From: Endotrypanum monterogeii
Lineage: Eukaryota; Euglenozoa; Kinetoplastea; Trypanosomatida; Trypanosomatidae
DNA: 64,000 bases
NCBI GenBank assembly: GCA_000333855.2
Contig: CM007320.1
Location: forward strand, 102,620-166,619
Direction: 5' to 3'
In this document: piece by piece, positions 1-64,000 of the stretch
Layout: every line of letters begins with the position of its first letter
How positions within the stretch are numbered: position 1 is the stretch's first letter
Notes under the pieces: model-generated
What the model was told of the DNA's origin: nothing
The model's database searches: none
Seen by the model: the letters and a program-made list of their open reading frames with translations, nothing else
Made by a program: the position numbers and the translations under genes

Positions 1-1154
1 CCCAGGCCCGCCCCCCCCCACCAATGCGCCCCACCCCGCCGATCCGGTGGGGCCGGCCCCCAGAAATGGGTCCTCGTTGAGCTTCAGTGAAGGGGGGCAG
101 TTCAAACAGAACGCATTAAGTCAAAGGATCATCACATCTGCCACGGCCCCTCTCGCGAGACGCACACACAGACAAAACACACATGCTCGCGCACGCAACG
201 CAACTCGCTGCCGTGCCTCCCTTGGTGCGAGGGATGCAACGCGCCCTCTCCACTTCGCCCCTCTCGCATCAACAGAGAAAACACCAGCCACGCGACCGCA
301 CGACACACACACACACACACCACCGCACATCCGATACACCACATGGACATCATGCACATCGCGCATTATCGACTCTCGGGCTTATTTTCTGCGAAGCAAT
401 CCAATAATGCAAGGCAACCTTCGCGGTAAGCATCACCCTACAGCCACACGCAGCAGCCCCCCTATCGAATTCCAGCTGCATGAGCTCTTTGGTGCGACAA
501 CAACGCGGGGGGAGGGAGTGCACGGAGAGAGATGTGCAGTCAACGGATCGTTTTTACCTAGAGTACATAGGAAGAACGGGAATGGTTTTCCCCCGTCTTT
601 TTCTTGGGTGTTATGTGTCTGTGTGGTCAGTATGGGGGATATATTGATTGCAGAGAGAGACAGGTGCAATATGAGGGACGAATGAATCGAGAAGCGCATG
701 CGTGCCAAGATGAAGTAGATCACCATGTGGGATAGTATGTCGTGACGTATCTGATTGAGCCGCATTGTGTGAGAAAGAGTTCTTATCAGGAAGGGCATGC
801 AGCAGAAATAACAAAATCACATTGTCTAAGGTGTGGGGGTGTGGTACCTTACCTACCGGTCAACCAAGAAGGCCTCCGAGGTCATGAACCTGTGAATGGG
901 GCTAGCGGCGGTCACACCTAGCCTTTTCTGCCGGAATACGAAGCAGAGGACTGGTGACTGCAGCGTGCAGAGGGGCAAAAAAAAAGAAAATGGCTCCTGT
1001 GCAACTGCGCACTAGAGGTACTCGCGAGACATATTTGCTTTGAGTTTTGTGGACGGATCTTGGAGCCTGTGTGGTCGCTTTTGTGTTATCTCTATGACAT
1101 AGGGGTGCCCTTGTATCAGCACTGAGTGCAACTGGAAACATTTTTTTTTTCTTT
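1..1154. other. Intergenic, downstream of the first minus-strand gene
   Basis: No gene is supported here. The left edge is C-rich, an (AC)n run sits at 303-320, and a T-run at 1141-1150 lies beside the stop codon of the next gene. Several overlapping open frames exist on both strands, the longest 212 codons on the plus strand from 47. They run through simple repeat, lack a recognisable domain and oppose the array direction. The stretch probably holds the 3' UTR of the gene ending at 1155. Confidence 0.6.
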
Positions 1155-3200
1155 TTAAACAAGGTGATCTGCAGTCGTGTCATGTTGATATTCTTGTCCC
1201 TTTTCTTTTTCTCGGGGCCAGGGACACGCCACGCTCAGGAGTGCGTATGGATCATACCACAGAGGTACTGACACGGCACCGCCTACTCCCCGGGGCTGCG
1301 CATTGAGAATACTTTGCAGGCGCTCACACCACGTTGCCTGCGTCTTCTCTGCGTAGCAGCGCTTGGCATTAAGAAAGCGGACAGTGTCCTCCTCCAGCTT
1401 CGTGCAGAGTGGTGGCACGCGCAACTCTACCGGTAGGCGAACAGCAGAGAACATGTTAACCCGAGGCACAACCCACCTTTGCATGTCCACATTATCACTC
1501 AGCATAGCGTGGAGTTCACCGAACCCGTCGTCAGGCCTACGCCGCTTCAGGGCGCTTTCCCTGAGCCCCTCATCAGGCCGTGGAGCCTTGAATATATAGC
1601 GTTGCTCTATAACGAGCAGCAGCGCACCCCACACGGCCCGCTTCGCCTCAGGGATGAAGCGAAGGGTACGCAGCCACATAAGATCGCGTGTGCGTCGTTG
1701 ATTCATATCGGTCTGCCATGCCTGCTGAGAGGTGCTGCCCCATGCCACGATGCGCCAGCGAGCGAGCTGCTCGACAAGCTGCATTAGCGGCCCTATCTCC
1801 TGAACCCGGATGAAGTGAGAGGCGAACTGGCGGAACGACAGGAGTCCGCCAAGTCGCTCGAAAACCGTCTGGACACCACTGCTAGAGGCAGCCAGCACGT
1901 CCATCAGAATGCACATCTCCTCTGTGTTTTCCGTCATCTCGCACAGTCGCAGAAGACCGGGAAGCGCCTCTAGCCGCTCATCCGGAAACGCCCGAGATGC
2001 GTCGCCGCCTTTTACATGAGCCAACACGGACAGCCAAAACAGATGCCTCATCTCCGATGGCATCTGCTTCACGTGCGTGGATGCGAGGTGAGGAGCAGCA
2101 GCGGCCGTGCCACCACCATGTGCATTGCCACCGACGTGCTTCATCGGAATCTTCACCGGTGGGCGAGGTCCACTGGCGCCGGGGGCGACCGGCACCTTCA
2201 CCGCGCCGACTCCCGACAGCCGCCCCGCGAATGGCGCCTTTACCTCTGAGGCCTGAGCTGGTGCTGTGGGTATCGAGGACGGGGGGCGAGGCGCCGTCGC
2301 AGCGCGACCAGCCGTCGGAGCGGTAGACATCGACCCCACCTGCACGGCCTCGATCCTGTACCCTGCGCCACTCCGTAGGTACGTCTCCACCTTGAGACGG
2401 CGGTCTGCCGCTGAGGGAAAACGAACATTCGCTGTCGACTGCTCCCCGCCGTAGCGTGTGCCGCCCTTCAGCCAGTCCATGTACTTGGTGTGGTACGTTT
2501 GTAAGGAAAGCATCAATTCGGGGACGCGGCTCTGCACAATGAGCATCGGCGCGAGCTGACCAACGAACACGTCCCAGAGGGGCTTGAGAGGGCCGGGCTG
2601 CAGGCTGTCGTAGAGCAACTTTAGGTTGTCACAGCAGCAGGCAAAACATATAGCGAGCTCACCTGAGTTCTTCCATGTGAAGCGCTGCATCGAACGGCCG
2701 CTGCGCTGCGCCTGCTGATACTGTCTTTGGTACTCCTGCCGCACCTCCGTCACGAACATCTCCACTGCAACACGGAAGTAGTCCAGTGTTCGATGACGGC
2801 CCTCTGGGTACCGCTGCCTATCGGTGTTCAGGAGAAACAGCACCCTCGCCATGTCCTGCATATCTTTTAGCGGCGGAAGAGGTATGTACTCCTTATCCGG
2901 TCGCTCAAAGCGTAGCTCGGGATTTAGTTGAACGCACCGCTGGTGCTGCTGAGTGGTGGGAACTCGCCCTGTGGCATTGGTGTTTTGACGCTCTGCTGCT
3001 GCTGGAGGGCTTTCACCGCCGGAGGACTCAGTGCTTGAGGCGCTGCTGCTACTGTCGCTACTGCTGCTGTCGCTGTCGGAAACAGTGCTGCTATACTCAC
3101 CAGACTCGGTACTGCTGGCGTTGAAAGACTCGCTGGATACCGCTGACGCCCCTCGGGGTTGCTCATCCCCAAGCGCCTTCCCAGTTCGGCTGCTCGACAT
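1155..3200 (-). CDS. Hypothetical protein, Ser-rich N-terminus, helical body (681 aa)
   Basis: I do not recognise this protein. Residues about 20-65 are almost all Ser with Glu, Thr and Gly, a disordered acidic/Ser tract. Residues 90-260 are helical, with a cluster of cysteines (motif ACCCDN). A Pro/Ala-rich linker spans about 290-370. A second helical block follows, and a basic patch (KRRRPDD) could be a nuclear signal. The leucine-rich block after the linker (LPGLLRLCEM to LARWRIVAW) has a spacing that recalls TFIIS-N/LW helical bundles, but that is a guess by eye. The ATG at 3200 is the first Met, with AGs at about 3215-3222 preceded by a short pyrimidine stretch. The stop is TAA. This is the last left-array gene in the window. 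Coding status is sure; function is not. Confidence 0.85.
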   Translation of the reverse strand: MSSSRTGKALGDEQPRGASAVSSESFNASSTESGEYSSTVSDSDSSSSDSSSSASSTESSGGESPPAAAERQNTNATGRVPTTQQHQRCVQLNPELRFERPDKEYIPLPPLKDMQDMARVLFLLNTDRQRYPEGRHRTLDYFRVAVEMFVTEVRQEYQRQYQQAQRSGRSMQRFTWKNSGELAICFACCCDNLKLLYDSLQPGPLKPLWDVFVGQLAPMLIVQSRVPELMLSLQTYHTKYMDWLKGGTRYGGEQSTANVRFPSAADRRLKVETYLRSGAGYRIEAVQVGSMSTAPTAGRAATAPRPPSSIPTAPAQASEVKAPFAGRLSGVGAVKVPVAPGASGPRPPVKIPMKHVGGNAHGGGTAAAAPHLASTHVKQMPSEMRHLFWLSVLAHVKGGDASRAFPDERLEALPGLLRLCEMTENTEEMCILMDVLAASSSGVQTVFERLGGLLSFRQFASHFIRVQEIGPLMQLVEQLARWRIVAWGSTSQQAWQTDMNQRRTRDLMWLRTLRFIPEAKRAVWGALLLVIEQRYIFKAPRPDEGLRESALKRRRPDDGFGELHAMLSDNVDMQRWVVPRVNMFSAVRLPVELRVPPLCTKLEEDTVRFLNAKRCYAEKTQATWCERLQSILNAQPRGVGGAVSVPLWYDPYALLSVACPWPREKEKGQEYQHDTTADHLV

Positions 3201-4568
3201 GAATACGCGGTGTTGCTATGCTCGCAAATGAGGAAACGCCACGTGGCAAACAGAAACGGGGCACTGCGAGTGCAATAATAATTAAGGAGTGACAAACACC
3301 GAAACCGGCAAAAAAAAAAAACAGCCCTGAAACGCCAACGGGCCACAGTGAGCAAGAGTAACAACAGCAGCGGCCCCACACGCGGGAAAAAAAAAATGTT
3401 TTGCCCGTCTGCCGGCTTCCTACACAAACCAAAGATGCGTTGACGTCCAGTGACCGAAGGGAAGTGAGAAGACGCGCAGAACACCACAGTCCAGCTGGTG
3501 TAATGTGGAGCGGGTAGAGAAGAGAGAAGATACGTGCATATATATATATATATATATATTTGTGGGCGTCAAAGAAGTCTCATAAGAGAAATAATATTGA
3601 TAAATCAATAAAAAATCACAAAACAAATAGATGAACAGAATGAGAGAAACAGTCGTGAGGAGTACAGGGAAACGCAAGATACAACACAGGACAGGCCTCC
3701 GTGGGATCATCCCGTTGGAGGGGTGATGAATACATGAAGAGAACATTCTTCACCCGTTCGAGGCCTCATCGTTAGACTGCCTTTTGCGCTGCCACGTGAA
3801 CCAGATCAATAGCACATAGCTTATCTTTTTTTTTTTTACCGGACGCATCACACACACAGAAGCGTCACCACTGCCACCACCACACGAACTCATATCATCG
3901 ACTCTCTTGGCTGGTGGTCGTTGGTGAAGGGGGTTGGGAATTCGATCTCTCCGCGCGCGCCTACTCGAGAGTAAACCGATGGAAGACTCCAGGCAGGTAA
4001 GCGCGGGAGACGTCGCCACATCGACAGGGGAAAGAGGACGAACGCGCCAAGTAAATAAACGGGGGGAACCTTAAGATACCTGCACGGTCCGTTCAGAGAC
4101 GAAAATTGATGTAGACGCGCATATGTAAAGGTGGATAAATAAATATATATAAATATAAATATATTTTTTTTTTCTTCCACACGACTTCGGGGAAAGCAAA
4201 AAGGGTATAACCGAACCGAGCCGAACCTAGTCTCCAGACGCAGCGGTGCATCCATAGCAGAAAATAAAGCAGAACAAATGAAGACATGAATTTTAAAAGC
4301 ACAACTGCACACAAACTCAAACCAGGAAAGAAGCAATATATATATATATATATATATATTCGATGGAATCTCCTCTCACTCAGTGCGAGCAAGAGGAACA
4401 TTGCAAGCCCAGCAGCAGAAACAGCGATGCACCGCATAAACTGCAACGCGTCGCAAAGCGTAGATTTATTTCCTTTTGAGCATGTTTGGATACTGCCTTA
4501 TCCCCCACTCTACCTCAGCTGCTCAGAAGCGCACACAGTCACACACGTGCACGTCACGGATGTGATAG
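3201..4568. other. Intergenic with AT microsatellites
   Basis: This holds the 5' region of the 681-aa gene and the 3' region of the next. Plus-strand A-runs at about 3310-3321 and 3388-3396 are U-rich in the transcript and fit splice-acceptor pyrimidine tracts. (AT)n runs lie at 3538-3559 and 4337-4360. No credible ORF was found. Confidence 0.6.
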
Positions 4569-5057
4569 CTAGCTCAAGGAGGGTGAAGGGTCAGGGAATA
4601 GTTCAGCAGCCAGTGTCGCGATAGAGTGTTGCAGCCGCGCCTCTCTCACTGCCAGTGCCTCCTCGAAGAGTGGATGTGCCATCTCCACCTCGGCGAAGTG
4701 CCCACAAAGTGGTGGATAGACTATTGTCTCGGCAGAAGAGTCGCCGGCGGCCCTTGAGCATACCCGCAGCTTTACAGCCTCGCGCACTCCCCGTGTGCCC
4801 TTGTCCAACCGACTATCACGAAGTGCGTAAGCATCCAGTACCGATGCGCAGAGGCGCTCAGTCCCCTTGGGGACCTGTCCTTGGACCTGCGTCGAAGCAG
4901 ATGAGGACAAGAGTGCGGTGTGGTATAGCAGTGCAATGCTTGGCGGTTGAAGTTGTGAAATGAGCGAAGCAGTATCTGGGTTGTCCATTAGGTGCAGGGC
5001 AAACTCACTCATCAGGGGGCGCAGCGCGCAGTTCGTCAAGAGGGCCTCAAAGTCCAT
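4569..5057 (-). CDS. Small hypothetical protein (162 aa)
   Basis: I do not recognise this protein. It is a soluble, mostly helical product with no transmembrane segment or signal peptide. It has a Leu-rich N-terminal half and a central Cys/Val stretch. The C-terminus is Ala/Leu/Glu-rich (EEALAVREARLQHS) and may form one long helix. The frame stays open six codons further upstream, but only to a GTG, so the ATG at 5057 is taken as the start. Codon use and GC content match the neighbours. It lies between two larger genes on the same strand, which makes a real small gene likely. Function unknown. Confidence 0.7.
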   Translation of the reverse strand: MDFEALLTNCALRPLMSEFALHLMDNPDTASLISQLQPPSIALLYHTALLSSSASTQVQGQVPKGTERLCASVLDAYALRDSRLDKGTRGVREAVKLRVCSRAAGDSSAETIVYPPLCGHFAEVEMAHPLFEEALAVREARLQHSIATLAAELFPDPSPSLS

Positions 5058-5779
5058 CCTAGACGGGCACCTCACACACTCGGCAAAAAGAAAATAAGAG
5101 ATGCAACGTACAAAGGGGGAAAGTATTCTTGTAGGAACCTGTGCATAGCTGTGTCGTAATGCCCCACAAGACGTCTCTAAAAGGAGTCAAATAAAAGAGG
5201 CATGCAGCTGTGCCCGGAAAAGGGGGAAAAAAAGCGAGAGTGACGAAAGAAATGGGGCAGGAAATTAAGTGAGCGCTAGAGGAGTGCACTGCAAAAAAAC
5301 AAACAGGGAGGTCATCGCACAGAAAACACCGTGACCGCGATCGTGGCGGGGGACGCACCTGTCGACTCACCACAAACACACACCAAGAAAAGAAGAAAGA
5401 CGACTCGAGCGAAAAGAGGAGCGCAGGTCTCGCTTGAAATGTATTCGGGGGACAATCATCATCACGTTGATATTTCTCGCAGTCATATCCATTAATGCGA
5501 TTTCGATGGGACTGAAGTGAGGTTGCAACCAGAGGAACGCACCGGGAGAAGAAAGAAGAAGGTCGCTTCATGTAGGTCTATCATCCCTTGCGACGAAAAC
5601 GCAGCACAGAGTCCGCTCGTCCTTTCACATTGATCACACACAAAAAAAAAACGACTGAATTCCAAGAACAAGCAAACATACACACAACCTTCTTTTTCTC
5701 CAACGCCAACAGTCGAAGATGCGCTCTCTACGCCACAAACGCGTTTGGGTGGGTGTATGAATCGTGAAAACATCGGCCG
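5058..5779. other. Intergenic
   Basis: Purine-rich on the plus strand (pyrimidine-rich in the transcript sense), with A-runs near 5229, 5293 and 5643. These are compatible with splice-acceptor tracts for the 162-aa gene. No other feature seen. Confidence 0.5.
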
Positions 5780-7102
5780 TCAAACTCGTTGCACTGTTAG
5801 CACGCGAGCACGGCCATCGAAGGGGTTGAAGGCCGTCATCTTCACAGCCTGGCCGTCAGCGACACGGAGGGCTTCCTCAAATGCAGCAGATGTCGCAACA
5901 GCAGTACGCCCCACATGAGAAATGATGTGTCCCACCTCAAGTCGATGTGCAGAGGCAATCGACTCGGGCAGCACACAAGTGAGCACCACCCCGTCCTCTC
6001 CCGCCTCCACCGTTACGCCGAAGCGCTCTGCACAGGACCGCGAAGCAGAAGGCCCTGGGAGCGGTTGATCGCTTGCTGGGACTGACGGCGAGGCGCGCGC
6101 AAGCGATGATGATGGTGTGGTATTCTCGAGTCTGAAACTACCTCTAGCATAGCGCTGATTAGGTGGCACTGGTTTTCGCTGCGACGAGGACAGGGCAGGC
6201 AAAGAGTCCTTGGTAAGAAAACTGACTCGAGACGTTGTCACGGTAGCAACATCAGGCGCCACTGCTGGTGACACCAGAACCCCCACACTGTGTTCCAGGT
6301 CGTCCAACCGCTCCACCAAGACCTTCACGTCGGGTGTGGTAGTCATCGCCTGCTCCATGCCCACGAGCTGCGCTTTCATGTACTCGACTGTCTTCAGGGT
6401 GTCACTGGCAGCAGCAAGAGGGGCCACAGCGAGGGCGTCATGGGCCCACGCCATAAAGTCGGTGTAAGAAGATGTCAAGTCTTTCAGCTGCTGCCGGGTG
6501 GTGAGTATCAGCTGATGCAGCTCCCGGACCACCTCGGTCGCATCAGCCCTCATCGATGCAGTGAGCTCGCTGCGCATCACACCGAACTCCTCCTGCGTTT
6601 TCTCCACGACGCTGCAACAAACGCGGTCGCGAAATGTCTCCAGCTGTTTCTGGGTCTCCCGCCTCATTCCTTGCAGCTGCGTGGTGAAGTTGGACATGGC
6701 AATGTCGTTGACGTGCATCACATCCTCCGCGTACGTCTGGAGATTACGCTCAGCCGAAATTATAATCCCCTCGTGAGAAGCAGACAATCCGTAGAGGGTA
6801 TTGGGTTTTGCAACGTGCTTGTGCGTGCCTTTGGCGTGCTCACCTTTCGTTTGCTGCTCATGTATCTCATTCAACGCCCAGTCACTAGGATCGACGAGGC
6901 CGACGAAAAAGTTGTTATTCGGATCACGTGCATTCATGGCACCAGTACCGCCCACGCCTCCATTACTGCGGCGCAGCCCCGTCTTGAACAGCTCAGTATC
7001 ATTGGCATGTGCCACAAGGATAGACAAAACGTCTATCAGGTACGACGGGCACGTGCCGCTGCGGCACAGTACATCGAAGTTACGATCGAGCACTGTCGTC
7101 AT
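5780..7102 (-). CDS. Coiled-coil protein with C-terminal PDZ domain (440 aa)
   Basis: The N-terminal 100 residues are globular-like and include an Asn/Gly-rich loop. About 130-290 is a Gln/Glu/Leu-rich helical stretch likely to be coiled coil. About 295-360 is a Ser/Pro-rich linker. The last 80 residues (361-440) read as one PDZ-like domain: beta strand with GVTVEAGEDG, then VLPES, the LEVGHIISHVG core typical of PDZ (x-G-D/H-x-I-x-x-V-x-x), an alpha helix FEEALR and a final strand RVLTVQRV. PDZ domains bind C-terminal peptides or act in scaffolds and proteases; no protease domain is present, so a scaffold or adaptor is more likely. The frame extends 20 codons upstream, but the ATG at 7102 gives the conventional N-terminus. 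Partners and location unknown. Confidence 0.8.
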   Translation of the reverse strand: MTTVLDRNFDVLCRSGTCPSYLIDVLSILVAHANDTELFKTGLRRSNGGVGGTGAMNARDPNNNFFVGLVDPSDWALNEIHEQQTKGEHAKGTHKHVAKPNTLYGLSASHEGIIISAERNLQTYAEDVMHVNDIAMSNFTTQLQGMRRETQKQLETFRDRVCCSVVEKTQEEFGVMRSELTASMRADATEVVRELHQLILTTRQQLKDLTSSYTDFMAWAHDALAVAPLAAASDTLKTVEYMKAQLVGMEQAMTTTPDVKVLVERLDDLEHSVGVLVSPAVAPDVATVTTSRVSFLTKDSLPALSSSQRKPVPPNQRYARGSFRLENTTPSSSLARASPSVPASDQPLPGPSASRSCAERFGVTVEAGEDGVVLTCVLPESIASAHRLEVGHIISHVGRTAVATSAAFEEALRVADGQAVKMTAFNPFDGRARVLTVQRV

Positions 7103-7827
7103 CGCGGTACAACCTACACAGCGAGGGAGGGAGGGGAAGAGAAGACACGGGAGCCAGCACAACCAAGAGACGACGTCGTCTCAATGACAGCAGCGTCCAC
7201 GGGCAGAGAGAAATTCTCAACGAAAAATGACCGGACAAAAACGGCGGTAACTGGCGAACGCATAAACCAACGTCAGAGAACAAAAAAAAAAAAACAAGGA
7301 GGTGGAATCCTTTCCAAATATCCGTGAACAAGTCGATTTGCGGTTGGGGTGGGTCTGTGTGTGGGTGGGGGAGCGGGAGCGGGAGGGGCGTGGTTTGGCG
7401 TAGGTACAAGCGTTCCAACTGCGGACCGGGCTCGGTAGTGTGAATCCAGAAAGTGAAGCGGTTCGGGGACAGAAATCGCCTGCTCGTGAGCATTTGCCTA
7501 CGTGTGGAGGGAGGAAGTATGTATGCTTCGTTTGTATTTGATCGGCAGGAGCGCTAGCGATGGCCCCCCTCCCTTTCCTTTTTACTGCCTTCATTTGACA
7601 GCACCAAACAAGACGGGTCTTTCATATATATTTTCCTGCTTTCGACTACCGACATGCTGCACACGCCTGCAGTGCAGAACTACCACGAGCGCAGAGAAAA
7701 AAAAAAAAAAGGGAAGCACTTTGAGATGAATTCAATTAGACATGCCTCCTTCTGGTAGCCAGTGACAAATAAAAAGAAAGACAGGGCATGAGAGACAGCA
7801 GAAGCAATGCAGCTACACACACGCAAA

Positions 7828-7863
<36 letters not shown>

Positions 7864-7940
7864 GCCAAGCCTATACGACCACGTTAGGTCAAGACCCAGC
7901 CGCCACTCTACCAGCGCATACGTCCATCCCACCTACCGCT
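7103..7940. other. Intergenic with long AT microsatellite
   Basis: A-runs at about 7281-7292 and 7699-7712 (pyrimidine tracts in the transcript) and an (AT)n run at 7830-7861. A G-rich patch lies at 7345-7388. No supported gene. Confidence 0.55.
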
Positions 7941-8537
7941 TCACTCCTCAATAACGTGGCAGCGCTTCTTCTCCCGCAAGGTGCCTAAGAGGGACATGTA
8001 GCGTTCCCGCACAGCCTCTGCCTCCATTGATGGGATGGCCAGACGCTTCGCAACTAATGTGAAAGAGGTGTTACGCTCGACCATCATTTCCAGCACAAAG
8101 CACATCCCCCGCTCCGTAACACGGGTGCCGCTGATGTCAAGGAAATCAATCTGAGATGCCTGAGGCGAGAACCGCAACGTATGAACGAGGAAGATAAATA
8201 TCGAGTCATCCAGCAAGACATTGTCCGTGGTGTAGATGCGACGTGTATTAGTCATGCGGCCGTTTGCAATCGCAATGACGACTGGCAGTACCGGTACACT
8301 CTCGATGTGAAGCTCAACGGGATTTGAAACTAAGAGGTCAACGAGCGTCCTTTTTTCTTCCTCCGTCTCCACCTCCCGCGCAAAGAACCGAAAGAGTTGA
8401 TCGATGGAAAACTGTGTCTTGGCGGTCGCTTTCTTGATGCGCTCTAACCGCTGCGCCTCCTCGATAATCTCTCTGCGTGTTGCCTCAGCCTCCCGCTGCA
8501 GCTCCGACACAGTCTTGCGCTCACCGTCACTGTACAT
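7941..8537 (-). CDS. Hypothetical protein with LRR-like segment (198 aa)
   Basis: I do not recognise a named family. Residues 1-40 are a charged helix rich in Glu, Arg and Ala (coiled-coil-like). Residues 60-160 alternate short strands and helices with the pattern LHIESVPVLP ... IDFLDISGTRVTERGM ... FTLVAKRLAIPS. This resembles two or three degenerate ribonuclease-inhibitor-type leucine-rich repeats. There is no signal peptide or TM segment. The ATG at 8537 is the first Met in frame. A role as a binding or scaffold protein would be typical for LRR proteins, but this is inference. Same strand and codon style as its neighbours. Confidence 0.75.
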   Translation of the reverse strand: MYSDGERKTVSELQREAEATRREIIEEAQRLERIKKATAKTQFSIDQLFRFFAREVETEEEKRTLVDLLVSNPVELHIESVPVLPVVIAIANGRMTNTRRIYTTDNVLLDDSIFIFLVHTLRFSPQASQIDFLDISGTRVTERGMCFVLEMMVERNTSFTLVAKRLAIPSMEAEAVRERYMSLLGTLREKKRCHVIEE

Positions 8538-9846
8538 CGCCTGAGTCAGTCTGGGAATCAGGGGGAGCGTAGCGCAGAACCTGCACTTCTACGAAAACAC
8601 GTGTGAAGTGTGATGTGATGTGTGTGCTTGTGTCTGTCGGTCTACACGCGCGCACACGCGGTGCACTCTAGGCCGACTGTAAAGACCTCAATTGATGAAC
8701 AAAGTTCAGTGTACTGAAAAATAAAAAAAAACAGGACGCGCAATGGTCATCCACTGCGTGTGAAGACATATGAGCATGTTTTTTTTTGTTTGTTTTCAGT
8801 ACAAAAATTTAAAAAACGCGAGGGCAAGGTAAGAGAAGGAGCACCCGTTCCTCGCGAGGAAGGCAGAAGAAGCAGAGAATAATCGCTGACAACATGCAAA
8901 TAACTGCACCTGTCTGTGAGCATGGAGGGGGAGCATAAGTGCGACCTCGACTAATGAGAATCTGACTCACGGTATGTCTTCCCCAAATAGGAGCGTCGAT
9001 TGCCCTCTCCCTGGGCATTGTACATGCGCTTAGAAAAGGCATTGGTAACCCTAGAGGCAATGTCGAAAGGCAAGCAATCAGAGATATGACTAGCATCTCA
9101 GGCGACTGTGCCTTGCTCTTGTAATGCATGCTGTACTCAGTGCCTATCGTACTCGTCGCGCTCTGCTTGGGGAGCTCCTGGTGTCATTGACGCCCCAGAT
9201 CGCCCTTCCCCCCCCCCTCACTTCCCCCATACGACCTTGTCTTTGTTGATGACCACACTAGAACAAAACCCTCTGCCTCGTCATCGCAATCCATCCATCA
9301 TTCCGGACAGCGACTAGCTTTACTTGAGACACCTCACCTCATTTGTCGTACCGTACAGGTATGCCATCACTTCCCCCCACCTCACCTCACCTCACCTCAC
9401 CACAGAGATGCCTCAACCCCCGGCCAAAGCAATTCCTGATGTGTCTGCGTACTCCAGGTGCAAAAATAATTGAGAAATTCTTCAAAGAGAGCGCCGGTTG
9501 CTTCCTCATCTTGGCCGGGAAAACAGAATATTTTGGCAGAAGGAGGCCATCTCCGCTGAATGACACAATCCACGTATTCTAGACAAGCACAAAGAAAAAA
9601 GCTGAGAGAGACCCACACTCGCCTCAGTCTCGACGCACGCGAGGCGCGAGAGACGCGTGAGGGCAGACCCAACATCAAAAAAAAAGGGGGGGAAAGAGCC
9701 AAAGAACTCAGAAGCATAACAAGACGCACTCCAAGAAATACCGTAACGATACACTAAAAGGGCCTACACACTACACTACACACCTTCCATCGTCCCAGGT
9801 CCAGCACGTGCCCCCCTTCTCCCTCTCCTTCCTCCCCATTGCCAAT
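8538..9846. other. Intergenic, with CTCAC pentanucleotide repeat
   Basis: Downstream of the amino acid transporter gene. A short tandem repeat of CTCAC (about four units) lies at 9379-9401. T- and A-runs occur near 8778 and 9677. The 9120-9500 part is less repetitive, but no frame there has a domain I can name. Confidence 0.5.
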
Positions 9847-11292
9847 CTAAAAGAAGTTCGTCTTGAGGGAGCTGTACGTACCCAAACCGGACACCACAAC
9901 GCCGAAAACGAGCGTCATCCACGTAAACAGCACGTGCTGCCGCCCCACCTCCGCTGTCGTCCAGTAGCCGGAGCACAACGCAAAAAGAGCGGGAAAAAAG
10001 AAAGAGAGAGACCCTCCGCACACACCACCGAGGATATCGAAGAGGATGCGAATGTTTGGCACCGTGATGCCTATAAGCAACGCTAACAGGGCAAGAAGAC
10101 CAGCAATCGTGCGGGAGAGCCATTCTGGCACGGGATTCTCCTCGTCTCGGTAGCCCATCGCCATGACCAAAGAATCTCGCGTTGGGAAAATTGTGATGGG
10201 AAACGCCATGGTCACGGCGATGACCATACCGAGGTACCCTAGCTGGGCTGAATGGGAATCCAGGTGGGTGAAGTTCACCAGCACGTTTGGCTCAACGGCA
10301 TCACCAAAGCACATTGCCCCAAAGACTCCGGTGATCGTGTAGACAAGGGTGACCGTTGTCATGGAACAAATGGCGCAGAGACTCATTCGCTTGACTGAGC
10401 GATCCTTGAGCTCCTCGTAGATTCTTGGTGCTACCGGCTGACAGCAGTAGCTGAACACCATCGTGGAAAGTGCACTAATGCCCCCAAAGTCCCAGCGGAC
10501 CAACGGGGAGTGCGAAGTTGTGGGCGTGGGAGCGCTTTGACTGCCATCGTATGAGTCATGCCCGCTCCGTTCCGCAAACCGCTCGATGAGAGCACCTGCA
10601 AGCAACAGGGTGGACACAGTGCCGACGATGGAGGCATAACTCAGTGTTCGGATTTTACGTACAAGCGACAAGGGAAACATAATGAAAACCCAGAAAAGAA
10701 CTGTCACGGTGCGCCGGTCTACGCTCCGAAATAGTCCGGTTGCCTCCAGAAGGGGTCCCACTAAGTCAGCAATAACCACGACGTACATAACAGCCACACC
10801 CCAGCAGAAGACGACAACTATAATAGCCGTCATCTTTTCCGCCATGGGGCCCACCAGATCGCAAGCCAGCTCCTCATATGTCATGAGTTTCGTTAAGGAG
10901 CTCACCTTCGCCAGAAGATATACACTGTATATAGTCAGAACGCAGACTAACATGAGGATGATACTTCCGGTGAGGAGACCGCAATGCTGCATCGCATACG
11001 GCAAGGCGATAACACCTGCGCCGCAGGTAGCGGATGCAAGATTAAATGCACTCGAAACCAGACCGCCACCTTCAGTCACTAAGTAACGATCGAAAAAAAT
11101 CGGCGACAACGCCCGGAAGCTGCGGTCGCTCTGCGAAAATACGGGTACACTGTGTGCTCGCCGCATGCCAGGGAGTTTGGAACAGCTAGACTCGGTGTCT
11201 GTGAACGCTGTGTGTGAATACGACATGCGCGACTGAGCCCGAGTTGGTAGCATGGGGCTCGCCTCACTGAGCTTCAGGTCAATACGATTCAT
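9847..11292 (-). CDS. Amino acid transporter, AAAP family (481 aa)
   Basis: A polytopic plasma or organelle membrane permease of the amino acid/auxin permease family, the large trypanosomatid AAT family. About 75 hydrophilic N-terminal residues are followed by about 10-11 hydrophobic segments. The first contains the family hallmark: an unwound helix with SSAFNLASATCGAGVIALPYA (start residue about 80) that lines the substrate site. Later helices include FWVFIMFPLSLV and MVFSYCCQPVAP. The C-terminal helix ends in a short tail (SSLKTNFF). Length is typical for the family. The substrate cannot be read from the sequence; known family members carry arginine, lysine, proline or others. A single copy is visible, whereas these transporters are often in tandem arrays. 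ATG at 11292. Confidence 0.92.
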   Translation of the reverse strand: MNRIDLKLSEASPMLPTRAQSRMSYSHTAFTDTESSCSKLPGMRRAHSVPVFSQSDRSFRALSPIFFDRYLVTEGGGLVSSAFNLASATCGAGVIALPYAMQHCGLLTGSIILMLVCVLTIYSVYLLAKVSSLTKLMTYEELACDLVGPMAEKMTAIIVVVFCWGVAVMYVVVIADLVGPLLEATGLFRSVDRRTVTVLFWVFIMFPLSLVRKIRTLSYASIVGTVSTLLLAGALIERFAERSGHDSYDGSQSAPTPTTSHSPLVRWDFGGISALSTMVFSYCCQPVAPRIYEELKDRSVKRMSLCAICSMTTVTLVYTITGVFGAMCFGDAVEPNVLVNFTHLDSHSAQLGYLGMVIAVTMAFPITIFPTRDSLVMAMGYRDEENPVPEWLSRTIAGLLALLALLIGITVPNIRILFDILGGVCGGSLSFFFPALFALCSGYWTTAEVGRQHVLFTWMTLVFGVVVSGLGTYSSLKTNFF

Positions 11293-12002
11293 TCTTATTC
11301 GAGCATACAGTGAGGTTGAGATGAGGGAGCATCAAAAAAAAAAAAAGGGAGTGAGAAGGCAAGGAAAGAGAGAAGAAAGGGGGGGAAAGGCTCCAAGACG
11401 CCCACAGCTGAGAAAAACAGAATTCAAATCAAGGCAGCACAACAACAAAGAAGAGGCTGAACAAAAGAAAGACAAAACAGCGACCCGTAGGAGTACCAAA
11501 ACAGTGTGCGCCAAAGGGCGCACACAAAAAGAGGAGAGGGGAAAGAGACAAGCAAGAAAAAGGTGAACAAATAAAATGGATAGGAGAGATGGCAAAGACA
11601 CAGTCAACGTCAAGAACGAACTGGTAAAGCTGAAGGCAATGGAAAACTGAGCAAGTGCGGGCGCGAGGGCTGTGGGGCACACAGAGCGAGAGGGGGAGAG
11701 AGAAGGGGAGGGAAGCCCGAGTCTGATGCCAAGTTTCTAAAGGATTTAGAGGAAGGTAAGAGGGTGAGGGAACCTTTAAGAGAGCAGAACAATGTGAAAT
11801 AGGGGGGGGCACACACGGGGCAATACTCTCTCACAGGGGGTCACCAGGGCGAACTGATGCACCAGTCTTTCTTTACGTGCCTTTGGGAAACCTAGTGGTG
11901 AGTGTGTATACGTGTTTCGGTGTGTAGCAAAAAAAAAACGACTTAAAGACTGAAAAGACGCAAACAGAAATGCATGCACAACACAAACACACACACACAC
12001 AC

Positions 12003-12024
12003 AGGCAGGCAGGCAGGCAGGCAG
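12003..12024. repeat. (AGGC)n tetranucleotide repeat
   Basis: Five to six AGGC units. It is one of the few non-AT/GT simple repeats here and lies in the 5' region between the transporter and the TFIIA-like gene. Confidence 0.85.
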
Positions 12025-12466
12025 ACACCACGATGGACAAGAAAAGCAGTATACAAGCGTAGTGGGGACTCTACAGCTCCTCTCTTTCTTCCCTTCTAAA
12101 ACCCCTTTGTAGCAACTTGGCAGGAGAGTGGCGGCCTGTACTGCCGTATGGTCTGCGCACACTCTTCCCTTGTTTCCGTTCACACGACCTCTGCTCGCTG
12201 CGGCTATGTTAGCTGATATCTTTCGGTACCTAGTCTTCTCTAAAAAAAAGGGAAAACATGAATAAGATGATTGAAGTGCAGCACAGCGAACCGACACAAT
12301 TTATCATTTTGCGTGATCAAGAAGCACTGCAAAGAAGGAACGGTAAGCAGCAGAGCAAGGATGAACGATGAGGTCCTTTGAGTGCTGTTTAAGTATGAGA
12401 CGCGAGATACCTCGATCGCGGTCAACCTCTGAAACACTGTAAAGAGGGTGAGATACGCGAGAAATG

Positions 12467-12496
12467 TTGAGTGAGTGAGTGAGTCAGTGAGTGAGT
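12467..12496. repeat. (GAGT)n tetranucleotide repeat
   Basis: About seven GAGT units with one interruption (GTCA). Intergenic, no feature attached. Confidence 0.8.
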
Positions 12497-13578
12497 TTGT
12501 TTTCTATTTTTCACAGCAGCGTGACACGGAAGGGGAAGGGGGAGGAGGGGGAGATCCCATACGCATTACTGGAGCGTGTGCCTGTTCCCTTTCACGAAAA
12601 CCACATCGCAAAAGGAAAGAGAGAAGAAGATCGTCATAAACATCTGTGTAGCCTGAGTAACGTAGTGGACGACAAAACGGTGTGTGAAATGGGAAATGAA
12701 GGCGTTGGCTTGCAGAGATACCTCCGTCTGTTGATGTAAACATTCATTTTATGCTTCGCCATGTGGAAGAAAAAAAAAACCGCAGAGACCCGTCAAAGGG
12801 AAAAAAAAGGAGCAGTGAATTCGACACTCACCTCAAGAAAAAATATATTTTTTTTTCTTTGATTGTCTTTCTATTCCCTTTTGCTGACAAAGATGCCAAG
12901 AAAACAGACTTGTTTAGTGTGTTGGCGCCCGTGGTGCAACACCCCTGTGCATACGTCGATCTCTGTCCGTCGCACATACCCCGCCTGCGTTACGCAGAGG
13001 CCGTCCACACACAGACACACACGTGCGATGCTGTCCAGGCCAAATCCGCTTTCTGCAGAGAATTCATATCGCCCTCCCCCCTCCCCCCCCCACACACACA
13101 CCACCCCCGCCTTTGGAGGTTGCCGCTCGTGACCACACAATGAGAAAGATCGAGCGACGAAAACAAAACGCCACAGGACGCGCAAATAAATAAATGTATA
13201 TGCATATATCTATGCATATATTCATCTATTTGAGTAGCATGCGGTGATATGTTTTGGTGCAATGAGGTGTTGCGTAGCGTCACTGTTCCCAAGTACACGC
13301 ATATCACAAAGCGACAGATCCCGCAGTTAGTCGTCACAACGATAGCAGCAGCAAGAAAGACACCGGTGCAAGAAAGGACAATGTATTCGACGAGAACCAT
13401 TCGATTTTATATATATATATATTTCTCTCGTTGCGTGAAAGACCCACGCCCCTCTCTCGATGATCGCGAGGAATGCTGGGACGCAGAGAAGAGATCATAC
13501 CTGGTCACCCCAGATGGAAACCGACCTACATTAGTTGTGTGCCCTGTCACTCTTACACAAGTATAAGCAGCGGCGGGC

Positions 13579-14118
13579 TCACGAGCGACGCTCACGCATT
13601 GCACGCACTTGCTTCACCTGGGTGGCCCCCGACTGAGCACCAACGTCTTTGAGGTGCACCCGAAGATAGTCTAGCTGCATCCTCTCCGATACGCCCAACT
13701 CGTTTCGTACTACCACTGTCGGGTCTTTGAGGAGAAGCGTCCACTCGTCATCAACCAAGCGGTACACGGGAAAAGCGATGTGGCTGTCATCGAGAGGTGC
13801 CTCACCCCCCTGCGAGGCCTCAACGGACATCTCATCAGTCCGCCCAGGAAGATCTGTGCTACCTTCGCCCTCCGCATCAGCAGGGACGTACAGTCCAGAG
13901 GCAGTTGACGTCACTGGAGCATAGCCGCCGCCACCTACAGAGCTCGGCGGGGGGGTATGCACTGAAACATGTGACATGAGAGGTGCCTCAGCGACTGAGG
14001 CCTGCATAGCCGCATCGAAAACGCGCCACAACTCCTCTTCCTGGCGGGGTGTCACAGCAGGCTGGATCTCCGCCAGCGCAGCAGCAAGTGCCAACCCTGG
14101 AATGCTCTGACGATACAT
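13579..14118 (-). CDS. TFIIA gamma-like transcription factor subunit (179 aa)
   Basis: The two ends of this protein match the two halves of the small (gamma) subunit of TFIIA. N-terminus: YRQSIPG..LAAAL.EI....TP......FDAAM follows the gamma pattern YR..T.G..L...L.E.......TP......FD.A. C-terminus (about 115-160): VYRLVDDEWTLLLKD matches YRF.D.VWTF.L.D, with Tyr119, Arg120, Asp124, Trp126 and Asp132 in register. The usual direct link between helices and beta-barrel is replaced by about 65 low-complexity Ser/Gly/Pro-rich residues. In trypanosomes a divergent TFIIA works with TRF4 and SNAPc at spliced-leader and small-RNA promoters, so this is probably the nuclear TFIIA-2 homologue. The family call rests on motif spacing by eye. 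ATG at 14118, AG at 14126 preceded by pyrimidines. Stop is TGA. Confidence 0.72.
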   Translation of the reverse strand: MYRQSIPGLALAAALAEIQPAVTPRQEEELWRVFDAAMQASVAEAPLMSHVSVHTPPPSSVGGGGYAPVTSTASGLYVPADAEGEGSTDLPGRTDEMSVEASQGGEAPLDDSHIAFPVYRLVDDEWTLLLKDPTVVVRNELGVSERMQLDYLRVHLKDVGAQSGATQVKQVRAMRERRS

Positions 14119-14497
14119 CAGAACCCTCCCACAGGTTTAATACAGGAGAAGTGGAGAAACAGTGGTACTCCACGAGACACAACTGATCGTGGCGCCAACA
14201 CACAAGAAGATACGTGTGTTTTGAACGCCACCCTGCGTGCGCCGTGTGGTGCGGCAGGGAGGGGGCTCAAGAAAATATACATGACCAATGGAAGAGAGAA
14301 AAGCAGAGATTGAGAGGAAGGGTACATGTAACGAAGAAAATCGATGTAGATGATGCGCAGAGTGACGAGGGATATGATGAGGAGTTCCCGAGTAGTTCTC
14401 GGGCCCATCAAAGTGGACTACACGGTATATGAGTACACACAGACGGTATACACGCAACAAGCAACACTACGGTGCCTGTCCCTCATGTCTTTTTCAG

Positions 14498-14533
<36 letters not shown>

Positions 14534-15774
14534 AAGTGACCACAGCAGGCCGACGACACGCTCGTCTCTCCAATCCGTTGCGCGGCCGCCCACTCTTGGA
14601 CCGAAAGTGCCACTGTACGCTGATCAAAAACAGTCCAAGTGGACGGTAATCGGGGCACCATCACTCACTGAGTATGCGGATATAAAACGAAAAAAAAATG
14701 GAGAGCTTTGTGTGTGTACACGTACCTGTGTGCAACAGCGACCGCGCCACTGCGCAACTTCCCAAAAGACTCATGGTGCTCATCTAAAGATAGACAAGAC
14801 TCATGCACGTGTTCCATGTTCAGATACGTAGATTCGATGTTTTCACTCGGTGACTGGAAGAGGCTGGAAGAAAGGAAAAGGGGGGAACGAACAGGAATGC
14901 TGCCCCAGGAAAAATTCACAGTGGCGTCGACAAGTGCTTGGGGTAGTACACAGAAGAGGGACGGCATAAGGGACAGAGAGAAATCTAGAGACCCACACAG
15001 GAAAAAAAAACAAAGAAAGACACAGCAAGGGAAAAAAAAAGGGACGTTTGAATTACTGGTGAAGTACCAAAATACACACGTCGCCACAAACACGTACGTA
15101 GGCAGAGAAGACGGTGCCTTCCTCTCTACTCATTCCCACTCTCTCCCTCCCTCCCAGCTGGCTTAATCCTACCCGCCGCACCTCATCATTTGACGCCCCC
15201 CCCCCTTCTCCCCACTTCACACATACCTTATGCACCCACCTCCCGGCTAGGTGCCGGAGGAAATTCAGTTAAAGCCCACATGAAACAAACCCACGCGCAC
15301 AGAGTGCTCCGGTGCGTATGTGTGTTTGTGTATATGCATGTATGCATGTGTGCATGTATGTGTGTGTGTCTGTGTGTGTGTGTGTGTGTGAAGATTTCCT
15401 GTAAAGAAAGTTGCGCACCGAAGTGCTGACAACAAAAAAAAAGGAGAAAGCGACGAAGTGCTCCCATACTCTCCTTTCCGACCGACCCACCTCCAAAGGG
15501 CACTCTGAAACAAGAAATCCACCAAGTCCTCACTCAGTGTTCACCCCTTTTCCCACATATGACATGTCCATATGTTTCCTCCGTGGCCCCACTACCAAGT
15601 ACACTTCAAAATACCACATGAATGGCTTCTCGGAAGAGCCCTAGTATGTGACTCGGCGGCCACGGGCATGCTGGCGTGGGTGTGAACAACGAGCCCCGTG
15701 ACAAAAAATATCAACATAGACGCCTCACACCCACTGCCTGAGATTACCGCATGAAAGAGAGCTAAGAAATATCT

Positions 15775-15818
<44 letters not shown>

Positions 15819-16466
15819 ATAGATAGGCATCGATAACATAGTGCTGGCCATGTAGGTGACAGTGGTCAAACCTCACTGTGGGTACCGGCATGACTAGAGC
15901 GACATGTTTGCCCTTGGGATCTGGTAGGCACCTTACCTCGTCTTTACACGACGTCATGAGATCCAGCCGGGTCCTGTGAGACAACGTGCCCTACACCTTT
16001 TTTGTTGTCTGTGTGTCTGTGTGTACCCTTTTTATGGTTTCCACACAGCGTACATGGGGACGTTGATGTCTGTTCACAGAGACAGCTGCGTATACATCTC
16101 TCGCCAACACAACCTGTTGTTTCTCTAATATACACCTCTAGCAATAAAGGGCATGTGCAGCTGCAAGAAAGTGGATTTGTGTGGACTCACCAGGCGGGGG
16201 GGGGACCATCTCACCGCCTATTCATAACGTGCATCCCCGCCCCTCCCTCGACGATAGTGTCAATGTGTACGACCCTTCCTTGTTCAAGGAAAACATAGAC
16301 AGGTAGGTGCAGTCGAGAAATACGGACGCAGCAAGGCGAGGCCCAAACACCAAGATGGTACCTGGCCCCGCGCGTACCAGCCAAGCCGCCCGCGTTGCAG
16401 ATGATACTCTGCCGAGCGCACCCTTTTTCTCCCCCTGTCTGCATTTGCTGTCCCGCACTCGCCGCA
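14119..16466. other. Intergenic with GT and AT microsatellites
   Basis: 2.35 kb with no supported gene. (TG)n at 14501-14531, a longer degenerate (TG)n/(TA) block at 15315-15391, and (AC)n grading into (AT)n at 15775-15817. A-runs at 14690-14698, 15002-15010 and 15031-15039. Open frames of up to about 150 codons on both strands run through these repeats and are not called. Confidence 0.55.
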
Positions 16467-17915
16467 TTAGCGGGAGTCTGAGGGAACACCTTTAATCCCG
16501 TAAATCTTTTCTAAAAATCGGCGGCGCTCCTCCAACGTCGCCCTCACCTTCGGGGACACGTCTGCCTTAGTCTCCCAAATCACGAGGGACGGCGACTCCC
16601 TCACCTGCTCCAGCATCTTAGTTTGGGCCTCATTGTGTACGTTGAGCGATGCGCATGCCCAGAGGGCGTTTACCCGCACCACAGGATCCATGGTTGCACC
16701 AGGGTACGCAGCAAACAGCTGAGTACAAACGTAGATGAGCTCGTCGTTACGCTCCTGCACGGCCGCGAAGCTGCTGAGAATGGTGGCAGCATCCGCCACA
16801 TCCACGTACCCCCCCTGCCTATGAAGCGCCACGAGTCGAGATGCGAGGAGTGGAAAGAGTTCGGCATCAAAAAGGTCGAAAGCGCTTAACGCGCTCAATA
16901 CAGTGGCGATCTCATCTGCACGAAAATCAGCAGATACCTTGCAGGCTCGCTCTGCCAGGGCTCCAAGTACGTCCTCCGAAGCGACGTCGGCTTCAAAGTA
17001 GGCATTGATCACCTTCGCGATGGACGCAGCATCAAAGGTGTCAGCGAGGGCCGTTATCCTAGCGCCAAGACTCTCCATGACCTCCGCCTTGCCACGCCCA
17101 GCACGCACCACGCACGACACCAGAGTAGCCATTAGAGGAGCTTGGAGCTCACCCAGTTGCCCTAGTAGACGCTGCTCATAGGCGATGAAGAGGTCATCAT
17201 CAATCTGCTGCAACTCCGTGAATGCGTCCAGGATGGTCAGGCTAATGATCGGCGACGCCTCCCCCACCTTCCGGAGAGCGTGGTCCCGGAGTGTCAACAT
17301 CAAAGCAGGATGATGGTACTTGACACGAGACACAGCGTACGCCACGTTTGCGATATGCGCAAGTGAGACACGCGGATCCTTCAGAACGGTGCTGCCGTTG
17401 TCGCACAGCGCCTTGTAAAGACTGGGGTGGTGCACCCCTGATCGACCATAGGCGTTGATGAGGACCGCTGTCGTAACGGCGTCCATGGTTCCCGCATTCT
17501 TTAGCAAAAGCGGGATGAACGTGAAGAGCACCTCGTGGAGGTGTCCACTGCGCAGGACAAGACAGCTGTGAACGATACGCGCGAGAGATGCTATGTCCAT
17601 TATCTTCTCACCATCGGCAGACATACTCGACTCCAAAACTGCGTTAAACGGTTGGCCCTTCGTTGTGTCTATGCGCAACTGCGATGCTACATAACATATT
17701 TTGCTGGCGGCCGCTGGAGTGTAAGCAGTCGCCAAGTCATCCAGAACCTCCACCTCGTAGAGCTGCCGTCCATAGCGCAGCAACTCCGTCCGTCGATCCT
17801 GCGCAGTCTGCAGCTGCTGTTGCACCTGATCAATAGAAGAAAGAAATGCGCTTGTGGTGATGCATCGGGTTACCGCAAAAGCGGTGGTGGTCGAGCAGGC
17901 GAGAACACGGCGCAT
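16467..17915 (-). CDS. Mitochondrial helical-repeat protein, HPR/OPR-like (482 aa)
   Basis: The N-terminus (MRRVLACSTTTAFAVTRCIT) is basic, Ser/Thr-rich and lacks acidic residues, a good mitochondrial presequence. The rest is a chain of helix pairs about 35-38 residues long. Repeated patterns include SLAHIANVAYAVSRVK, DAASIAKVINAYFEADV, RADEIATVLSALSAFDL and VADAATILSSFAAVQE. This (A/D)-x-x-(I/L)-(A/V)-x-(V/I)-x-x-A-(Y/F) style is seen in heptatricopeptide/octotricopeptide and FASTK-type RNA-binding proteins. Trypanosomatid mitochondria use many helical-repeat proteins for RNA editing and stability (the RESC/MRB1 complex and PPR proteins), so a role in mitochondrial RNA metabolism is plausible but inferred. 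The frame extends 12 codons upstream without an ATG; the ATG at 17915 is used. Stop is TAA. Confidence 0.78.
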   Translation of the reverse strand: MRRVLACSTTTAFAVTRCITTSAFLSSIDQVQQQLQTAQDRRTELLRYGRQLYEVEVLDDLATAYTPAAASKICYVASQLRIDTTKGQPFNAVLESSMSADGEKIMDIASLARIVHSCLVLRSGHLHEVLFTFIPLLLKNAGTMDAVTTAVLINAYGRSGVHHPSLYKALCDNGSTVLKDPRVSLAHIANVAYAVSRVKYHHPALMLTLRDHALRKVGEASPIISLTILDAFTELQQIDDDLFIAYEQRLLGQLGELQAPLMATLVSCVVRAGRGKAEVMESLGARITALADTFDAASIAKVINAYFEADVASEDVLGALAERACKVSADFRADEIATVLSALSAFDLFDAELFPLLASRLVALHRQGGYVDVADAATILSSFAAVQERNDELIYVCTQLFAAYPGATMDPVVRVNALWACASLNVHNEAQTKMLEQVRESPSLVIWETKADVSPKVRATLEERRRFLEKIYGIKGVPSDSR

Positions 17916-20414
17916 CCTAGGAGATGGTACGGATTTGGGTTCCTGCAGCAACGGACAACTACTGAAACACGGATGAATTGAGAGGAAAACACGAGAGATG
18001 ATCCCCGGGGGCGTCGACGGACAGCCTTTTTTTTTTTCCGGTCCCTACCCTCTTCCCTTATGAACGATATCCGCACAGAGACCAGAGAGCGCGAGGCGGG
18101 GAAGGTAAAAAAAAAACGCACCACACCGGTGGGTGTTATTGTTTTTTTTTCTGTGCTGTTACTGTTCGCGGCAGCGGAAGAACCCCTGAAATATGTAGCG
18201 AGGGGTATGTAGCAAATTAAGGGCGCCAGTGCACCGGAGCCTCGTTTTCCCAGGGTCGTCTCGTTTTCGTACGTGTTGGCGACGTAGAGGACAAGCGACA
18301 GTGGTCGATGCGTGGGGAGGACTCTTGGAACACGGGAAAGCCACGATGCGCTATTCGATGGTTGTCGCCGGTACGTAACTGTCAAAGGAGGGGGGAGACA
18401 CACGGGCAGAGCAGCACGAAAAGAGAGGCAGAGTAATCAAAACACGCGTCTGGGGGGAACTGTGATTTTTTAAAGCGGCACACAGAAGAAAATACGTGTA
18501 TCGATACAAAAAGGGGGGGCAGCGGAAAGAATCCTTCAACAACAACAAAAAAAAAAAACTCACCCACTCTTGCATGCCATATGTACCAGGCCGTGGAAAG
18601 GGGAGGGGGACACCAGGAGAGAAGAGAGAAGATAAAAAGATATAGAATCACCGTTGAGATCAAAAGCAACACTAACGTGAGGGTGAGAGGGAAAAAAAAA
18701 GGGGGGGGGTCTTGTCTAGTACATGCCTTCCTCGATCAGCCCCATGTGAACAGCTTCCGGCGTTCTTCCGCACTCGACTTCAGGAAGCCATGCCCCCTCC
18801 CCCTCCCCTTCACCCGCACTTTGACCTCAACACCGTTCCACGCAGCGGACCGGCGCACAACGATCTGAATGATGGTTAGGCATAGAGACATGCCTCAAGA
18901 ACACTGAAGTTATTTCACGCGTAGGCGATGTCGACTGTCGCAGAGAGGGACGCCTGGCTCGCATCTTATTCGTATTCGCTCCCGTGTTAACCCCCTCCCC
19001 CTTTTCCCCTCCTCAATTCTTCATTGAAACATCTAGTACATTGCAGAGATGCACACACATGTAAATAAATAAATAAATATATATATATATATATATATAT
19101 TTCTCTACGTGCACTGGTGATGCTGCGTGTGCCGTTGCGAAGATGCACCTATTGAGCGGAAGCTGAAGAAATTAAAAGGATGTTTGTACGTCGCAGCAGA
19201 TGGTGACACTCGCTGATGGACACACCAGATAGAAAAAGGGAGGAGGAGGAGGGAGAACAGCCGGTAACCGAGAAACAGTTCCGCTGCAGACTGAGGTGGA
19301 GGAGCGTGGGGAGGGGGGGGAAGGAAGGGAGAACAGCGAACCTCTACTGATAACCAAATATGTTTGGGTTGGTGTGTAAACGAGAAGATCAAAATATTTA
19401 AAAAAGAGAAGCAATGATGGACCTGAATCTGGGCGGACGAAACAGAGGAGGCAGAAAAAGATCGAGACGGGAAAAGGCGGGGGGTGCCAGTGTCGCCCAC
19501 ACACTTCCGCAGCCACCATGCGACGAGGAGACGTGAGGAGCAGTATGTACCATACATAAGACTTGTACGTGAGAGTTCAGAGGCTATGTGAAAAAAAAAA
19601 AATGACATACGAAGACGCACTGGGGCACAAGTGATACATTTTTAAAAGATCGCTGCTCTGTTATCGCTAAACAAAAGCTGCAGACGAAACAAAAGATTGT
19701 AGACAACACATAGACATACACAAAGAGATACGTACACACGCGCACACCACACCCTCCTCCTTCTACCCCACGAGTGCACCCCAGCGCCTCCAAGAAGTTC
19801 AGAGCACAGCATGCACAGATCTAAAGGGTACGAGGACAGGAGCAAAATCCATGAGTTTGTAGAGAGAATGGGGAAGAAAATGATGCTAATACAAGTAAGC
19901 CCCCTCCCCCATCCCATCCTTTTTTTCAAAAATCCTTATATACGACTCCTCCTTTTTTTCTGCGTGTGTGTGTGGATTACCGAAGTGGAGAATCCCCGGC
20001 ATATCTCGTCTATATGTCACTCCAGTCTAGTCGCCCCAAGACACACGGCACAGAGTCGCCATGATCACGGACACGACGCGCAGAGGACAGGTAAAACACG
20101 AATATAGGGAAAGGAGTGAGGAGAGAGATCGTGCGAGAGAGAGGGGGGAGCACACGCTAGAAAAGACGCTGACGCCGTCTCATCTGCACACAAGTAAGAC
20201 AGCACAAATGATTCCGCAGATATGGGAAAATGGAAAACAGACCAATAGTTGTAGTAGTACACAGCATCGGTTGCCATAATGAGCATCACAACAAGAACGA
20301 ATGCTCGGAAAGCAAGAACGATGGAGGAAGGGATATATATATATATATATATAGACAGTAAAAAAAGGGAGAAGAACCTCGTCGGTGATTTCGCTCGTGG
20401 GTGTGGTGGGAAAA

Positions 20415-20454
<40 letters not shown>

Positions 20455-20529
20455 ACTGATGGAAAACCCCTGGAGGATGAAAGGAAGACGCCTCCACCGG
20501 GATGGATACCCCGCCCCATGGCCCGACCA
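17916..20529. other. Intergenic with AT microsatellites
   Basis: 2.6 kb between the helical-repeat gene and the Ser-rich gene. It holds A/T runs near 18028, 18107 and 18548, a C-rich patch (18790-18815), (AAAT)n grading to (AT)n at 19063-19101, and (AT)n at 20333-20353 and 20417-20451. The last of these marks the left edge of the duplicated unit described below. No supported gene. Confidence 0.55.
20417..20451. repeat. (AT)n microsatellite at left edge of duplicated unit
   Basis: About 17 AT units. The same kind of run lies at 22459-22477 and 22791-22826, each time at a junction of the about 2.0-kb repeated unit. AT runs are therefore the likely recombination or assembly breakpoints. Confidence 0.85.
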
Positions 20530-20690
20530 CTATAACAGCCCCACATTCTTCATATACATGCGAGACTCATAACTTCCATAGCCATCACTGAGCGAGTCAT
20601 CATTCACCGCAGAAGGTACGCGCGCTCCCCCATCGTACACGGGAGTGGCTCCACTTGCTACGCTTTCGGGATCGGCGAAGGCGCCCGATT
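20452..20690. repeat. Repeat A, copy 1 (239 bp)
   Basis: This covers the last 161 bp of the Ser-rich gene plus 78 bp of its 3' flank. It matches 22479-22717 in the same orientation and at the same length, with two differences (20642 G versus C, 20686 C versus G) found by direct comparison. It begins the first copy of a tandem unit. Confidence 0.95.
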
Positions 20691-22119
20691 TTCGGTGATT
20701 TCCAGTGCCGCTGTGGTTAGGACGCGCCCCCTGCGCATCGTGCATATCTGTGCCCTTAGCAGCCGCGCCTCCTCGCGCTTCGCCATGGTTGCTAGATGCT
20801 GCCACGCTACTGCTCACGGCAGGCGATAGTGTCTCCTCCCGATGAGACCTTGTCATCGGCGCATCCACTCCACTAACGGAGATTGAAGATGTGCGATTGG
20901 GGGCAGTGGTACTGGTAAGAGGCGGGGCTGCAGGTGCAGCTCGTCCAAGGGTTTGACGAGGCATCAATTCGGGTGGCATTCGGCGGTATGGTGGGACTGC
21001 GGCGTCAGCTGATGTGTAGAGAGAAGATGAGTTGTACGGAATCGCTGCAGCCGTAGGTGGGCTAACGACGGGCGGCTGGCGGCTTTGCGGCTGTGGTTGC
21101 TGGGACAGTGGTGGCTGTTGTGTGTCAAGCGAAGTAAGGCCACTCGAAAAGGAAGTCTGCACCGTGCCGCTGGCCATAGATACGTCCACTCTGGATTTCT
21201 GTCCTGCATCAGCCCAATTCGGCCGCAAGGTTGACGTAGGCAACTTGTTTACTGTAGTGGAGGAAGTTAGGAGGGGGTTCGCACGGCGGCCCAGCGTGCT
21301 CGTGTGCGAGGAAGTGCGACTGTGAGCTGCTCCGCCACTGGTAGATTGAAGAGAAGTGTTGTGTGGATCCCACGGCTGGGCCATCGAAGACTCTAAGGAG
21401 CGGCTGGTGCTTGCCACCGCGCTGCCGCCGCCCGCCCCGACAGTTTGCCGTCCTGTCTGCTCAGAGGGTGGGGTACAGGCACGCGAACCTTCCAATATGC
21501 TAGAGCCCCCGCGCTGCTGAAGGCCTTGCTCGCTGTATACGCTCGCCGGGGCAGAGCCGATGTGTCCTAAAGATGCTTCCCTCCCGCCGTCCGCTGGGGA
21601 AGAAGAAAAGAGTGGCGAGGGTTGGGGTTTTCTTGGAATGTTGCCACAACCACCGGCGGTGGTCTTGTTGCCAAAGAGTGGTGCTGTGGCGTTCATGGGA
21701 GCAAAAACACCGGCGGCGCCGTCACTAGAGGAGAAATGAAAACTCGGGTCGTCAGCTGTGGGGGGGCGCGTCTGTCGGATCAGACGCTCAAGAGCATTAA
21801 AACGATAATTTATCTGCTGCATCCACTCCGTCGCAGTATTAAGCTGCACCTGAATGGCCTGCTGCTGATGGTAAACTAACCGAAGCAGCATCCGATCCTG
21901 CTGTTTTAATGCCTCATCCTCCGCAACAGGGCCCCCAGTCGCATCGACGCGCGCGCCAGCTACGCCACCTTCGCCAACGTCTGCGTTTAATGTTGACCTG
22001 CCAACGTAAGAAAACATACCTGTGGCACTGCTAGTGGGCACTGAGTCCATGAACGGGTCGACAACTCCGCGTCGAAGGTAAACAGATTCGAGGCCACTGC
22101 CCACGCCTCCGGGAAACAT
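20530..22119 (-). CDS. Ser/Pro/Gln-rich hypothetical protein, tandem copy 1 (529 aa)
   Basis: I do not recognise this protein. Residues 1-60 are Gly/Val/Ser-rich. About 68-118 is the only clearly folded-looking part, a helix-rich stretch (QQDRMLLRLVYHQQQAIQ then INYRFNALERLIRQ) that may form a coiled coil or oligomerisation helix. The remaining 400 residues are low complexity (Ser, Thr, Pro, Gln, Ala) with no transmembrane segment. The protein ends in an aromatic/basic tail (YGSYESRMYMKNVGLL) that looks conserved, because it is intact in the second copy. ATG at 22119. A second copy begins immediately upstream and is mostly lost in an assembly gap. A scaffold or phospho-regulated role is conceivable, but no function can be given. 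Confidence 0.82.
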   Translation of the reverse strand: MFPGGVGSGLESVYLRRGVVDPFMDSVPTSSATGMFSYVGRSTLNADVGEGGVAGARVDATGGPVAEDEALKQQDRMLLRLVYHQQQAIQVQLNTATEWMQQINYRFNALERLIRQTRPPTADDPSFHFSSSDGAAGVFAPMNATAPLFGNKTTAGGCGNIPRKPQPSPLFSSSPADGGREASLGHIGSAPASVYSEQGLQQRGGSSILEGSRACTPPSEQTGRQTVGAGGGSAVASTSRSLESSMAQPWDPHNTSLQSTSGGAAHSRTSSHTSTLGRRANPLLTSSTTVNKLPTSTLRPNWADAGQKSRVDVSMASGTVQTSFSSGLTSLDTQQPPLSQQPQPQSRQPPVVSPPTAAAIPYNSSSLYTSADAAVPPYRRMPPELMPRQTLGRAAPAAPPLTSTTAPNRTSSISVSGVDAPMTRSHREETLSPAVSSSVAASSNHGEARGGAAAKGTDMHDAQGARPNHSGTGNHRKSGAFADPESVASGATPVYDGGARVPSAVNDDSLSDGYGSYESRMYMKNVGLL

Positions 22120-22478
22120 CGAGCGGTCTCACCCCTTCGACTTTGCAGCCGAATATATGATGATGATCGATCGGAGTTGACCAGCACAAAAAAAAAAAAG
22201 TCTGCTTGTCTTGGTAGAAGCGGGGGCTGGAGGAGGAAGGGGGGAAAGCTCCGTACGGAAAAGGCGTGACGATGCTCCAGAGAAAACGCAGAGGAGGAGA
22301 ATACTTGACAGGACAGGCGGAGTCGAGCGATGGGGGAAAATATGAAGCAGCGGTAGCACACTATGAGCCCAATGTCCACACCCTAAGACATAAAAATAAA
22401 AAAATAAAGACGAACAAAGTCCTTTGATGCGAAATCTAGTCCGCAAGTGCTCGCATGTGCATATATATATATATATAG
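22120..22478. other. 5' region of the Ser-rich gene, copy 1
   Basis: Contains an A-run at 22188-22199 (a pyrimidine tract in the transcript), suited to drive trans-splicing of the 529-aa gene. It also contains the 65-bp repeat B at 22392-22456 and ends in an (AT)n run at 22459-22477. Confidence 0.6.
22392..22456. repeat. Repeat B, copy 1 (65 bp)
   Basis: Identical by direct comparison to 22728-22792, which begins right after the N gap. In the unit this segment lies at the far 5' end, so its second appearance marks the end of copy 2. Confidence 0.93.
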
Positions 22479-22717
22479 GGGACTGATGGAAAACCCCTGG
22501 AGGATGAAAGGAAGACGCCTCCACCGGGATGGATACCCCGCCCCATGGCCCGACCACTATAACAGCCCCACATTCTTCATATACATGCGAGACTCATAAC
22601 TTCCATAGCCATCACTGAGCGAGTCATCATTCACCGCAGAAGGTACGCGCGCTCCCCCATCGTACACGCGAGTGGCTCCACTTGCTACGCTTTCGGGATC
22701 GGCGAAGGCGCCGGATT
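22479..22717. repeat. Repeat A, copy 2 (239 bp)
   Basis: Same orientation as 20452-20690, displaced by 2027 bp, with two base differences. It is truncated on the right by the N gap, where copy 1 continues for about 1.7 kb before repeat B. Confidence 0.95.
22557..22717 (-). CDS. Partial second copy of the Ser-rich protein (C-terminal 53 aa)
   Basis: This encodes the last 53 residues of the protein at 20530-22119 in the same frame and stops at the same codon. One of the two base changes alters a Pro to Arg (ATPVYDG becomes ATRVYDG); the other is silent in a Ser codon. The reading frame is open up to the gap, so the copy may be a complete functional gene in the real chromosome. The 5' part is missing only because the assembly inserts ten Ns. 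The alternative is that this piece is a misplaced contig end of a second allele. Confidence 0.75.
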
Positions 22718-22727
22718 NNNNNNNNNN
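22718..22727. other. Assembly gap (10 N)
   Basis: Ten Ns join the two partial repeat copies. In copy 1 the equivalent interval (20691-22391) is 1701 bp, so the placeholder probably understates the true gap. Confidence 1.
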
Positions 22728-22787
22728 AAAAATAAAAAAATAAAGACGAACAAAGTCCTTTGATGCGAAATCTAGTCCGCAAGTGCT

Positions 22788-22792
<5 letters not shown>
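22728..22792. repeat. Repeat B, copy 2 (65 bp)
   Basis: Identical to 22392-22456 and followed by another (AT)n run (22791-22826), after which the sequence becomes unique. It is the 5' end of the second tandem unit. Confidence 0.93.
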
Positions 22793-22829
<37 letters not shown>

Positions 22830-24290
22830 TCCTGGTTAGGTTGACCCTGGGGCACAGGCACAGTCAAGCAGCGAGAGATGCGTGAGGGAAACAGACGAGC
22901 AAAGAAGAAAGAAAAAAAAAGGGAGGGAGGAAGAGTGAAAAAAAAAAAGATCAAACAAGAAATGGTTCTAAACATACAATAGTTTACCGTACATGTACAC
23001 GGGAAATGACCGGAAAACAAACGAAAAAACATAAACAAGTCGAAGAGCGAGAAAAAAAAAGAGGACCACAAGCGGACGGCCGTGTGCAGGCCCTTTGACT
23101 CATGAACGTAACTAGGGAAAGGGTCTATATGCTGCCCCTTCCTCTCTTCCTGATTTATGATGTGGCTGTGAGGGCACGCACGCTTGAGGCGTACGGTTTT
23201 TTTTATTTTTGTACGCCGGTGGAGGTATAGCGCAGTAGTGTGCGCGTCTTTTCTGTTTTGTGCGAGATATATTAGACGATACCTGAGAAACAGTAACGCA
23301 CAGACAGAACGCAACCTCTGCGCCGCTGTCGCTTCGCTGAGGTCAGTGCCGTGGAGAGTGGGAAAAAAAAACGTGTGGGGTGCACATTTCAGTGCGTCAT
23401 TAGTTTTGATGTTTTTAAGATTTTATTCAATGCGCCGAATGATGCACATAGATGCATAGGTGATGAGGTTATGGTGTCGAGAGTGGAGGACCGCAAAAGA
23501 AAGGAGGATGCATGATTGAGATGTCGGCAGAACAGAGTCCCGTGATCAACAGCGGGTTCACAAAAAAAAAAAGGCGGTGGCTGTAACGCTTCACGGTGCG
23601 CCTACTCGAGTAGTCACTCCGCATTTACTGCACTCGATTAATAACTGGAAATATATATATATATATATTTTTGCTTGAGGACAACACTCAAGGCGCTCGG
23701 CGACATAATGCGTATGCGATGATAAATGCACGCAGTGTAGTCGCATGCCTCACCGCTATCTGCAAATGTTCTCACTCGCTTCGCGTCTCAAATCTACTTC
23801 TATTTGAGACACTAAAACAATAATAATAATTGGAAAGGATGGCAATGACTGCGAGCAAACAGAGTCACCACTGATGACAGCGATAGACGAGGAGAGGAAT
23901 GAAGAAAAGTGAAAATACTTGGCGTAAAACGAAGAGGGAGAAAGACATGCCCTCTCCAGTAGAAACCAGCGGCCTCAGAGGTCTCAAAGCAGCACCTCGC
24001 CTGGGGTAGCGTTAGTGAGAAAGCGTAGAAAAGAAAAAAAAAGGACAATGGACGGGGCCGAAAAAGAATCCATGACAAACGCGTGTCACACAAAGATCCA
24101 GAGTACAGTACCACTCGTTGGTCAGCTGGCCAACACCACTAAGGTACGTCTTGTAAAAGAAAGTCAGTGCGCAAGCAAGTCGAAGCAATCGCAACTCACA
24201 ACAACACTCGACCAGCTGACACACACACACACACGCACACACACACAAATATATGTATACATGAATGTATATGTGTATGCCCCACAACAC
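22793..24290. other. Intergenic, downstream of VPS45
   Basis: (AT)n to 22826 and at 23650-23668, A-runs at 22913-22920, 22939-22948 and 23562-23571, and (AC)n at 24220-24248. A 180-codon minus frame here consists of poly-pyrimidine-derived residues (runs of Phe, Ser and Leu) and is not called. Confidence 0.55.
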
Positions 24291-26144
24291 TTACGAGGGA
24301 AGTGAACGAATGAACTCCTTGCTGTTCAGCATCGACGTGGTGATGAGAGAAACGTGCGCCTCTATCTTAGCGGTGTACGGCTCCGCCGTTGGGCCTGTAA
24401 CGCCATCCGTACCAAACTTACGGGATACCTGCTTACCAAGGTTCATCAATGTCTCCTGGTTGTTGTCCACGCTGCCTTCATTTATCTGTGACAATACCAT
24501 CGCTTCGGAAAAGGTGTAACCACCAATAAAAACAACGATGATGTCCTTGGCACGCACGAAAGGCGCCTGACTCAGGGGAATGGGACACCCGAGCACCTCC
24601 TGTACAGGATATCTATCCACCGCCAGCGTCCCGTTGTAGACACGGTTAACAAGTTTTTTGATGAGCGGTACGTGCTGCGTCAGAACATTTTGCACATCTT
24701 TGCCGAACTGGCCAACTGCTTTTGCAACTGCCTTGAACATTTGCGCCGTGGAAGAGCGGAATATCTCGTGCTGCCGCTGGTCCTGCCCAGCATACTCCAT
24801 GAGGCGGTCGATCAGCTGGACTTTCTCCTGCGCGCACTGACGCTGCAGGAGCTCCTGTTTTAGTTGCGTAATAATGTTACCGGCCATTTTTTCGTAGCGG
24901 AGATGATACAACATGACAATGCGCAGCGCATCGTCGACATCCGTATTGGGATCCTGCACCACCTCAAGCACGAGGCGGCTGTGTTCTGTGACGTTGTTGT
25001 TAGAAATGATGTCCTGCTCTAGTACAGAGAGTCGAGTGAGGTTGCGGCCGTTGATTTCGGCGACGAGCTCACTTGTGATGGCACAGTGTCGCGTCACCTG
25101 GACAGATTGTTTGCGAGCCGCAGGAAAAAGAGTCATAAAATTTTTAATATCATCCAGGGAAACAGTGCTACGGTCGAATTGATTCATTTCTTTGTATGTT
25201 TTCACCATCTCACCAACCGCCACGCAGACCTGACCCCAGTCACTGTAGCGATGTTTCAAAAAAAAGGTGTCTGACTGTGGCGTGAGGATGTGCACGCGCT
25301 CCTCCGGCTTCGCGTCCGGGTCGTCAATGACAACTTCATTACCGCGCTGAAATCCTATCAGCTCATGAATCATTGCCTCATACGTCCACGGCATCAACAA
25401 AGGGGTGACAGGATCGTCCCTTCGGTCCACGATCACCAGCACACTTTCCGTGGCCTTGAGATCGGGAAATGTAGCGTGAACGTTCTTCATGCGCGCCGCT
25501 ACCTCCGATGCAAGCTTCTCCGAAACACGACTTCCCTCGCGGTATCGAATGACCGGCCGGCGATTAGTGGACAGAAGCATGCTAATGACGCCCTCCGACA
25601 TCCGCTCTAGAGACTTGGGATCCCACTGACCGTAAGTGACAGGGTTCACAACCGGGCTTGAGCTCTTGGAGAGTGGCGATGGCTTCAATTGCGTCAAGCA
25701 TACCCACTCCGTGATGGGGATAGAGTCCACGTACAGCTCCTCCACGTGCGCGACCAGATTAAGCACATCTGCGTTGGCCAGAGATTGCAGAAGTGTAGAG
25801 TCCAGCATGTAGGTAATGTAGATGTCGTAGGAGGCGAAGTTTCCCTCAGCCAGCTCCTGATACACGGATGCCAGAGATGCTGCCGAGGGGCGACACACAA
25901 TAACACACGAGAAGTGCTTCATCGGGTAGCGTCCCTGATTCGCTAGCATATCAACTAGGACGATGTTGTGTTGGAGCAGCTGGTGCTGGAAGTAGGCAAC
26001 AGAAAGAATTTCGCGAGTCGCATCATCGCAGAGGAGCACCTTGAGGCCCTCCGTGGCACCAAACGCCTTGTCTAAGTAGCACCCCACTTGCTCAAAGCAG
26101 TTACGGCGGCCGCGGTTCGCCTTCACGGAGGATAATGCAGACAT
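24291..26144 (-). CDS. VPS45: VPS45-like Sec1/Munc18 (SM) protein (617 aa)
   Basis: SM proteins clasp syntaxin-type SNAREs and license vesicle fusion; VPS45 acts at the trans-Golgi/endosome with Tlg2/syntaxin-16-type partners. The whole length fits the Sec1 fold. The N-terminal domain has KVLLCDDATREILSVAYFQ. The central motif VIVDRRDDPVTPLLMPWTYE (about 237-256) is the SM signature in its VPS45 form. Near the C-terminus IIVVFIGGYTFSEA (about 535-548) is the conserved domain-3b strand. VPS45 is preferred over SLY1, VPS33 or SEC1 for these two motifs and for the compact 617-aa size. The frame extends 21 codons upstream only to a GTG through a pyrimidine-rich (Phe-coding) splice tract, so ATG 26144 is the start, with an AG at about 26160 after a long pyrimidine run. 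Confidence 0.93.
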   Translation of the reverse strand: MSALSSVKANRGRRNCFEQVGCYLDKAFGATEGLKVLLCDDATREILSVAYFQHQLLQHNIVLVDMLANQGRYPMKHFSCVIVCRPSAASLASVYQELAEGNFASYDIYITYMLDSTLLQSLANADVLNLVAHVEELYVDSIPITEWVCLTQLKPSPLSKSSSPVVNPVTYGQWDPKSLERMSEGVISMLLSTNRRPVIRYREGSRVSEKLASEVAARMKNVHATFPDLKATESVLVIVDRRDDPVTPLLMPWTYEAMIHELIGFQRGNEVVIDDPDAKPEERVHILTPQSDTFFLKHRYSDWGQVCVAVGEMVKTYKEMNQFDRSTVSLDDIKNFMTLFPAARKQSVQVTRHCAITSELVAEINGRNLTRLSVLEQDIISNNNVTEHSRLVLEVVQDPNTDVDDALRIVMLYHLRYEKMAGNIITQLKQELLQRQCAQEKVQLIDRLMEYAGQDQRQHEIFRSSTAQMFKAVAKAVGQFGKDVQNVLTQHVPLIKKLVNRVYNGTLAVDRYPVQEVLGCPIPLSQAPFVRAKDIIVVFIGGYTFSEAMVLSQINEGSVDNNQETLMNLGKQVSRKFGTDGVTGPTAEPYTAKIEAHVSLITTSMLNSKEFIRSLPS

Positions 26145-26498
26145 GCTGTTGGCGTGCCGCTCGAGATGGATACGATAACCAAAAAAAAAAAAGTCAAGAG
26201 TGCACACCTGGACGGGGAGTCAGTGCCGTGCACTGAAAATGGAGGAAAGAAAAGGGAAACCAGAAAGAAGCACGACGTAAGGAGAAGCAGGGTGGTACCA
26301 CCTTGTCGATCACGCCAAATGACCACATCAGCAGAAATATACGCAAATGTATGAACGTATATGCATAATAGTTATTATTCACATATACGTGTATAGGCAA
26401 TAGAGCCATCGACGAGCGACATCAACCACCACCAAAAAAAAAATAATAATAATAATAAGAGCGTAAAAGAGGAGGGAAAGAGAGTATAGGGAGTGGAA

Positions 26499-26538
<40 letters not shown>

Positions 26539-26867
26539 TATGGTGGTACTGGACCACCGACACCCTCGATGCCCAGCAATCGAAAGCGCAGCAAAGCGCA
26601 AATGAGTGGCAAAGGACAGATTACGCAAAGGGGCAACGGCATACAGCATGGGTAATCAACATTCGCAAATATACCACTGGCAACACAAAAGTGTTGAGCG
26701 CATCGATTCGACCTTTGTTCTGCCAGTAGCTCCCAAAAGTTGAGAGCTCCATGTAAAAAAGTATTTTTTAGTGTGTTTCACCTCTTCAGGTTAACCGTTT
26801 TATTTAAAACTGCTCAAAGCCAAAATCACTGTTTTGTGAGGGAGGTGAGTAAGTGTCTGTACCTGTG

Positions 26868-26902
<35 letters not shown>

Positions 26903-27343
26903 TCATGAGAAGAAAACACACGCGAGAGAGGGGCGGGGGGGAGGAAGAAAGTGTATTCCCTGCCTGCCATTTCCACCGAAGCCATGGCAGGTAGAGGAGG
27001 CATGCACTCTGACAGGATGTACAACATGACAAGTGACATACGCTATACGCAGTGCATCGAATACCAAGAGAGGAATAACCGCCAAGAACAGGCGACCGCA
27101 GCGTGTTGGTCAAATGCCTTTTGTTTGACGTTATGGAACATTCAAATGTCAGTGTCAGTCAGTAAGGTTTTCACAAACACACACACACACACACATACGC
27201 GCGCAGGCACGCAAGGAGGGGATTAGGGTATAAATATACATGATACTGTGCAACTAATCCAGTCCACAAACAGAAACATACACACACAAGCGCGCGCGAG
27301 GGAAGCTGGAAGAGGAGCGGGGAAAGTCCTCGCTCGCGTCACC
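26145..27343. other. Intergenic with AT and GT microsatellites
   Basis: (A)12 at 26180-26191 is the pyrimidine tract for VPS45 splicing. (AT)n at 26507-26537, (GT)n at 26871-26901 and (AC)n at 27177-27195. No supported gene. Confidence 0.6.
26871..26901. repeat. (GT)n microsatellite
   Basis: About 15 uninterrupted GT units upstream of VPS45. Comparable GT/CA runs lie at 14501-14531, 32121-32157, 36692-36718 and 39343-39371, all intergenic. Confidence 0.85.
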
Positions 27344-28663
27344 CTAAGCAGCTGCTTTTGTCGCTGCCTCGAGACGGGGGCGCTTGTGTGTCTGTTCACT
27401 GCCCTCGTCATGCCCCTCCGAGGAGGCTACTACTAGTTTAGCCGTGAGCGGCGGCTTCTCAGAGTGCAGCTCCATCTTGTATGCACAGGATTCTACAAGG
27501 GTCTTCTCCTCCTCAGTGAGGTGGAAAAAATCGTAGCAATCGGCGTAGCTGCGCAAGTCGAGCTGAACCCTCTCCATATGCGGCTTGAGGGCCTCCACCA
27601 CCGGAAAGGCACGGGTGAGGTGATACTTGAAGTTGTTGAACAGGGAGCGGTAGCGCACCGAGTAAAAGTAGAGCTCCTTCATGATGGACATGGCGTGCCC
27701 CGCGGCGTCCTGCCCCGACTCAATCCCTCCACTCTGGGCGGTGGAAGAACAAGTATCCCCAACGTCCCGGTGGAAGCACCGCGCGTCCTCCAGCGCGGCG
27801 CGAGCAATCATGGCTCCATCAAAACCGTAGAGTGCACACTTTTCCTGCCCATCCTTACGGGACAAGACAGACCCGTTCAGTACAAATGAAATACCCTTGA
27901 AGGCGGTGTCGGCCTTGCACGTGCTTACCACTGTTGCCGCACGCTCGTACAATGGAGCCTGCTCAGAACGGTCATCCGGTGTTCGGGCGTGAAGAGTGAT
28001 GGCGTGCAAGACAGGTCTTGTGGGTGTATGCCGCGCCGCCTTCAACATCGCGCGCAGCATCTCCACAGTGTCCTCAGCGGTGTCCTTGAGGCGTGTTTTG
28101 AGGCTAACGGCGACGCGCCTACCGCCCCGTGCTGCAACACACGTGTCGCTGTTCACAGCGTCATACACGGCCCGCAAGATCGCACCACCCACCCCTGGCC
28201 GCCGCATCAGCGCGGCGCCGAAGCCGTTGTGCACACTGAATTTCTTGGGACATCCCATGTTGATGTCAATACCGTCGATATCGCTGCTGCACACAAGCGC
28301 CGCAGCCGCACCTATTGCAGGGTCTGCCACACCAAGCTGAAGCACAATGCAAGGAGCACTAGGATGCTCTAGAGTGCCCTCAGTGCACTTGATGGCGTCT
28401 CGCGCAGGAGTACTCAGCACGACCGAACGCTTGTACGCTTTTTTAAAGGCGTCGTAGGAGACATATTCGGCCATCGGTGTGTCCACCGTAGGGTAGTGCA
28501 CCACCTCGCGTTGGCAAGTCGCAAGCTTTGCAGCCACTATCTCCTCTGTGAAGACGACGTCAGCACCGTGCGCACTGCACAGAGCGCGAAATCCAGGACT
28601 GCACACGCGTACCATCGGCGCCAGTATCGTCTTGTTGTGGAAGAGAGACCCCTCTGCACTCAT
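27344..28663 (-). CDS. DUS2: tRNA-dihydrouridine synthase, DUS2 type (439 aa)
   Basis: An FMN enzyme that reduces uridine (U20 in the DUS2 group) to dihydrouridine in the tRNA D-loop, using NAD(P)H. N-terminal FMN-binding motif LAPMVRV (14-20), then VVFTEEIVAAKL (36-47). The catalytic segment GIDINMGCPKKFSVHNGFGA (131-150) carries the active-site Cys138. A basic strand SLKTRLKDT and the FMN-phosphate region GFDGAMIARAALEDAR follow. The helical C-terminal tRNA-binding domain comes next, with a Lys/Arg-containing tail (HKRPRLEAATKAAA). The TEE and NMGCPK forms favour DUS2 over DUS1 or DUS3. The open frame runs 66 codons further upstream, but an AG right after a pyrimidine tract at about 28680 falls 15 bp before the ATG at 28663, which settles the start. 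Confidence 0.92.
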   Translation of the reverse strand: MSAEGSLFHNKTILAPMVRVCSPGFRALCSAHGADVVFTEEIVAAKLATCQREVVHYPTVDTPMAEYVSYDAFKKAYKRSVVLSTPARDAIKCTEGTLEHPSAPCIVLQLGVADPAIGAAAALVCSSDIDGIDINMGCPKKFSVHNGFGAALMRRPGVGGAILRAVYDAVNSDTCVAARGGRRVAVSLKTRLKDTAEDTVEMLRAMLKAARHTPTRPVLHAITLHARTPDDRSEQAPLYERAATVVSTCKADTAFKGISFVLNGSVLSRKDGQEKCALYGFDGAMIARAALEDARCFHRDVGDTCSSTAQSGGIESGQDAAGHAMSIMKELYFYSVRYRSLFNNFKYHLTRAFPVVEALKPHMERVQLDLRSYADCYDFFHLTEEEKTLVESCAYKMELHSEKPPLTAKLVVASSEGHDEGSEQTHKRPRLEAATKAAA

Positions 28664-30593
28664 TGTTGCGACGCGTCCACTAAAAAAAAAGGGGGGGAAA
28701 GCAACGGCAACCGCAGAGAGGAAAGGGGGGTATTTACCAGTACCCCTGATTCGAAAAGCTGAACCAACTGTCCTTCGAGCGTAATGGATACGTGTTAGCG
28801 ACGCTGTGTAGGCTGAAAAATGTGTGGGGAGGTTGTCATTTTTTTTTCGTGACAAGCACACTTTTTTTTTTTTGGGGGGGGGGTTGGCATGCCGCGCTCA
28901 TCCGTTAGGACAGCGCGAGTAGCGCAAATCACGAGGCCCCACATGTGAGGGAGAAAAGGGTAAATAATCCATGAAACATCCATAATGAGTACCTCTGTAA
29001 AAAATTCCTTCATTGTATGCTGAAAGAGGCGAGCGAGCATCGTGGAGTCGGTCACCCAGACATCTCACGCGACTGGCGCCTTAAGCATTAAAGATTTCCC
29101 AAACCGTCGGTCTAAAAACCAGTGGGTGGAGGGGATTAAGACCGCACTACGGCAAAACCCGAGCAGCAGGGACGCGTTGGTCAGGATAAAACTATCTTTC
29201 CCTGTACGACGTGCGCCCTGTGGGGACAGCTAAGGCGAGAGACGTACATTGTAGATGTTTTTTGCTCTCGTTTCGGCGTTACAGAAAATGTCAATTTTCT
29301 CTTCTTTTGCTTTTTTGATCTTGCATACCTACAGTTTGGGGGAAAGAGAAGGGCGAAAAAGCGAAGAATACAAAAAAATGGAGTGCTTCTTTTTTTTTTT
29401 CCATGCCTCGAGATGCTAGACGTGGCGAGGGGGTGAGAAGGAGGGGCGGAGCAAGAAGTAAAAAGTGCAACTGCTGCTGAACGACAGGTGGACGTTAGTG
29501 CCTCGAATCTCACGAGGTGTCGGAGCAAGCACACAGCAGCTGATACCATCACCCGCGTAGGAACACGAAGCAAAAAAAAAAAGGGGGGCAAGGGGGCCAT
29601 AGATGGATGCTAAGGAAGGGGCGTAGACCCCACAAGAGACTAAATAAAATAAAAATAAAAACTACAAAAAAAGGGGGCGAATGAATCGACAGCGGAGCAT
29701 TCGATGCGTGCAGGAACCCAGCGCTGTATGAAGGGAAAGAAGAAAAACGAAAAAGCACCCCTGGATATCGAAAAGAAACACAACTCAGAAAGGGGATCGT
29801 TAGGGTGGTGGTGGGACAAGAAACGAGATGTGGGGAAGTTATCAACATAGACCGGGAAAAACGACAAAAACGAGTGACAAAAATATATATATCTTTCTTT
29901 TCCAGAGGCGCCTTTCACGTGCTTAAACTCCTTCTCAGAGATGTAACACCACACACTCCTCTCTTCTCTGGGTCACAACAGTCACCGCTACTCCCTCCGG
30001 TCGCCTTGGAGGCCCCTCGTATCCTAATGCTTTTCTTTTTTTCTTTTTCCCCTCATAGACTATTTTGGCCACCTGCGATTTCTTGGGCAAGCAACGGAAA
30101 CCAGGCAGTGGCTGCCTCCCACCTCCCCCCCTCTGTAGCCCCTTTTCACTCCTTTGAGCTCAACGTTTCCCTTCCCTATTTTCAAGTCGGACTAACACAA
30201 GGAAACCGTTGCGACATGTCTGCCCAGGGTAAAAAAAAGGCGAAAAATACTCATAGAGTTCGCATTCCCCTCACGTGTACTTGTTGGAGACGCCTCATCC
30301 TCGCCGCAACGACGTGCTGTCGTTGTGTCCTCTTGAATGCACCACTGTCATCGACGACAGAAGAAGAAAACAAAAAGCAAGGGACCAATGTTTTGTTGTT
30401 TCTTTTTTTTTGATGTTGCTCTTTAGTAGAAGTAAATACGGAAACGAGAAAAAGGGACCTTCCTAAACACACACATACACACACACATATACACACACCG
30501 CACCAACAACGTCACATACGCACCAACACGCGCATGCAGGTAGACTGACCCGCGTCCAAAATAGGTGAGGACATGGGATAGAGTCCTTGTGAC
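28664..30593. other. Intergenic
   Basis: 1.9 kb. The pyrimidine tract plus AG at 28680-28698 serves DUS2. T/G homopolymers at 28861-28883, A-runs near 29571-29582 and (AC)n at 30466-30499. Open frames of 100-200 codons run through pyrimidine-rich DNA and encode Phe/Ser/Pro runs; none is called. Confidence 0.55.
28679..28698 (-). promoter_or_regulatory. Spliced-leader acceptor of DUS2
   Basis: In the transcript sense a run of C then U is followed directly by AG and then a 15-base leader before the ATG at 28663. It is among the cleanest acceptors in the window and decides the start of the gene. Confidence 0.75.
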
Positions 30594-31271
30594 CTACTCA
30601 GCATTGAGATACACGCCGAACTCGTGGAAATCACGGTCGAACTCAGCCTCGATCTCAGCGAACGTGTAGGCGGGACCCTCATCAGCAGCCGGCTCATCCG
30701 TCCAGTCGGGGTGCATCACCAACCAGGGGCGGTTGTGAACGTAGAACCACTGCTGACACATGGGGCATTTGGACTTGGAGTAACCCTTCATCATCATGTA
30801 GTAGTTGGACTGAGGCACGTGCGGTGCACAATTACCAAAGCACAACACAATCTGCTGATCACCTGGGTTACCCGTGCCCTCCACGCGAATGGGACGCTCC
30901 TCACTACCAATCGGTGGCTCGTACAGGTGGTTCACGGCCACGTACGGCCGGTCGTTCCACTCCTCACGATCATGCTCCTCGAGCATGAGGGTGTCATCGG
31001 CCTCGAACATGTGCCACACGCGCGCCGGCTCCTGCCAGTAAAGGCGACCCACACCGGTCACCACATCATCGTACACCGGCAGAGACTGATCCATGAGCTT
31101 GCTCATGATGGGACTCTTGCGCCAGCTGTCCGGGGGCTGCTGAAGCTCGTTCAGGTTGTGGGGCTGCACCGGGTAGGACTTATCCTGATACGGTGCGGGG
31201 CCATGCGAGCCGCCACCGCTTAGCAGAGCGCGTGACGCTGCCAGAAAGGAAAATTGGGTCTTGCGAAGCAT
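30594..31271 (-). CDS. COX5: Cytochrome c oxidase subunit V (zinc-binding), mitochondrial (225 aa)
   Basis: A nuclear-encoded subunit of respiratory complex IV (trypanosomatid COXV, related to Cox4/Cox5b with a structural zinc). The N-terminus MLRKTQFSFLAASRALLSGG is a typical mitochondrial presequence: Arg/Lys/Ser, no acidic residue. The zinc site is CFGNC (Cys144, Cys148) followed about 20 residues later by CPMC (Cys169, Cys172), next to an aromatic-rich WFYVH strand. The EPPIGSEERPIRVEGTG loop before the zinc fold is also of the family type. The reading frame is open for 90 codons upstream, but those are pyrimidine-tract translations. An AG at 31279 lies 7 bp before ATG 31271 after a U/C-rich stretch, which fixes the start. 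Identity as subunit V is by motif recognition. Confidence 0.88.
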   Translation of the reverse strand: MLRKTQFSFLAASRALLSGGGSHGPAPYQDKSYPVQPHNLNELQQPPDSWRKSPIMSKLMDQSLPVYDDVVTGVGRLYWQEPARVWHMFEADDTLMLEEHDREEWNDRPYVAVNHLYEPPIGSEERPIRVEGTGNPGDQQIVLCFGNCAPHVPQSNYYMMMKGYSKSKCPMCQQWFYVHNRPWLVMHPDWTDEPAADEGPAYTFAEIEAEFDRDFHEFGVYLNAE

Positions 31272-32120
31272 TAGCGAACTAGAGAAGAAAAGAGTGTTGC
31301 ACCCACGCTTTTTTTGGGGGGGGAGGGGGGGAGGGTAGGAAAGGGAGGGGAGGGGGGGAGTGCTATTGTTTGCTGCCGAAATTTCACTAAATCGGTACAA
31401 CCGAAGGAGAAAGCAACGTGTTTTATTTGTGAGCGTGTGTCGTGGGGAGACATCAGCATTGCAGAAAAATGGAAAATTGTGGACGCGGAGAAGCGAAAAA
31501 TAAAAATAGCAATAAAGCGGTGTGGACAAGGGCGGAGCCAATTTTTCAGGGCAAATATGCTGAGAAAAGAACGCACGATTCCATCAGCGATGCTGCAGGG
31601 ATCGCAAAACAAATCATCCCAAAATTACATTTATTAAGTAAGCGGTGAAAATGGCAACGAGCAGCCCCCCCCCCTGTCTCTCATCCACGATTCAGCCGCT
31701 CTGGAGCTGTCCAGACACAAAAACACTAGTTAGCATCTCAAACACCACCGTCCGGACTTTTTTGGCGACACCGGAGAAGCCGGCAACGCTAATGCACAGT
31801 GCATGTATTTCTTTATGTACGTCTGTTTGATTATTCCCTAACCTTAGCAGAAGCAACACCAAAAACAATGTCCACACATACAGGTAATAAAACAACAGAA
31901 GCAGAAGCGACCCCTGACCCAACCGGCACAGGGAAAAGACCCCAGAAAGTCGATGGATGGATATCACACATGGGAGGCAGGGACACACCCTGTATACACA
32001 CATCTCGTACAAATATTTTGCCTTGTTACTTACCGCGCGCCGTCCCTCCTCCTTTCATCACTCACATGAGCTCAGCTTACCTTTTTCTGTCTGTGTGTGT
32101 GTCTGTATGTGTATGTGTTG

Positions 32121-32158
<38 letters not shown>

Positions 32159-34993
32159 CTATGGATTCATGTGCGAGAGTCAAAACGAAAAACTCTCGCA
32201 ACGACCTTCCCTGCTTTCCGTGTGCGGCATTGGTGCTTTTCAGTACAAACCCTGGACTCGCTGCTGCAGCAACTGAGAACGTCGAACTTCCTACTTGGAG
32301 CAACAGTCTTGTCCATGGCGTAGTGGAACTGGCGCTGAAACGAATCCAGAAAAAACTTCTCTGACTGATGTTGCGGGGGGAGGGGGGGACCTTGTCCTTG
32401 TCGCGCCGTCGTTCCCCCCCCCCTCATAGCACCCCACATGGGCCCCATTTCAGCAAGGGACGGGATGCTGCTGCGTAGCAAGAAAGACCCGCTAGCCCTA
32501 CCACTCCCTGGGAGGCGTGCTTCGTATTCCTTTTCTTTGGGCCACTTTCGTCCCGAGCATGACAGCGCTGCGAGCGTTTCTGTGGCACTCACATTTTCGA
32601 AAAAGCCGACACCAGCGAAGTACGTCGAGAGTCCGGTCAACAGTCTGAGATGTCATCGGAACGCACCCTGAAGCTTTCACACAGGCGTCTCTACCACGGG
32701 AAACAGACCTCACACACACGAGTGCGAGGGCTTCTCTACTGCCTTGGATTTCTATAGCGTGGGTACTCGGACAGGAATACAATGTGGTACAAAAGATACT
32801 TTGCCTTCTGCGTCGTTGGCTTTGAAACACCCTCCCCCTCTCACCTCCGCCCATGTGTTACCACCACCAGAACAGCCTACCCGGCGCTGTCTACAGCTTC
32901 CGACGCCATCTTTGCCCATGATCTAAGACTCAAAACGCGCTGTGTCTCACGCTAGGGAGTAGCTAGCCCTGGCTAACACCTCCTCGCGCCTCGCTCGCGC
33001 GGCATGACCGTAGCCCGCATCGGGCGTCTATCACCGCCTCCATTCTCCTCGATGGTGATACACCTAGACAGTCTAGTGCGGCGAAACGTTTATACAGCGA
33101 CTCTTGTTCACGATGACCCTGTCCGTTTCAGTGGTGTACGGAGCTCTAGGAAGAGGGAAAGCGCTGTTCTCAGAGACCTGTACCAGCGTGTCACCCTGCA
33201 GCAGCACATGTAGGCGTGAAATCCACGCATTCCCTTTTCTTAGAGTGAGATTGAAGCACCCTAGCAATCATGGTGGCGGGTCTACAAGACAACAGCACCG
33301 CTCTGGAACTATTGTCGCGAATACCAGGTGTGAGTTCAGCGCGCACACGTAATGACTCACACCTTTGCATAGCGTACTGCAAGCAGCCGAGGCACTCGTA
33401 GGTGTTGGAGGGAGAAGTAGTTGGCGAAGAAGATGAAAGGAGTTCCGCATTGGCTACGCTCGTCTTCACAAGTACGTGAAGTGGGAGGTGTCCGTTACCT
33501 ACGGCTGAATGGTGCCTCCGTGTACACATCGCGGGGAGACGTGACGAGAGCAGCTCGAGGGTCGACCCGGCTACAGGGTGGAGAGCCGGCACACTTTACG
33601 GTGCTGCGGGCCTGTCTGAGGCGAGTCAGGGTGCAGCGTGAGATGTGGGCAGTAACACAGTAGCTGGGGAGGGACTCTGACCGGGGGCTGGTCTGCTTTC
33701 TCGGTGAGCTCACGTGGCATGCGCTGAGACTCGTTACACTTCCCTATACTACCGATGGCACTGTCTCTGCCCCTGACTGGGATGCTGTGCGTCGCCGGTG
33801 TGTGTGGTAATGTGCAGTCCACTGGAGCTTGTCCTGCGTCCATCGTTTAGCACCCACATCGCGAAGGACGACGGAGGAAAGAAGATCCCTACACGCGATT
33901 GGTCTGAATTGGACGGCGAACGGCTTCCTGTACACGAATATAGATCCTTGGTAATAATATATCTTTAGAGAAAAATCAGACTGCACACATGACACTTCTT
34001 AACTTGCTCCACCGCACAAGCACACACGTAAACAGCTCTATACAAATATATATATTTGTATATATGTTTCTGTGTAGTTATCTTTTTTTTTACATAGATG
34101 ACTGAGTCGGCGCTCCGGAAAATTAAATCAAATAAGAGGTACGGAGAGAATACAGACATACCCGCAGTGGAAGGGAGGCGATTGAGAGCAGAAAAGGATC
34201 AAACAAGTGCCCCGCAATTTTTTAATCTCAAATGAAGCGAAAGAACCTTAGAAGAGTGAATGAAAGAAAAGCACATCAAAGCACGCACACCTCTTTCAGG
34301 CAACAACGGACCTTTGTACATTCACCCAGGCACGAGTGCTGGAGCGAAAAAAATAAAATAAGCAGCAAAAACTTGAAAGCCAGCATTTTTTTTTTTACCC
34401 AGAGGACAAGGAAGGTAGGAGAAAGATCAAAAATGTAAAAAAACGTTTCCCGAGGGACCTAACCTTTCCCCCTTCCAGAAGAGACGAAGCAAATTACTCC
34501 CCCCCACCACACACGCAGATACATAAACGTGCTTACCTCAGCGCCTGCCGCGGACATTTAAGGCCGCTACCCGGTGGCCTTTTTTTTTCCCCCCCAAGCA
34601 TCTGCCATCCGCACCGTCACCTATCTCCCTCTCTGCAAAGCATCATGATGGAGAAACACAGTGAGGAAGACTGGAAGAAGGAAAAGAGGGGAGAAGGCCA
34701 AGAATTTTTTTTTGCATTTGCGCAAGGAATAAAACACGAGGTGCAAAGGAAATGCAAAGAAGGCGCGGCTACAAAAGAAAGTCCAAGTCGCAGCGCAGCT
34801 CCATTTGCGCTGGAACAAATCGGTCGTTTCCTCGTCTTTTTTATTCACATGTAGCAGGAGATATACATGAGTTGGTGTAAAGAAGCGACGTTCATAGCGG
34901 GGGAATGTGCGTGCATCTAGAGTGAAAGGAGAAAGAGGGAGGGACGATGTGAGCCTAGCACAAAGGGAAACGGAGAAGGGGGGGCGAGGGGAA
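31272..34993. other. Long intergenic region, possibly with decayed coding sequence
   Basis: 3.7 kb with no intact gene I can support. A G-rich tract at 31315-31360 is the pyrimidine tract of the COX5 gene. (GT)n at 32121-32157, G/C runs near 32374-32424, A-runs near 34388 and T-runs near 34582 and 34705. Between about 32900 and 33950 the sequence loses its low-complexity character and several short frames follow one another. This might be a degraded gene (see findings). Confidence 0.5.
31279..31296 (-). promoter_or_regulatory. Spliced-leader acceptor of COX5
   Basis: In the transcript sense a U/C-rich stretch ends in AG, then a 7-base leader precedes the ATG at 31271. A longer C-rich pyrimidine tract lies just upstream (31315-31360 on the plus strand as G). 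Confidence 0.7.
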
Positions 34994-36019
34994 CTAGCCC
35001 CTTCCCATGGCCTGGAGCATGCCTACGCTGGTAGAATTGTCGTTGATAACACGACCGCCACCGCCACCCATGCCACCCATGCCACCCATGCCACGATTAC
35101 TAAACCGACTGCCGCCACCGCCGAAGCCTCCCTGTTGAGGTGGAGGCATCGGGCGCCCCATGCCCGGACCAGACATGCCGCCAGCCGCCTTAGCTCTCGC
35201 CGCACGGCCGCCAGTTGCGATACTTTGCTTGTACGTCTCGTTTTGCTTCGTCATGAGAGGTGGAACTTTTCCAGAGGTTGTCGAAAAATTTGGCTGCATT
35301 CCCACTCTACTCCTCGTGTTGGAGGACATGCCAGAGGGACCGCCGCGTGCAGGGCCCCTTCCAGGGCTATAAGATGACCCACCAGTGCCCCACATGCTCT
35401 GAGCCTCTCCACCTGCCCGCCTGGCGCTGCGAATAGCTGAAATGAACTCTTCATGTTGCTGCCGCCAATTCGTCCGTGGGGCCGGAGCGGGGGTGTAGTG
35501 GCTTGTGCTGCTTGCCGCGAACTGTTTCTTCTTGCGGCCCCCGCGGATCCCACTTGGGGCACCGAAGGCACTACCGGCGTAGGCGTCATCCCCATCGTCA
35601 GTGACACACCGCTTCCTGCTACTGTCAAAAACTCGGCGCTTTTGATCACCCTTGCAGACGCTTTCGTGGTAGGCAACGCGGTCAAAATTAAATTTTCGGC
35701 CACATTTGGAGCACGGGTGCAAATTTAGATTCTCCGGAGGTACGCTTTCCGGTATCTGGCTTTGCGTGTGCAGAGCACGGGCAGCTGATACGCCACCGCC
35801 ACAGGATTGCCCAGCGAAGGAAACAGTAGAGGATCCGAGGTTGCTCGCTTTGGAGGACGGCTTACTGTGTGGCTGTGGCATAACTGGCCGCGGCCCTTGC
35901 GGGTCCAATTGCCACCGCTTCATGGCCTTTTCGTAGCACTGCGGGATGTGGATGTTGATGGAGGCTGATCCGAAGCCCCGCCCACACAGCTGGCACGTGA
36001 TGAACTGCGGACGCGGCAT
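34994..36019 (-). CDS. ZC2HC-type zinc-finger protein with Gly-Met repeats (341 aa)
   Basis: Two near-identical C2HC fingers with the spacing C-x2-C-x11-H-x3-C. The first uses Cys9, Cys12, His24, Cys28 (CQLCGRGFGSASINIHIPQC); the second uses Cys103, Cys106, His118, Cys122 (CSKCGRKFNFDRVAYHESVC). This is the zf-C2HC_2 family (ZC2HC1/FAM164-like), common in flagellated eukaryotes. A basic patch (GGRKKKQF) follows. About 180-341 is disordered and rich in Gly, Arg and Pro, with RG/GR pairs and a GGM repeat (RGMGGMGGMGGGGG) encoded by tandem 9-bp units around 35066-35092. RG/GGM tails often contact RNA or are arginine-methylated. The function of the family is poorly known. ATG 36019 follows a U-run 1 base upstream. 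Confidence 0.87.
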   Translation of the reverse strand: MPRPQFITCQLCGRGFGSASINIHIPQCYEKAMKRWQLDPQGPRPVMPQPHSKPSSKASNLGSSTVSFAGQSCGGGVSAARALHTQSQIPESVPPENLNLHPCSKCGRKFNFDRVAYHESVCKGDQKRRVFDSSRKRCVTDDGDDAYAGSAFGAPSGIRGGRKKKQFAASSTSHYTPAPAPRTNWRQQHEEFISAIRSARRAGGEAQSMWGTGGSSYSPGRGPARGGPSGMSSNTRSRVGMQPNFSTTSGKVPPLMTKQNETYKQSIATGGRAARAKAAGGMSGPGMGRPMPPPQQGGFGGGGSRFSNRGMGGMGGMGGGGGRVINDNSTSVGMLQAMGRG

Positions 36020-37622
36020 TTTTTTTTCTTTTGGCGCTGCTCAAGTCGTGAGCGTGTTTTTATATCTCCGCTCGTGTGTTTTTCCCTCTTTGGAAAGATG
36101 TGTGTGTGGGTGTGGGTGTGGGTGTGTGTAAGGGAGGGGAATGGGAGAGGGTTAGTGACCGAGGAAACGGGGGAAGGCACCGATAGAAGTCAGTGAGACA
36201 CCCTTCGCTGAACAGTATTTGCATCCAAGGCACGTCAAGATGACGAGCAGCAGAGAAAATAAGACAAGGCAATTCACGAGGAAGGGAAAAACAGCCACAG
36301 CGAAAAGATTTAGCATGGGTACGCCAGTCTGACAGGAATAATGGAGCTTGATAATGAAGTCCGCCGCATGCACATATCCCTCTTGTCAAAGAGCACTATA
36401 CGCTGCCGGTGATCAAAGGATGCCTGCCAGAGTACAGGGGCATGCGGGCATTCGGCACTGCGTATGCTCTGTGCGGTGAAGTAGTCAGCTTCTGCTCTCA
36501 CAGCGTCCTAGTCACTCAGAAAGTATGAAACGCACTGTGCCGTGACAAAAGTAGACCCCTTTCCAGCCAAAACACGCATAAGAACCACCACATATATATA
36601 TATATATTAGTTTTCCCGGTGTAGTAATTGATAGAGGCATTCACACTTCGATCACATTCCAAAAAAAAAAACATATCACACCACATACACACGCACACAC
36701 ACACACACACACACACACTTCACTCATTGAGATGCCACATTTTTAGGGGACTCTCTTTTGCATTTAATTTTTTTTTCCTGCTGCCCTCCTCTTCTGCCCT
36801 CTAGTGTGCATTCGCCACGGCAAGTTCCCTTTAGTCCCCTGCATTTCAAACGCTTCATGTTCGCTTCAAAGTGAGAGTCAAAGCGAAGAAGCGCAGGAAG
36901 GTGGTGAATGACGATGCGTTTCATGAACAATCAATCAGATCCCCTTATGAGGACGGCGAGATGACAAGAACAGAACAAAATAAAAGAGAACGAGGAAAAA
37001 GATGAAACCAGGCGTCCGTTACATAATATGAAGAGGAACACTATTCTCGACTCTAGATTTTCTTCCGAGAAGATAATTTCCGCCAGTGGGGATGGCACAC
37101 ACACACAAGCGATCACAGCGCTCCTTCCACATTTTGACAGAAAGAAATGGAGGCAGTGGAAATTCGGCAGACGGACACTGACAACAGTTACAGATACGAG
37201 AGCCAGAGTAGCCGCCAGAAAAGGTAAACGGAAAAAATCTACACGCTCACGAGCCATGTCAAGTGCTGAAAAAAAAAAAAAAAGATGCGCCCGGGGTTGA
37301 AAACGCAGCAGCTAGAAAACATAGGCAAACCGCCACATTTAACCCCTGGCAGCGGCACTCCAATAGGCATAAGAGACACCCTTAGGGTCACATTGGCAAT
37401 CCTCAGTTTCGACGAAGCGCAGCCGAAAAAAAAAAAAAGATGGGGTAGAGAACGCATGCATGCATGCATACACACACACACACACACACACTTCTTTCTC
37501 CCTCTCTGTTTTCTCTCAACACGGCAAGATGAATAGAGCAACGCCAGCGCCATTCTTACCAAATCCCCAGCGCCATTCTCTGCCTGGTCGCAGCAGCCCA
37601 CCCTCCTCCCCCCCACTCACCC
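36020..37622. other. Intergenic with GT, CA and TGCA repeats
   Basis: (GTGGGT)-like repeats at 36103-36128, (AT)n at 36592-36606, (AC)n at 36692-36718, A-runs at 37269-37283 and 37424-37438, (TGCA)n at 37455-37468 and (AC)n at 37470-37490. No supported gene. Confidence 0.55.
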
Positions 37623-39170
37623 TTAAAAAAAGTTCGAGGTTCCACGAGGGCGCCGACGGCCACCGCCACTACCTCCGAATGCACCGGGAAATCCACCGGC
37701 CTGAAAGGCAGCTGTTTGAAAGCCACCACCGCCAAACATCATGTTCATCACAGTTGTGATATCCTCCTGATGTCGAGCACCGCCGAAGCCACTCGGCATG
37801 TTGGCCCCCTCAACATCACTGTCCATCTGGCCCGAGTCGTACATGCGCTTTTTATTTGGGTCAGAGAGCACCCCAAAGGCTTCACCAATCTCCTTGAAAC
37901 GCGTCACAGCGTGTGACTTCTCCTCCTCGCTAGCGTGCGCCCATCTGTCCGGGTGCCACTGCAAGCACGCCTTCTTGTAGGCCTTCTTGATGGTATCCTG
38001 GTTGGACTCGTGCTGAGAAAGACCCAAAATCTTGTAGTAGTCCTTGCGCTTCGCACGCCTAGCGCGAGCCCTTAGCTGGCGCAGCTCAGCCTCGAAAGAA
38101 CTATCTTCCTCGGCGGCCTGCTGCATATCCCGTAGTGCATCTTCGAAATTTTCCAAATGCTCTTGAATGCGGCTGCGGCGAGCATATATTTTCGCATACT
38201 TGGCACCGTTGTTGATCGCGTAGTCGCAATCGAGGAGAGCTCCCTTGTAATCGTTCAAGTCCATTTTCGCGGCAGCTCTGTTACTGCGCAGCGTAGCATT
38301 CATGCGGGAGTTGGTAGGGTCGCACTCGACAGCCTGCGTATACTCATCCACAGCCAGCCTAGCCTTCTTGCTCTTGAAGGCGGCATTACCGGCGTCCTTG
38401 TGCGACTCGATCGCGCGGATGCGCTTGAGCAAGACGCGTGCCTTGGTGTTGTCGGGGTCCATTTGCAACGCCTCCCGCAAAATGTTCTGCGCACTGGAAA
38501 ACCCATCACATCCGCGGTAATAAAGCACCAGTGCACGCAAATATAGATAGTAGGGATCATTGCTGTGGGTGTATGCAAAGGGGGAAAGAACCCTGGACGC
38601 CTCGTCCGGTAAAGAAGATGCGTGCGCCTCCGCGTAGAGAAACGCCAACATCGGGAAGCCAGGGAACTGGCGGTACGGGCCCCCGAGTACGCGGACAGCC
38701 TCCGCAAAGGAGCCATCGTCAACCAGCTGCCGCCCGCGCAGCACAGCCTTACTGGCCTGCTCCGCACTACTTATCAGCTCTTTGATGTGTTTGATGTCCT
38801 GTGGTGCAGTCTTGGGGGATTCCACCACGGCCATCAACCCCGCCCCCAGCGCTGCGGAGGCGCGGTCAAACAAGCCCAGATTGCATAATGCACTATGCAG
38901 CCGCGAGTACGCCTTTACGAATGTGCCGTCTATCTCAACCGCTTTCCGCGCGTCATCAGCAGCTTCTTGGTACTGCCCCTTTTTCAAGTATGCCGCACTT
39001 CGATTGGAGTAGAGCACTGGTTCATCTGGATGAGTATCGATGGCAACGCTATAGTGATGTATCGCCTCCGCAAAGGCGTTCGACTTGAACGCCTGATTTC
39101 CCCGCTCCTTCAGTGTCTCCCAGTTGTCCATACCACTGGAGCTCGCGGCGGATGTTTCTATCTGTGTCAT
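37623..39170 (-). CDS. TPR and J-domain co-chaperone, DNAJC7/TPR2-like (515 aa)
   Basis: N-terminal TPR cluster: residues about 20-130 have three helix-turn-helix repeats (WETLKERGNQAFKSNAFAEA, VLYSNRSAAYLKKGQYQEAA). A second TPR block at about 225-365 (AGNAAFKSKKARLAVDEYTQ, TLRSNRAAAKMDLNDY) is followed by a J-domain from residue 376 (KDYYKILGLS) with an intact HPD at 406-408. A Gly/Phe-rich tail with GGGRRRPRG ends the protein. The order TPR-TPR-J matches DNAJC7/TPR2, which passes clients between Hsp70 and Hsp90, rather than the ER-lumenal P58IPK, because no signal peptide is present. An in-frame GTG lies 7 codons upstream; ATG 39170 is chosen. An alternative start is the Met 13 residues later (MDNWETLK). 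Confidence 0.92.
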   Translation of the reverse strand: MTQIETSAASSSGMDNWETLKERGNQAFKSNAFAEAIHHYSVAIDTHPDEPVLYSNRSAAYLKKGQYQEAADDARKAVEIDGTFVKAYSRLHSALCNLGLFDRASAALGAGLMAVVESPKTAPQDIKHIKELISSAEQASKAVLRGRQLVDDGSFAEAVRVLGGPYRQFPGFPMLAFLYAEAHASSLPDEASRVLSPFAYTHSNDPYYLYLRALVLYYRGCDGFSSAQNILREALQMDPDNTKARVLLKRIRAIESHKDAGNAAFKSKKARLAVDEYTQAVECDPTNSRMNATLRSNRAAAKMDLNDYKGALLDCDYAINNGAKYAKIYARRSRIQEHLENFEDALRDMQQAAEEDSSFEAELRQLRARARRAKRKDYYKILGLSQHESNQDTIKKAYKKACLQWHPDRWAHASEEEKSHAVTRFKEIGEAFGVLSDPNKKRMYDSGQMDSDVEGANMPSGFGGARHQEDITTVMNMMFGGGGFQTAAFQAGGFPGAFGGSGGGRRRPRGTSNFF

Positions 39171-42100
39171 GGAAATGCGGAAAGCACACACCTGCGCGAA
39201 AAAAAAAAACTACCAGACACAAGGGAAGAACACCGTAATATATATTGCAGTGTAGACCGACCCGTTTCACGGCAAGAAGGCAAACACGCGGGTGGTGCAA
39301 AAGGATGGGGTAAGAAAATGTAAATAAAAGGTGATAGTTAATCACACACACACACACACACACACACACAAATCAGCAAGAAGGGCAGTTTGCAGAAACG
39401 AGAGAAAGTCAGAGGACGAGCTTAACCCGAACGAGTAGAGAAAAGGAGGAGGAGGAGACAAAGATGTGAGCGGGAGACGAGCGGCAGCACCAAGAGGAGG
39501 TAAACAAAGGCAATGGAGCCGAGGCGTGGAGAAAGCTATTTGTAAAAGAAAGGGGGGGAAGGTAGTAGGAGGTATGTAGCACGTGGGGACAAAAAAAAAA
39601 AGGGCGCCTTTCGATGGCCGCAACTTTTCAACGAAACGCACTCCACCGCGGAAGAATCTCAAAATCTTCTAGTGCACTGCTACACTTTTCTTTTGGGGGG
39701 AGGAAGAAGGGGGAAGGTGCAGCGATATCAACAACAAAAAGAAAAGGGAAGACAGTCGAAGAAGTGATTCATCAAGAGAAATAGGAGCAGTGGGAAACGG
39801 AAGGCAGTAGTTGAGGCATAGATGAAGCGTCGACACAATTCTCTTCCTATTGACCCACAGCCTGTCCAGAGGAAGCGCAGCAATGCCCAATTGAACGCGG
39901 TCACACGAAACGCGGTTCACCGAGAGGTGTACGCTTTGCGCAAAGAATACGTGCAAAGACATTATGTATACGTCCGAAATTCCGGATACAGTCACTGCCG
40001 CCAACAACGACCGCGATGCATTTTCAAATTGTGACAAGCACAATAATTGCTTGACCTCTTGTGTTTCACTAGAATACAGCGCTTATTATCCGGCTTTACC
40101 TGACGGTAGAGCAAACCTCACTGAAACAGAGACACGCACCGGAGAAAATAGCCGCAACAACTGATACTCGGCCGAGAAAAAAAAAAAAAGGTAAGCTCGC
40201 CAAGTAAGGAAATAAGAAAAACAGGAGCAAATTTGGGAGGATGACGGGCACAACGAGAAGAACCACACAAGAAAATAAAACAAAGGGGGCGTGAGAAGAA
40301 GAATATACATTTCCATGTTAGCTCCAATGCGGGGGAGCCAAAGACAAAGACTCAGACAAGGCATACGCGCAGAGATACATCATGGTAGCCTCCAGTAAAA
40401 GCAGCAGAAGAGCACATCGAAGAAGAACCTCCTGCTTCAGCTTTTTTTGAATGACAGGGAACCCTCGCCCGCCCACCCACCCCCACGACCTCACACGTCA
40501 AGGGGGGAATCTACGAAGGAAAAAAGGGGGAGGTGAAAAATACGAGACAAAAGCGACACGCGAGGTAAAACACGCATAGAAAAGAACAGTAGCAGAACAA
40601 AGGCTTTTCCCAATATGTACATTTTTCCCTTCGCACTCCACAAATCTTGTTTTCCTAGGAGTAAGTCGTGTACATTAGGTTATCATTGGTGACCTGAAAA
40701 AAAAAATGAAAAAGGTGAGCGAGTCTGAGTCTGAGGTCAACATGTCTCATGACCACAGGATGCTGTCTACACAAAAAAAATTGGAGGCGCAAGCATTACA
40801 CAGAAATGGAAAAGGGTGTGAAAACAAAAAGAGGAGAAGGGTGGGTGGGGGTGGAAGAAAATTCTCTGCAGTAAAAAAACGCCATCTATCGGCGTATCTT
40901 TTTATGGCGTACGAGTGGCAAATATTTGCTTTGGCTTTTCATGTTTGCCTGCTCTACTGACCCACAAGGTGGCATCAGCGCCATGGCACCGCACTAATAG
41001 AGAAGCTAAGGGAAGGGGTGCCAGGGCGAGTGCACTTCCCATGAGTCTTGTCACTACTTTGGAAAAAAATCCCTCGCAACGTGACCCTTCTCCTGGGCCG
41101 GCGCAACGAGATGCTAGTACCTTGCACGTTGTCTTGAGTCACCTCTTCCGCACCACTTGCGTTTAACCCCTATACAGCAGCTAAAAGCAAAACGACGGGG
41201 GAAAACAATCATGTTTTTCCTTGTCAAGTAAAGCTTTCAAAAAACAAAATTTGACAGCAAACACAGGCACACTTGCAAACTTATCTTAGCATACTTCCAA
41301 GCATAAGTGTAACCCTTTTTTAACGGTTTTCCCTTTTTTGTTAGCACCTGCTAGCCTTGTAGCCACGTCCGCTTTGTTTTCTGAAGTATGTCACAGAAAT
41401 GAGTTGGACCCACGAACATCTCACTGCGCCGGCGCTCCTCACACCAAGACAATTTCCCCTATCCCAACAAATACTTCGTCCACAAACCCCTCAGTGAAAT
41501 ACAAAAAAAAAACCGGGAAATAGAATAACGGAAGCCGTTACAGAATTTAGTTAGCCGCTCTGCTGGGGGGAGGGATAACACCCACATACACACAAGGAGA
41601 AATGAACACATATGAAGAGCTCAGAGAAATCAGCCGAGAGGTGTCGACTTTAGTTCTCTTCGTCTGCAATTCAAATGTATCAAAACAATCCGCAAGTGTC
41701 CACAAATGAGCGCGATTTTTTTCCCCAACAAAAAAAAAGTAATAAGATTGTTTTTTTTTTTATGGACACAAACCAACAGATTACCAGGAAAGGGAAGAGT
41801 AAGACACAAGGAAACACTCACGCCAAAAGAAAAAAAATCACATGATATGTATTTCAACGGTAGAAATCCGTCAAGGAGAAGGGCGAAAGAAATGACAAGC
41901 ACAAGAACACAACACTAGACTGGAAGAGAAAACGGAAAGCAAAACAAAAAAAAAGTTCAGGTATGACTGCTGCTTAACTGATTCTAACGTAACACAAAGA
42001 AATCGCTGCAGAGGCAGCTAACCCCCTATGAGGCATTTGATGCACGTACCTCCTAAGATTTGCTCTCTTTCTTCTTTGAAGTCTTTACGGCGTCACTGTC

Positions 42101-43584
42101 CTGGTCACCACCCAGACGCAGCGGTATCCCAGCCCCCCTTCACAACTGCACTTCGCCACCCAACCGTCATTTCGAGACCTCAAGGAAACAACAGACGCCC
42201 TGCTCCTGCAAAGCTCCCCCTCCCTCCCAGCCATGCACCTATGAAGTACCGATATGGATACAGCGCTCGTGTCCTCCTGCTCTAAGCCTCCTCCCTGGAT
42301 GACAGCTCCTCAACGACCGTTGCACCGTGTGGCATGCATGCGACACCCACTGCAACAAATCGGAAAAGAGATTTTCCTTTGCCCTCGGAGCGTGGTATGC
42401 GTGAACGGGGTCAGAAGCACCAGTTACAGATGTATTTTTAAAAATGTCAACCGCAACGAGCAGGAGCACAAGAGACGCTCCACAGGGGAAAAAAAACAAA
42501 TCACACCCCTTGGTCTACTGAAAAAAGAAACACTGCACGTTTATCGCCAGAGAATGAGCTCTGATAGTACGATGCAAGAGGAGTAAGCGAATACAAAGAA
42601 TTAAAGGCCAGGAGAGCGTCTGACATAATGGTCGGGAGGAAAAGGAAGATAAGGGATGCAAAAATAAACTAGGCAAGAACCACCAAAAAATCAAGCGACC
42701 AAAACAAGACCGAATATATATATATATATATATATATAGTGTGTGTGTGTGTATGTGTGTATGTACGTATAGAAATATACGTAGAGAAAGATATATACGT
42801 GTATACTTGTCAAGTCAGGAGGGGGGAAGGGAAGGGCGTACACATACACAAATAAGACACCGACCAAAAAAACGATGAAACATGAAAGCAATGGCATCAA
42901 GGTAAACTGGAAAGTCCAAGAAACCATTTTTTTTTTTTTGCGTCGAGGTGTGTTCGCTCCACTACAAAATATGTCGAGCTTCCCATCCAACTCCGGTTTC
43001 TCTGCCTTCACTCTTCACACGGTGTGAAGCAGTGGTACGTATGCGGCATAGCAATGGCTAACTCCTTTATCGGAGTGCGTCTTCTACCTCGGACTACACC
43101 TACTCGCTCCCAAGCTCTCGCCACCGACGCTTTCACTCAGACGGTTCTCGTGCTGCGTTGATCAAAGCGGTTCAGGTCCGACCCCTACAAGTAGACAGAG
43201 AGAAATGGCTGTAAACACCTTTCAATCACCATGGCTTTCTGCCCATCTAATGGATCGAGTTGACGCGTTTGGCAATTGCACGTCGCCTAGTTGCTATGCC
43301 ATACCGGGCACCAGGTCCGACAGCAGTACATAAACACCACCCCGACCTCCCTAAACGGTAGATACCTAATCCCTCAACCCCTAAAAGAGATTTTCAAATG
43401 GGGCAAGGGGGGTCATAGGGAAGCTGTTTTGGCTTCCTTTGAGAGCATTGAACTGGTTCTCGATCATCGATATGTATATATATATATATATATACTAGAC
43501 TCCCCCATGCCCTACTGTCATGTGAACTCACCGTATCGACCTTGTGCTCTCGCGTGGGAAGCTAAACGGCAGTACTAGGCAGTA
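39171..43584. other. Longest gene-free stretch (4.4 kb)
   Basis: I see no supported gene on either strand. (AC)n at 39343-39371, A-runs at 39590-39601 and 40178-40190, T/A runs at 41726-41762, (AT)n at 42714-42738 with (GT)n to 42756, a T-run at 42928-42940 and (AT)n at 43472-43494. The 40950-41170 and 43020-43450 parts are free of simple repeats and more GC-balanced. They could be 3' UTR of the double carrier gene, an RNA gene I cannot recognise, or decayed sequence. Short frames (up to about 125 codons) lack any family signature. Confidence 0.5.
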
Positions 43585-45849
43585 TTAGCGGCAAGGCATC
43601 ACCTCCTTTGACACCACCGACGAAGGCGGGAAGATCATCTCGCGCAGCATATCCTTGCGCGTCGCCGCGATCACATCCCGACACCAGTCGTTCACTGCGA
43701 ACGAAATGCCAAACGTAAGGCTATTCACCGTGAAAGAGAAGGGCATTTTTCGGTAGAGGGAGGCCACCATGTTGGGGCTCTTCAGCAGCGATTGAACAGA
43801 GCGAGTGCCCAGTCTCGCGTACACCACGCGCTCAGCCTGACGGTTACGCTTCATGACATTTAAAGGGTACGTAATCACCGAACCGACCATACCCGAGGCG
43901 GCACCAGCGGCCATGTACTGCACAAAAGTGTGGCAGCTGAACTGTTCTTTCAAATATTCATAGGAGGCAAAGCCAATGCCTGCTAGAACACCCACACTTA
44001 TCATCGAAAGGTAGCAGCCTTTCCAAAGCTCACTGATGCCGTGGCGTCGAGCAACAGCGCGCAGCAGCCAAAAGTAGGATTGAAAGCTGGGAACGGCATT
44101 AACAGCGACCCGCGTACGCAAGAGATCTAGTGGGTACACGATGGCCGTCCCAACCGCTGCAGCTGCACCGCCGGCGGCGAAGTTGGTGTATGACGTGGCA
44201 ACGTGCGAGTACAGTAGTCGCTCGGCCAAAACCTGAAACATGTCGAAGAAGCAATACGTCAAGGCACCGTACGGTACCACTCGCAGCATGGTTATGTGAC
44301 CCGAGGTCCACATGTTTGGGCTCTGTTTGAGAACGTGGTACAGCAGCTGCACTCCTTTTTTAGGTGAGGTGTTCTCAGCCATGCCCACCTGATATAGGAT
44401 TTTGAGCCGATCAAAGGGCAGGGAGAAAAACTTTGCCGTTGCAGCAGCCACTCCACCGCAGAGAAATGCCTCTGGTAGTGTTACAATGTTGCGACGCGAC
44501 GAATGCACAGCTTTTGTCTCGTAGTAGCTACGCGTACGCCGCTTTACCAGATCGTTCACGGTAAAGCTTGTTGCAGTGGCGATGGGGCCCTTGATCCAGT
44601 TCATGGCAAGCCCCTTGTACAGCCCCTGGCGAATTCCCTCCTCGCGATACACTGACCGAAGCGCGTCGATCACGCCCGAGTAACGACCTGGGGTAACCTG
44701 CATCCGCCGCCGCACAATATCAAGTGGGTAGGTCGCCGACTGCGCCAGCAGGCCTGCAAACCCGCCGGCTGCCAATCGCTGATACGTTGGTATTTCCTTG
44801 TCCGACTTGAAATTTGACACCCTCACAATGTGGTGCTTAAGTGTCTCGAAGCACGCAAAGCTACAGCCGGCGTAGGGGAGGATTCCCACGAGCGTGGGGA
44901 AAAGACCACTGTAGAGGGAGAGCACACCTTGCCTAGATGTTGCGTTGTGGAAAGCAACGAGGTAGCTAGGAAAGCGCCTCTTTCCCGAGGTGCTACGCGC
45001 CGCGAACCTGGCGCGCATGAGATCGAGAGGATAGGTACAAGTCGTGGAGGTGGCACCTGCGAGCGAGCCACTAATGAAGCGCAACATCACTGCCCGCGTC
45101 TCGTCGGGCGAGCCGTCAGAGTAGGTAGAGCTAAGCAGGGAATGAAGCTTGCTGTGGTAGAAGTCAAACGAAGCATACGTGATGGCCGCGTAAGGAACGA
45201 CACGAAGCATAGTCGCGCCATTGCCAATCCACAAGCCAGCCATGCCGAACCTGTGCACTGTCTCGACACCAAGGTACACAGCCTCCCTCAGACTAAAACG
45301 ACGGTTCGACTCCACTTGAAAAATTATTTTGACACGATCGCCCGGTGCGATGACAGTTTTGCTCACCGCACCAGCGATGCCCCCCGCAGCGAAACTCTCG
45401 ACAAATCGTATTACCTCCTTTGTGAATGAATGCGAAGCATCGGCACCGCTGGTGCCATCGTAACCATGCTTCAGCACAAACACACTATACTCGCCAGAGC
45501 GATCGAAATCCAGCAGCTCCTCCCCCATGGAAGAAAACGCGTGACGATTCTCGTTGCAAAAGAGAGACCACTGCGGTTCCGTGAGGCCACCTACGCCGCT
45601 GGTGTCGTATCGAAGAATGAGACCACGCAGCTGGGGGACAGAGAGGCTGCACAACGGTGCCACTTTGTGTATAATGGTTTCTACGGGTATTACAATGATC
45701 CCTTCCTCCGAAGCAGGCGCCGCAGGGCCATCTGCAACACCCAGCTTGATGTGGCCAGGTGAGGCATTTGAGGATGATGTAAGCGAACTGCCAGTCACTG
45801 CCGTCGCAGTCTCTAAAATAGACGAAGAAGTTCTCAACGACATGCACAT
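43585..45849 (-). CDS. Double-length mitochondrial carrier with degenerate EF-hands (about 754 aa)
   Basis: A membrane transporter of the SLC25 family, but with six carrier repeats instead of three. The P-x-[D/E]-x-x-[K/R] signatures run in order: APGDRVKI, TYPLDLMRAR, TYPLDIVRRR, SLPFDRLKI, VYPLDLLRTR and TYPLNVMKR. The last has Asn in place of Asp. The first three sit at about 150-445 and the second three at about 465-730, joined by a short linker. The N-terminal 140 residues resemble two EF-hand loops (YDTSGVGGLTEPQW and LDFDRSGEYSVF), both lacking the final Glu. This recalls Ca-regulated ATP-Mg/Pi or aspartate-glutamate carriers, probably without strong Ca binding. The first half resembles CoA/ADP-type carriers. 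The frame continues 45 codons upstream without an ATG; ATG 45849 (or 45843) follows an AG 3-5 bp upstream of a clear pyrimidine tract. Substrate unknown. Confidence 0.9.
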   Translation of the reverse strand: MCMSLRTSSSILETATAVTGSSLTSSSNASPGHIKLGVADGPAAPASEEGIIVIPVETIIHKVAPLCSLSVPQLRGLILRYDTSGVGGLTEPQWSLFCNENRHAFSSMGEELLDFDRSGEYSVFVLKHGYDGTSGADASHSFTKEVIRFVESFAAGGIAGAVSKTVIAPGDRVKIIFQVESNRRFSLREAVYLGVETVHRFGMAGLWIGNGATMLRVVPYAAITYASFDFYHSKLHSLLSSTYSDGSPDETRAVMLRFISGSLAGATSTTCTYPLDLMRARFAARSTSGKRRFPSYLVAFHNATSRQGVLSLYSGLFPTLVGILPYAGCSFACFETLKHHIVRVSNFKSDKEIPTYQRLAAGGFAGLLAQSATYPLDIVRRRMQVTPGRYSGVIDALRSVYREEGIRQGLYKGLAMNWIKGPIATATSFTVNDLVKRRTRSYYETKAVHSSRRNIVTLPEAFLCGGVAAATAKFFSLPFDRLKILYQVGMAENTSPKKGVQLLYHVLKQSPNMWTSGHITMLRVVPYGALTYCFFDMFQVLAERLLYSHVATSYTNFAAGGAAAAVGTAIVYPLDLLRTRVAVNAVPSFQSYFWLLRAVARRHGISELWKGCYLSMISVGVLAGIGFASYEYLKEQFSCHTFVQYMAAGAASGMVGSVITYPLNVMKRNRQAERVVYARLGTRSVQSLLKSPNMVASLYRKMPFSFTVNSLTFGISFAVNDWCRDVIAATRKDMLREMIFPPSSVVSKEVMPCR

Positions 45850-46588
45850 ACACTCTTCAAAATGAAGAAGGCAGAAGTCGGCAACACGCGAGGGAGAAGA
45901 GGGGAATAATAGAACTCGTTCTCGCCCACTTCTCGAACGCGAGTCGAGACACCTACCAATGAAGGGGAGGGGTGCGAGCAGCAAGATGAATCAGATCAGA
46001 AAGAGAACGGAGCACAGGGAGGACTAGGAAAAACAAGACCTAACAGAAATCGCTGGAGAGAACGGCCCGTACCCCCCCCAAAAAAAAAAATACGAGATAC
46101 CTCTGTTTGGACAATTGTAATGACAAAAAGATGTAATCTGAGGTTGACCTAAGGAATCAAACCACTCACCGCTGCGTGATAGAGGAAACGAAACGCGTGA
46201 TGTGTAGAAATAATAGAAAGAAGAAAGGAGGCGAAATGAGAGAGAGATATGCTAGTAGAAGTGATGGTCCTCCTCGGAAGATGTCGATCGTTGCACGCAC
46301 AAATTGGAGAAAAATACCTCTTCCTGAGCTGTTGAGAAACCGACATCCGGCCATTAAGATGTTTTATACCGCCTCGGTGCAGCATCCTGTAAAAATTGAA
46401 AAATCCTGAAGCAGAACAAGGCTGCCACAACTCAGCGACGAGATTTACAAAACATGTACATGAAAAGAGAGCTTTGACAAAAAAAGACGCAGGGTGATAT
46501 GAGCAGTGGGAAACATAAACCCCTTTCACCCCGTACATTTCGCCGATGCACACACAAGTGTGAGAAAAAAGCGGTGAGAACCTCCGTC
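45850..46588. other. Intergenic with splice tract
   Basis: A purine-rich patch at 45885-45904 (C/U-rich in the transcript) serves the carrier. An A-run lies at 46080-46090. From here to about 57.5 kb base composition is visibly AT-richer than to the left. No gene supported. Confidence 0.55.
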
Positions 46589-47926
46589 TCAATGAAGACG
46601 CTCAAGGCCGTTCATGTATGCCTTCAGCTCTTCTTTCATGGCCCCATACTCCACCTTATAATCGTGTCCATCGAGCTCATACAGGCGTAGCTTCTCCATT
46701 ACCGCAGCGAGTTGACGACGTGTAGCCGCCAATTCACCCCTTGCCAGCTTCAAATCTTGCTGAGACTCACGTTCTACCTCCAGCAGATCCACGTTGTCTC
46801 CCATGTTCTTCTTCCAGCAAGATTGGAGGTTTTCGACATAAGCCTGTATCTCTAGTAGCGATGGCATGTGTGTAACACCAGGAGCAAAGGGCTTCGTCTT
46901 GTTGGATGGGATACTCTCACGGCGAATCAGAATACTCGTGCTAAGTGTATTCAGTTTCCGTGTCATCTGCGAAATCGCTTGAGCCGCATACCCTGGTTCC
47001 TCGGTCAACCGTTTTCTCGATCCTCGCACCGTCAGCACGCCATCACGCTTCAAAGAGGGCATTGAGACTGGGCAATAGGGCTCAAAAGGCGCAATAATGT
47101 GCTGCGTGGATGGGTCATGAAACGACTCTAGGAAGTTCAGCTGCGGAATACGAGACATCAAATCAGAGCAAAAGAGCGAGGCATGATACAATGAACACTC
47201 ATCGCTTTTATTGAAAGGAGCAAAGACATTATCTTTTCGCTCGACGTGAATAGTTGCTATAGGTTCACCGGGCTCGTTATCGCATGGCAACCTATTATAT
47301 ATTGGGAAAATCAAAATTGCACTTTTCTTTCCGGCCTCGTCGATGTGGCGGTTCAATGCAATGGTACTGCCGAGAACCTCGGCATCTGCGCTGCCAAGGC
47401 ACCTATGATGAACCTGTGAAGGTGGGAAAGCTAACTTTCGCGAAACATTAGCGATCGAATACATGTCATCACCACGCTTCACGAAAATATGACCATGAGA
47501 AGCACGGGTGAGACGGGTAGCTCCCTCTAGTACATTGTACAGTGAACAGCAAATCGGTTGAGAAACTTCGCTTGATATAAACAGCTTTGACCCCATTGCT
47601 TCTTTCCCTGATACGGAGACACTTGGGCCTTTCCTAGTCTCATGTCGCACTGCTGGAAGACGTGTGACACTTTTTGGCAAGTGCAACTTTTGAGTGTCCT
47701 GCTTTCGCCCATTCGACAGGATCTCGTGTTCTTCACCGCCACGTGAAAAGGGAGGTGCACCACGGATACATTTGGACTCTTGAGCAATGCGGAACAATTC
47801 GTCTGAAGCCACACGCAAGCGCTTTGTAAGGGGTGCTAGCTGGTCCCCACGTAATATATCATTAGTGGTGAGCAACCGATCAATTATATCGGCAATCAAG
47901 CTGATTTCATCTTTGATCGCCTCCAT
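46589..47926 (-). CDS. GAF-domain and coiled-coil protein (445 aa)
   Basis: I do not know a named homologue. Residues 1-50 are a helical segment. About 55-120 is polar linker. About 122-265 has the order and spacing of a GAF domain: LYNVLEGATRLTRASHGHIF (helix then strand), a Ser/Asp loop, a central AILIFPIYN strand, EPIATIHVERK strand and FAPFNKSDECSLYHASLFCS final helices. About 270-370 is basic and disordered. About 385-445 is a strong coiled coil (ESQQDLKLARGELAATRRQL). GAF domains bind small ligands such as cyclic nucleotides or act in dimerisation. The ligand is not readable, and the typical cNMP-binding NKFDE motif is not seen. ATG 47926. Codons are AT-richer than in the genes to its left. 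Confidence 0.8.
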   Translation of the reverse strand: MEAIKDEISLIADIIDRLLTTNDILRGDQLAPLTKRLRVASDELFRIAQESKCIRGAPPFSRGGEEHEILSNGRKQDTQKLHLPKSVTRLPAVRHETRKGPSVSVSGKEAMGSKLFISSEVSQPICCSLYNVLEGATRLTRASHGHIFVKRGDDMYSIANVSRKLAFPPSQVHHRCLGSADAEVLGSTIALNRHIDEAGKKSAILIFPIYNRLPCDNEPGEPIATIHVERKDNVFAPFNKSDECSLYHASLFCSDLMSRIPQLNFLESFHDPSTQHIIAPFEPYCPVSMPSLKRDGVLTVRGSRKRLTEEPGYAAQAISQMTRKLNTLSTSILIRRESIPSNKTKPFAPGVTHMPSLLEIQAYVENLQSCWKKNMGDNVDLLEVERESQQDLKLARGELAATRRQLAAVMEKLRLYELDGHDYKVEYGAMKEELKAYMNGLERLH

Positions 47927-48833
47927 CCCACGCGATCCTGATTCTAAGTAGTGTTTGTGAGGAACAAGTGAAGATGACCATGCAATGCGTTGGAATTATG
48001 GTTTTACCGGCTTTCTCTCTTTTGAAAGCGAATCCGAAGGAAATTGAGGGGATGAAAGTAAGCAGCTCGTTGGTATGTGACATGCCTTTTTTTTTCCTTT
48101 TCATTAGCGAAAACACGTCTCTTTTTTCGTTATTGTGGTACTTGTTTTTTTTCATCTTCATGAACATTACCAGCTTGCCGAAAGCGTGAGTGAGCACCCG
48201 TATATTTGAGTCGGGTTGAAAACTCGATGAATTGGTGTCTAATATTTTTTATAACCCCTTTGGAAATAGGGAAAAACTCTCAGTATCATTGACGCAGAGC
48301 TCTCAAAATATGAAGAGTTGCACGAGCCTGTATAGAAGGATAAATACACTAAATCCGAGATACTCCCTGCACTGGGGAATACTTCGGATGCTACAACATC
48401 ACACCAACCATCGAAAAAGGAAAAGCAACACATGAACTTTCTTTTCAATTTTTCGTGTTATCAAGGAAAAAAAAACACTGGAAGCGCTTCAATGACATTT
48501 CTTCGACCAGAATGAATTGCCCGCTGCTTCGTCTCGGTTAGGCTCTCCGATTTACCTGTACTCCCCAGAGCCAAGAACAAGAAAAAAGACATCTTCAGAG
48601 CTCAAGGCTGATAAACACAGAGTGCACTTGATGTTGCGATGGTGCACCGGCATGTATCTACATAGAGAGATTGATGAAGCAAAAAAAAAAATGAGCAACA
48701 TTTATTTTAGTCGCCGATCAATACAATAGTGCAATTTTTTTTTAAGACAATAAATTCATCCTAAACGAGAGTGCCGTACAGCAACGAAAGCAGAACTTTT
48801 TTTTAAATGCTCATAGAAGCAGATCAACGCAAA
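47927..48833. other. Intergenic, AT-rich
   Basis: T-runs near 48086-48094 and A-runs at 48468-48475 and 48680-48690; otherwise unremarkable. No gene supported on either strand. Confidence 0.5.
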
Positions 48834-49730
48834 TCACTGTTTGAAAAAGGGGGGCTTGAATTCAACAACAATAATAGTCATGTTGTCGGTACCGGCCTTC
48901 TCGGAGTTTGACTGCGCAAGGCACCGATCAAGAACCTGTTCGCAAACGAGACTAATATCCACAATAACTGGATTTCCGTTCTTGTCAATGTCGTTGTTTT
49001 GGATCAACGTTTTCACCAAGTTGCAGCATTCTTCATTTGAGAGCACATCCCAGATGCCATCGCACCCCATGACTATGAACTCATCGTCGCTTTGTGACGG
49101 AGTGACAGTGATATCAGGGGAGGCAGTAACTGCCTGATCCATCCAATTTTTTGCAGTACAAGTTTTGAAATCTACATCGCCCAAGGCTCGACTGACAGCC
49201 AGAGTCATGTTGACGCGACCATTCTCTACTTGACACCCAGCAGCAATAATTCTTGCCTCCTCGGAGGGAACTGAGGGCTTGTGGTCCACGCTGAGAGGAA
49301 TAACCTTCCCACCGCGGTAAAGCACAGCTCGACTATCTCCAGCATTGGCGCAAACAATTTTCTGGTCAGCCAAGTAAACACAATTGGCTGTAGTACCACT
49401 GGAGACGAATTTCTTACAAATCTGGTTGTCAACTTCTTGGAAAGAAACCTCAAACGCTTTCGAAACATCACCTTTGCATATAGCAATATTCTTGAGTAGC
49501 TCGTCTAGCATGTGTGCCCTGCAGTACCGAGACGCCTCATCTGATTGATGTCCATCGAAAACGCCAAAGAATGCTTGATCCTTTTTACCGTGCAAGTTGA
49601 GCTGCGCTACATGGGCATCTTCCATTGATTTCCTCCATCCCTGCATGCTGCAGCACCCCACGCGCAGGTGTGATGTCTCGAACACGGTCGAGAATTTCTG
49701 AGTTTCTGGTTTAGCAAGCATATCACCCAT
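48834..49730 (-). CDS. PP2C-type Ser/Thr protein phosphatase, possibly N-myristoylated (298 aa)
   Basis: A metal-dependent (Mn/Mg) PPM-family phosphatase. The conserved motifs are present in order: RVGCCSMQGWRKSMEDAH (23-40, with Arg33, Glu37, Asp38), FFGVFDGH (54-61, metal ligand Asp59), SSGTTANC, NAGDSRAV, LAVSRALGD, VMGCDGIWDV (second metal Asp) and GTDNMT (280-285). The frame continues 9 codons upstream to a GTG, but ATG 49730 gives MGDMLAKPE. That Gly2-Asp-Met-x N-terminus is a plausible N-myristoylation signal, as known for other PP2C-like proteins of kinetoplastids. The C-terminus is short (FKPPFFKQ), so the protein is essentially only the catalytic domain. Regulation and substrates are unknown. 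Confidence 0.94.
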   Translation of the reverse strand: MGDMLAKPETQKFSTVFETSHLRVGCCSMQGWRKSMEDAHVAQLNLHGKKDQAFFGVFDGHQSDEASRYCRAHMLDELLKNIAICKGDVSKAFEVSFQEVDNQICKKFVSSGTTANCVYLADQKIVCANAGDSRAVLYRGGKVIPLSVDHKPSVPSEEARIIAAGCQVENGRVNMTLAVSRALGDVDFKTCTAKNWMDQAVTASPDITVTPSQSDDEFIVMGCDGIWDVLSNEECCNLVKTLIQNNDIDKNGNPVIVDISLVCEQVLDRCLAQSNSEKAGTDNMTIIVVEFKPPFFKQ

Positions 49731-50317
49731 TTTGCGACGTCGAAAAAGAGCTAGCACTGAATGCGTGAGGGTTACGCATCAGGTAAGCATGCAGATATAA
49801 GGAAGCCAACTTACACTTGCGATAATGGTCGGGCCGATAAACAGTTCGACATAGGAGATGTATGGGATGAGAAGGTGAAGGAGATAAACTCCGAAGGATA
49901 ACATATTCACGGGAGTCTTTGCGAAGCGACTACTTTAGCGGAGCATACGAGAGAGGAGCTCAATATGTTTCAAGTACAGAACTTTTCTTACTGTTGCATT
50001 TGTTTTTCTATTTTTTTTTAATTTTTGGATTGGTTGTCACTACAAGCTTTATTCAAGTCTCCAAAACACACTCTGGCGCCTGAGGCACCTGAACTCGGGG
50101 CAGGGCTCTTCAGACTACAGCGGTAACAGTAACAAAACCACAAAGGATCCATACAAAGAGAACGCGATTGTTTGACACCAGCATTCTGAGCCTCTTTAAA
50201 GTTGAGCAAGAAAAGCGTACAGGTCAGCCCCCCAACGGGCAGTTCAAGTGCCACCTTCAAAATACGTGTACCAAACTAGCTGGCAATAAACACGACAGAA
50301 AGGGAAGAATAGAAATC
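49731..50317. other. Intergenic
   Basis: Between PP2C and SmD3. A T-run at 50012-50020; nothing else recognisable. It would carry the 3' UTR of SmD3 and the splice site of PP2C. Confidence 0.5.
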
Positions 50318-50743
50318 TCAGCGCAGTTTTCTGCGCAGCTCTTTGCTTTTGATGTTCTTGAACGGCGTTTTCTTCATGCGTACCGGCTGTGAAGCAGAAG
50401 CGGTTGGGCGGACAATAGACGAACGCTTTAGAGATTTCTTAAGATCCTGTTGTACTGACTCTCGCCGCCATTGCAAAGAAGGCGCTGCTTTCATTTCCGT
50501 AGGAAGTAAAATAATCCGGATATTGGATCCGCGGACTGTAACCCGCTCGTGAAACCCGTAACTGGAGTCCTTCGCTTGGTGTCGGACATCAACCAGCTCA
50601 ATGTTTCCTCGCGAAACATCGAAGGCCATCAGCTTCCCTCTGTACAGCTCACCATTGACGGTTTCGACAGTCACTGTCGAATGCAAGGCCTCGAAAACCA
50701 AAGAAGAAGGAATATCCTTCGTTTCGTTTGCAGTGTCTGCCAT
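50318..50743 (-). CDS. SmD3: Spliceosomal Sm-D3 protein (141 aa)
   Basis: A core Sm ring subunit of U1, U2, U4 and U5 snRNPs, used in trypanosomatids mainly for spliced-leader trans-splicing. The Sm1 motif (about 14-54) includes STVTVETVNGELYRGKLMAF, and the Sm2 motif (about 66-81) includes RVTVRGSNIRIILLP. This is the SmD3-specific form, with the -RGS.IR..ILP..... AP sequence that also starts the D3 tail. The C-terminal 50 residues are basic (KKSLKRSS, KSKELRRKLR) but have no RG/GR dipeptide run like human SmD3. Length is normal for the family. ATG 50743 is the first gene of the left array, directly next to the strand-switch region. Confidence 0.93.
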   Translation of the reverse strand: MADTANETKDIPSSLVFEALHSTVTVETVNGELYRGKLMAFDVSRGNIELVDVRHQAKDSSYGFHERVTVRGSNIRIILLPTEMKAAPSLQWRRESVQQDLKKSLKRSSIVRPTASASQPVRMKKTPFKNIKSKELRRKLR

Positions 50744-51764
50744 TATGACGGCAGTGAAGAAGCGGGTTTCTATGAAGTATGGATAAGTAAGTATTTAAGA
50801 AAAGGAGAAGTTTCAAGAGTGAAATCGGGAGCTAATCCTGTTTTGCTGCACATGGCTTTGCCAAATTGTCGGTGGGATGATCACCATTTAGAGGCTCTAG
50901 GAGAGAAAAATAGAGACAGTTGCGGAGAAACGTCGCCGCCTCATCTTCTTATAGTGTTCTTTCAATGTTTCGAGGAAAAAAACACGTAAGCTTCTCAGAG
51001 ATTCCATTGTCAATTTTTGGCAGTAAATCCCGCTACCCTCTTGATAACATGGCTGGGAAACACTAGTTGGTCTGGGCCACTCTTGCTCACGTTCGTGGGC
51101 AGGGACTCCAGAATAAAGACCTGCTGCAGTACAATGTCAAGAGTCCCTTGGTTCCATATTATTTGATTGGGGGGGGACCGAAGACAGAAGATTTGTGTGC
51201 GACGAAATGTACATCGTTACCCCGGTTGCCGTAGGGTCCGCGCTGCCTTTTCGGGGGGGGGGGGAAGAAAGTGTCACAAAATGTCTCGGGGGCTAGGGAA
51301 ATAGTAATGATGTGAGGTGCTCCTTGCATCGGGTGGGCTGCTTTGCTTGCCGGCAGCAAAGGGTCGTTCTTCTTCGAGTAGAATGGAGTTTCATTCTTTA
51401 TGTCTCTAAGACTTAATTTTTGTTTGATGATTAACATATCTAACAAACGCGGATGCCTCTGTGGCAGTTGAGTGAGGTGTGCCTCTCTGAATTTACGCTA
51501 AATCGAAGTCGCTAAAAGCATGGGTACCGCTGTTCGTCTTTTCCCTAAGAGCTCCATAGAGGGGAAGCAAGTTGTCGAGTGCTCGTATATCTAATGTTTT
51601 TTGGACCCACACCACTTTCCTTACCATCTCTCGTGCATCCCTGCTTTCACGGTGACTTCTGTCCCTTTGCTTTGAACGTACCTTCTTTAAATACACCCAC
51701 CACTTTTCACCACAGGTAAGCGAAAGCGGGTATGCTCTTCAACTGGGCGACTTTCTAGGTGACA
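50744..51764. promoter_or_regulatory. Divergent strand-switch region, probable Pol II start zone
   Basis: The left array (minus) and right array (plus) face away from each other across 1.02 kb with no gene. Two uninterrupted G tracts lie inside: 51169-51176 (8 G) and 51253-51264 (12 G). In trypanosomatids such divergent regions are where bidirectional polymerase II transcription starts, usually without a TATA-type promoter and often with G/C tracts and modified histones. That role here is inferred from layout. A pyrimidine tract and AG at 51757 at its right edge is the first plus-strand acceptor. One weak 67-codon frame on the minus strand is ignored. Confidence 0.75.
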
Positions 51765-52397
51765 ATGAGTACTTCCCTCGAATCAGAGAACAGTGCAGAA
51801 AGCTCTAATCACTCGTCGAATGCGAGCAGGGTAGATAATCGAATTGAGCTGACATATGCTGAAACTGTTGTCTCGTTGGCCACTGCTGTGGGCCTTTTGA
51901 TCATCGCGTTTCTGAATCTCCTTTACCGAAGCGCCTACCGTCATACAACGCTCATAAAAGTACAGCGTGATACACGGTTTGACGGCACTAATATTCTTGC
52001 CAAACCACGTGGTGACCGTGCGCGAATTATTGTGGAAAATGGGTTGAAAACCCACGAGTTCCGCATTCGAAACCCTCCTCAGTACTCGCGTGTAGTTCCA
52101 GCGGTTGTGTCAGAGTCGCGCGACGCGAGGCACGATTGTGTCCAAATGCTGAACAAAGTGCGTTCTATTCTAGCTAAGTCTTACGGAAGAGTTGCAGAGC
52201 TCATGTCTATGCGCTGCTGTCTCGCATGTGTCACGGGCGCACTTCCATCTGAGCAATCAGAACGATTTCTTCGAATTTACGAAAGAGTGATGTTTTGCTC
52301 ACACCGAGTGAATGGAGATGAGAAGCTTGTTACCTCCGACGATATACGTTACATGCACGCATTCTTTTATAATAATATCCTCAAGGTTTTACAATGA
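51765..52397 (+). CDS. Single-pass membrane protein, hypothetical (210 aa)
   Basis: First gene of the right array. A Ser/Asn-rich N-terminal 30 residues is followed by a hydrophobic segment (about 34-53, VVSLATAVGLLIIAFLNLLY) and a basic edge (RSAYRHTTLIKVQR), so the N-terminus probably faces the lumen or outside and the bulk lies in the cytosol. The C-terminal half is helical with a cysteine pair (MRCCLACV) and an aromatic end. Topology and size, plus the ending SDDIRYMHAFFYNN, faintly recall the NICE-3/C1orf43 family, but I cannot confirm it. The frame opens two codons earlier at a GTG; ATG 51765 with AG at 51757 is chosen. Function unknown. Confidence 0.75.
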   Translation: MSTSLESENSAESSNHSSNASRVDNRIELTYAETVVSLATAVGLLIIAFLNLLYRSAYRHTTLIKVQRDTRFDGTNILAKPRGDRARIIVENGLKTHEFRIRNPPQYSRVVPAVVSESRDARHDCVQMLNKVRSILAKSYGRVAELMSMRCCLACVTGALPSEQSERFLRIYERVMFCSHRVNGDEKLVTSDDIRYMHAFFYNNILKVLQ

Positions 52398-53214
52398 TGG
52401 AGGTGTATAGCCGTTTTTATCTGCTCACTGTTTTTTTTCCCACGGCTGCGATTGTTTTCTTTTTCCCTTCAAGGCAATTACTACTCAAAGCTAATCATTT
52501 CGATTTATCTGTAGGAGAAAAAAAAAGTTGAGCAAGGGACAGAAAAATGGCGATGTTGAATCACATCTGCTTTTTCAGTAGGGGCTATTTATACGTATAC
52601 ACAAATATATGTATGTGTGTGCATTTACTTCTACTCCGTAGTAAATATATATATACACACATATATATATAAGAAAATGAATATATATACATATATATAA
52701 ATATATATATATATAATATACATATATATATATATATATTTATGTATATATATATATATATATATATTTATGCGGTTCAAATTGGGGTTCCATGTGCGTA
52801 GTAAATGGCATGTAGCTGACTCCAAGTGAAAGAAAGGACAAGTGTTTTACTTGAAGTATACAGATAGACTCTTTTCTCCTATTACGGTCTTGAGCCGCTC
52901 TTGATGTTCTCTGCACGAGGTAGATGCTCGACAAAAAGAAACACGTCGATATGATCTGTTTATTGTTGCCCTCTAACTGAAGCATAATAAAACTCCAGTC
53001 GCTCCCAATTGAGCTGCTTCGCTTCCCAGCCCTTATCCTTTAAAGCGAAGTCTTACAACTCTCACTTAAAATTACGCTCTTCTGTTTTTTTTATTCCCTT
53101 CCATTTTCGATGACTTCTACCAGAAAACTAACTACTGATTCAGGGACACAACGAAAGTGGAACTTGCTCTCAGAAAAAAAAAATCACAAGTGAATTCGAC
53201 ATCATAACAAAACA
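52398..53214. other. Intergenic with AT-rich repeat block
   Basis: An interrupted (AT)n block covers 52644-52769. Further right, a pyrimidine-rich tract at 53079-53107 ends in AG at 53122. From there the leader to the ubiquilin ATG has no upstream ATG. No gene. Confidence 0.65.
52644..52769. repeat. Interrupted (AT)n/(TA)n block
   Basis: Nearly pure alternating A/T with short AC, TT and AA interruptions, the longest AT microsatellite block in the window. It lies in the 3' flank of the single-TM gene. Such DNA is slippage-prone and may be polymorphic. Confidence 0.85.
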
Positions 53215-54153
53215 ATGACGGTTACTATCAAGCTTGCAAATGGCAATCAACATTCAGTTGAGGTGTCAGATTTCAGCATTACAGTCGCACAGCTCAAAAA
53301 GCAAATCGAGGAAACGCTAGAGATCCCAGCAGATGAGCAGCGCATCATTCTTCGCGGCAAAGTCTTAAAAGACGAAAGTGTGCTTTCAGCGGTTGGCATG
53401 GAGGACGGCAGTATTATCCACGTTGTGCGGAGCAAAAAGAGCGCAGTTGCAGTCTCATCAGTAAATGCTTCAAGTACTTCCGTGGCAAGGGACCCTACTC
53501 CATCACTGAGCGAAGCCCCAACTGTCAATACACAGACCCAACCTGCTTCACAACCGGTACCTGCGAATCCATATGCAGTTCTGCTGAATAATTTCCGCTC
53601 ACCACAAGTACAACAACCGCCATCTGGTGCTGCCGAAAACCCGTTCGCAAACTTGGGGATGGGATTGGGCATGGGAGGTGGATTGGGTGCAGCTGCCAAC
53701 GCTACACCTCAACAAATGATGGAGGCTATGCAGAACCCCATGATGCAGCAAATGATGCAAGTAGCTCTCAGCAATCCTCAATTTATGCAGCACCTAATCC
53801 AAAGCTCGCCACAATTGGCTTCTTTGTCTCCTGAACAACGACAAGGTGCAATTGAATTGATGCAAAACCCATTCATGGTACAACAGTTAATGTCAATGAT
53901 GGGAGGCTCAGGAGGTATGGGCGGCATCCCGACGTCCAATTCGCCGGTGGACCCAGCTCAAGGCTTGGGGCTCGGCTTAAACCCTTCTATGTTTGCACCT
54001 CCTGTGCCACAAGGTAATCCGCGGGAGCTCTATCGTGAGCAGCTGCAGCAGCTGCGAGATATGGGGTTTCCTAATGAAGAGGCAAATATTGCTGCTCTTC
54101 AACAGGCACAAGGCAATCTTCAGTTTGCATTGGAGCGTCTTCTTGGTGCTTAA
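53215..54153 (+). CDS. DSK2: Ubiquilin/DSK2-like ubiquitin shuttle receptor (312 aa)
   Basis: It delivers ubiquitylated clients to the proteasome. Residues 1-75 are a ubiquitin-like domain (MTVTIKLANGNQHSVEV, AQLKKQIEETLEIP, QRIILRGKVLKDE, DGSIIHVV). About 75-140 is Ser/Pro/Gln linker. About 155-230 is one STI1/ubiquilin repeat with the MMEAMQNPMMQQMMQVALSN and LMQNPFMVQQLMSMM helices, rich in Met. Residues 272-312 are the UBA domain: YREQLQQLRDMGFPNEEANI, then LQQAQGNLQFALERLLG, with the MGF loop intact. Only one STI1-like block is clear, fewer than in human ubiquilins. ATG 53215. Codon use is AT-richer than in EF-G1. High certainty for the family. Confidence 0.95.
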   Translation: MTVTIKLANGNQHSVEVSDFSITVAQLKKQIEETLEIPADEQRIILRGKVLKDESVLSAVGMEDGSIIHVVRSKKSAVAVSSVNASSTSVARDPTPSLSEAPTVNTQTQPASQPVPANPYAVLLNNFRSPQVQQPPSGAAENPFANLGMGLGMGGGLGAAANATPQQMMEAMQNPMMQQMMQVALSNPQFMQHLIQSSPQLASLSPEQRQGAIELMQNPFMVQQLMSMMGGSGGMGGIPTSNSPVDPAQGLGLGLNPSMFAPPVPQGNPRELYREQLQQLRDMGFPNEEANIAALQQAQGNLQFALERLLGA

Positions 54154-54900
54154 CGTAGTGGGATTTGATTCTATTTTTCTCTCGCTTTTTTTCACTCATG
54201 CTTGTGATCTTTGAAACTGATTGTGAAAAAAAAAGTTTTTTTTTTATGATTCAATAGGAGTCTGCTGTGTTAAACCTGTGGGCCAATTTTGATGAATTTG
54301 CAGTGCAGACGGCACTTTATGAGCCTAACTGACACTTCAGAAGGATAGTCGTGATCAACAGCCGTACATTCTCAGATTCTCTACCCACTCATGTGATACT
54401 GGGCAAAAAAAAAAACTGCTACAGATGCAGCAAATCCAGAAGGCAGCTGCAGACACCCCAAAATTCTTTTTTTCTAAGCTGATGTACTCCTCTCTATTTT
54501 TCTCCAAAAAAAAGGTCTCTTTTTTTTTCTCAACTTGTGTTAGTTTTTTTAAATTTACAATATTGGATTTGACAGCGGTCCGCAGCAAAAAAAATTGCTT
54601 TCTTCAAGTACGGTATTTCCCATTGCACTTCGACTGACAATTTAGAGACCGTCGAGACGGGAGCTGAGCATAGAATAGAGGCAGAGGGTGCAAACCTCCA
54701 GAGTGTTACTTATCATTTGTGTTCTGATCCTTCCCTGTGTGTCTTGCCGCATAACACCAACAGTCGCCGAGTACTTGGTAGCTCGGTTCTGCTTTTTTAT
54801 GCCCAGTGATTTCCGAAGAAACGCAGGGAAGGAACATTTCGCTGTTGAATTCAGCGAAGCTCAACCTTAGAAAAGAGCTTTTTTTTGCTACAGATTTCAA
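54154..54900. other. Intergenic
   Basis: A/T homopolymers at 54224-54245, 54405-54414 and 54520-54529. A U-run at 54879-54886 and the AG at 54892 form the acceptor for CRK3, leaving a 7-bp leader. No gene. Confidence 0.6.
54879..54893 (+). promoter_or_regulatory. Spliced-leader acceptor of CRK3
   Basis: A T-run followed by GCTACAG, then 7 bases to the ATG at 54901. It fits the acceptor pattern and supports this start codon. Confidence 0.7.
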
Positions 54901-55836
54901 ATGTCCACTTTTGGACGGGCTACCACCCGCAGTAGCGACGCCGGTACCCGTGAGTCTCTTGACCGGTACAATCGCTTGGATGTTTTGGGTGAGGGAACTT
55001 ACGGTGTAGTTTACCGTGCAATCGATAACATCACCGGGCAGTATGTTGCTCTGAAAAAGGTGCGCCTTGATCGCACTGAGGAAGGCATTCCGCAGACTGC
55101 GCTTCGCGAAGTCTCTATACTGCAAGAGTTTGACCACCCAAATATTGTGAACTTGCTCGACGTCATCTGCTCAGACGGAAAGCTCTACCTTGTGTTCGAG
55201 TATGTAGAGGCGGACTTGAAAAAGACCCTTGAGAAGCACCGAGGAGGCTATTCTGGAATGGACCTAAAGCGTCTTATCTTTCAACTCTTAGATGGCCTAT
55301 ACTTTTGTCACCGGCATCGCATTATGCACCGTGATTTGAAGCCAGCCAACATTCTTCTGACGTCGGGAGGTGTGCTTAAGTTGGCTGATTTTGGTCTTGC
55401 TCGCGCATTCCAAGTGCCTATGCAGACTTACACACACGAGGTGGTCACATTGTGGTACCGTGCCCCAGAGATCCTCCTCGGTGAGAAGCATTATACTCCC
55501 GCTGTAGATATATGGAGTGTCGGTTGCATTTTTGCTGAGCTGGCGCGCCGAAAAGTTCTTTTCCGCGGTGATAGCGAAATAGGACAGCTATTTGAAATTT
55601 TCCAAGTTCTGGGGACCCCGACTGACGCTGAGGGGTCTTGGCCTGGCGTCTCGCGGATGCCTGATTATCGCGACGCGTTTCCTAAATGGGCCGCGAAGCG
55701 GTTGGGGCAGGTTCTACCTGAACTTCATCCGGACGCTGTCGATCTTCTTTCGAAGATGCTCAAATACGACCCAAGGGAGCGCATATCAGCCAAGGAGGCC
55801 CTCCAGCACCCGTGGTTTAGCGATATCCGCTGGTAG
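54901..55836 (+). CDS. CRK3: Cdc2-related kinase CRK3 (311 aa)
   Basis: The functional CDK1 homologue of trypanosomatids, a Ser/Thr kinase driving mitosis with CYC6-type cyclins and G1/S with CYC2-type. All kinase motifs are intact: the Gly-loop GEGTYG (30-35, with the inhibitory Thr33/Tyr34), catalytic Lys52, the cyclin-binding helix PQTALRE (64-70, the trypanosomatid form of PSTAIRE), HRDLKPAN (143-150), DFG (163-165), the activating Thr178 in [13 protein letters not shown] and the conserved end HPWFSDIRW. The N-terminal extension of about 20 residues ([10 protein letters not shown]) before the kinase core is CRK3-specific and matches the Leishmania form in length. ATG 54901, stop TAG. Family and orthology are near certain. 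Confidence 0.98.
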
Positions 55837-56636
55837 AGCTGGGGAGAGGAGGATAGCCCCAAAGCGTCTACTGACAATTTGAGTGCGACATTCTTTGTTG
55901 TGAAATTGAGGGGCAAATGTGCTTCCTGTAGACAGCTCTCACTTGTTTCTCTTATTTGATTTTTGTACGTTCTTAGATGTGAAATTTGTTGCTTGTCTCA
56001 TTTCGACTGCCCACACTTTAGATCTTTCCTACTCATACACATACATATATATATGCACCTACGCACTCTGTTTCTCTCTCCTCTACACAGCATTATCACT
56101 ACTCGTGTCTAATGTTTTCCATGAGTTGGCATTGTTTCAGCTGCAAAGCAATTTTGATGTCTTGCTTTCTAGCGCAGATCTTCGTCAATTTTTTCTTTCA
56201 TGAGTACCCGTAAAAAAAAAAAAATGCTCGAGATGCAACCACTTTACATCCATGTCATGTTTCTCGTAAGCCCTGCGAGTTGTTCATCTCCTCTAACTCG
56301 TAGAGCAGAGAGGCTATCTTTTTTTTTTTTGCTTCTTCGACGGAGCTGATTCTCGCAAAAGCAGTGGGCTTGGGGCATGGGTACCTTAATACAGGGTCTG
56401 GCAAATGCAACATGCATGAGGCGAGGATGACCCTGAAGGGGAGAAAATTGTCATAACGCCTTAGCTACGTTTCCGTGCTTCTGGATATGTTTAACAAATA
56501 TATCTGCTCTTCTAACTGTCTTCTTTTTCTTGTTTTGACTTCTTATTTCTGCAACAGTGCGTAGAGGTTCGAGGTTTAACGCGCATATATTTTTCGCCGT
56601 CTCCCGTTTTGTTTGCTGTAGACTGCCACTTCAAAG
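55837..56636. other. Intergenic
   Basis: A-run at 56213-56224, T-run at 56320-56330, pyrimidine tract to AG at 56620 just before the coiled-coil gene. No gene seen. Confidence 0.55.
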
Positions 56637-57401
56637 ATGGCGGCGATCAGCTATGATCGAGGCCTTGCCATGAAGGCGGCAGATGAAAACTACAGTCTTC
56701 AGAAGAGGCTTGCGCGGGTTGAGAAGGAGGAAGAGGCGCAGAGGCGTGAGGCTGAGTACGAGTCTCGCCTTGAGGAGACAATCAACACAGGCACCAACGA
56801 TAGGATGCAGCAGCGAAACAAAGCGCTTGAGGCCGAAATAACGGACTTGGAAAAGCAGCTGAGGGAATTGCAGATGAACAATGTCACTGAGCTGCAGCAC
56901 ATTTATGTTCGCCTAGGCAATCGTCGTTCTTATCTGCTGAACGAAATTGCAGGTCTCCGACGTATTCTTGCGAACCAAAGCCACGATGTGAAGCGAGCCA
57001 TTCGAAAGATCAACGGTCAGCACGAGCTCCGCTGCCAAAACAACGAGCAGCACGCTTCACTCCTCGAGGACATTCAAATGTTCAAAAACAAAAAAGAGTC
57101 CCTAGCCAAGGAGACTCAACGCCTGATCGCAAAGGAGGGTCATCTACTCTCAGAAATCGAGACGCTTCCCGCACCAGGGGAGGATCTCGAGACCACAATC
57201 AGCCGCCTCAGGATGAAGAATGAGAAAAAAGACCGGATTATTGCTCGACTCGAGACGGCTGTGGAAGAGGAGCGGCGTATGAAAAATGCCGTACTCGTCG
57301 AGGAGAAGCTTTCCGGTGATCTTCAGCACCTGCGTGAGGAGTACGTATATCTGAATGACCAGCTCAAACGCAGCAAGCAGGAAATAGAGGTGGACCAATA
57401 A
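56637..57401 (+). CDS. Coiled-coil protein (254 aa)
   Basis: I do not recognise this protein. Nearly the whole length is predicted helical and charged (Glu, Lys, Arg, Gln, Leu heptads): ITDLEKQLRELQMNNVTEL, HLREEYVYLNDQLKRSKQ and others. A possible break lies at about 176-185 (LPAPGEDLET). The N-terminal 15 residues (MAAISYDRGLAMKAADEN) are the only non-coil part. Short all-coil proteins of this kind in flagellates are often axonemal or basal-body components, but nothing specific points there. ATG 56637, with AG at 56620 after a pyrimidine run. GC content is higher than in the preceding gene. Confidence 0.8.
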   Translation: MAAISYDRGLAMKAADENYSLQKRLARVEKEEEAQRREAEYESRLEETINTGTNDRMQQRNKALEAEITDLEKQLRELQMNNVTELQHIYVRLGNRRSYLLNEIAGLRRILANQSHDVKRAIRKINGQHELRCQNNEQHASLLEDIQMFKNKKESLAKETQRLIAKEGHLLSEIETLPAPGEDLETTISRLRMKNEKKDRIIARLETAVEEERRMKNAVLVEEKLSGDLQHLREEYVYLNDQLKRSKQEIEVDQ

Positions 57402-58273
57402 GTAGCGGAGTCGTCTAGTCATAGCATGCTGGATTGGTTTCTACCTCCTGCGATGCTCTGCTTTCCCCCTTTTCTTTGTTTCAAATGCATGTCTTGCAAT
57501 TCAAGACAAGCTTTCCTGTCCTCGCTACTGTCGATTGTTGTGTCAGTGCGGTTTGGTTTACCCGCCTGTTCATTCTTGACCTTCTGGGCTGGCGAGAGCT
57601 TGCGCTGTTGCAGAGTATGTACCATACCCTTTTCTATACCACCCCCTTTTCGCCCCATTCTAGAGTGTGAAGCCGCCGGCGGTAGATCTTGCTTTATTTG
57701 CGTGCTGTCTAGCACAGCTGTTGAGTGAGTGGTATATTGATGTAGTTTATTGTAGCACTGCTGTGTGTGTGTGTGTGTGTGTTGTGAGGCAAACGAAAAA
57801 GAAAGCAAAGGTCGCCTTCCCATAACATTGAGTATGTCACATGTAGGGAGGCGAAGTGCCGTTGAGGGTGCACCTTTGGTGCGCGACGCAAAAGAAAGCC
57901 ATCCAACAATATTTTCTGCCCACCTGGGGAGGGAATCTGTCATTCTCGGCTTGAAGACATAATAATAAAGAAGAGGTACGATGCACAGAGGTCAAAACTA
58001 CATTGAACAGAGATCAGCAGCAGCTTCTCGTCATTCCGTCTTTCCCCCCTTCTATGTAAAACGTTTGCGTTGTCCGTCTCCCCGTCTCGACCTTTTTCTA
58101 CTCCATATTCTTTCGTTACGGACAATACTGGATGCATTCCATTATGGGGATTCGATCTACGCAAAACATCTACGCGTTTCTTTACACCTCTCTCATATCA
58201 CTATGAGGTTTTCCTGAAAGGGCACGTATTCATACATTCTTTTTTTCCAACTTGTACCGGCCCCTGCAACCTA
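57402..58273. other. Intergenic with TG microsatellite
   Basis: (TG)n at 57762-57783. The pyrimidine-rich stretch 58173-58199 followed by AG at 58206 is the probable acceptor of the EF-G1 gene. A long antisense frame of 174 codons (57419-57943) crosses the repeat, has no family match and opposes the array; not called. Confidence 0.55.
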
Positions 58274-60514
58274 ATGCGCAGAAGCGGCCTGGCGTACATG
58301 CTGCGCAGCAGCGCCACGCTTTTCGCAACGCCTGCTTTCCTTCAAAATGTGAAGCACATGCGGAATATTGGCATCAGTGCACACATCGACAGCGGAAAAA
58401 CGACGTTGAGCGAACGCATTCTCTTCTACTCCGGTCGAATCGGAAAAATTCATGAGGTGAAGGGCGGCACTGAGGTGGGTGCCACAATGGACTCTATGGA
58501 GCTGGAAAAGGAGCGCGGAATTACCATCCGCTCCGCTGCAACGCAATGCCGTTGGAAGAGCAGCACCATCAACATTATCGACACCCCCGGCCATGTTGAT
58601 TTCACCATCGAAGTGGAGAGAGCTCTTCGCGTGCTGGACGGTGCTATTTTACTTATGTGTGCTGTCGGCGGTGTGCAGAGTCAGACGCTGACCGTGGATC
58701 GGCAGATGAAGCGTTATAAGGTACCACGTATCTGCTTTATTAACAAGCTCGATCGTGACAACGCGAATCCCCAGAGGGCATTAAAGCAGGCGCGGGAGCG
58801 TCTCGGAATAAACGCTGCCTTTATACAGCTGAATATGGGCACTGCGCAGGACTTCGAAGGCGTCATCGACCTCATTGAGGAGAAGGCCGTCTACTTCGAT
58901 GGCCCTTTCGGTGAGACGATACGCTATGATTCCGTGCCGGGCTACATCAAAGAGGATGTTGTGGCAGCGCGCAAAGAGCTCGTGAGTCGCCTAGCAGAAT
59001 GTGACGAGGAGATGGAGCTCATCTTTCTCAATGACCAGGAGCCAACCGTGGAGCAAATCCATGCTGCTATTCGCCGTGCTACCATTGCCAACCGCTTTGT
59101 GCCTGTTATGGTGGGCTCAGCGTATCGAAACAAAGGTGTGCAGCTTCTCCTGGATGCCGTGGAGCGATACCTCCCGTCACCCGATGAGCGCCACAATTTC
59201 GGGTTTCGGGTGAAGCGCGTGAAAGAAGAAGATGGCAGCGTGTCAAACATGAAGGACGGTGATGTGGAATTGATGACAGATGACGAAAAGCCGTTGGTGG
59301 CTCTCGTCTTCAAGATAGAGGAAACCAAGAAGTCTGGACTGTCCAACTACGTGCGGGTGTACCAAGGAAAGATGCGCAAGGAGCACCTAATGAATATTCG
59401 CACAAGTAAGAGTTTCTTGCCCCCGAAGCTTGTCCGCATGCACGCAGACAGCGCTGAGGTCGTGGATGAGGTGCGTGCTGGCGACATATGCGCAATCCAG
59501 GGTGAAGTGGATGCGTCGTCAGGGGACACCCTCATGAAGGCTGGACCACAGTCGGGCTCTCAGCTCTTCTCGTGCGAGGATATGTACGTCCCGCCCCGCG
59601 TCATTTCTGCTTCCTTAAAAGTGAAGGATGACAAGGAGCAATCCAGGGTCCGGGGGCGTATGCACACTTTCATGCGCGAAGACCCCACGTTTATTTATTA
59701 TCGTAACTCTGAGACCAATGAGGATATTGTGGAGGGCATGGGTGAGTTGCACCTTGACATTTATGTGGAGCGGCTGAGACGAGAACACGGGCTGCAGGTG
59801 GAGCTTGGTAAGCCGACAGTCAACTACCGCGAGATTATCACGGAAAAGCAGGAATTCGACTTTGTATTCAAGCGGCAAAGCGGCGGTGCGGGTCAGTGGG
59901 CCCATCTGAAGGGCTACGTAGAGCCCCTGGCAATAGATATGTCTGCCGAGAAGGGACTCAAGAACAAAGTGACGACGCGCTGCTCGAACGGCGACATCCG
60001 TGAGTCGCTTCAGAAGACTGTGGTGAAGCAAATGGAGCGCAAGATTTTTGTAAAGGGTGAGCTCATGCAAGCCCCCGTCTGGGGCGTACATTTTCACTTG
60101 AACGGTGGTGCTATGCACGAAGTGGATTCGAACGATCAGGCCTTCAAGAACGCGACTCAAGAGCTCTGGGAAACCCTTCTGCCAAAACTGAAGCCAACCC
60201 TCGTGGAGCCGTTCATGGATGTGGAGATGACGGTGCCTGCCGCGAACATGACCGATGTTGCGACCGAGTTCTCGAAGAGAGAGGGAGTGGTGACCGAGAC
60301 TACCGTAGACGGTCCTGATGCAGTGATTCGTGGAGAGACCGCCCTGGACACCATGTTTGGCTTTATATCTGACCTCCGAAGACTCACGAAGGGTCAGGGA
60401 GACTTTAGTATGCAATTCAGAGAATATCGGCCGATGCAGCCATACAAGGCTCAAATGCGAATGGACGAGCGCAACAACGATCTTGGCCGAAAACCGTTCA
60501 AACTTTCCGAATAG
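58274..60514 (+). CDS. GFM1: Mitochondrial elongation factor G1 (746 aa)
   Basis: A GTPase that translocates tRNA and mRNA on mitochondrial ribosomes. The G motifs are intact: AHIDSGKT (36-43), RGITI (81-85), DTPGH (103-107), NKLD (157-160) and GSAYRN for G5. Domain II follows, and domains III-V include EGMGELHLDIYVERL, KPTVNYREI and the C-terminal GFISDLRRLTKGQGDFSM. IGISAHIDSGKTTLSERI, HEVKGG and the MDSMELEKERGITI region are typical of the mtEFG1 (translocase) class rather than mtEFG2 (ribosome recycling). The N-terminus MRRSGLAYMLRSSATLF is a mitochondrial presequence. The frame is open 68 codons upstream, but that part is 5' leader. ATG 58274 is the first Met after the likely AG at 58206; ATG 58298 is an alternative. 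Stop TAG. Confidence 0.95.
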   Translation: MRRSGLAYMLRSSATLFATPAFLQNVKHMRNIGISAHIDSGKTTLSERILFYSGRIGKIHEVKGGTEVGATMDSMELEKERGITIRSAATQCRWKSSTINIIDTPGHVDFTIEVERALRVLDGAILLMCAVGGVQSQTLTVDRQMKRYKVPRICFINKLDRDNANPQRALKQARERLGINAAFIQLNMGTAQDFEGVIDLIEEKAVYFDGPFGETIRYDSVPGYIKEDVVAARKELVSRLAECDEEMELIFLNDQEPTVEQIHAAIRRATIANRFVPVMVGSAYRNKGVQLLLDAVERYLPSPDERHNFGFRVKRVKEEDGSVSNMKDGDVELMTDDEKPLVALVFKIEETKKSGLSNYVRVYQGKMRKEHLMNIRTSKSFLPPKLVRMHADSAEVVDEVRAGDICAIQGEVDASSGDTLMKAGPQSGSQLFSCEDMYVPPRVISASLKVKDDKEQSRVRGRMHTFMREDPTFIYYRNSETNEDIVEGMGELHLDIYVERLRREHGLQVELGKPTVNYREIITEKQEFDFVFKRQSGGAGQWAHLKGYVEPLAIDMSAEKGLKNKVTTRCSNGDIRESLQKTVVKQMERKIFVKGELMQAPVWGVHFHLNGGAMHEVDSNDQAFKNATQELWETLLPKLKPTLVEPFMDVEMTVPAANMTDVATEFSKREGVVTETTVDGPDAVIRGETALDTMFGFISDLRRLTKGQGDFSMQFREYRPMQPYKAQMRMDERNNDLGRKPFKLSE

Positions 60515-63500
60515 TGCGTTCACCTGGACCACTTTCCGTGCTGTGTTCTCCTCGGAGTTCCCTTTGGCTGATTCGAGAATACCCGATGTCTTATTCGTCG
60601 TCTTTTCTCGTGTATTGATCGGATCCGCGTACTACTGTATCCTCCTTCCCTTCCTCACCCGTGCGTCCAGAGTCGGTAGCGGACGCCGAACCTCTTCACA
60701 GTTAAACTCTCTCGTGACTCGTTCCCTTGTGCTCTGGGGGGTAATAATAATATTAGGAAAAAGAAAACGCGTTTTCGTCCAATAGGAAGGCGTGGTGGTA
60801 GGCCGAAAAGAGATGTACTCGACCCTGCAGATGTGCGTATTCGTATGTGTTGGCGAGTATATATCTCTGACGGTAATGGACGGATAGGCATGCAGCGTGC
60901 CGTTCTTCAGCGCTCCCTCAAAGAAAGAAAAAAAAAAGGACGTACTATTTATCACAGAAATCAGCGGCGCTCTTCTTGGCTCCTCGAGTCTTCGCTGAGC
61001 CGTACGTAAAGACTGACTTCACAAGAGAAAGGTGGAATAATCCAAAGAAAGAACCCTCGAGCAAGCTCTAATTTTTGAGGATCGCGGAGCAACATGAACA
61101 CGGAACACCAACACAGGGAACGTGGAGGTAATCATGTAGTTCACCGGTGTTTTTGCGTATGCGCAGCTACACACATTGGAACCACTCCCCGAGGCGGCAT
61201 CCTCCAGCTGTCGGTGAGGCTGAGGATTCAAATTTGGGCACACGTTCGTGCTGTAGACCGCGTGTGACATCACCGCATATATGGGTGACTCAGTCGACAT
61301 GTAACGGTCCTTATGATCAGCGTTGTGTGGAGGCGCAATTCATTCACAAGTCTCACAGGGACATCGCTTTTTGGCCCGAGTCGTGAACAGAAAAGTATCC
61401 TGAGCAGCCAGTAGCACATCCAAAACAGTACGCAGGCGAAAACAGTAAAGCTAGGCTTTTCACCTCCTCCCTCTTCTTTTGCCTTCCTTGCCTTGCTTTG
61501 AAAAAAAAAATATTTCGCTACTGTTGTCAATACCAGCACGTTCGGGCTCTTATTCAGGATGTTTTTATCGCACCACCCACCCACCCACTCACTCACAATT
61601 TGTTTCGCTCTTGGCATCATCTTTTTCCTCCTCCCGGTTATTAGCGGGAGTCCTTGAGGTGCTCGCTCAATCCATCTACTGCGTGCATTTGGCCTCTCCT
61701 ATTTTTTTTTTCTTTTTTAATTCTCATAGTCCCTCAAGTATATATATAAATATATATATATATATTTCTTCCGACGAGGGGCTTCTCTTGTATTCTATCT
61801 CAAACCGAAGTCGAATATAAGTCGCCGTGAAGGTGAAGAGCGGGGGAGGGTTGTGTAGATGCGAAAAAGGAAAAAAATAGAGACGGGCTACTGCGACAGA
61901 CATTGTTGGCTTATGCCCTCTTCAAATATTTGAGAAAAAAGAAATGAGGACGGGGGCGAGGGACGGTCAAGAAAGGGCTGATCAATTCACTAGAGAAAAA
62001 AAGCGCGTACCGAATCCTCAACCGTCTCTTGCTGGCTCCCTTTGTACTGCGCTGGATTGGATACTGCCACGATCAACAGGATTCTCCCTACCTCTGCTTT
62101 TTTCTTTTTGCAGCTTTTCTTTTTTTTTTTGAATTCTGAGATCCAAATCTGCACTTCATCACGGTTCGCTCTTTTCGCTAAGAAAAACAAAAAACATAGA
62201 ACATATTTCCTTGTTTTCATTTTTTGGATCCTTCTCGAGCACAAACTTCACTTCGCTGTGCTTTGCTTCGTTGCGGTGTGACCTGTTTTGATTCATCGGG
62301 TTTCGCATTTTATTCCGTTCTGTTTCCCTTTATTCTTCTAACGCTTCTCGCATGGTGTGTGGGTTCGTGGTATCCTGAAAAAAAAAACAAAATCTTAATA
62401 CCCTCGTCTCTTGTTCTTTTCAATTTTATTTTTTCACTTGGTCAGAAAAGGAGAGAGACTGGTCTCAACACCGCGCCGACGTGGAGTGTTGTCCGCTGTT
62501 TTCATTCCTTGAGTGTTGGCTGCTTTTCTCTCTCCCTTCTATTGTCTTTGCGCTGCTCTTGTTGTGGAAGGTTGAGCAGTACTTCAAGCTCTGGGGGAAA
62601 AAAAAAGATAGCTGATTTGTCCCCCCCTTCTTCCACGGAGTTCTACGAAAAGTATCCTTTAGCAAGAAGCTGAGTGCAGCTTAGGGATACTGATGCATTT
62701 TTTTTTCTAAATCTTTAGCTGTAAGGAGGGAGGTGCCGTGTTTTGCCTGCTCTCCTTCATTTTTCGGTGCTTGACGCTTCGCTTCGTAGTTGGTGAGGCC
62801 AACAGACTTTCGTAGGATCACCTCTCTTGGCTCTTCTTTGTCCCAGACTTGCATATCCTGCTTCCTACGTTAAAAAAAAAACCCTATACTTCTTACTGTT
62901 CAAATAAATCATAATCACTCGAGAGGCCGGAAAAACCGCCGCCATCGATTCCTTTATTGGTTCCTGTGTTTTCTTCCACTTTCTTCGCTTCCCCTTTCTT
63001 CTGCTCGGCAAACCAGAGATTGTGATACGAGCTAATGTGTGTGTGTGTGTGTATCCAAGTATCTCGATTTTTTCTCCCTTCTCTGCAGATTTCTGCGGAT
63101 TAGTTCTTCTTTTACTGTATCCTAGAGTGGATACGCTTGCGCGATCTTCTATTGTGAAATACTTCTTCTTTGTGAGGCAATGCCTCCTCTTTTTCTTTAT
63201 CGCACCCACGGGTTTCTGTCCTGGGGTTACTCCTTCGGCTTTAATTATGTTTCGTCCCCATTCACCGCCAATTTGCCTTGAGTTGTGCTGGAGACATCTG
63301 AAGAAGGGAAAACAAGAGATTGGGGACGAAGGTGGGCTGTATCGGACACGTATGCATAATACCTTCCTTCCCCTCCCGGAAGGCACTGCTCATGGTTGCC
63401 TGGAAGCATTGGGCTGTGTTGCGCCGATTAATTTTCTTGTGCGTGTACACGTACCCGAGTGTTCACATGGCGCCTACTCCGTACTCTCGGTGAGCATACA

Positions 63501-64000
63501 TTCCACCTCCACGTGCGTGTTCTCTCGACGCTTCTCGGTTACGTCGAAGGCGATGGCGTTGTACCAAGCGATGCGAAGGAGGCATGAGTAGGCGCTTGCC
63601 AGTGCTGGGGAACTGTCACAAGTTGACATTATAGGGCTACAACAAACTAATGCTGGACTACAGGCCAGAGCTAGATTCTTCTTCATACTGGAGTACGAGT
63701 CTCCTTCCCCTCATTATGTTCGAGAATGACGCGCCTGGCATTGCGCCGAGAGAGTGTTTCTGCTGCGCACCGCCGGTGTCCGAACCTGTCACCTGCCGAA
63801 AGGCTGATTTATGTATTTTTCGCATTTCATATAAACGGGTGCTCGCATGAATGTGCTTCTCTTCAGGCTTTGAGTCATACCGCTCACTCCTGTTTAGCGG
63901 CAATCTTTCAGTAAAAATAAATTCGTTCTGGTGTTCTCACCAAAGGCGCTTGCATAATACCGTCAAGAGCGGGCGTAATGGGTGCCTGGACTGTCATTGA
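60515..64000. other. Gene-free right end (3.5 kb)
   Basis: No gene is supported. T/A runs near 61500, 61700-61715, 62119-62130 and 62873-62881; (AT)n at 61737-61765. Pyrimidine content on the plus strand is high between 61470 and 63200, as in splice-tract DNA, so a plus-strand gene may begin beyond the window. A plus frame from 63247 interrupted by one TAG and one TGA is discussed in the findings. No tRNA seen. Confidence 0.5.

Follow-up and report, generated by a model that had tools for sequence, protein, structure and literature searches.

The question raised by this locus is whether the assembly of Endotrypanum monterogeii conceals a second copy of a gene behind a run of 10 N, or whether the repetition observed around that gap was produced by the assembly itself. 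The analysis was performed on a window, i.e. the whole stretch of 64,000 nucleotides corresponding to C36:102620-166619, of a genome of 30.7 Mb in 44 contigs. Coordinates are those of the window unless they are preceded by C36.

Organization of the repeated locus

The sequence comparison reproduced, in coordinates, letters and order, the two repeats of 239 bp and 65 bp that had been described in the earlier note on this DNA. The sequence at 22479-22717 repeats that at 20452-20690 over 239 bp, with exactly two substitutions between them (G at 20642 corresponds to C at 22669, and C at 20686 corresponds to G at 22713), and the 65 bp at 22728-22792 are identical to those at 22392-22456. Copy 1 of the unit delimited in this way occupies positions 20452-22456. 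The start of copy 2 is located at 22479-22717 and its end at 22728-22792, and they are separated by the 10 N (22718-22727), which are the sole N run in the 64 kb. The outer left border of the unit is a TA run at 20417-20451 (20417-20450, 34 bp, when delimited by a regular expression), and the outer right border is a TA run of 36 bp at 22791-22826. Both ends of the unit are duplicated, in sequence and head to tail, and the assembled sequence runs unbroken from the end of the unit into its start, as is expected of a tandem duplication; the gap sits between the copies, as is expected of a false duplication.

A search of the same 30.7-Mb genome with the DNA of positions 20417-22457 returned six matches, every one of them at the locus of the unit: the unit itself, the two partial repeats, which are far beyond chance (E-values of 1.7e-124 and 1.9e-25), and three TA-run matches. 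The missing middle of copy 2 was not found on any other contig in this search, and the possibility of a second copy elsewhere in the genome was rejected, as none was found. Additionally, nine N runs are present in C36:1-256000, a number too small for a rate to be given: three have 10 N each, and the others have 20, 432, 600, 4251, 6021 and 8806 N. Since a third of these runs have 10 N, this value looks like a minimum and not like a measured size, and the gap at 22718-22727 is probably a minimum-size placeholder.

Junction between the copies

The two copies are joined at 22457-22481 by the letters GTGC, a TA run of 16 bp, a single A and GGGG. The GTGC (22457-22460) comes after CTCGCAT, the TA run occupies positions 22461-22476, and the GGGG is located at 22478-22481, where copy 1 has GGG. 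At the outer right border of the unit, CTCGCAT is followed directly by the TA run, and at the outer left border the TA run is followed by GGG. At 16 bp, the run at the junction does not reach the length of either outer run (34 and 36 bp) and, with its GTGC and GGGG, the junction is not the plain fusion of the outer runs that a jump in the assembly graph would give. Since a false jump should give such a fusion and none is seen, the junction favours real molecules, unless read errors account for it. The junction words CTCGCATGTGCATATAT (searched exactly) and TATATATAGGGGACTGATGG (searched with up to two mismatches) have one occurrence each genome-wide, at the junction. A junction borrowed from another TA locus was rejected, because these half-junction words are present only once each in the genome.

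Among random pairs of positions 1.9-2.4 kb apart, both members were located in TA runs in 50 of 2,000,000 cases, the sampled sequence including the present locus. Because such pairs are rare, the TA runs were probably the joining sites. The outer borders carry only the 34- and 36-bp TA runs, and the unit is not bordered by homologous direct repeats of 200 bp or longer. In Leishmania, direct repeats recombine to give circles or tandem duplications, and the screen presented in that study considered repeats of at least 200 bp (PMC4028189). The present locus resembles the amplification described there in that a locus flanked by direct repeats undergoes tandem duplication or circularisation and a new junction is formed, and it differs in that the TA runs measure about 35 bp, as compared to repeats of at least 200 bp (PMC4028189). 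In view of this published threshold, microhomology or slippage would be the more likely route for TA runs of about 35 bp. The left and right runs were probably joined by unequal exchange or by microhomology-mediated repair, either of which could have left the hybrid TA junction.

The gene of the unit and its relatives

The unit carries one intact gene, located on the minus strand at 20530-22119, which encodes a conserved hypothetical protein of the Leishmaniinae of 529 aa. No Pfam family matched this protein, and a sequence search of the PDB gave no match at E-values up to 1. A protein search with it identified 15 relatives; its identity with the proteins of six Leishmania species is 58-62%, with that of Novymonas 53%, and with those of two Leptomonas 43-45%. 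The protein of copy 1 retains both the conserved helix region of its relatives and their C-terminal motif. The fold model has a mean pLDDT of 42.8, with 439 of the 529 residues below 50, and its confident part is mainly a long helix at residues 66-116. Based on this model, we propose that the protein is largely disordered and has one long conserved helix, and nothing further. Candidate trans-splice acceptors of copy 1 were identified by motif at 22137-22250 on the minus strand, where two pyrimidine tracts (22248-22229 and 22200-22188) are each followed by AG.

No second copy per species was found among the 15 relatives, which represent clusters at 90% identity in which near-identical copies could hide. 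One of the relatives, P0008 (L. donovani CGC20_29675), has 429 aa and is devoid of internal segments that are present in P0003 of the same species; perhaps false introns in the gene model account for its shortness.

An orthologue from Porcisia hertigi is absent from the 15 matches. When the C-terminal 200 residues served as query, in a search limited to proteins of about 110-350 aa, it was not found among 2842 candidates at an E-value of 0.001, and the orthologue may be unannotated or beyond the length limits of the search. As no orthologue was found, P. hertigi, the closest named relative, is unusable for polarising the variants between the copies. The protein of the neighbouring Sec1/Vps45 gene shares 90% identity with its counterpart in P. 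hertigi, 85% with the one in Leishmania mexicana and 84% with the one in Novymonas, which would place the genome within the Porcisia/Endotrypanum clade or close to it. The Vps45 of P. hertigi was found by protein search, unlike the orthologue of the gene at 20530-22119.

The visible part of the possible second copy

Of the gene in copy 2, the C-terminal part can be seen (22557-22717, minus strand); it comprises 53 codons including the stop, and its frame is open up to the gap, as had been stated before. The substitution at 20642 falls in codon 493, where copy 1 has CCC (Pro) and copy 2 has CGC (Arg), and that at 20686 falls in codon 478, where TCG and TCC are synonymous. Codon 493 was compared in an alignment of 10 of the 15 relatives; P0013-P0015 were not included, and P0007 and P0008, both of which have Arg by eye, were excluded as shortened entries from lineages already represented. 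In this alignment, Arg is present in eight of the 10 relatives and Phe in the two Leptomonas. The distribution suggests that Pro is the new state and that the Arg of copy 2 is the ancestral one. The residues of the Pro-to-Arg change given in the earlier note are correct, and its direction, from copy 1 to copy 2, is at odds with the relatives.

The coding part of copy 2 that is visible allows 468 single substitutions, seven of which give the residue of at least seven of the 10 relatives, so that a random error would rarely look like the change at codon 493; it is important to mention that this test was conceived only after the change had been noticed. The two differences are confined to the last 49 of the 239 bp before the gap, which would occur with a probability of about 0.04 if differences were uniformly distributed. 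The second difference is the fifth base from the end of the contig, and both are exchanges between G and C. We place moderate trust in the likeness of codon 493 to the relatives and little in the clustering of the differences near the gap.

Origin of the arrangement

We consider it slightly better than an even prospect that the locus contains a real head-to-tail tandem duplication, carried by at least one chromosome homologue and collapsed in the assembly, of a one-gene unit of about 2.03 kb. Tandem gene duplications that were collapsed in the assembly of L. major Friedlin have been described, e.g. LmjF.14.0850 and LmjF.15.0280 (PMC4746890), and a real duplication would accordingly be an ordinary kind of event. 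The locus is similar to these cases in that near-identical gene copies lie head to tail and the assembly kept approximately one of them; in contrast, the second copy was demonstrated there by PCR, whereas here a putative second copy is partly visible beside the gap (PMC4746890). With copies so nearly identical, the reads from the middle of copy 2 would have collapsed onto copy 1. The implied gap would then be 1701 - 2027 = -326 bp, for which a scaffolder would write its minimum, 10 N. The same arithmetic is equally given by a false duplication and does not discriminate between the two. Regarding the tandem repeat of about 2.03 kb that had been proposed to lie hidden here, the interpretation is partly supported: the geometry, the private letters of the junction and the relative-like Arg are in agreement with it, and the second copy may be complete and functional and the number of copies may be two.

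A false duplication would imply that the genome has one unit, that the left contig was wrongly extended from a TA run back into the start of the unit, that the right contig starts with an unmerged overlap of 65 bp, and that the two differences are contig-end errors or alleles. We regard this as possible, at a probability well short of even, and a real duplication as somewhat more likely. In vertebrate assemblies, false duplications typically lie across an assembly gap (PMC9516828), and the present locus resembles the false gene duplications treated there in having two near-identical partial copies that flank or adjoin a gap. The position of the two differences near the contig end and the lack of a second copy per species among the 15 relatives (clustered at 90% identity) also speak against a real duplication. 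The locus differs from those vertebrate cases in that the order of its segments needs a jump through a TA run and in that its junction has private letters (PMC9516828). This junction, which does not simply fuse the outer runs and whose half-words are found nowhere else in the genome, argues against an artefact of assembly. Additionally, the Arg shared by copy 2 and eight of the 10 relatives is unlikely as a random error, though an allele would suffice. In this regard, 74,038 SNPs were reported for P. deanei (PMC8004069), and heterozygosity of this type would be a source of variants if the present genome is of that kind.

Other gaps of the same contig are relevant to this point. The earlier note had held that a bare misassembly would not place both repeats in the correct order, which is too strong a statement, because an unmerged overlap of contig ends together with a wrong extension through a TA run produces this order as well, and, 45 kb away in C36, a gap of 10 N shows repeated, apparently unmerged ends. 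At this gap (C36:170402-170411, region 170030-170698), the sequence before the N recurs after them with 280 of 288 columns identical; five of the eight mismatched columns are gap columns, and the left end continues into a stretch of about 96 C. A contig overlap that was left unmerged and badly extended is the probable cause. At the 10-N gap at C36:239025 (region 238909-239034), the low-complexity C/T left flank repeats itself once at a C run (94.7% over 76 bp), resembling a looped extension. Each of the three 10-N gaps in C36:1-256000 therefore has a locally repeated sequence beside it, in one case of low complexity, which favours a false duplication. The self-comparison of C36:1-256000 gave 12 matches of at least 60 bp, and the inspection covered the nine that are less than 30 kb apart.

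Two other explanations appear very improbable. There could be an extrachromosomal circle or a mixed population, in which one chromosomal copy coexists with circular amplicons that contain the unit and close at the TA runs, and the junction of the circle would then have been assembled as a tandem junction. The same passage from unit end to unit start is expected in that case, and both circles and tandem duplications form between direct repeats in Leishmania (PMC4028189); the amplicons described in that study, however, arise where the repeats measure about 200 bp or more, as opposed to the TA runs of about 35 bp seen here, and no result singles out a circle. The duplication could also be real and partial, with a truncated copy 2, a truly short gap and a gene remnant of which 53 codons are visible, which is how a literal reading of the 10 N would have it. 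We give this very little weight, as 10 N is also the size of two other gaps in C36:1-256000 and looks like a placeholder, and as a few missing bases between non-repetitive edges would usually have been read through.

Under the preferred reading of a real tandem duplication, copy 2, if whole, would be transcribed ahead of copy 1 and in the same direction, on the minus strand. Judging by the motifs, the splice acceptor of the downstream copy 1 would cap the 3'UTR of copy 2 at about 200-330 nt. About 78 nt of this 3'UTR (about 95 nt with the TA run) would be common to copy 1, and it would mostly differ otherwise. The duplicate would thus have been given a new 3'UTR, which is a main regulatory part in kinetoplastids. 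A more specific proposal, which we advance as a speculation and consider rather unlikely as a whole, is that of a lineage-specific gene pair in the Porcisia/Endotrypanum clade that arose by joining at TA dinucleotide runs, in which the upstream copy has the older residue and a 3'UTR replaced except for its first 80 to 95 nt; the two copies could then differ in stage regulation, with proteins that are almost alike. If real, the locus would be a small, clean case of TA runs bordering a gene duplication in a kinetoplastid; if false, it would be a warning that, in this assembly, a gap of 10 N whose flanks are repeated should not be taken for a gene gain. In either case only one gene, for a hypothetical protein, is concerned.

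Chromosomal context

A subtelomeric repeat of 470 bp (99.6%) was observed at C36:4643-5112 and C36:20052-20521, the second copy of which ends exactly at the 432-N gap. C36 has 3,727,717 bases, exceeding most of the Leishmania contigs that bear the orthologue (about 2.5-2.9 Mb) and being similar in length to the P. hertigi contig that bears Vps45 (3,844,477 bases); either a chromosome fusion in the clade or a scaffolding choice could account for this size. The G+C content of the window (1-64000) is 50.3% by base counts, and the whole-genome values given in the literature are 56.00% for P. hertigi (PMC8515887) and 52.66% for E. monterogeii M907 (PMC10747355).
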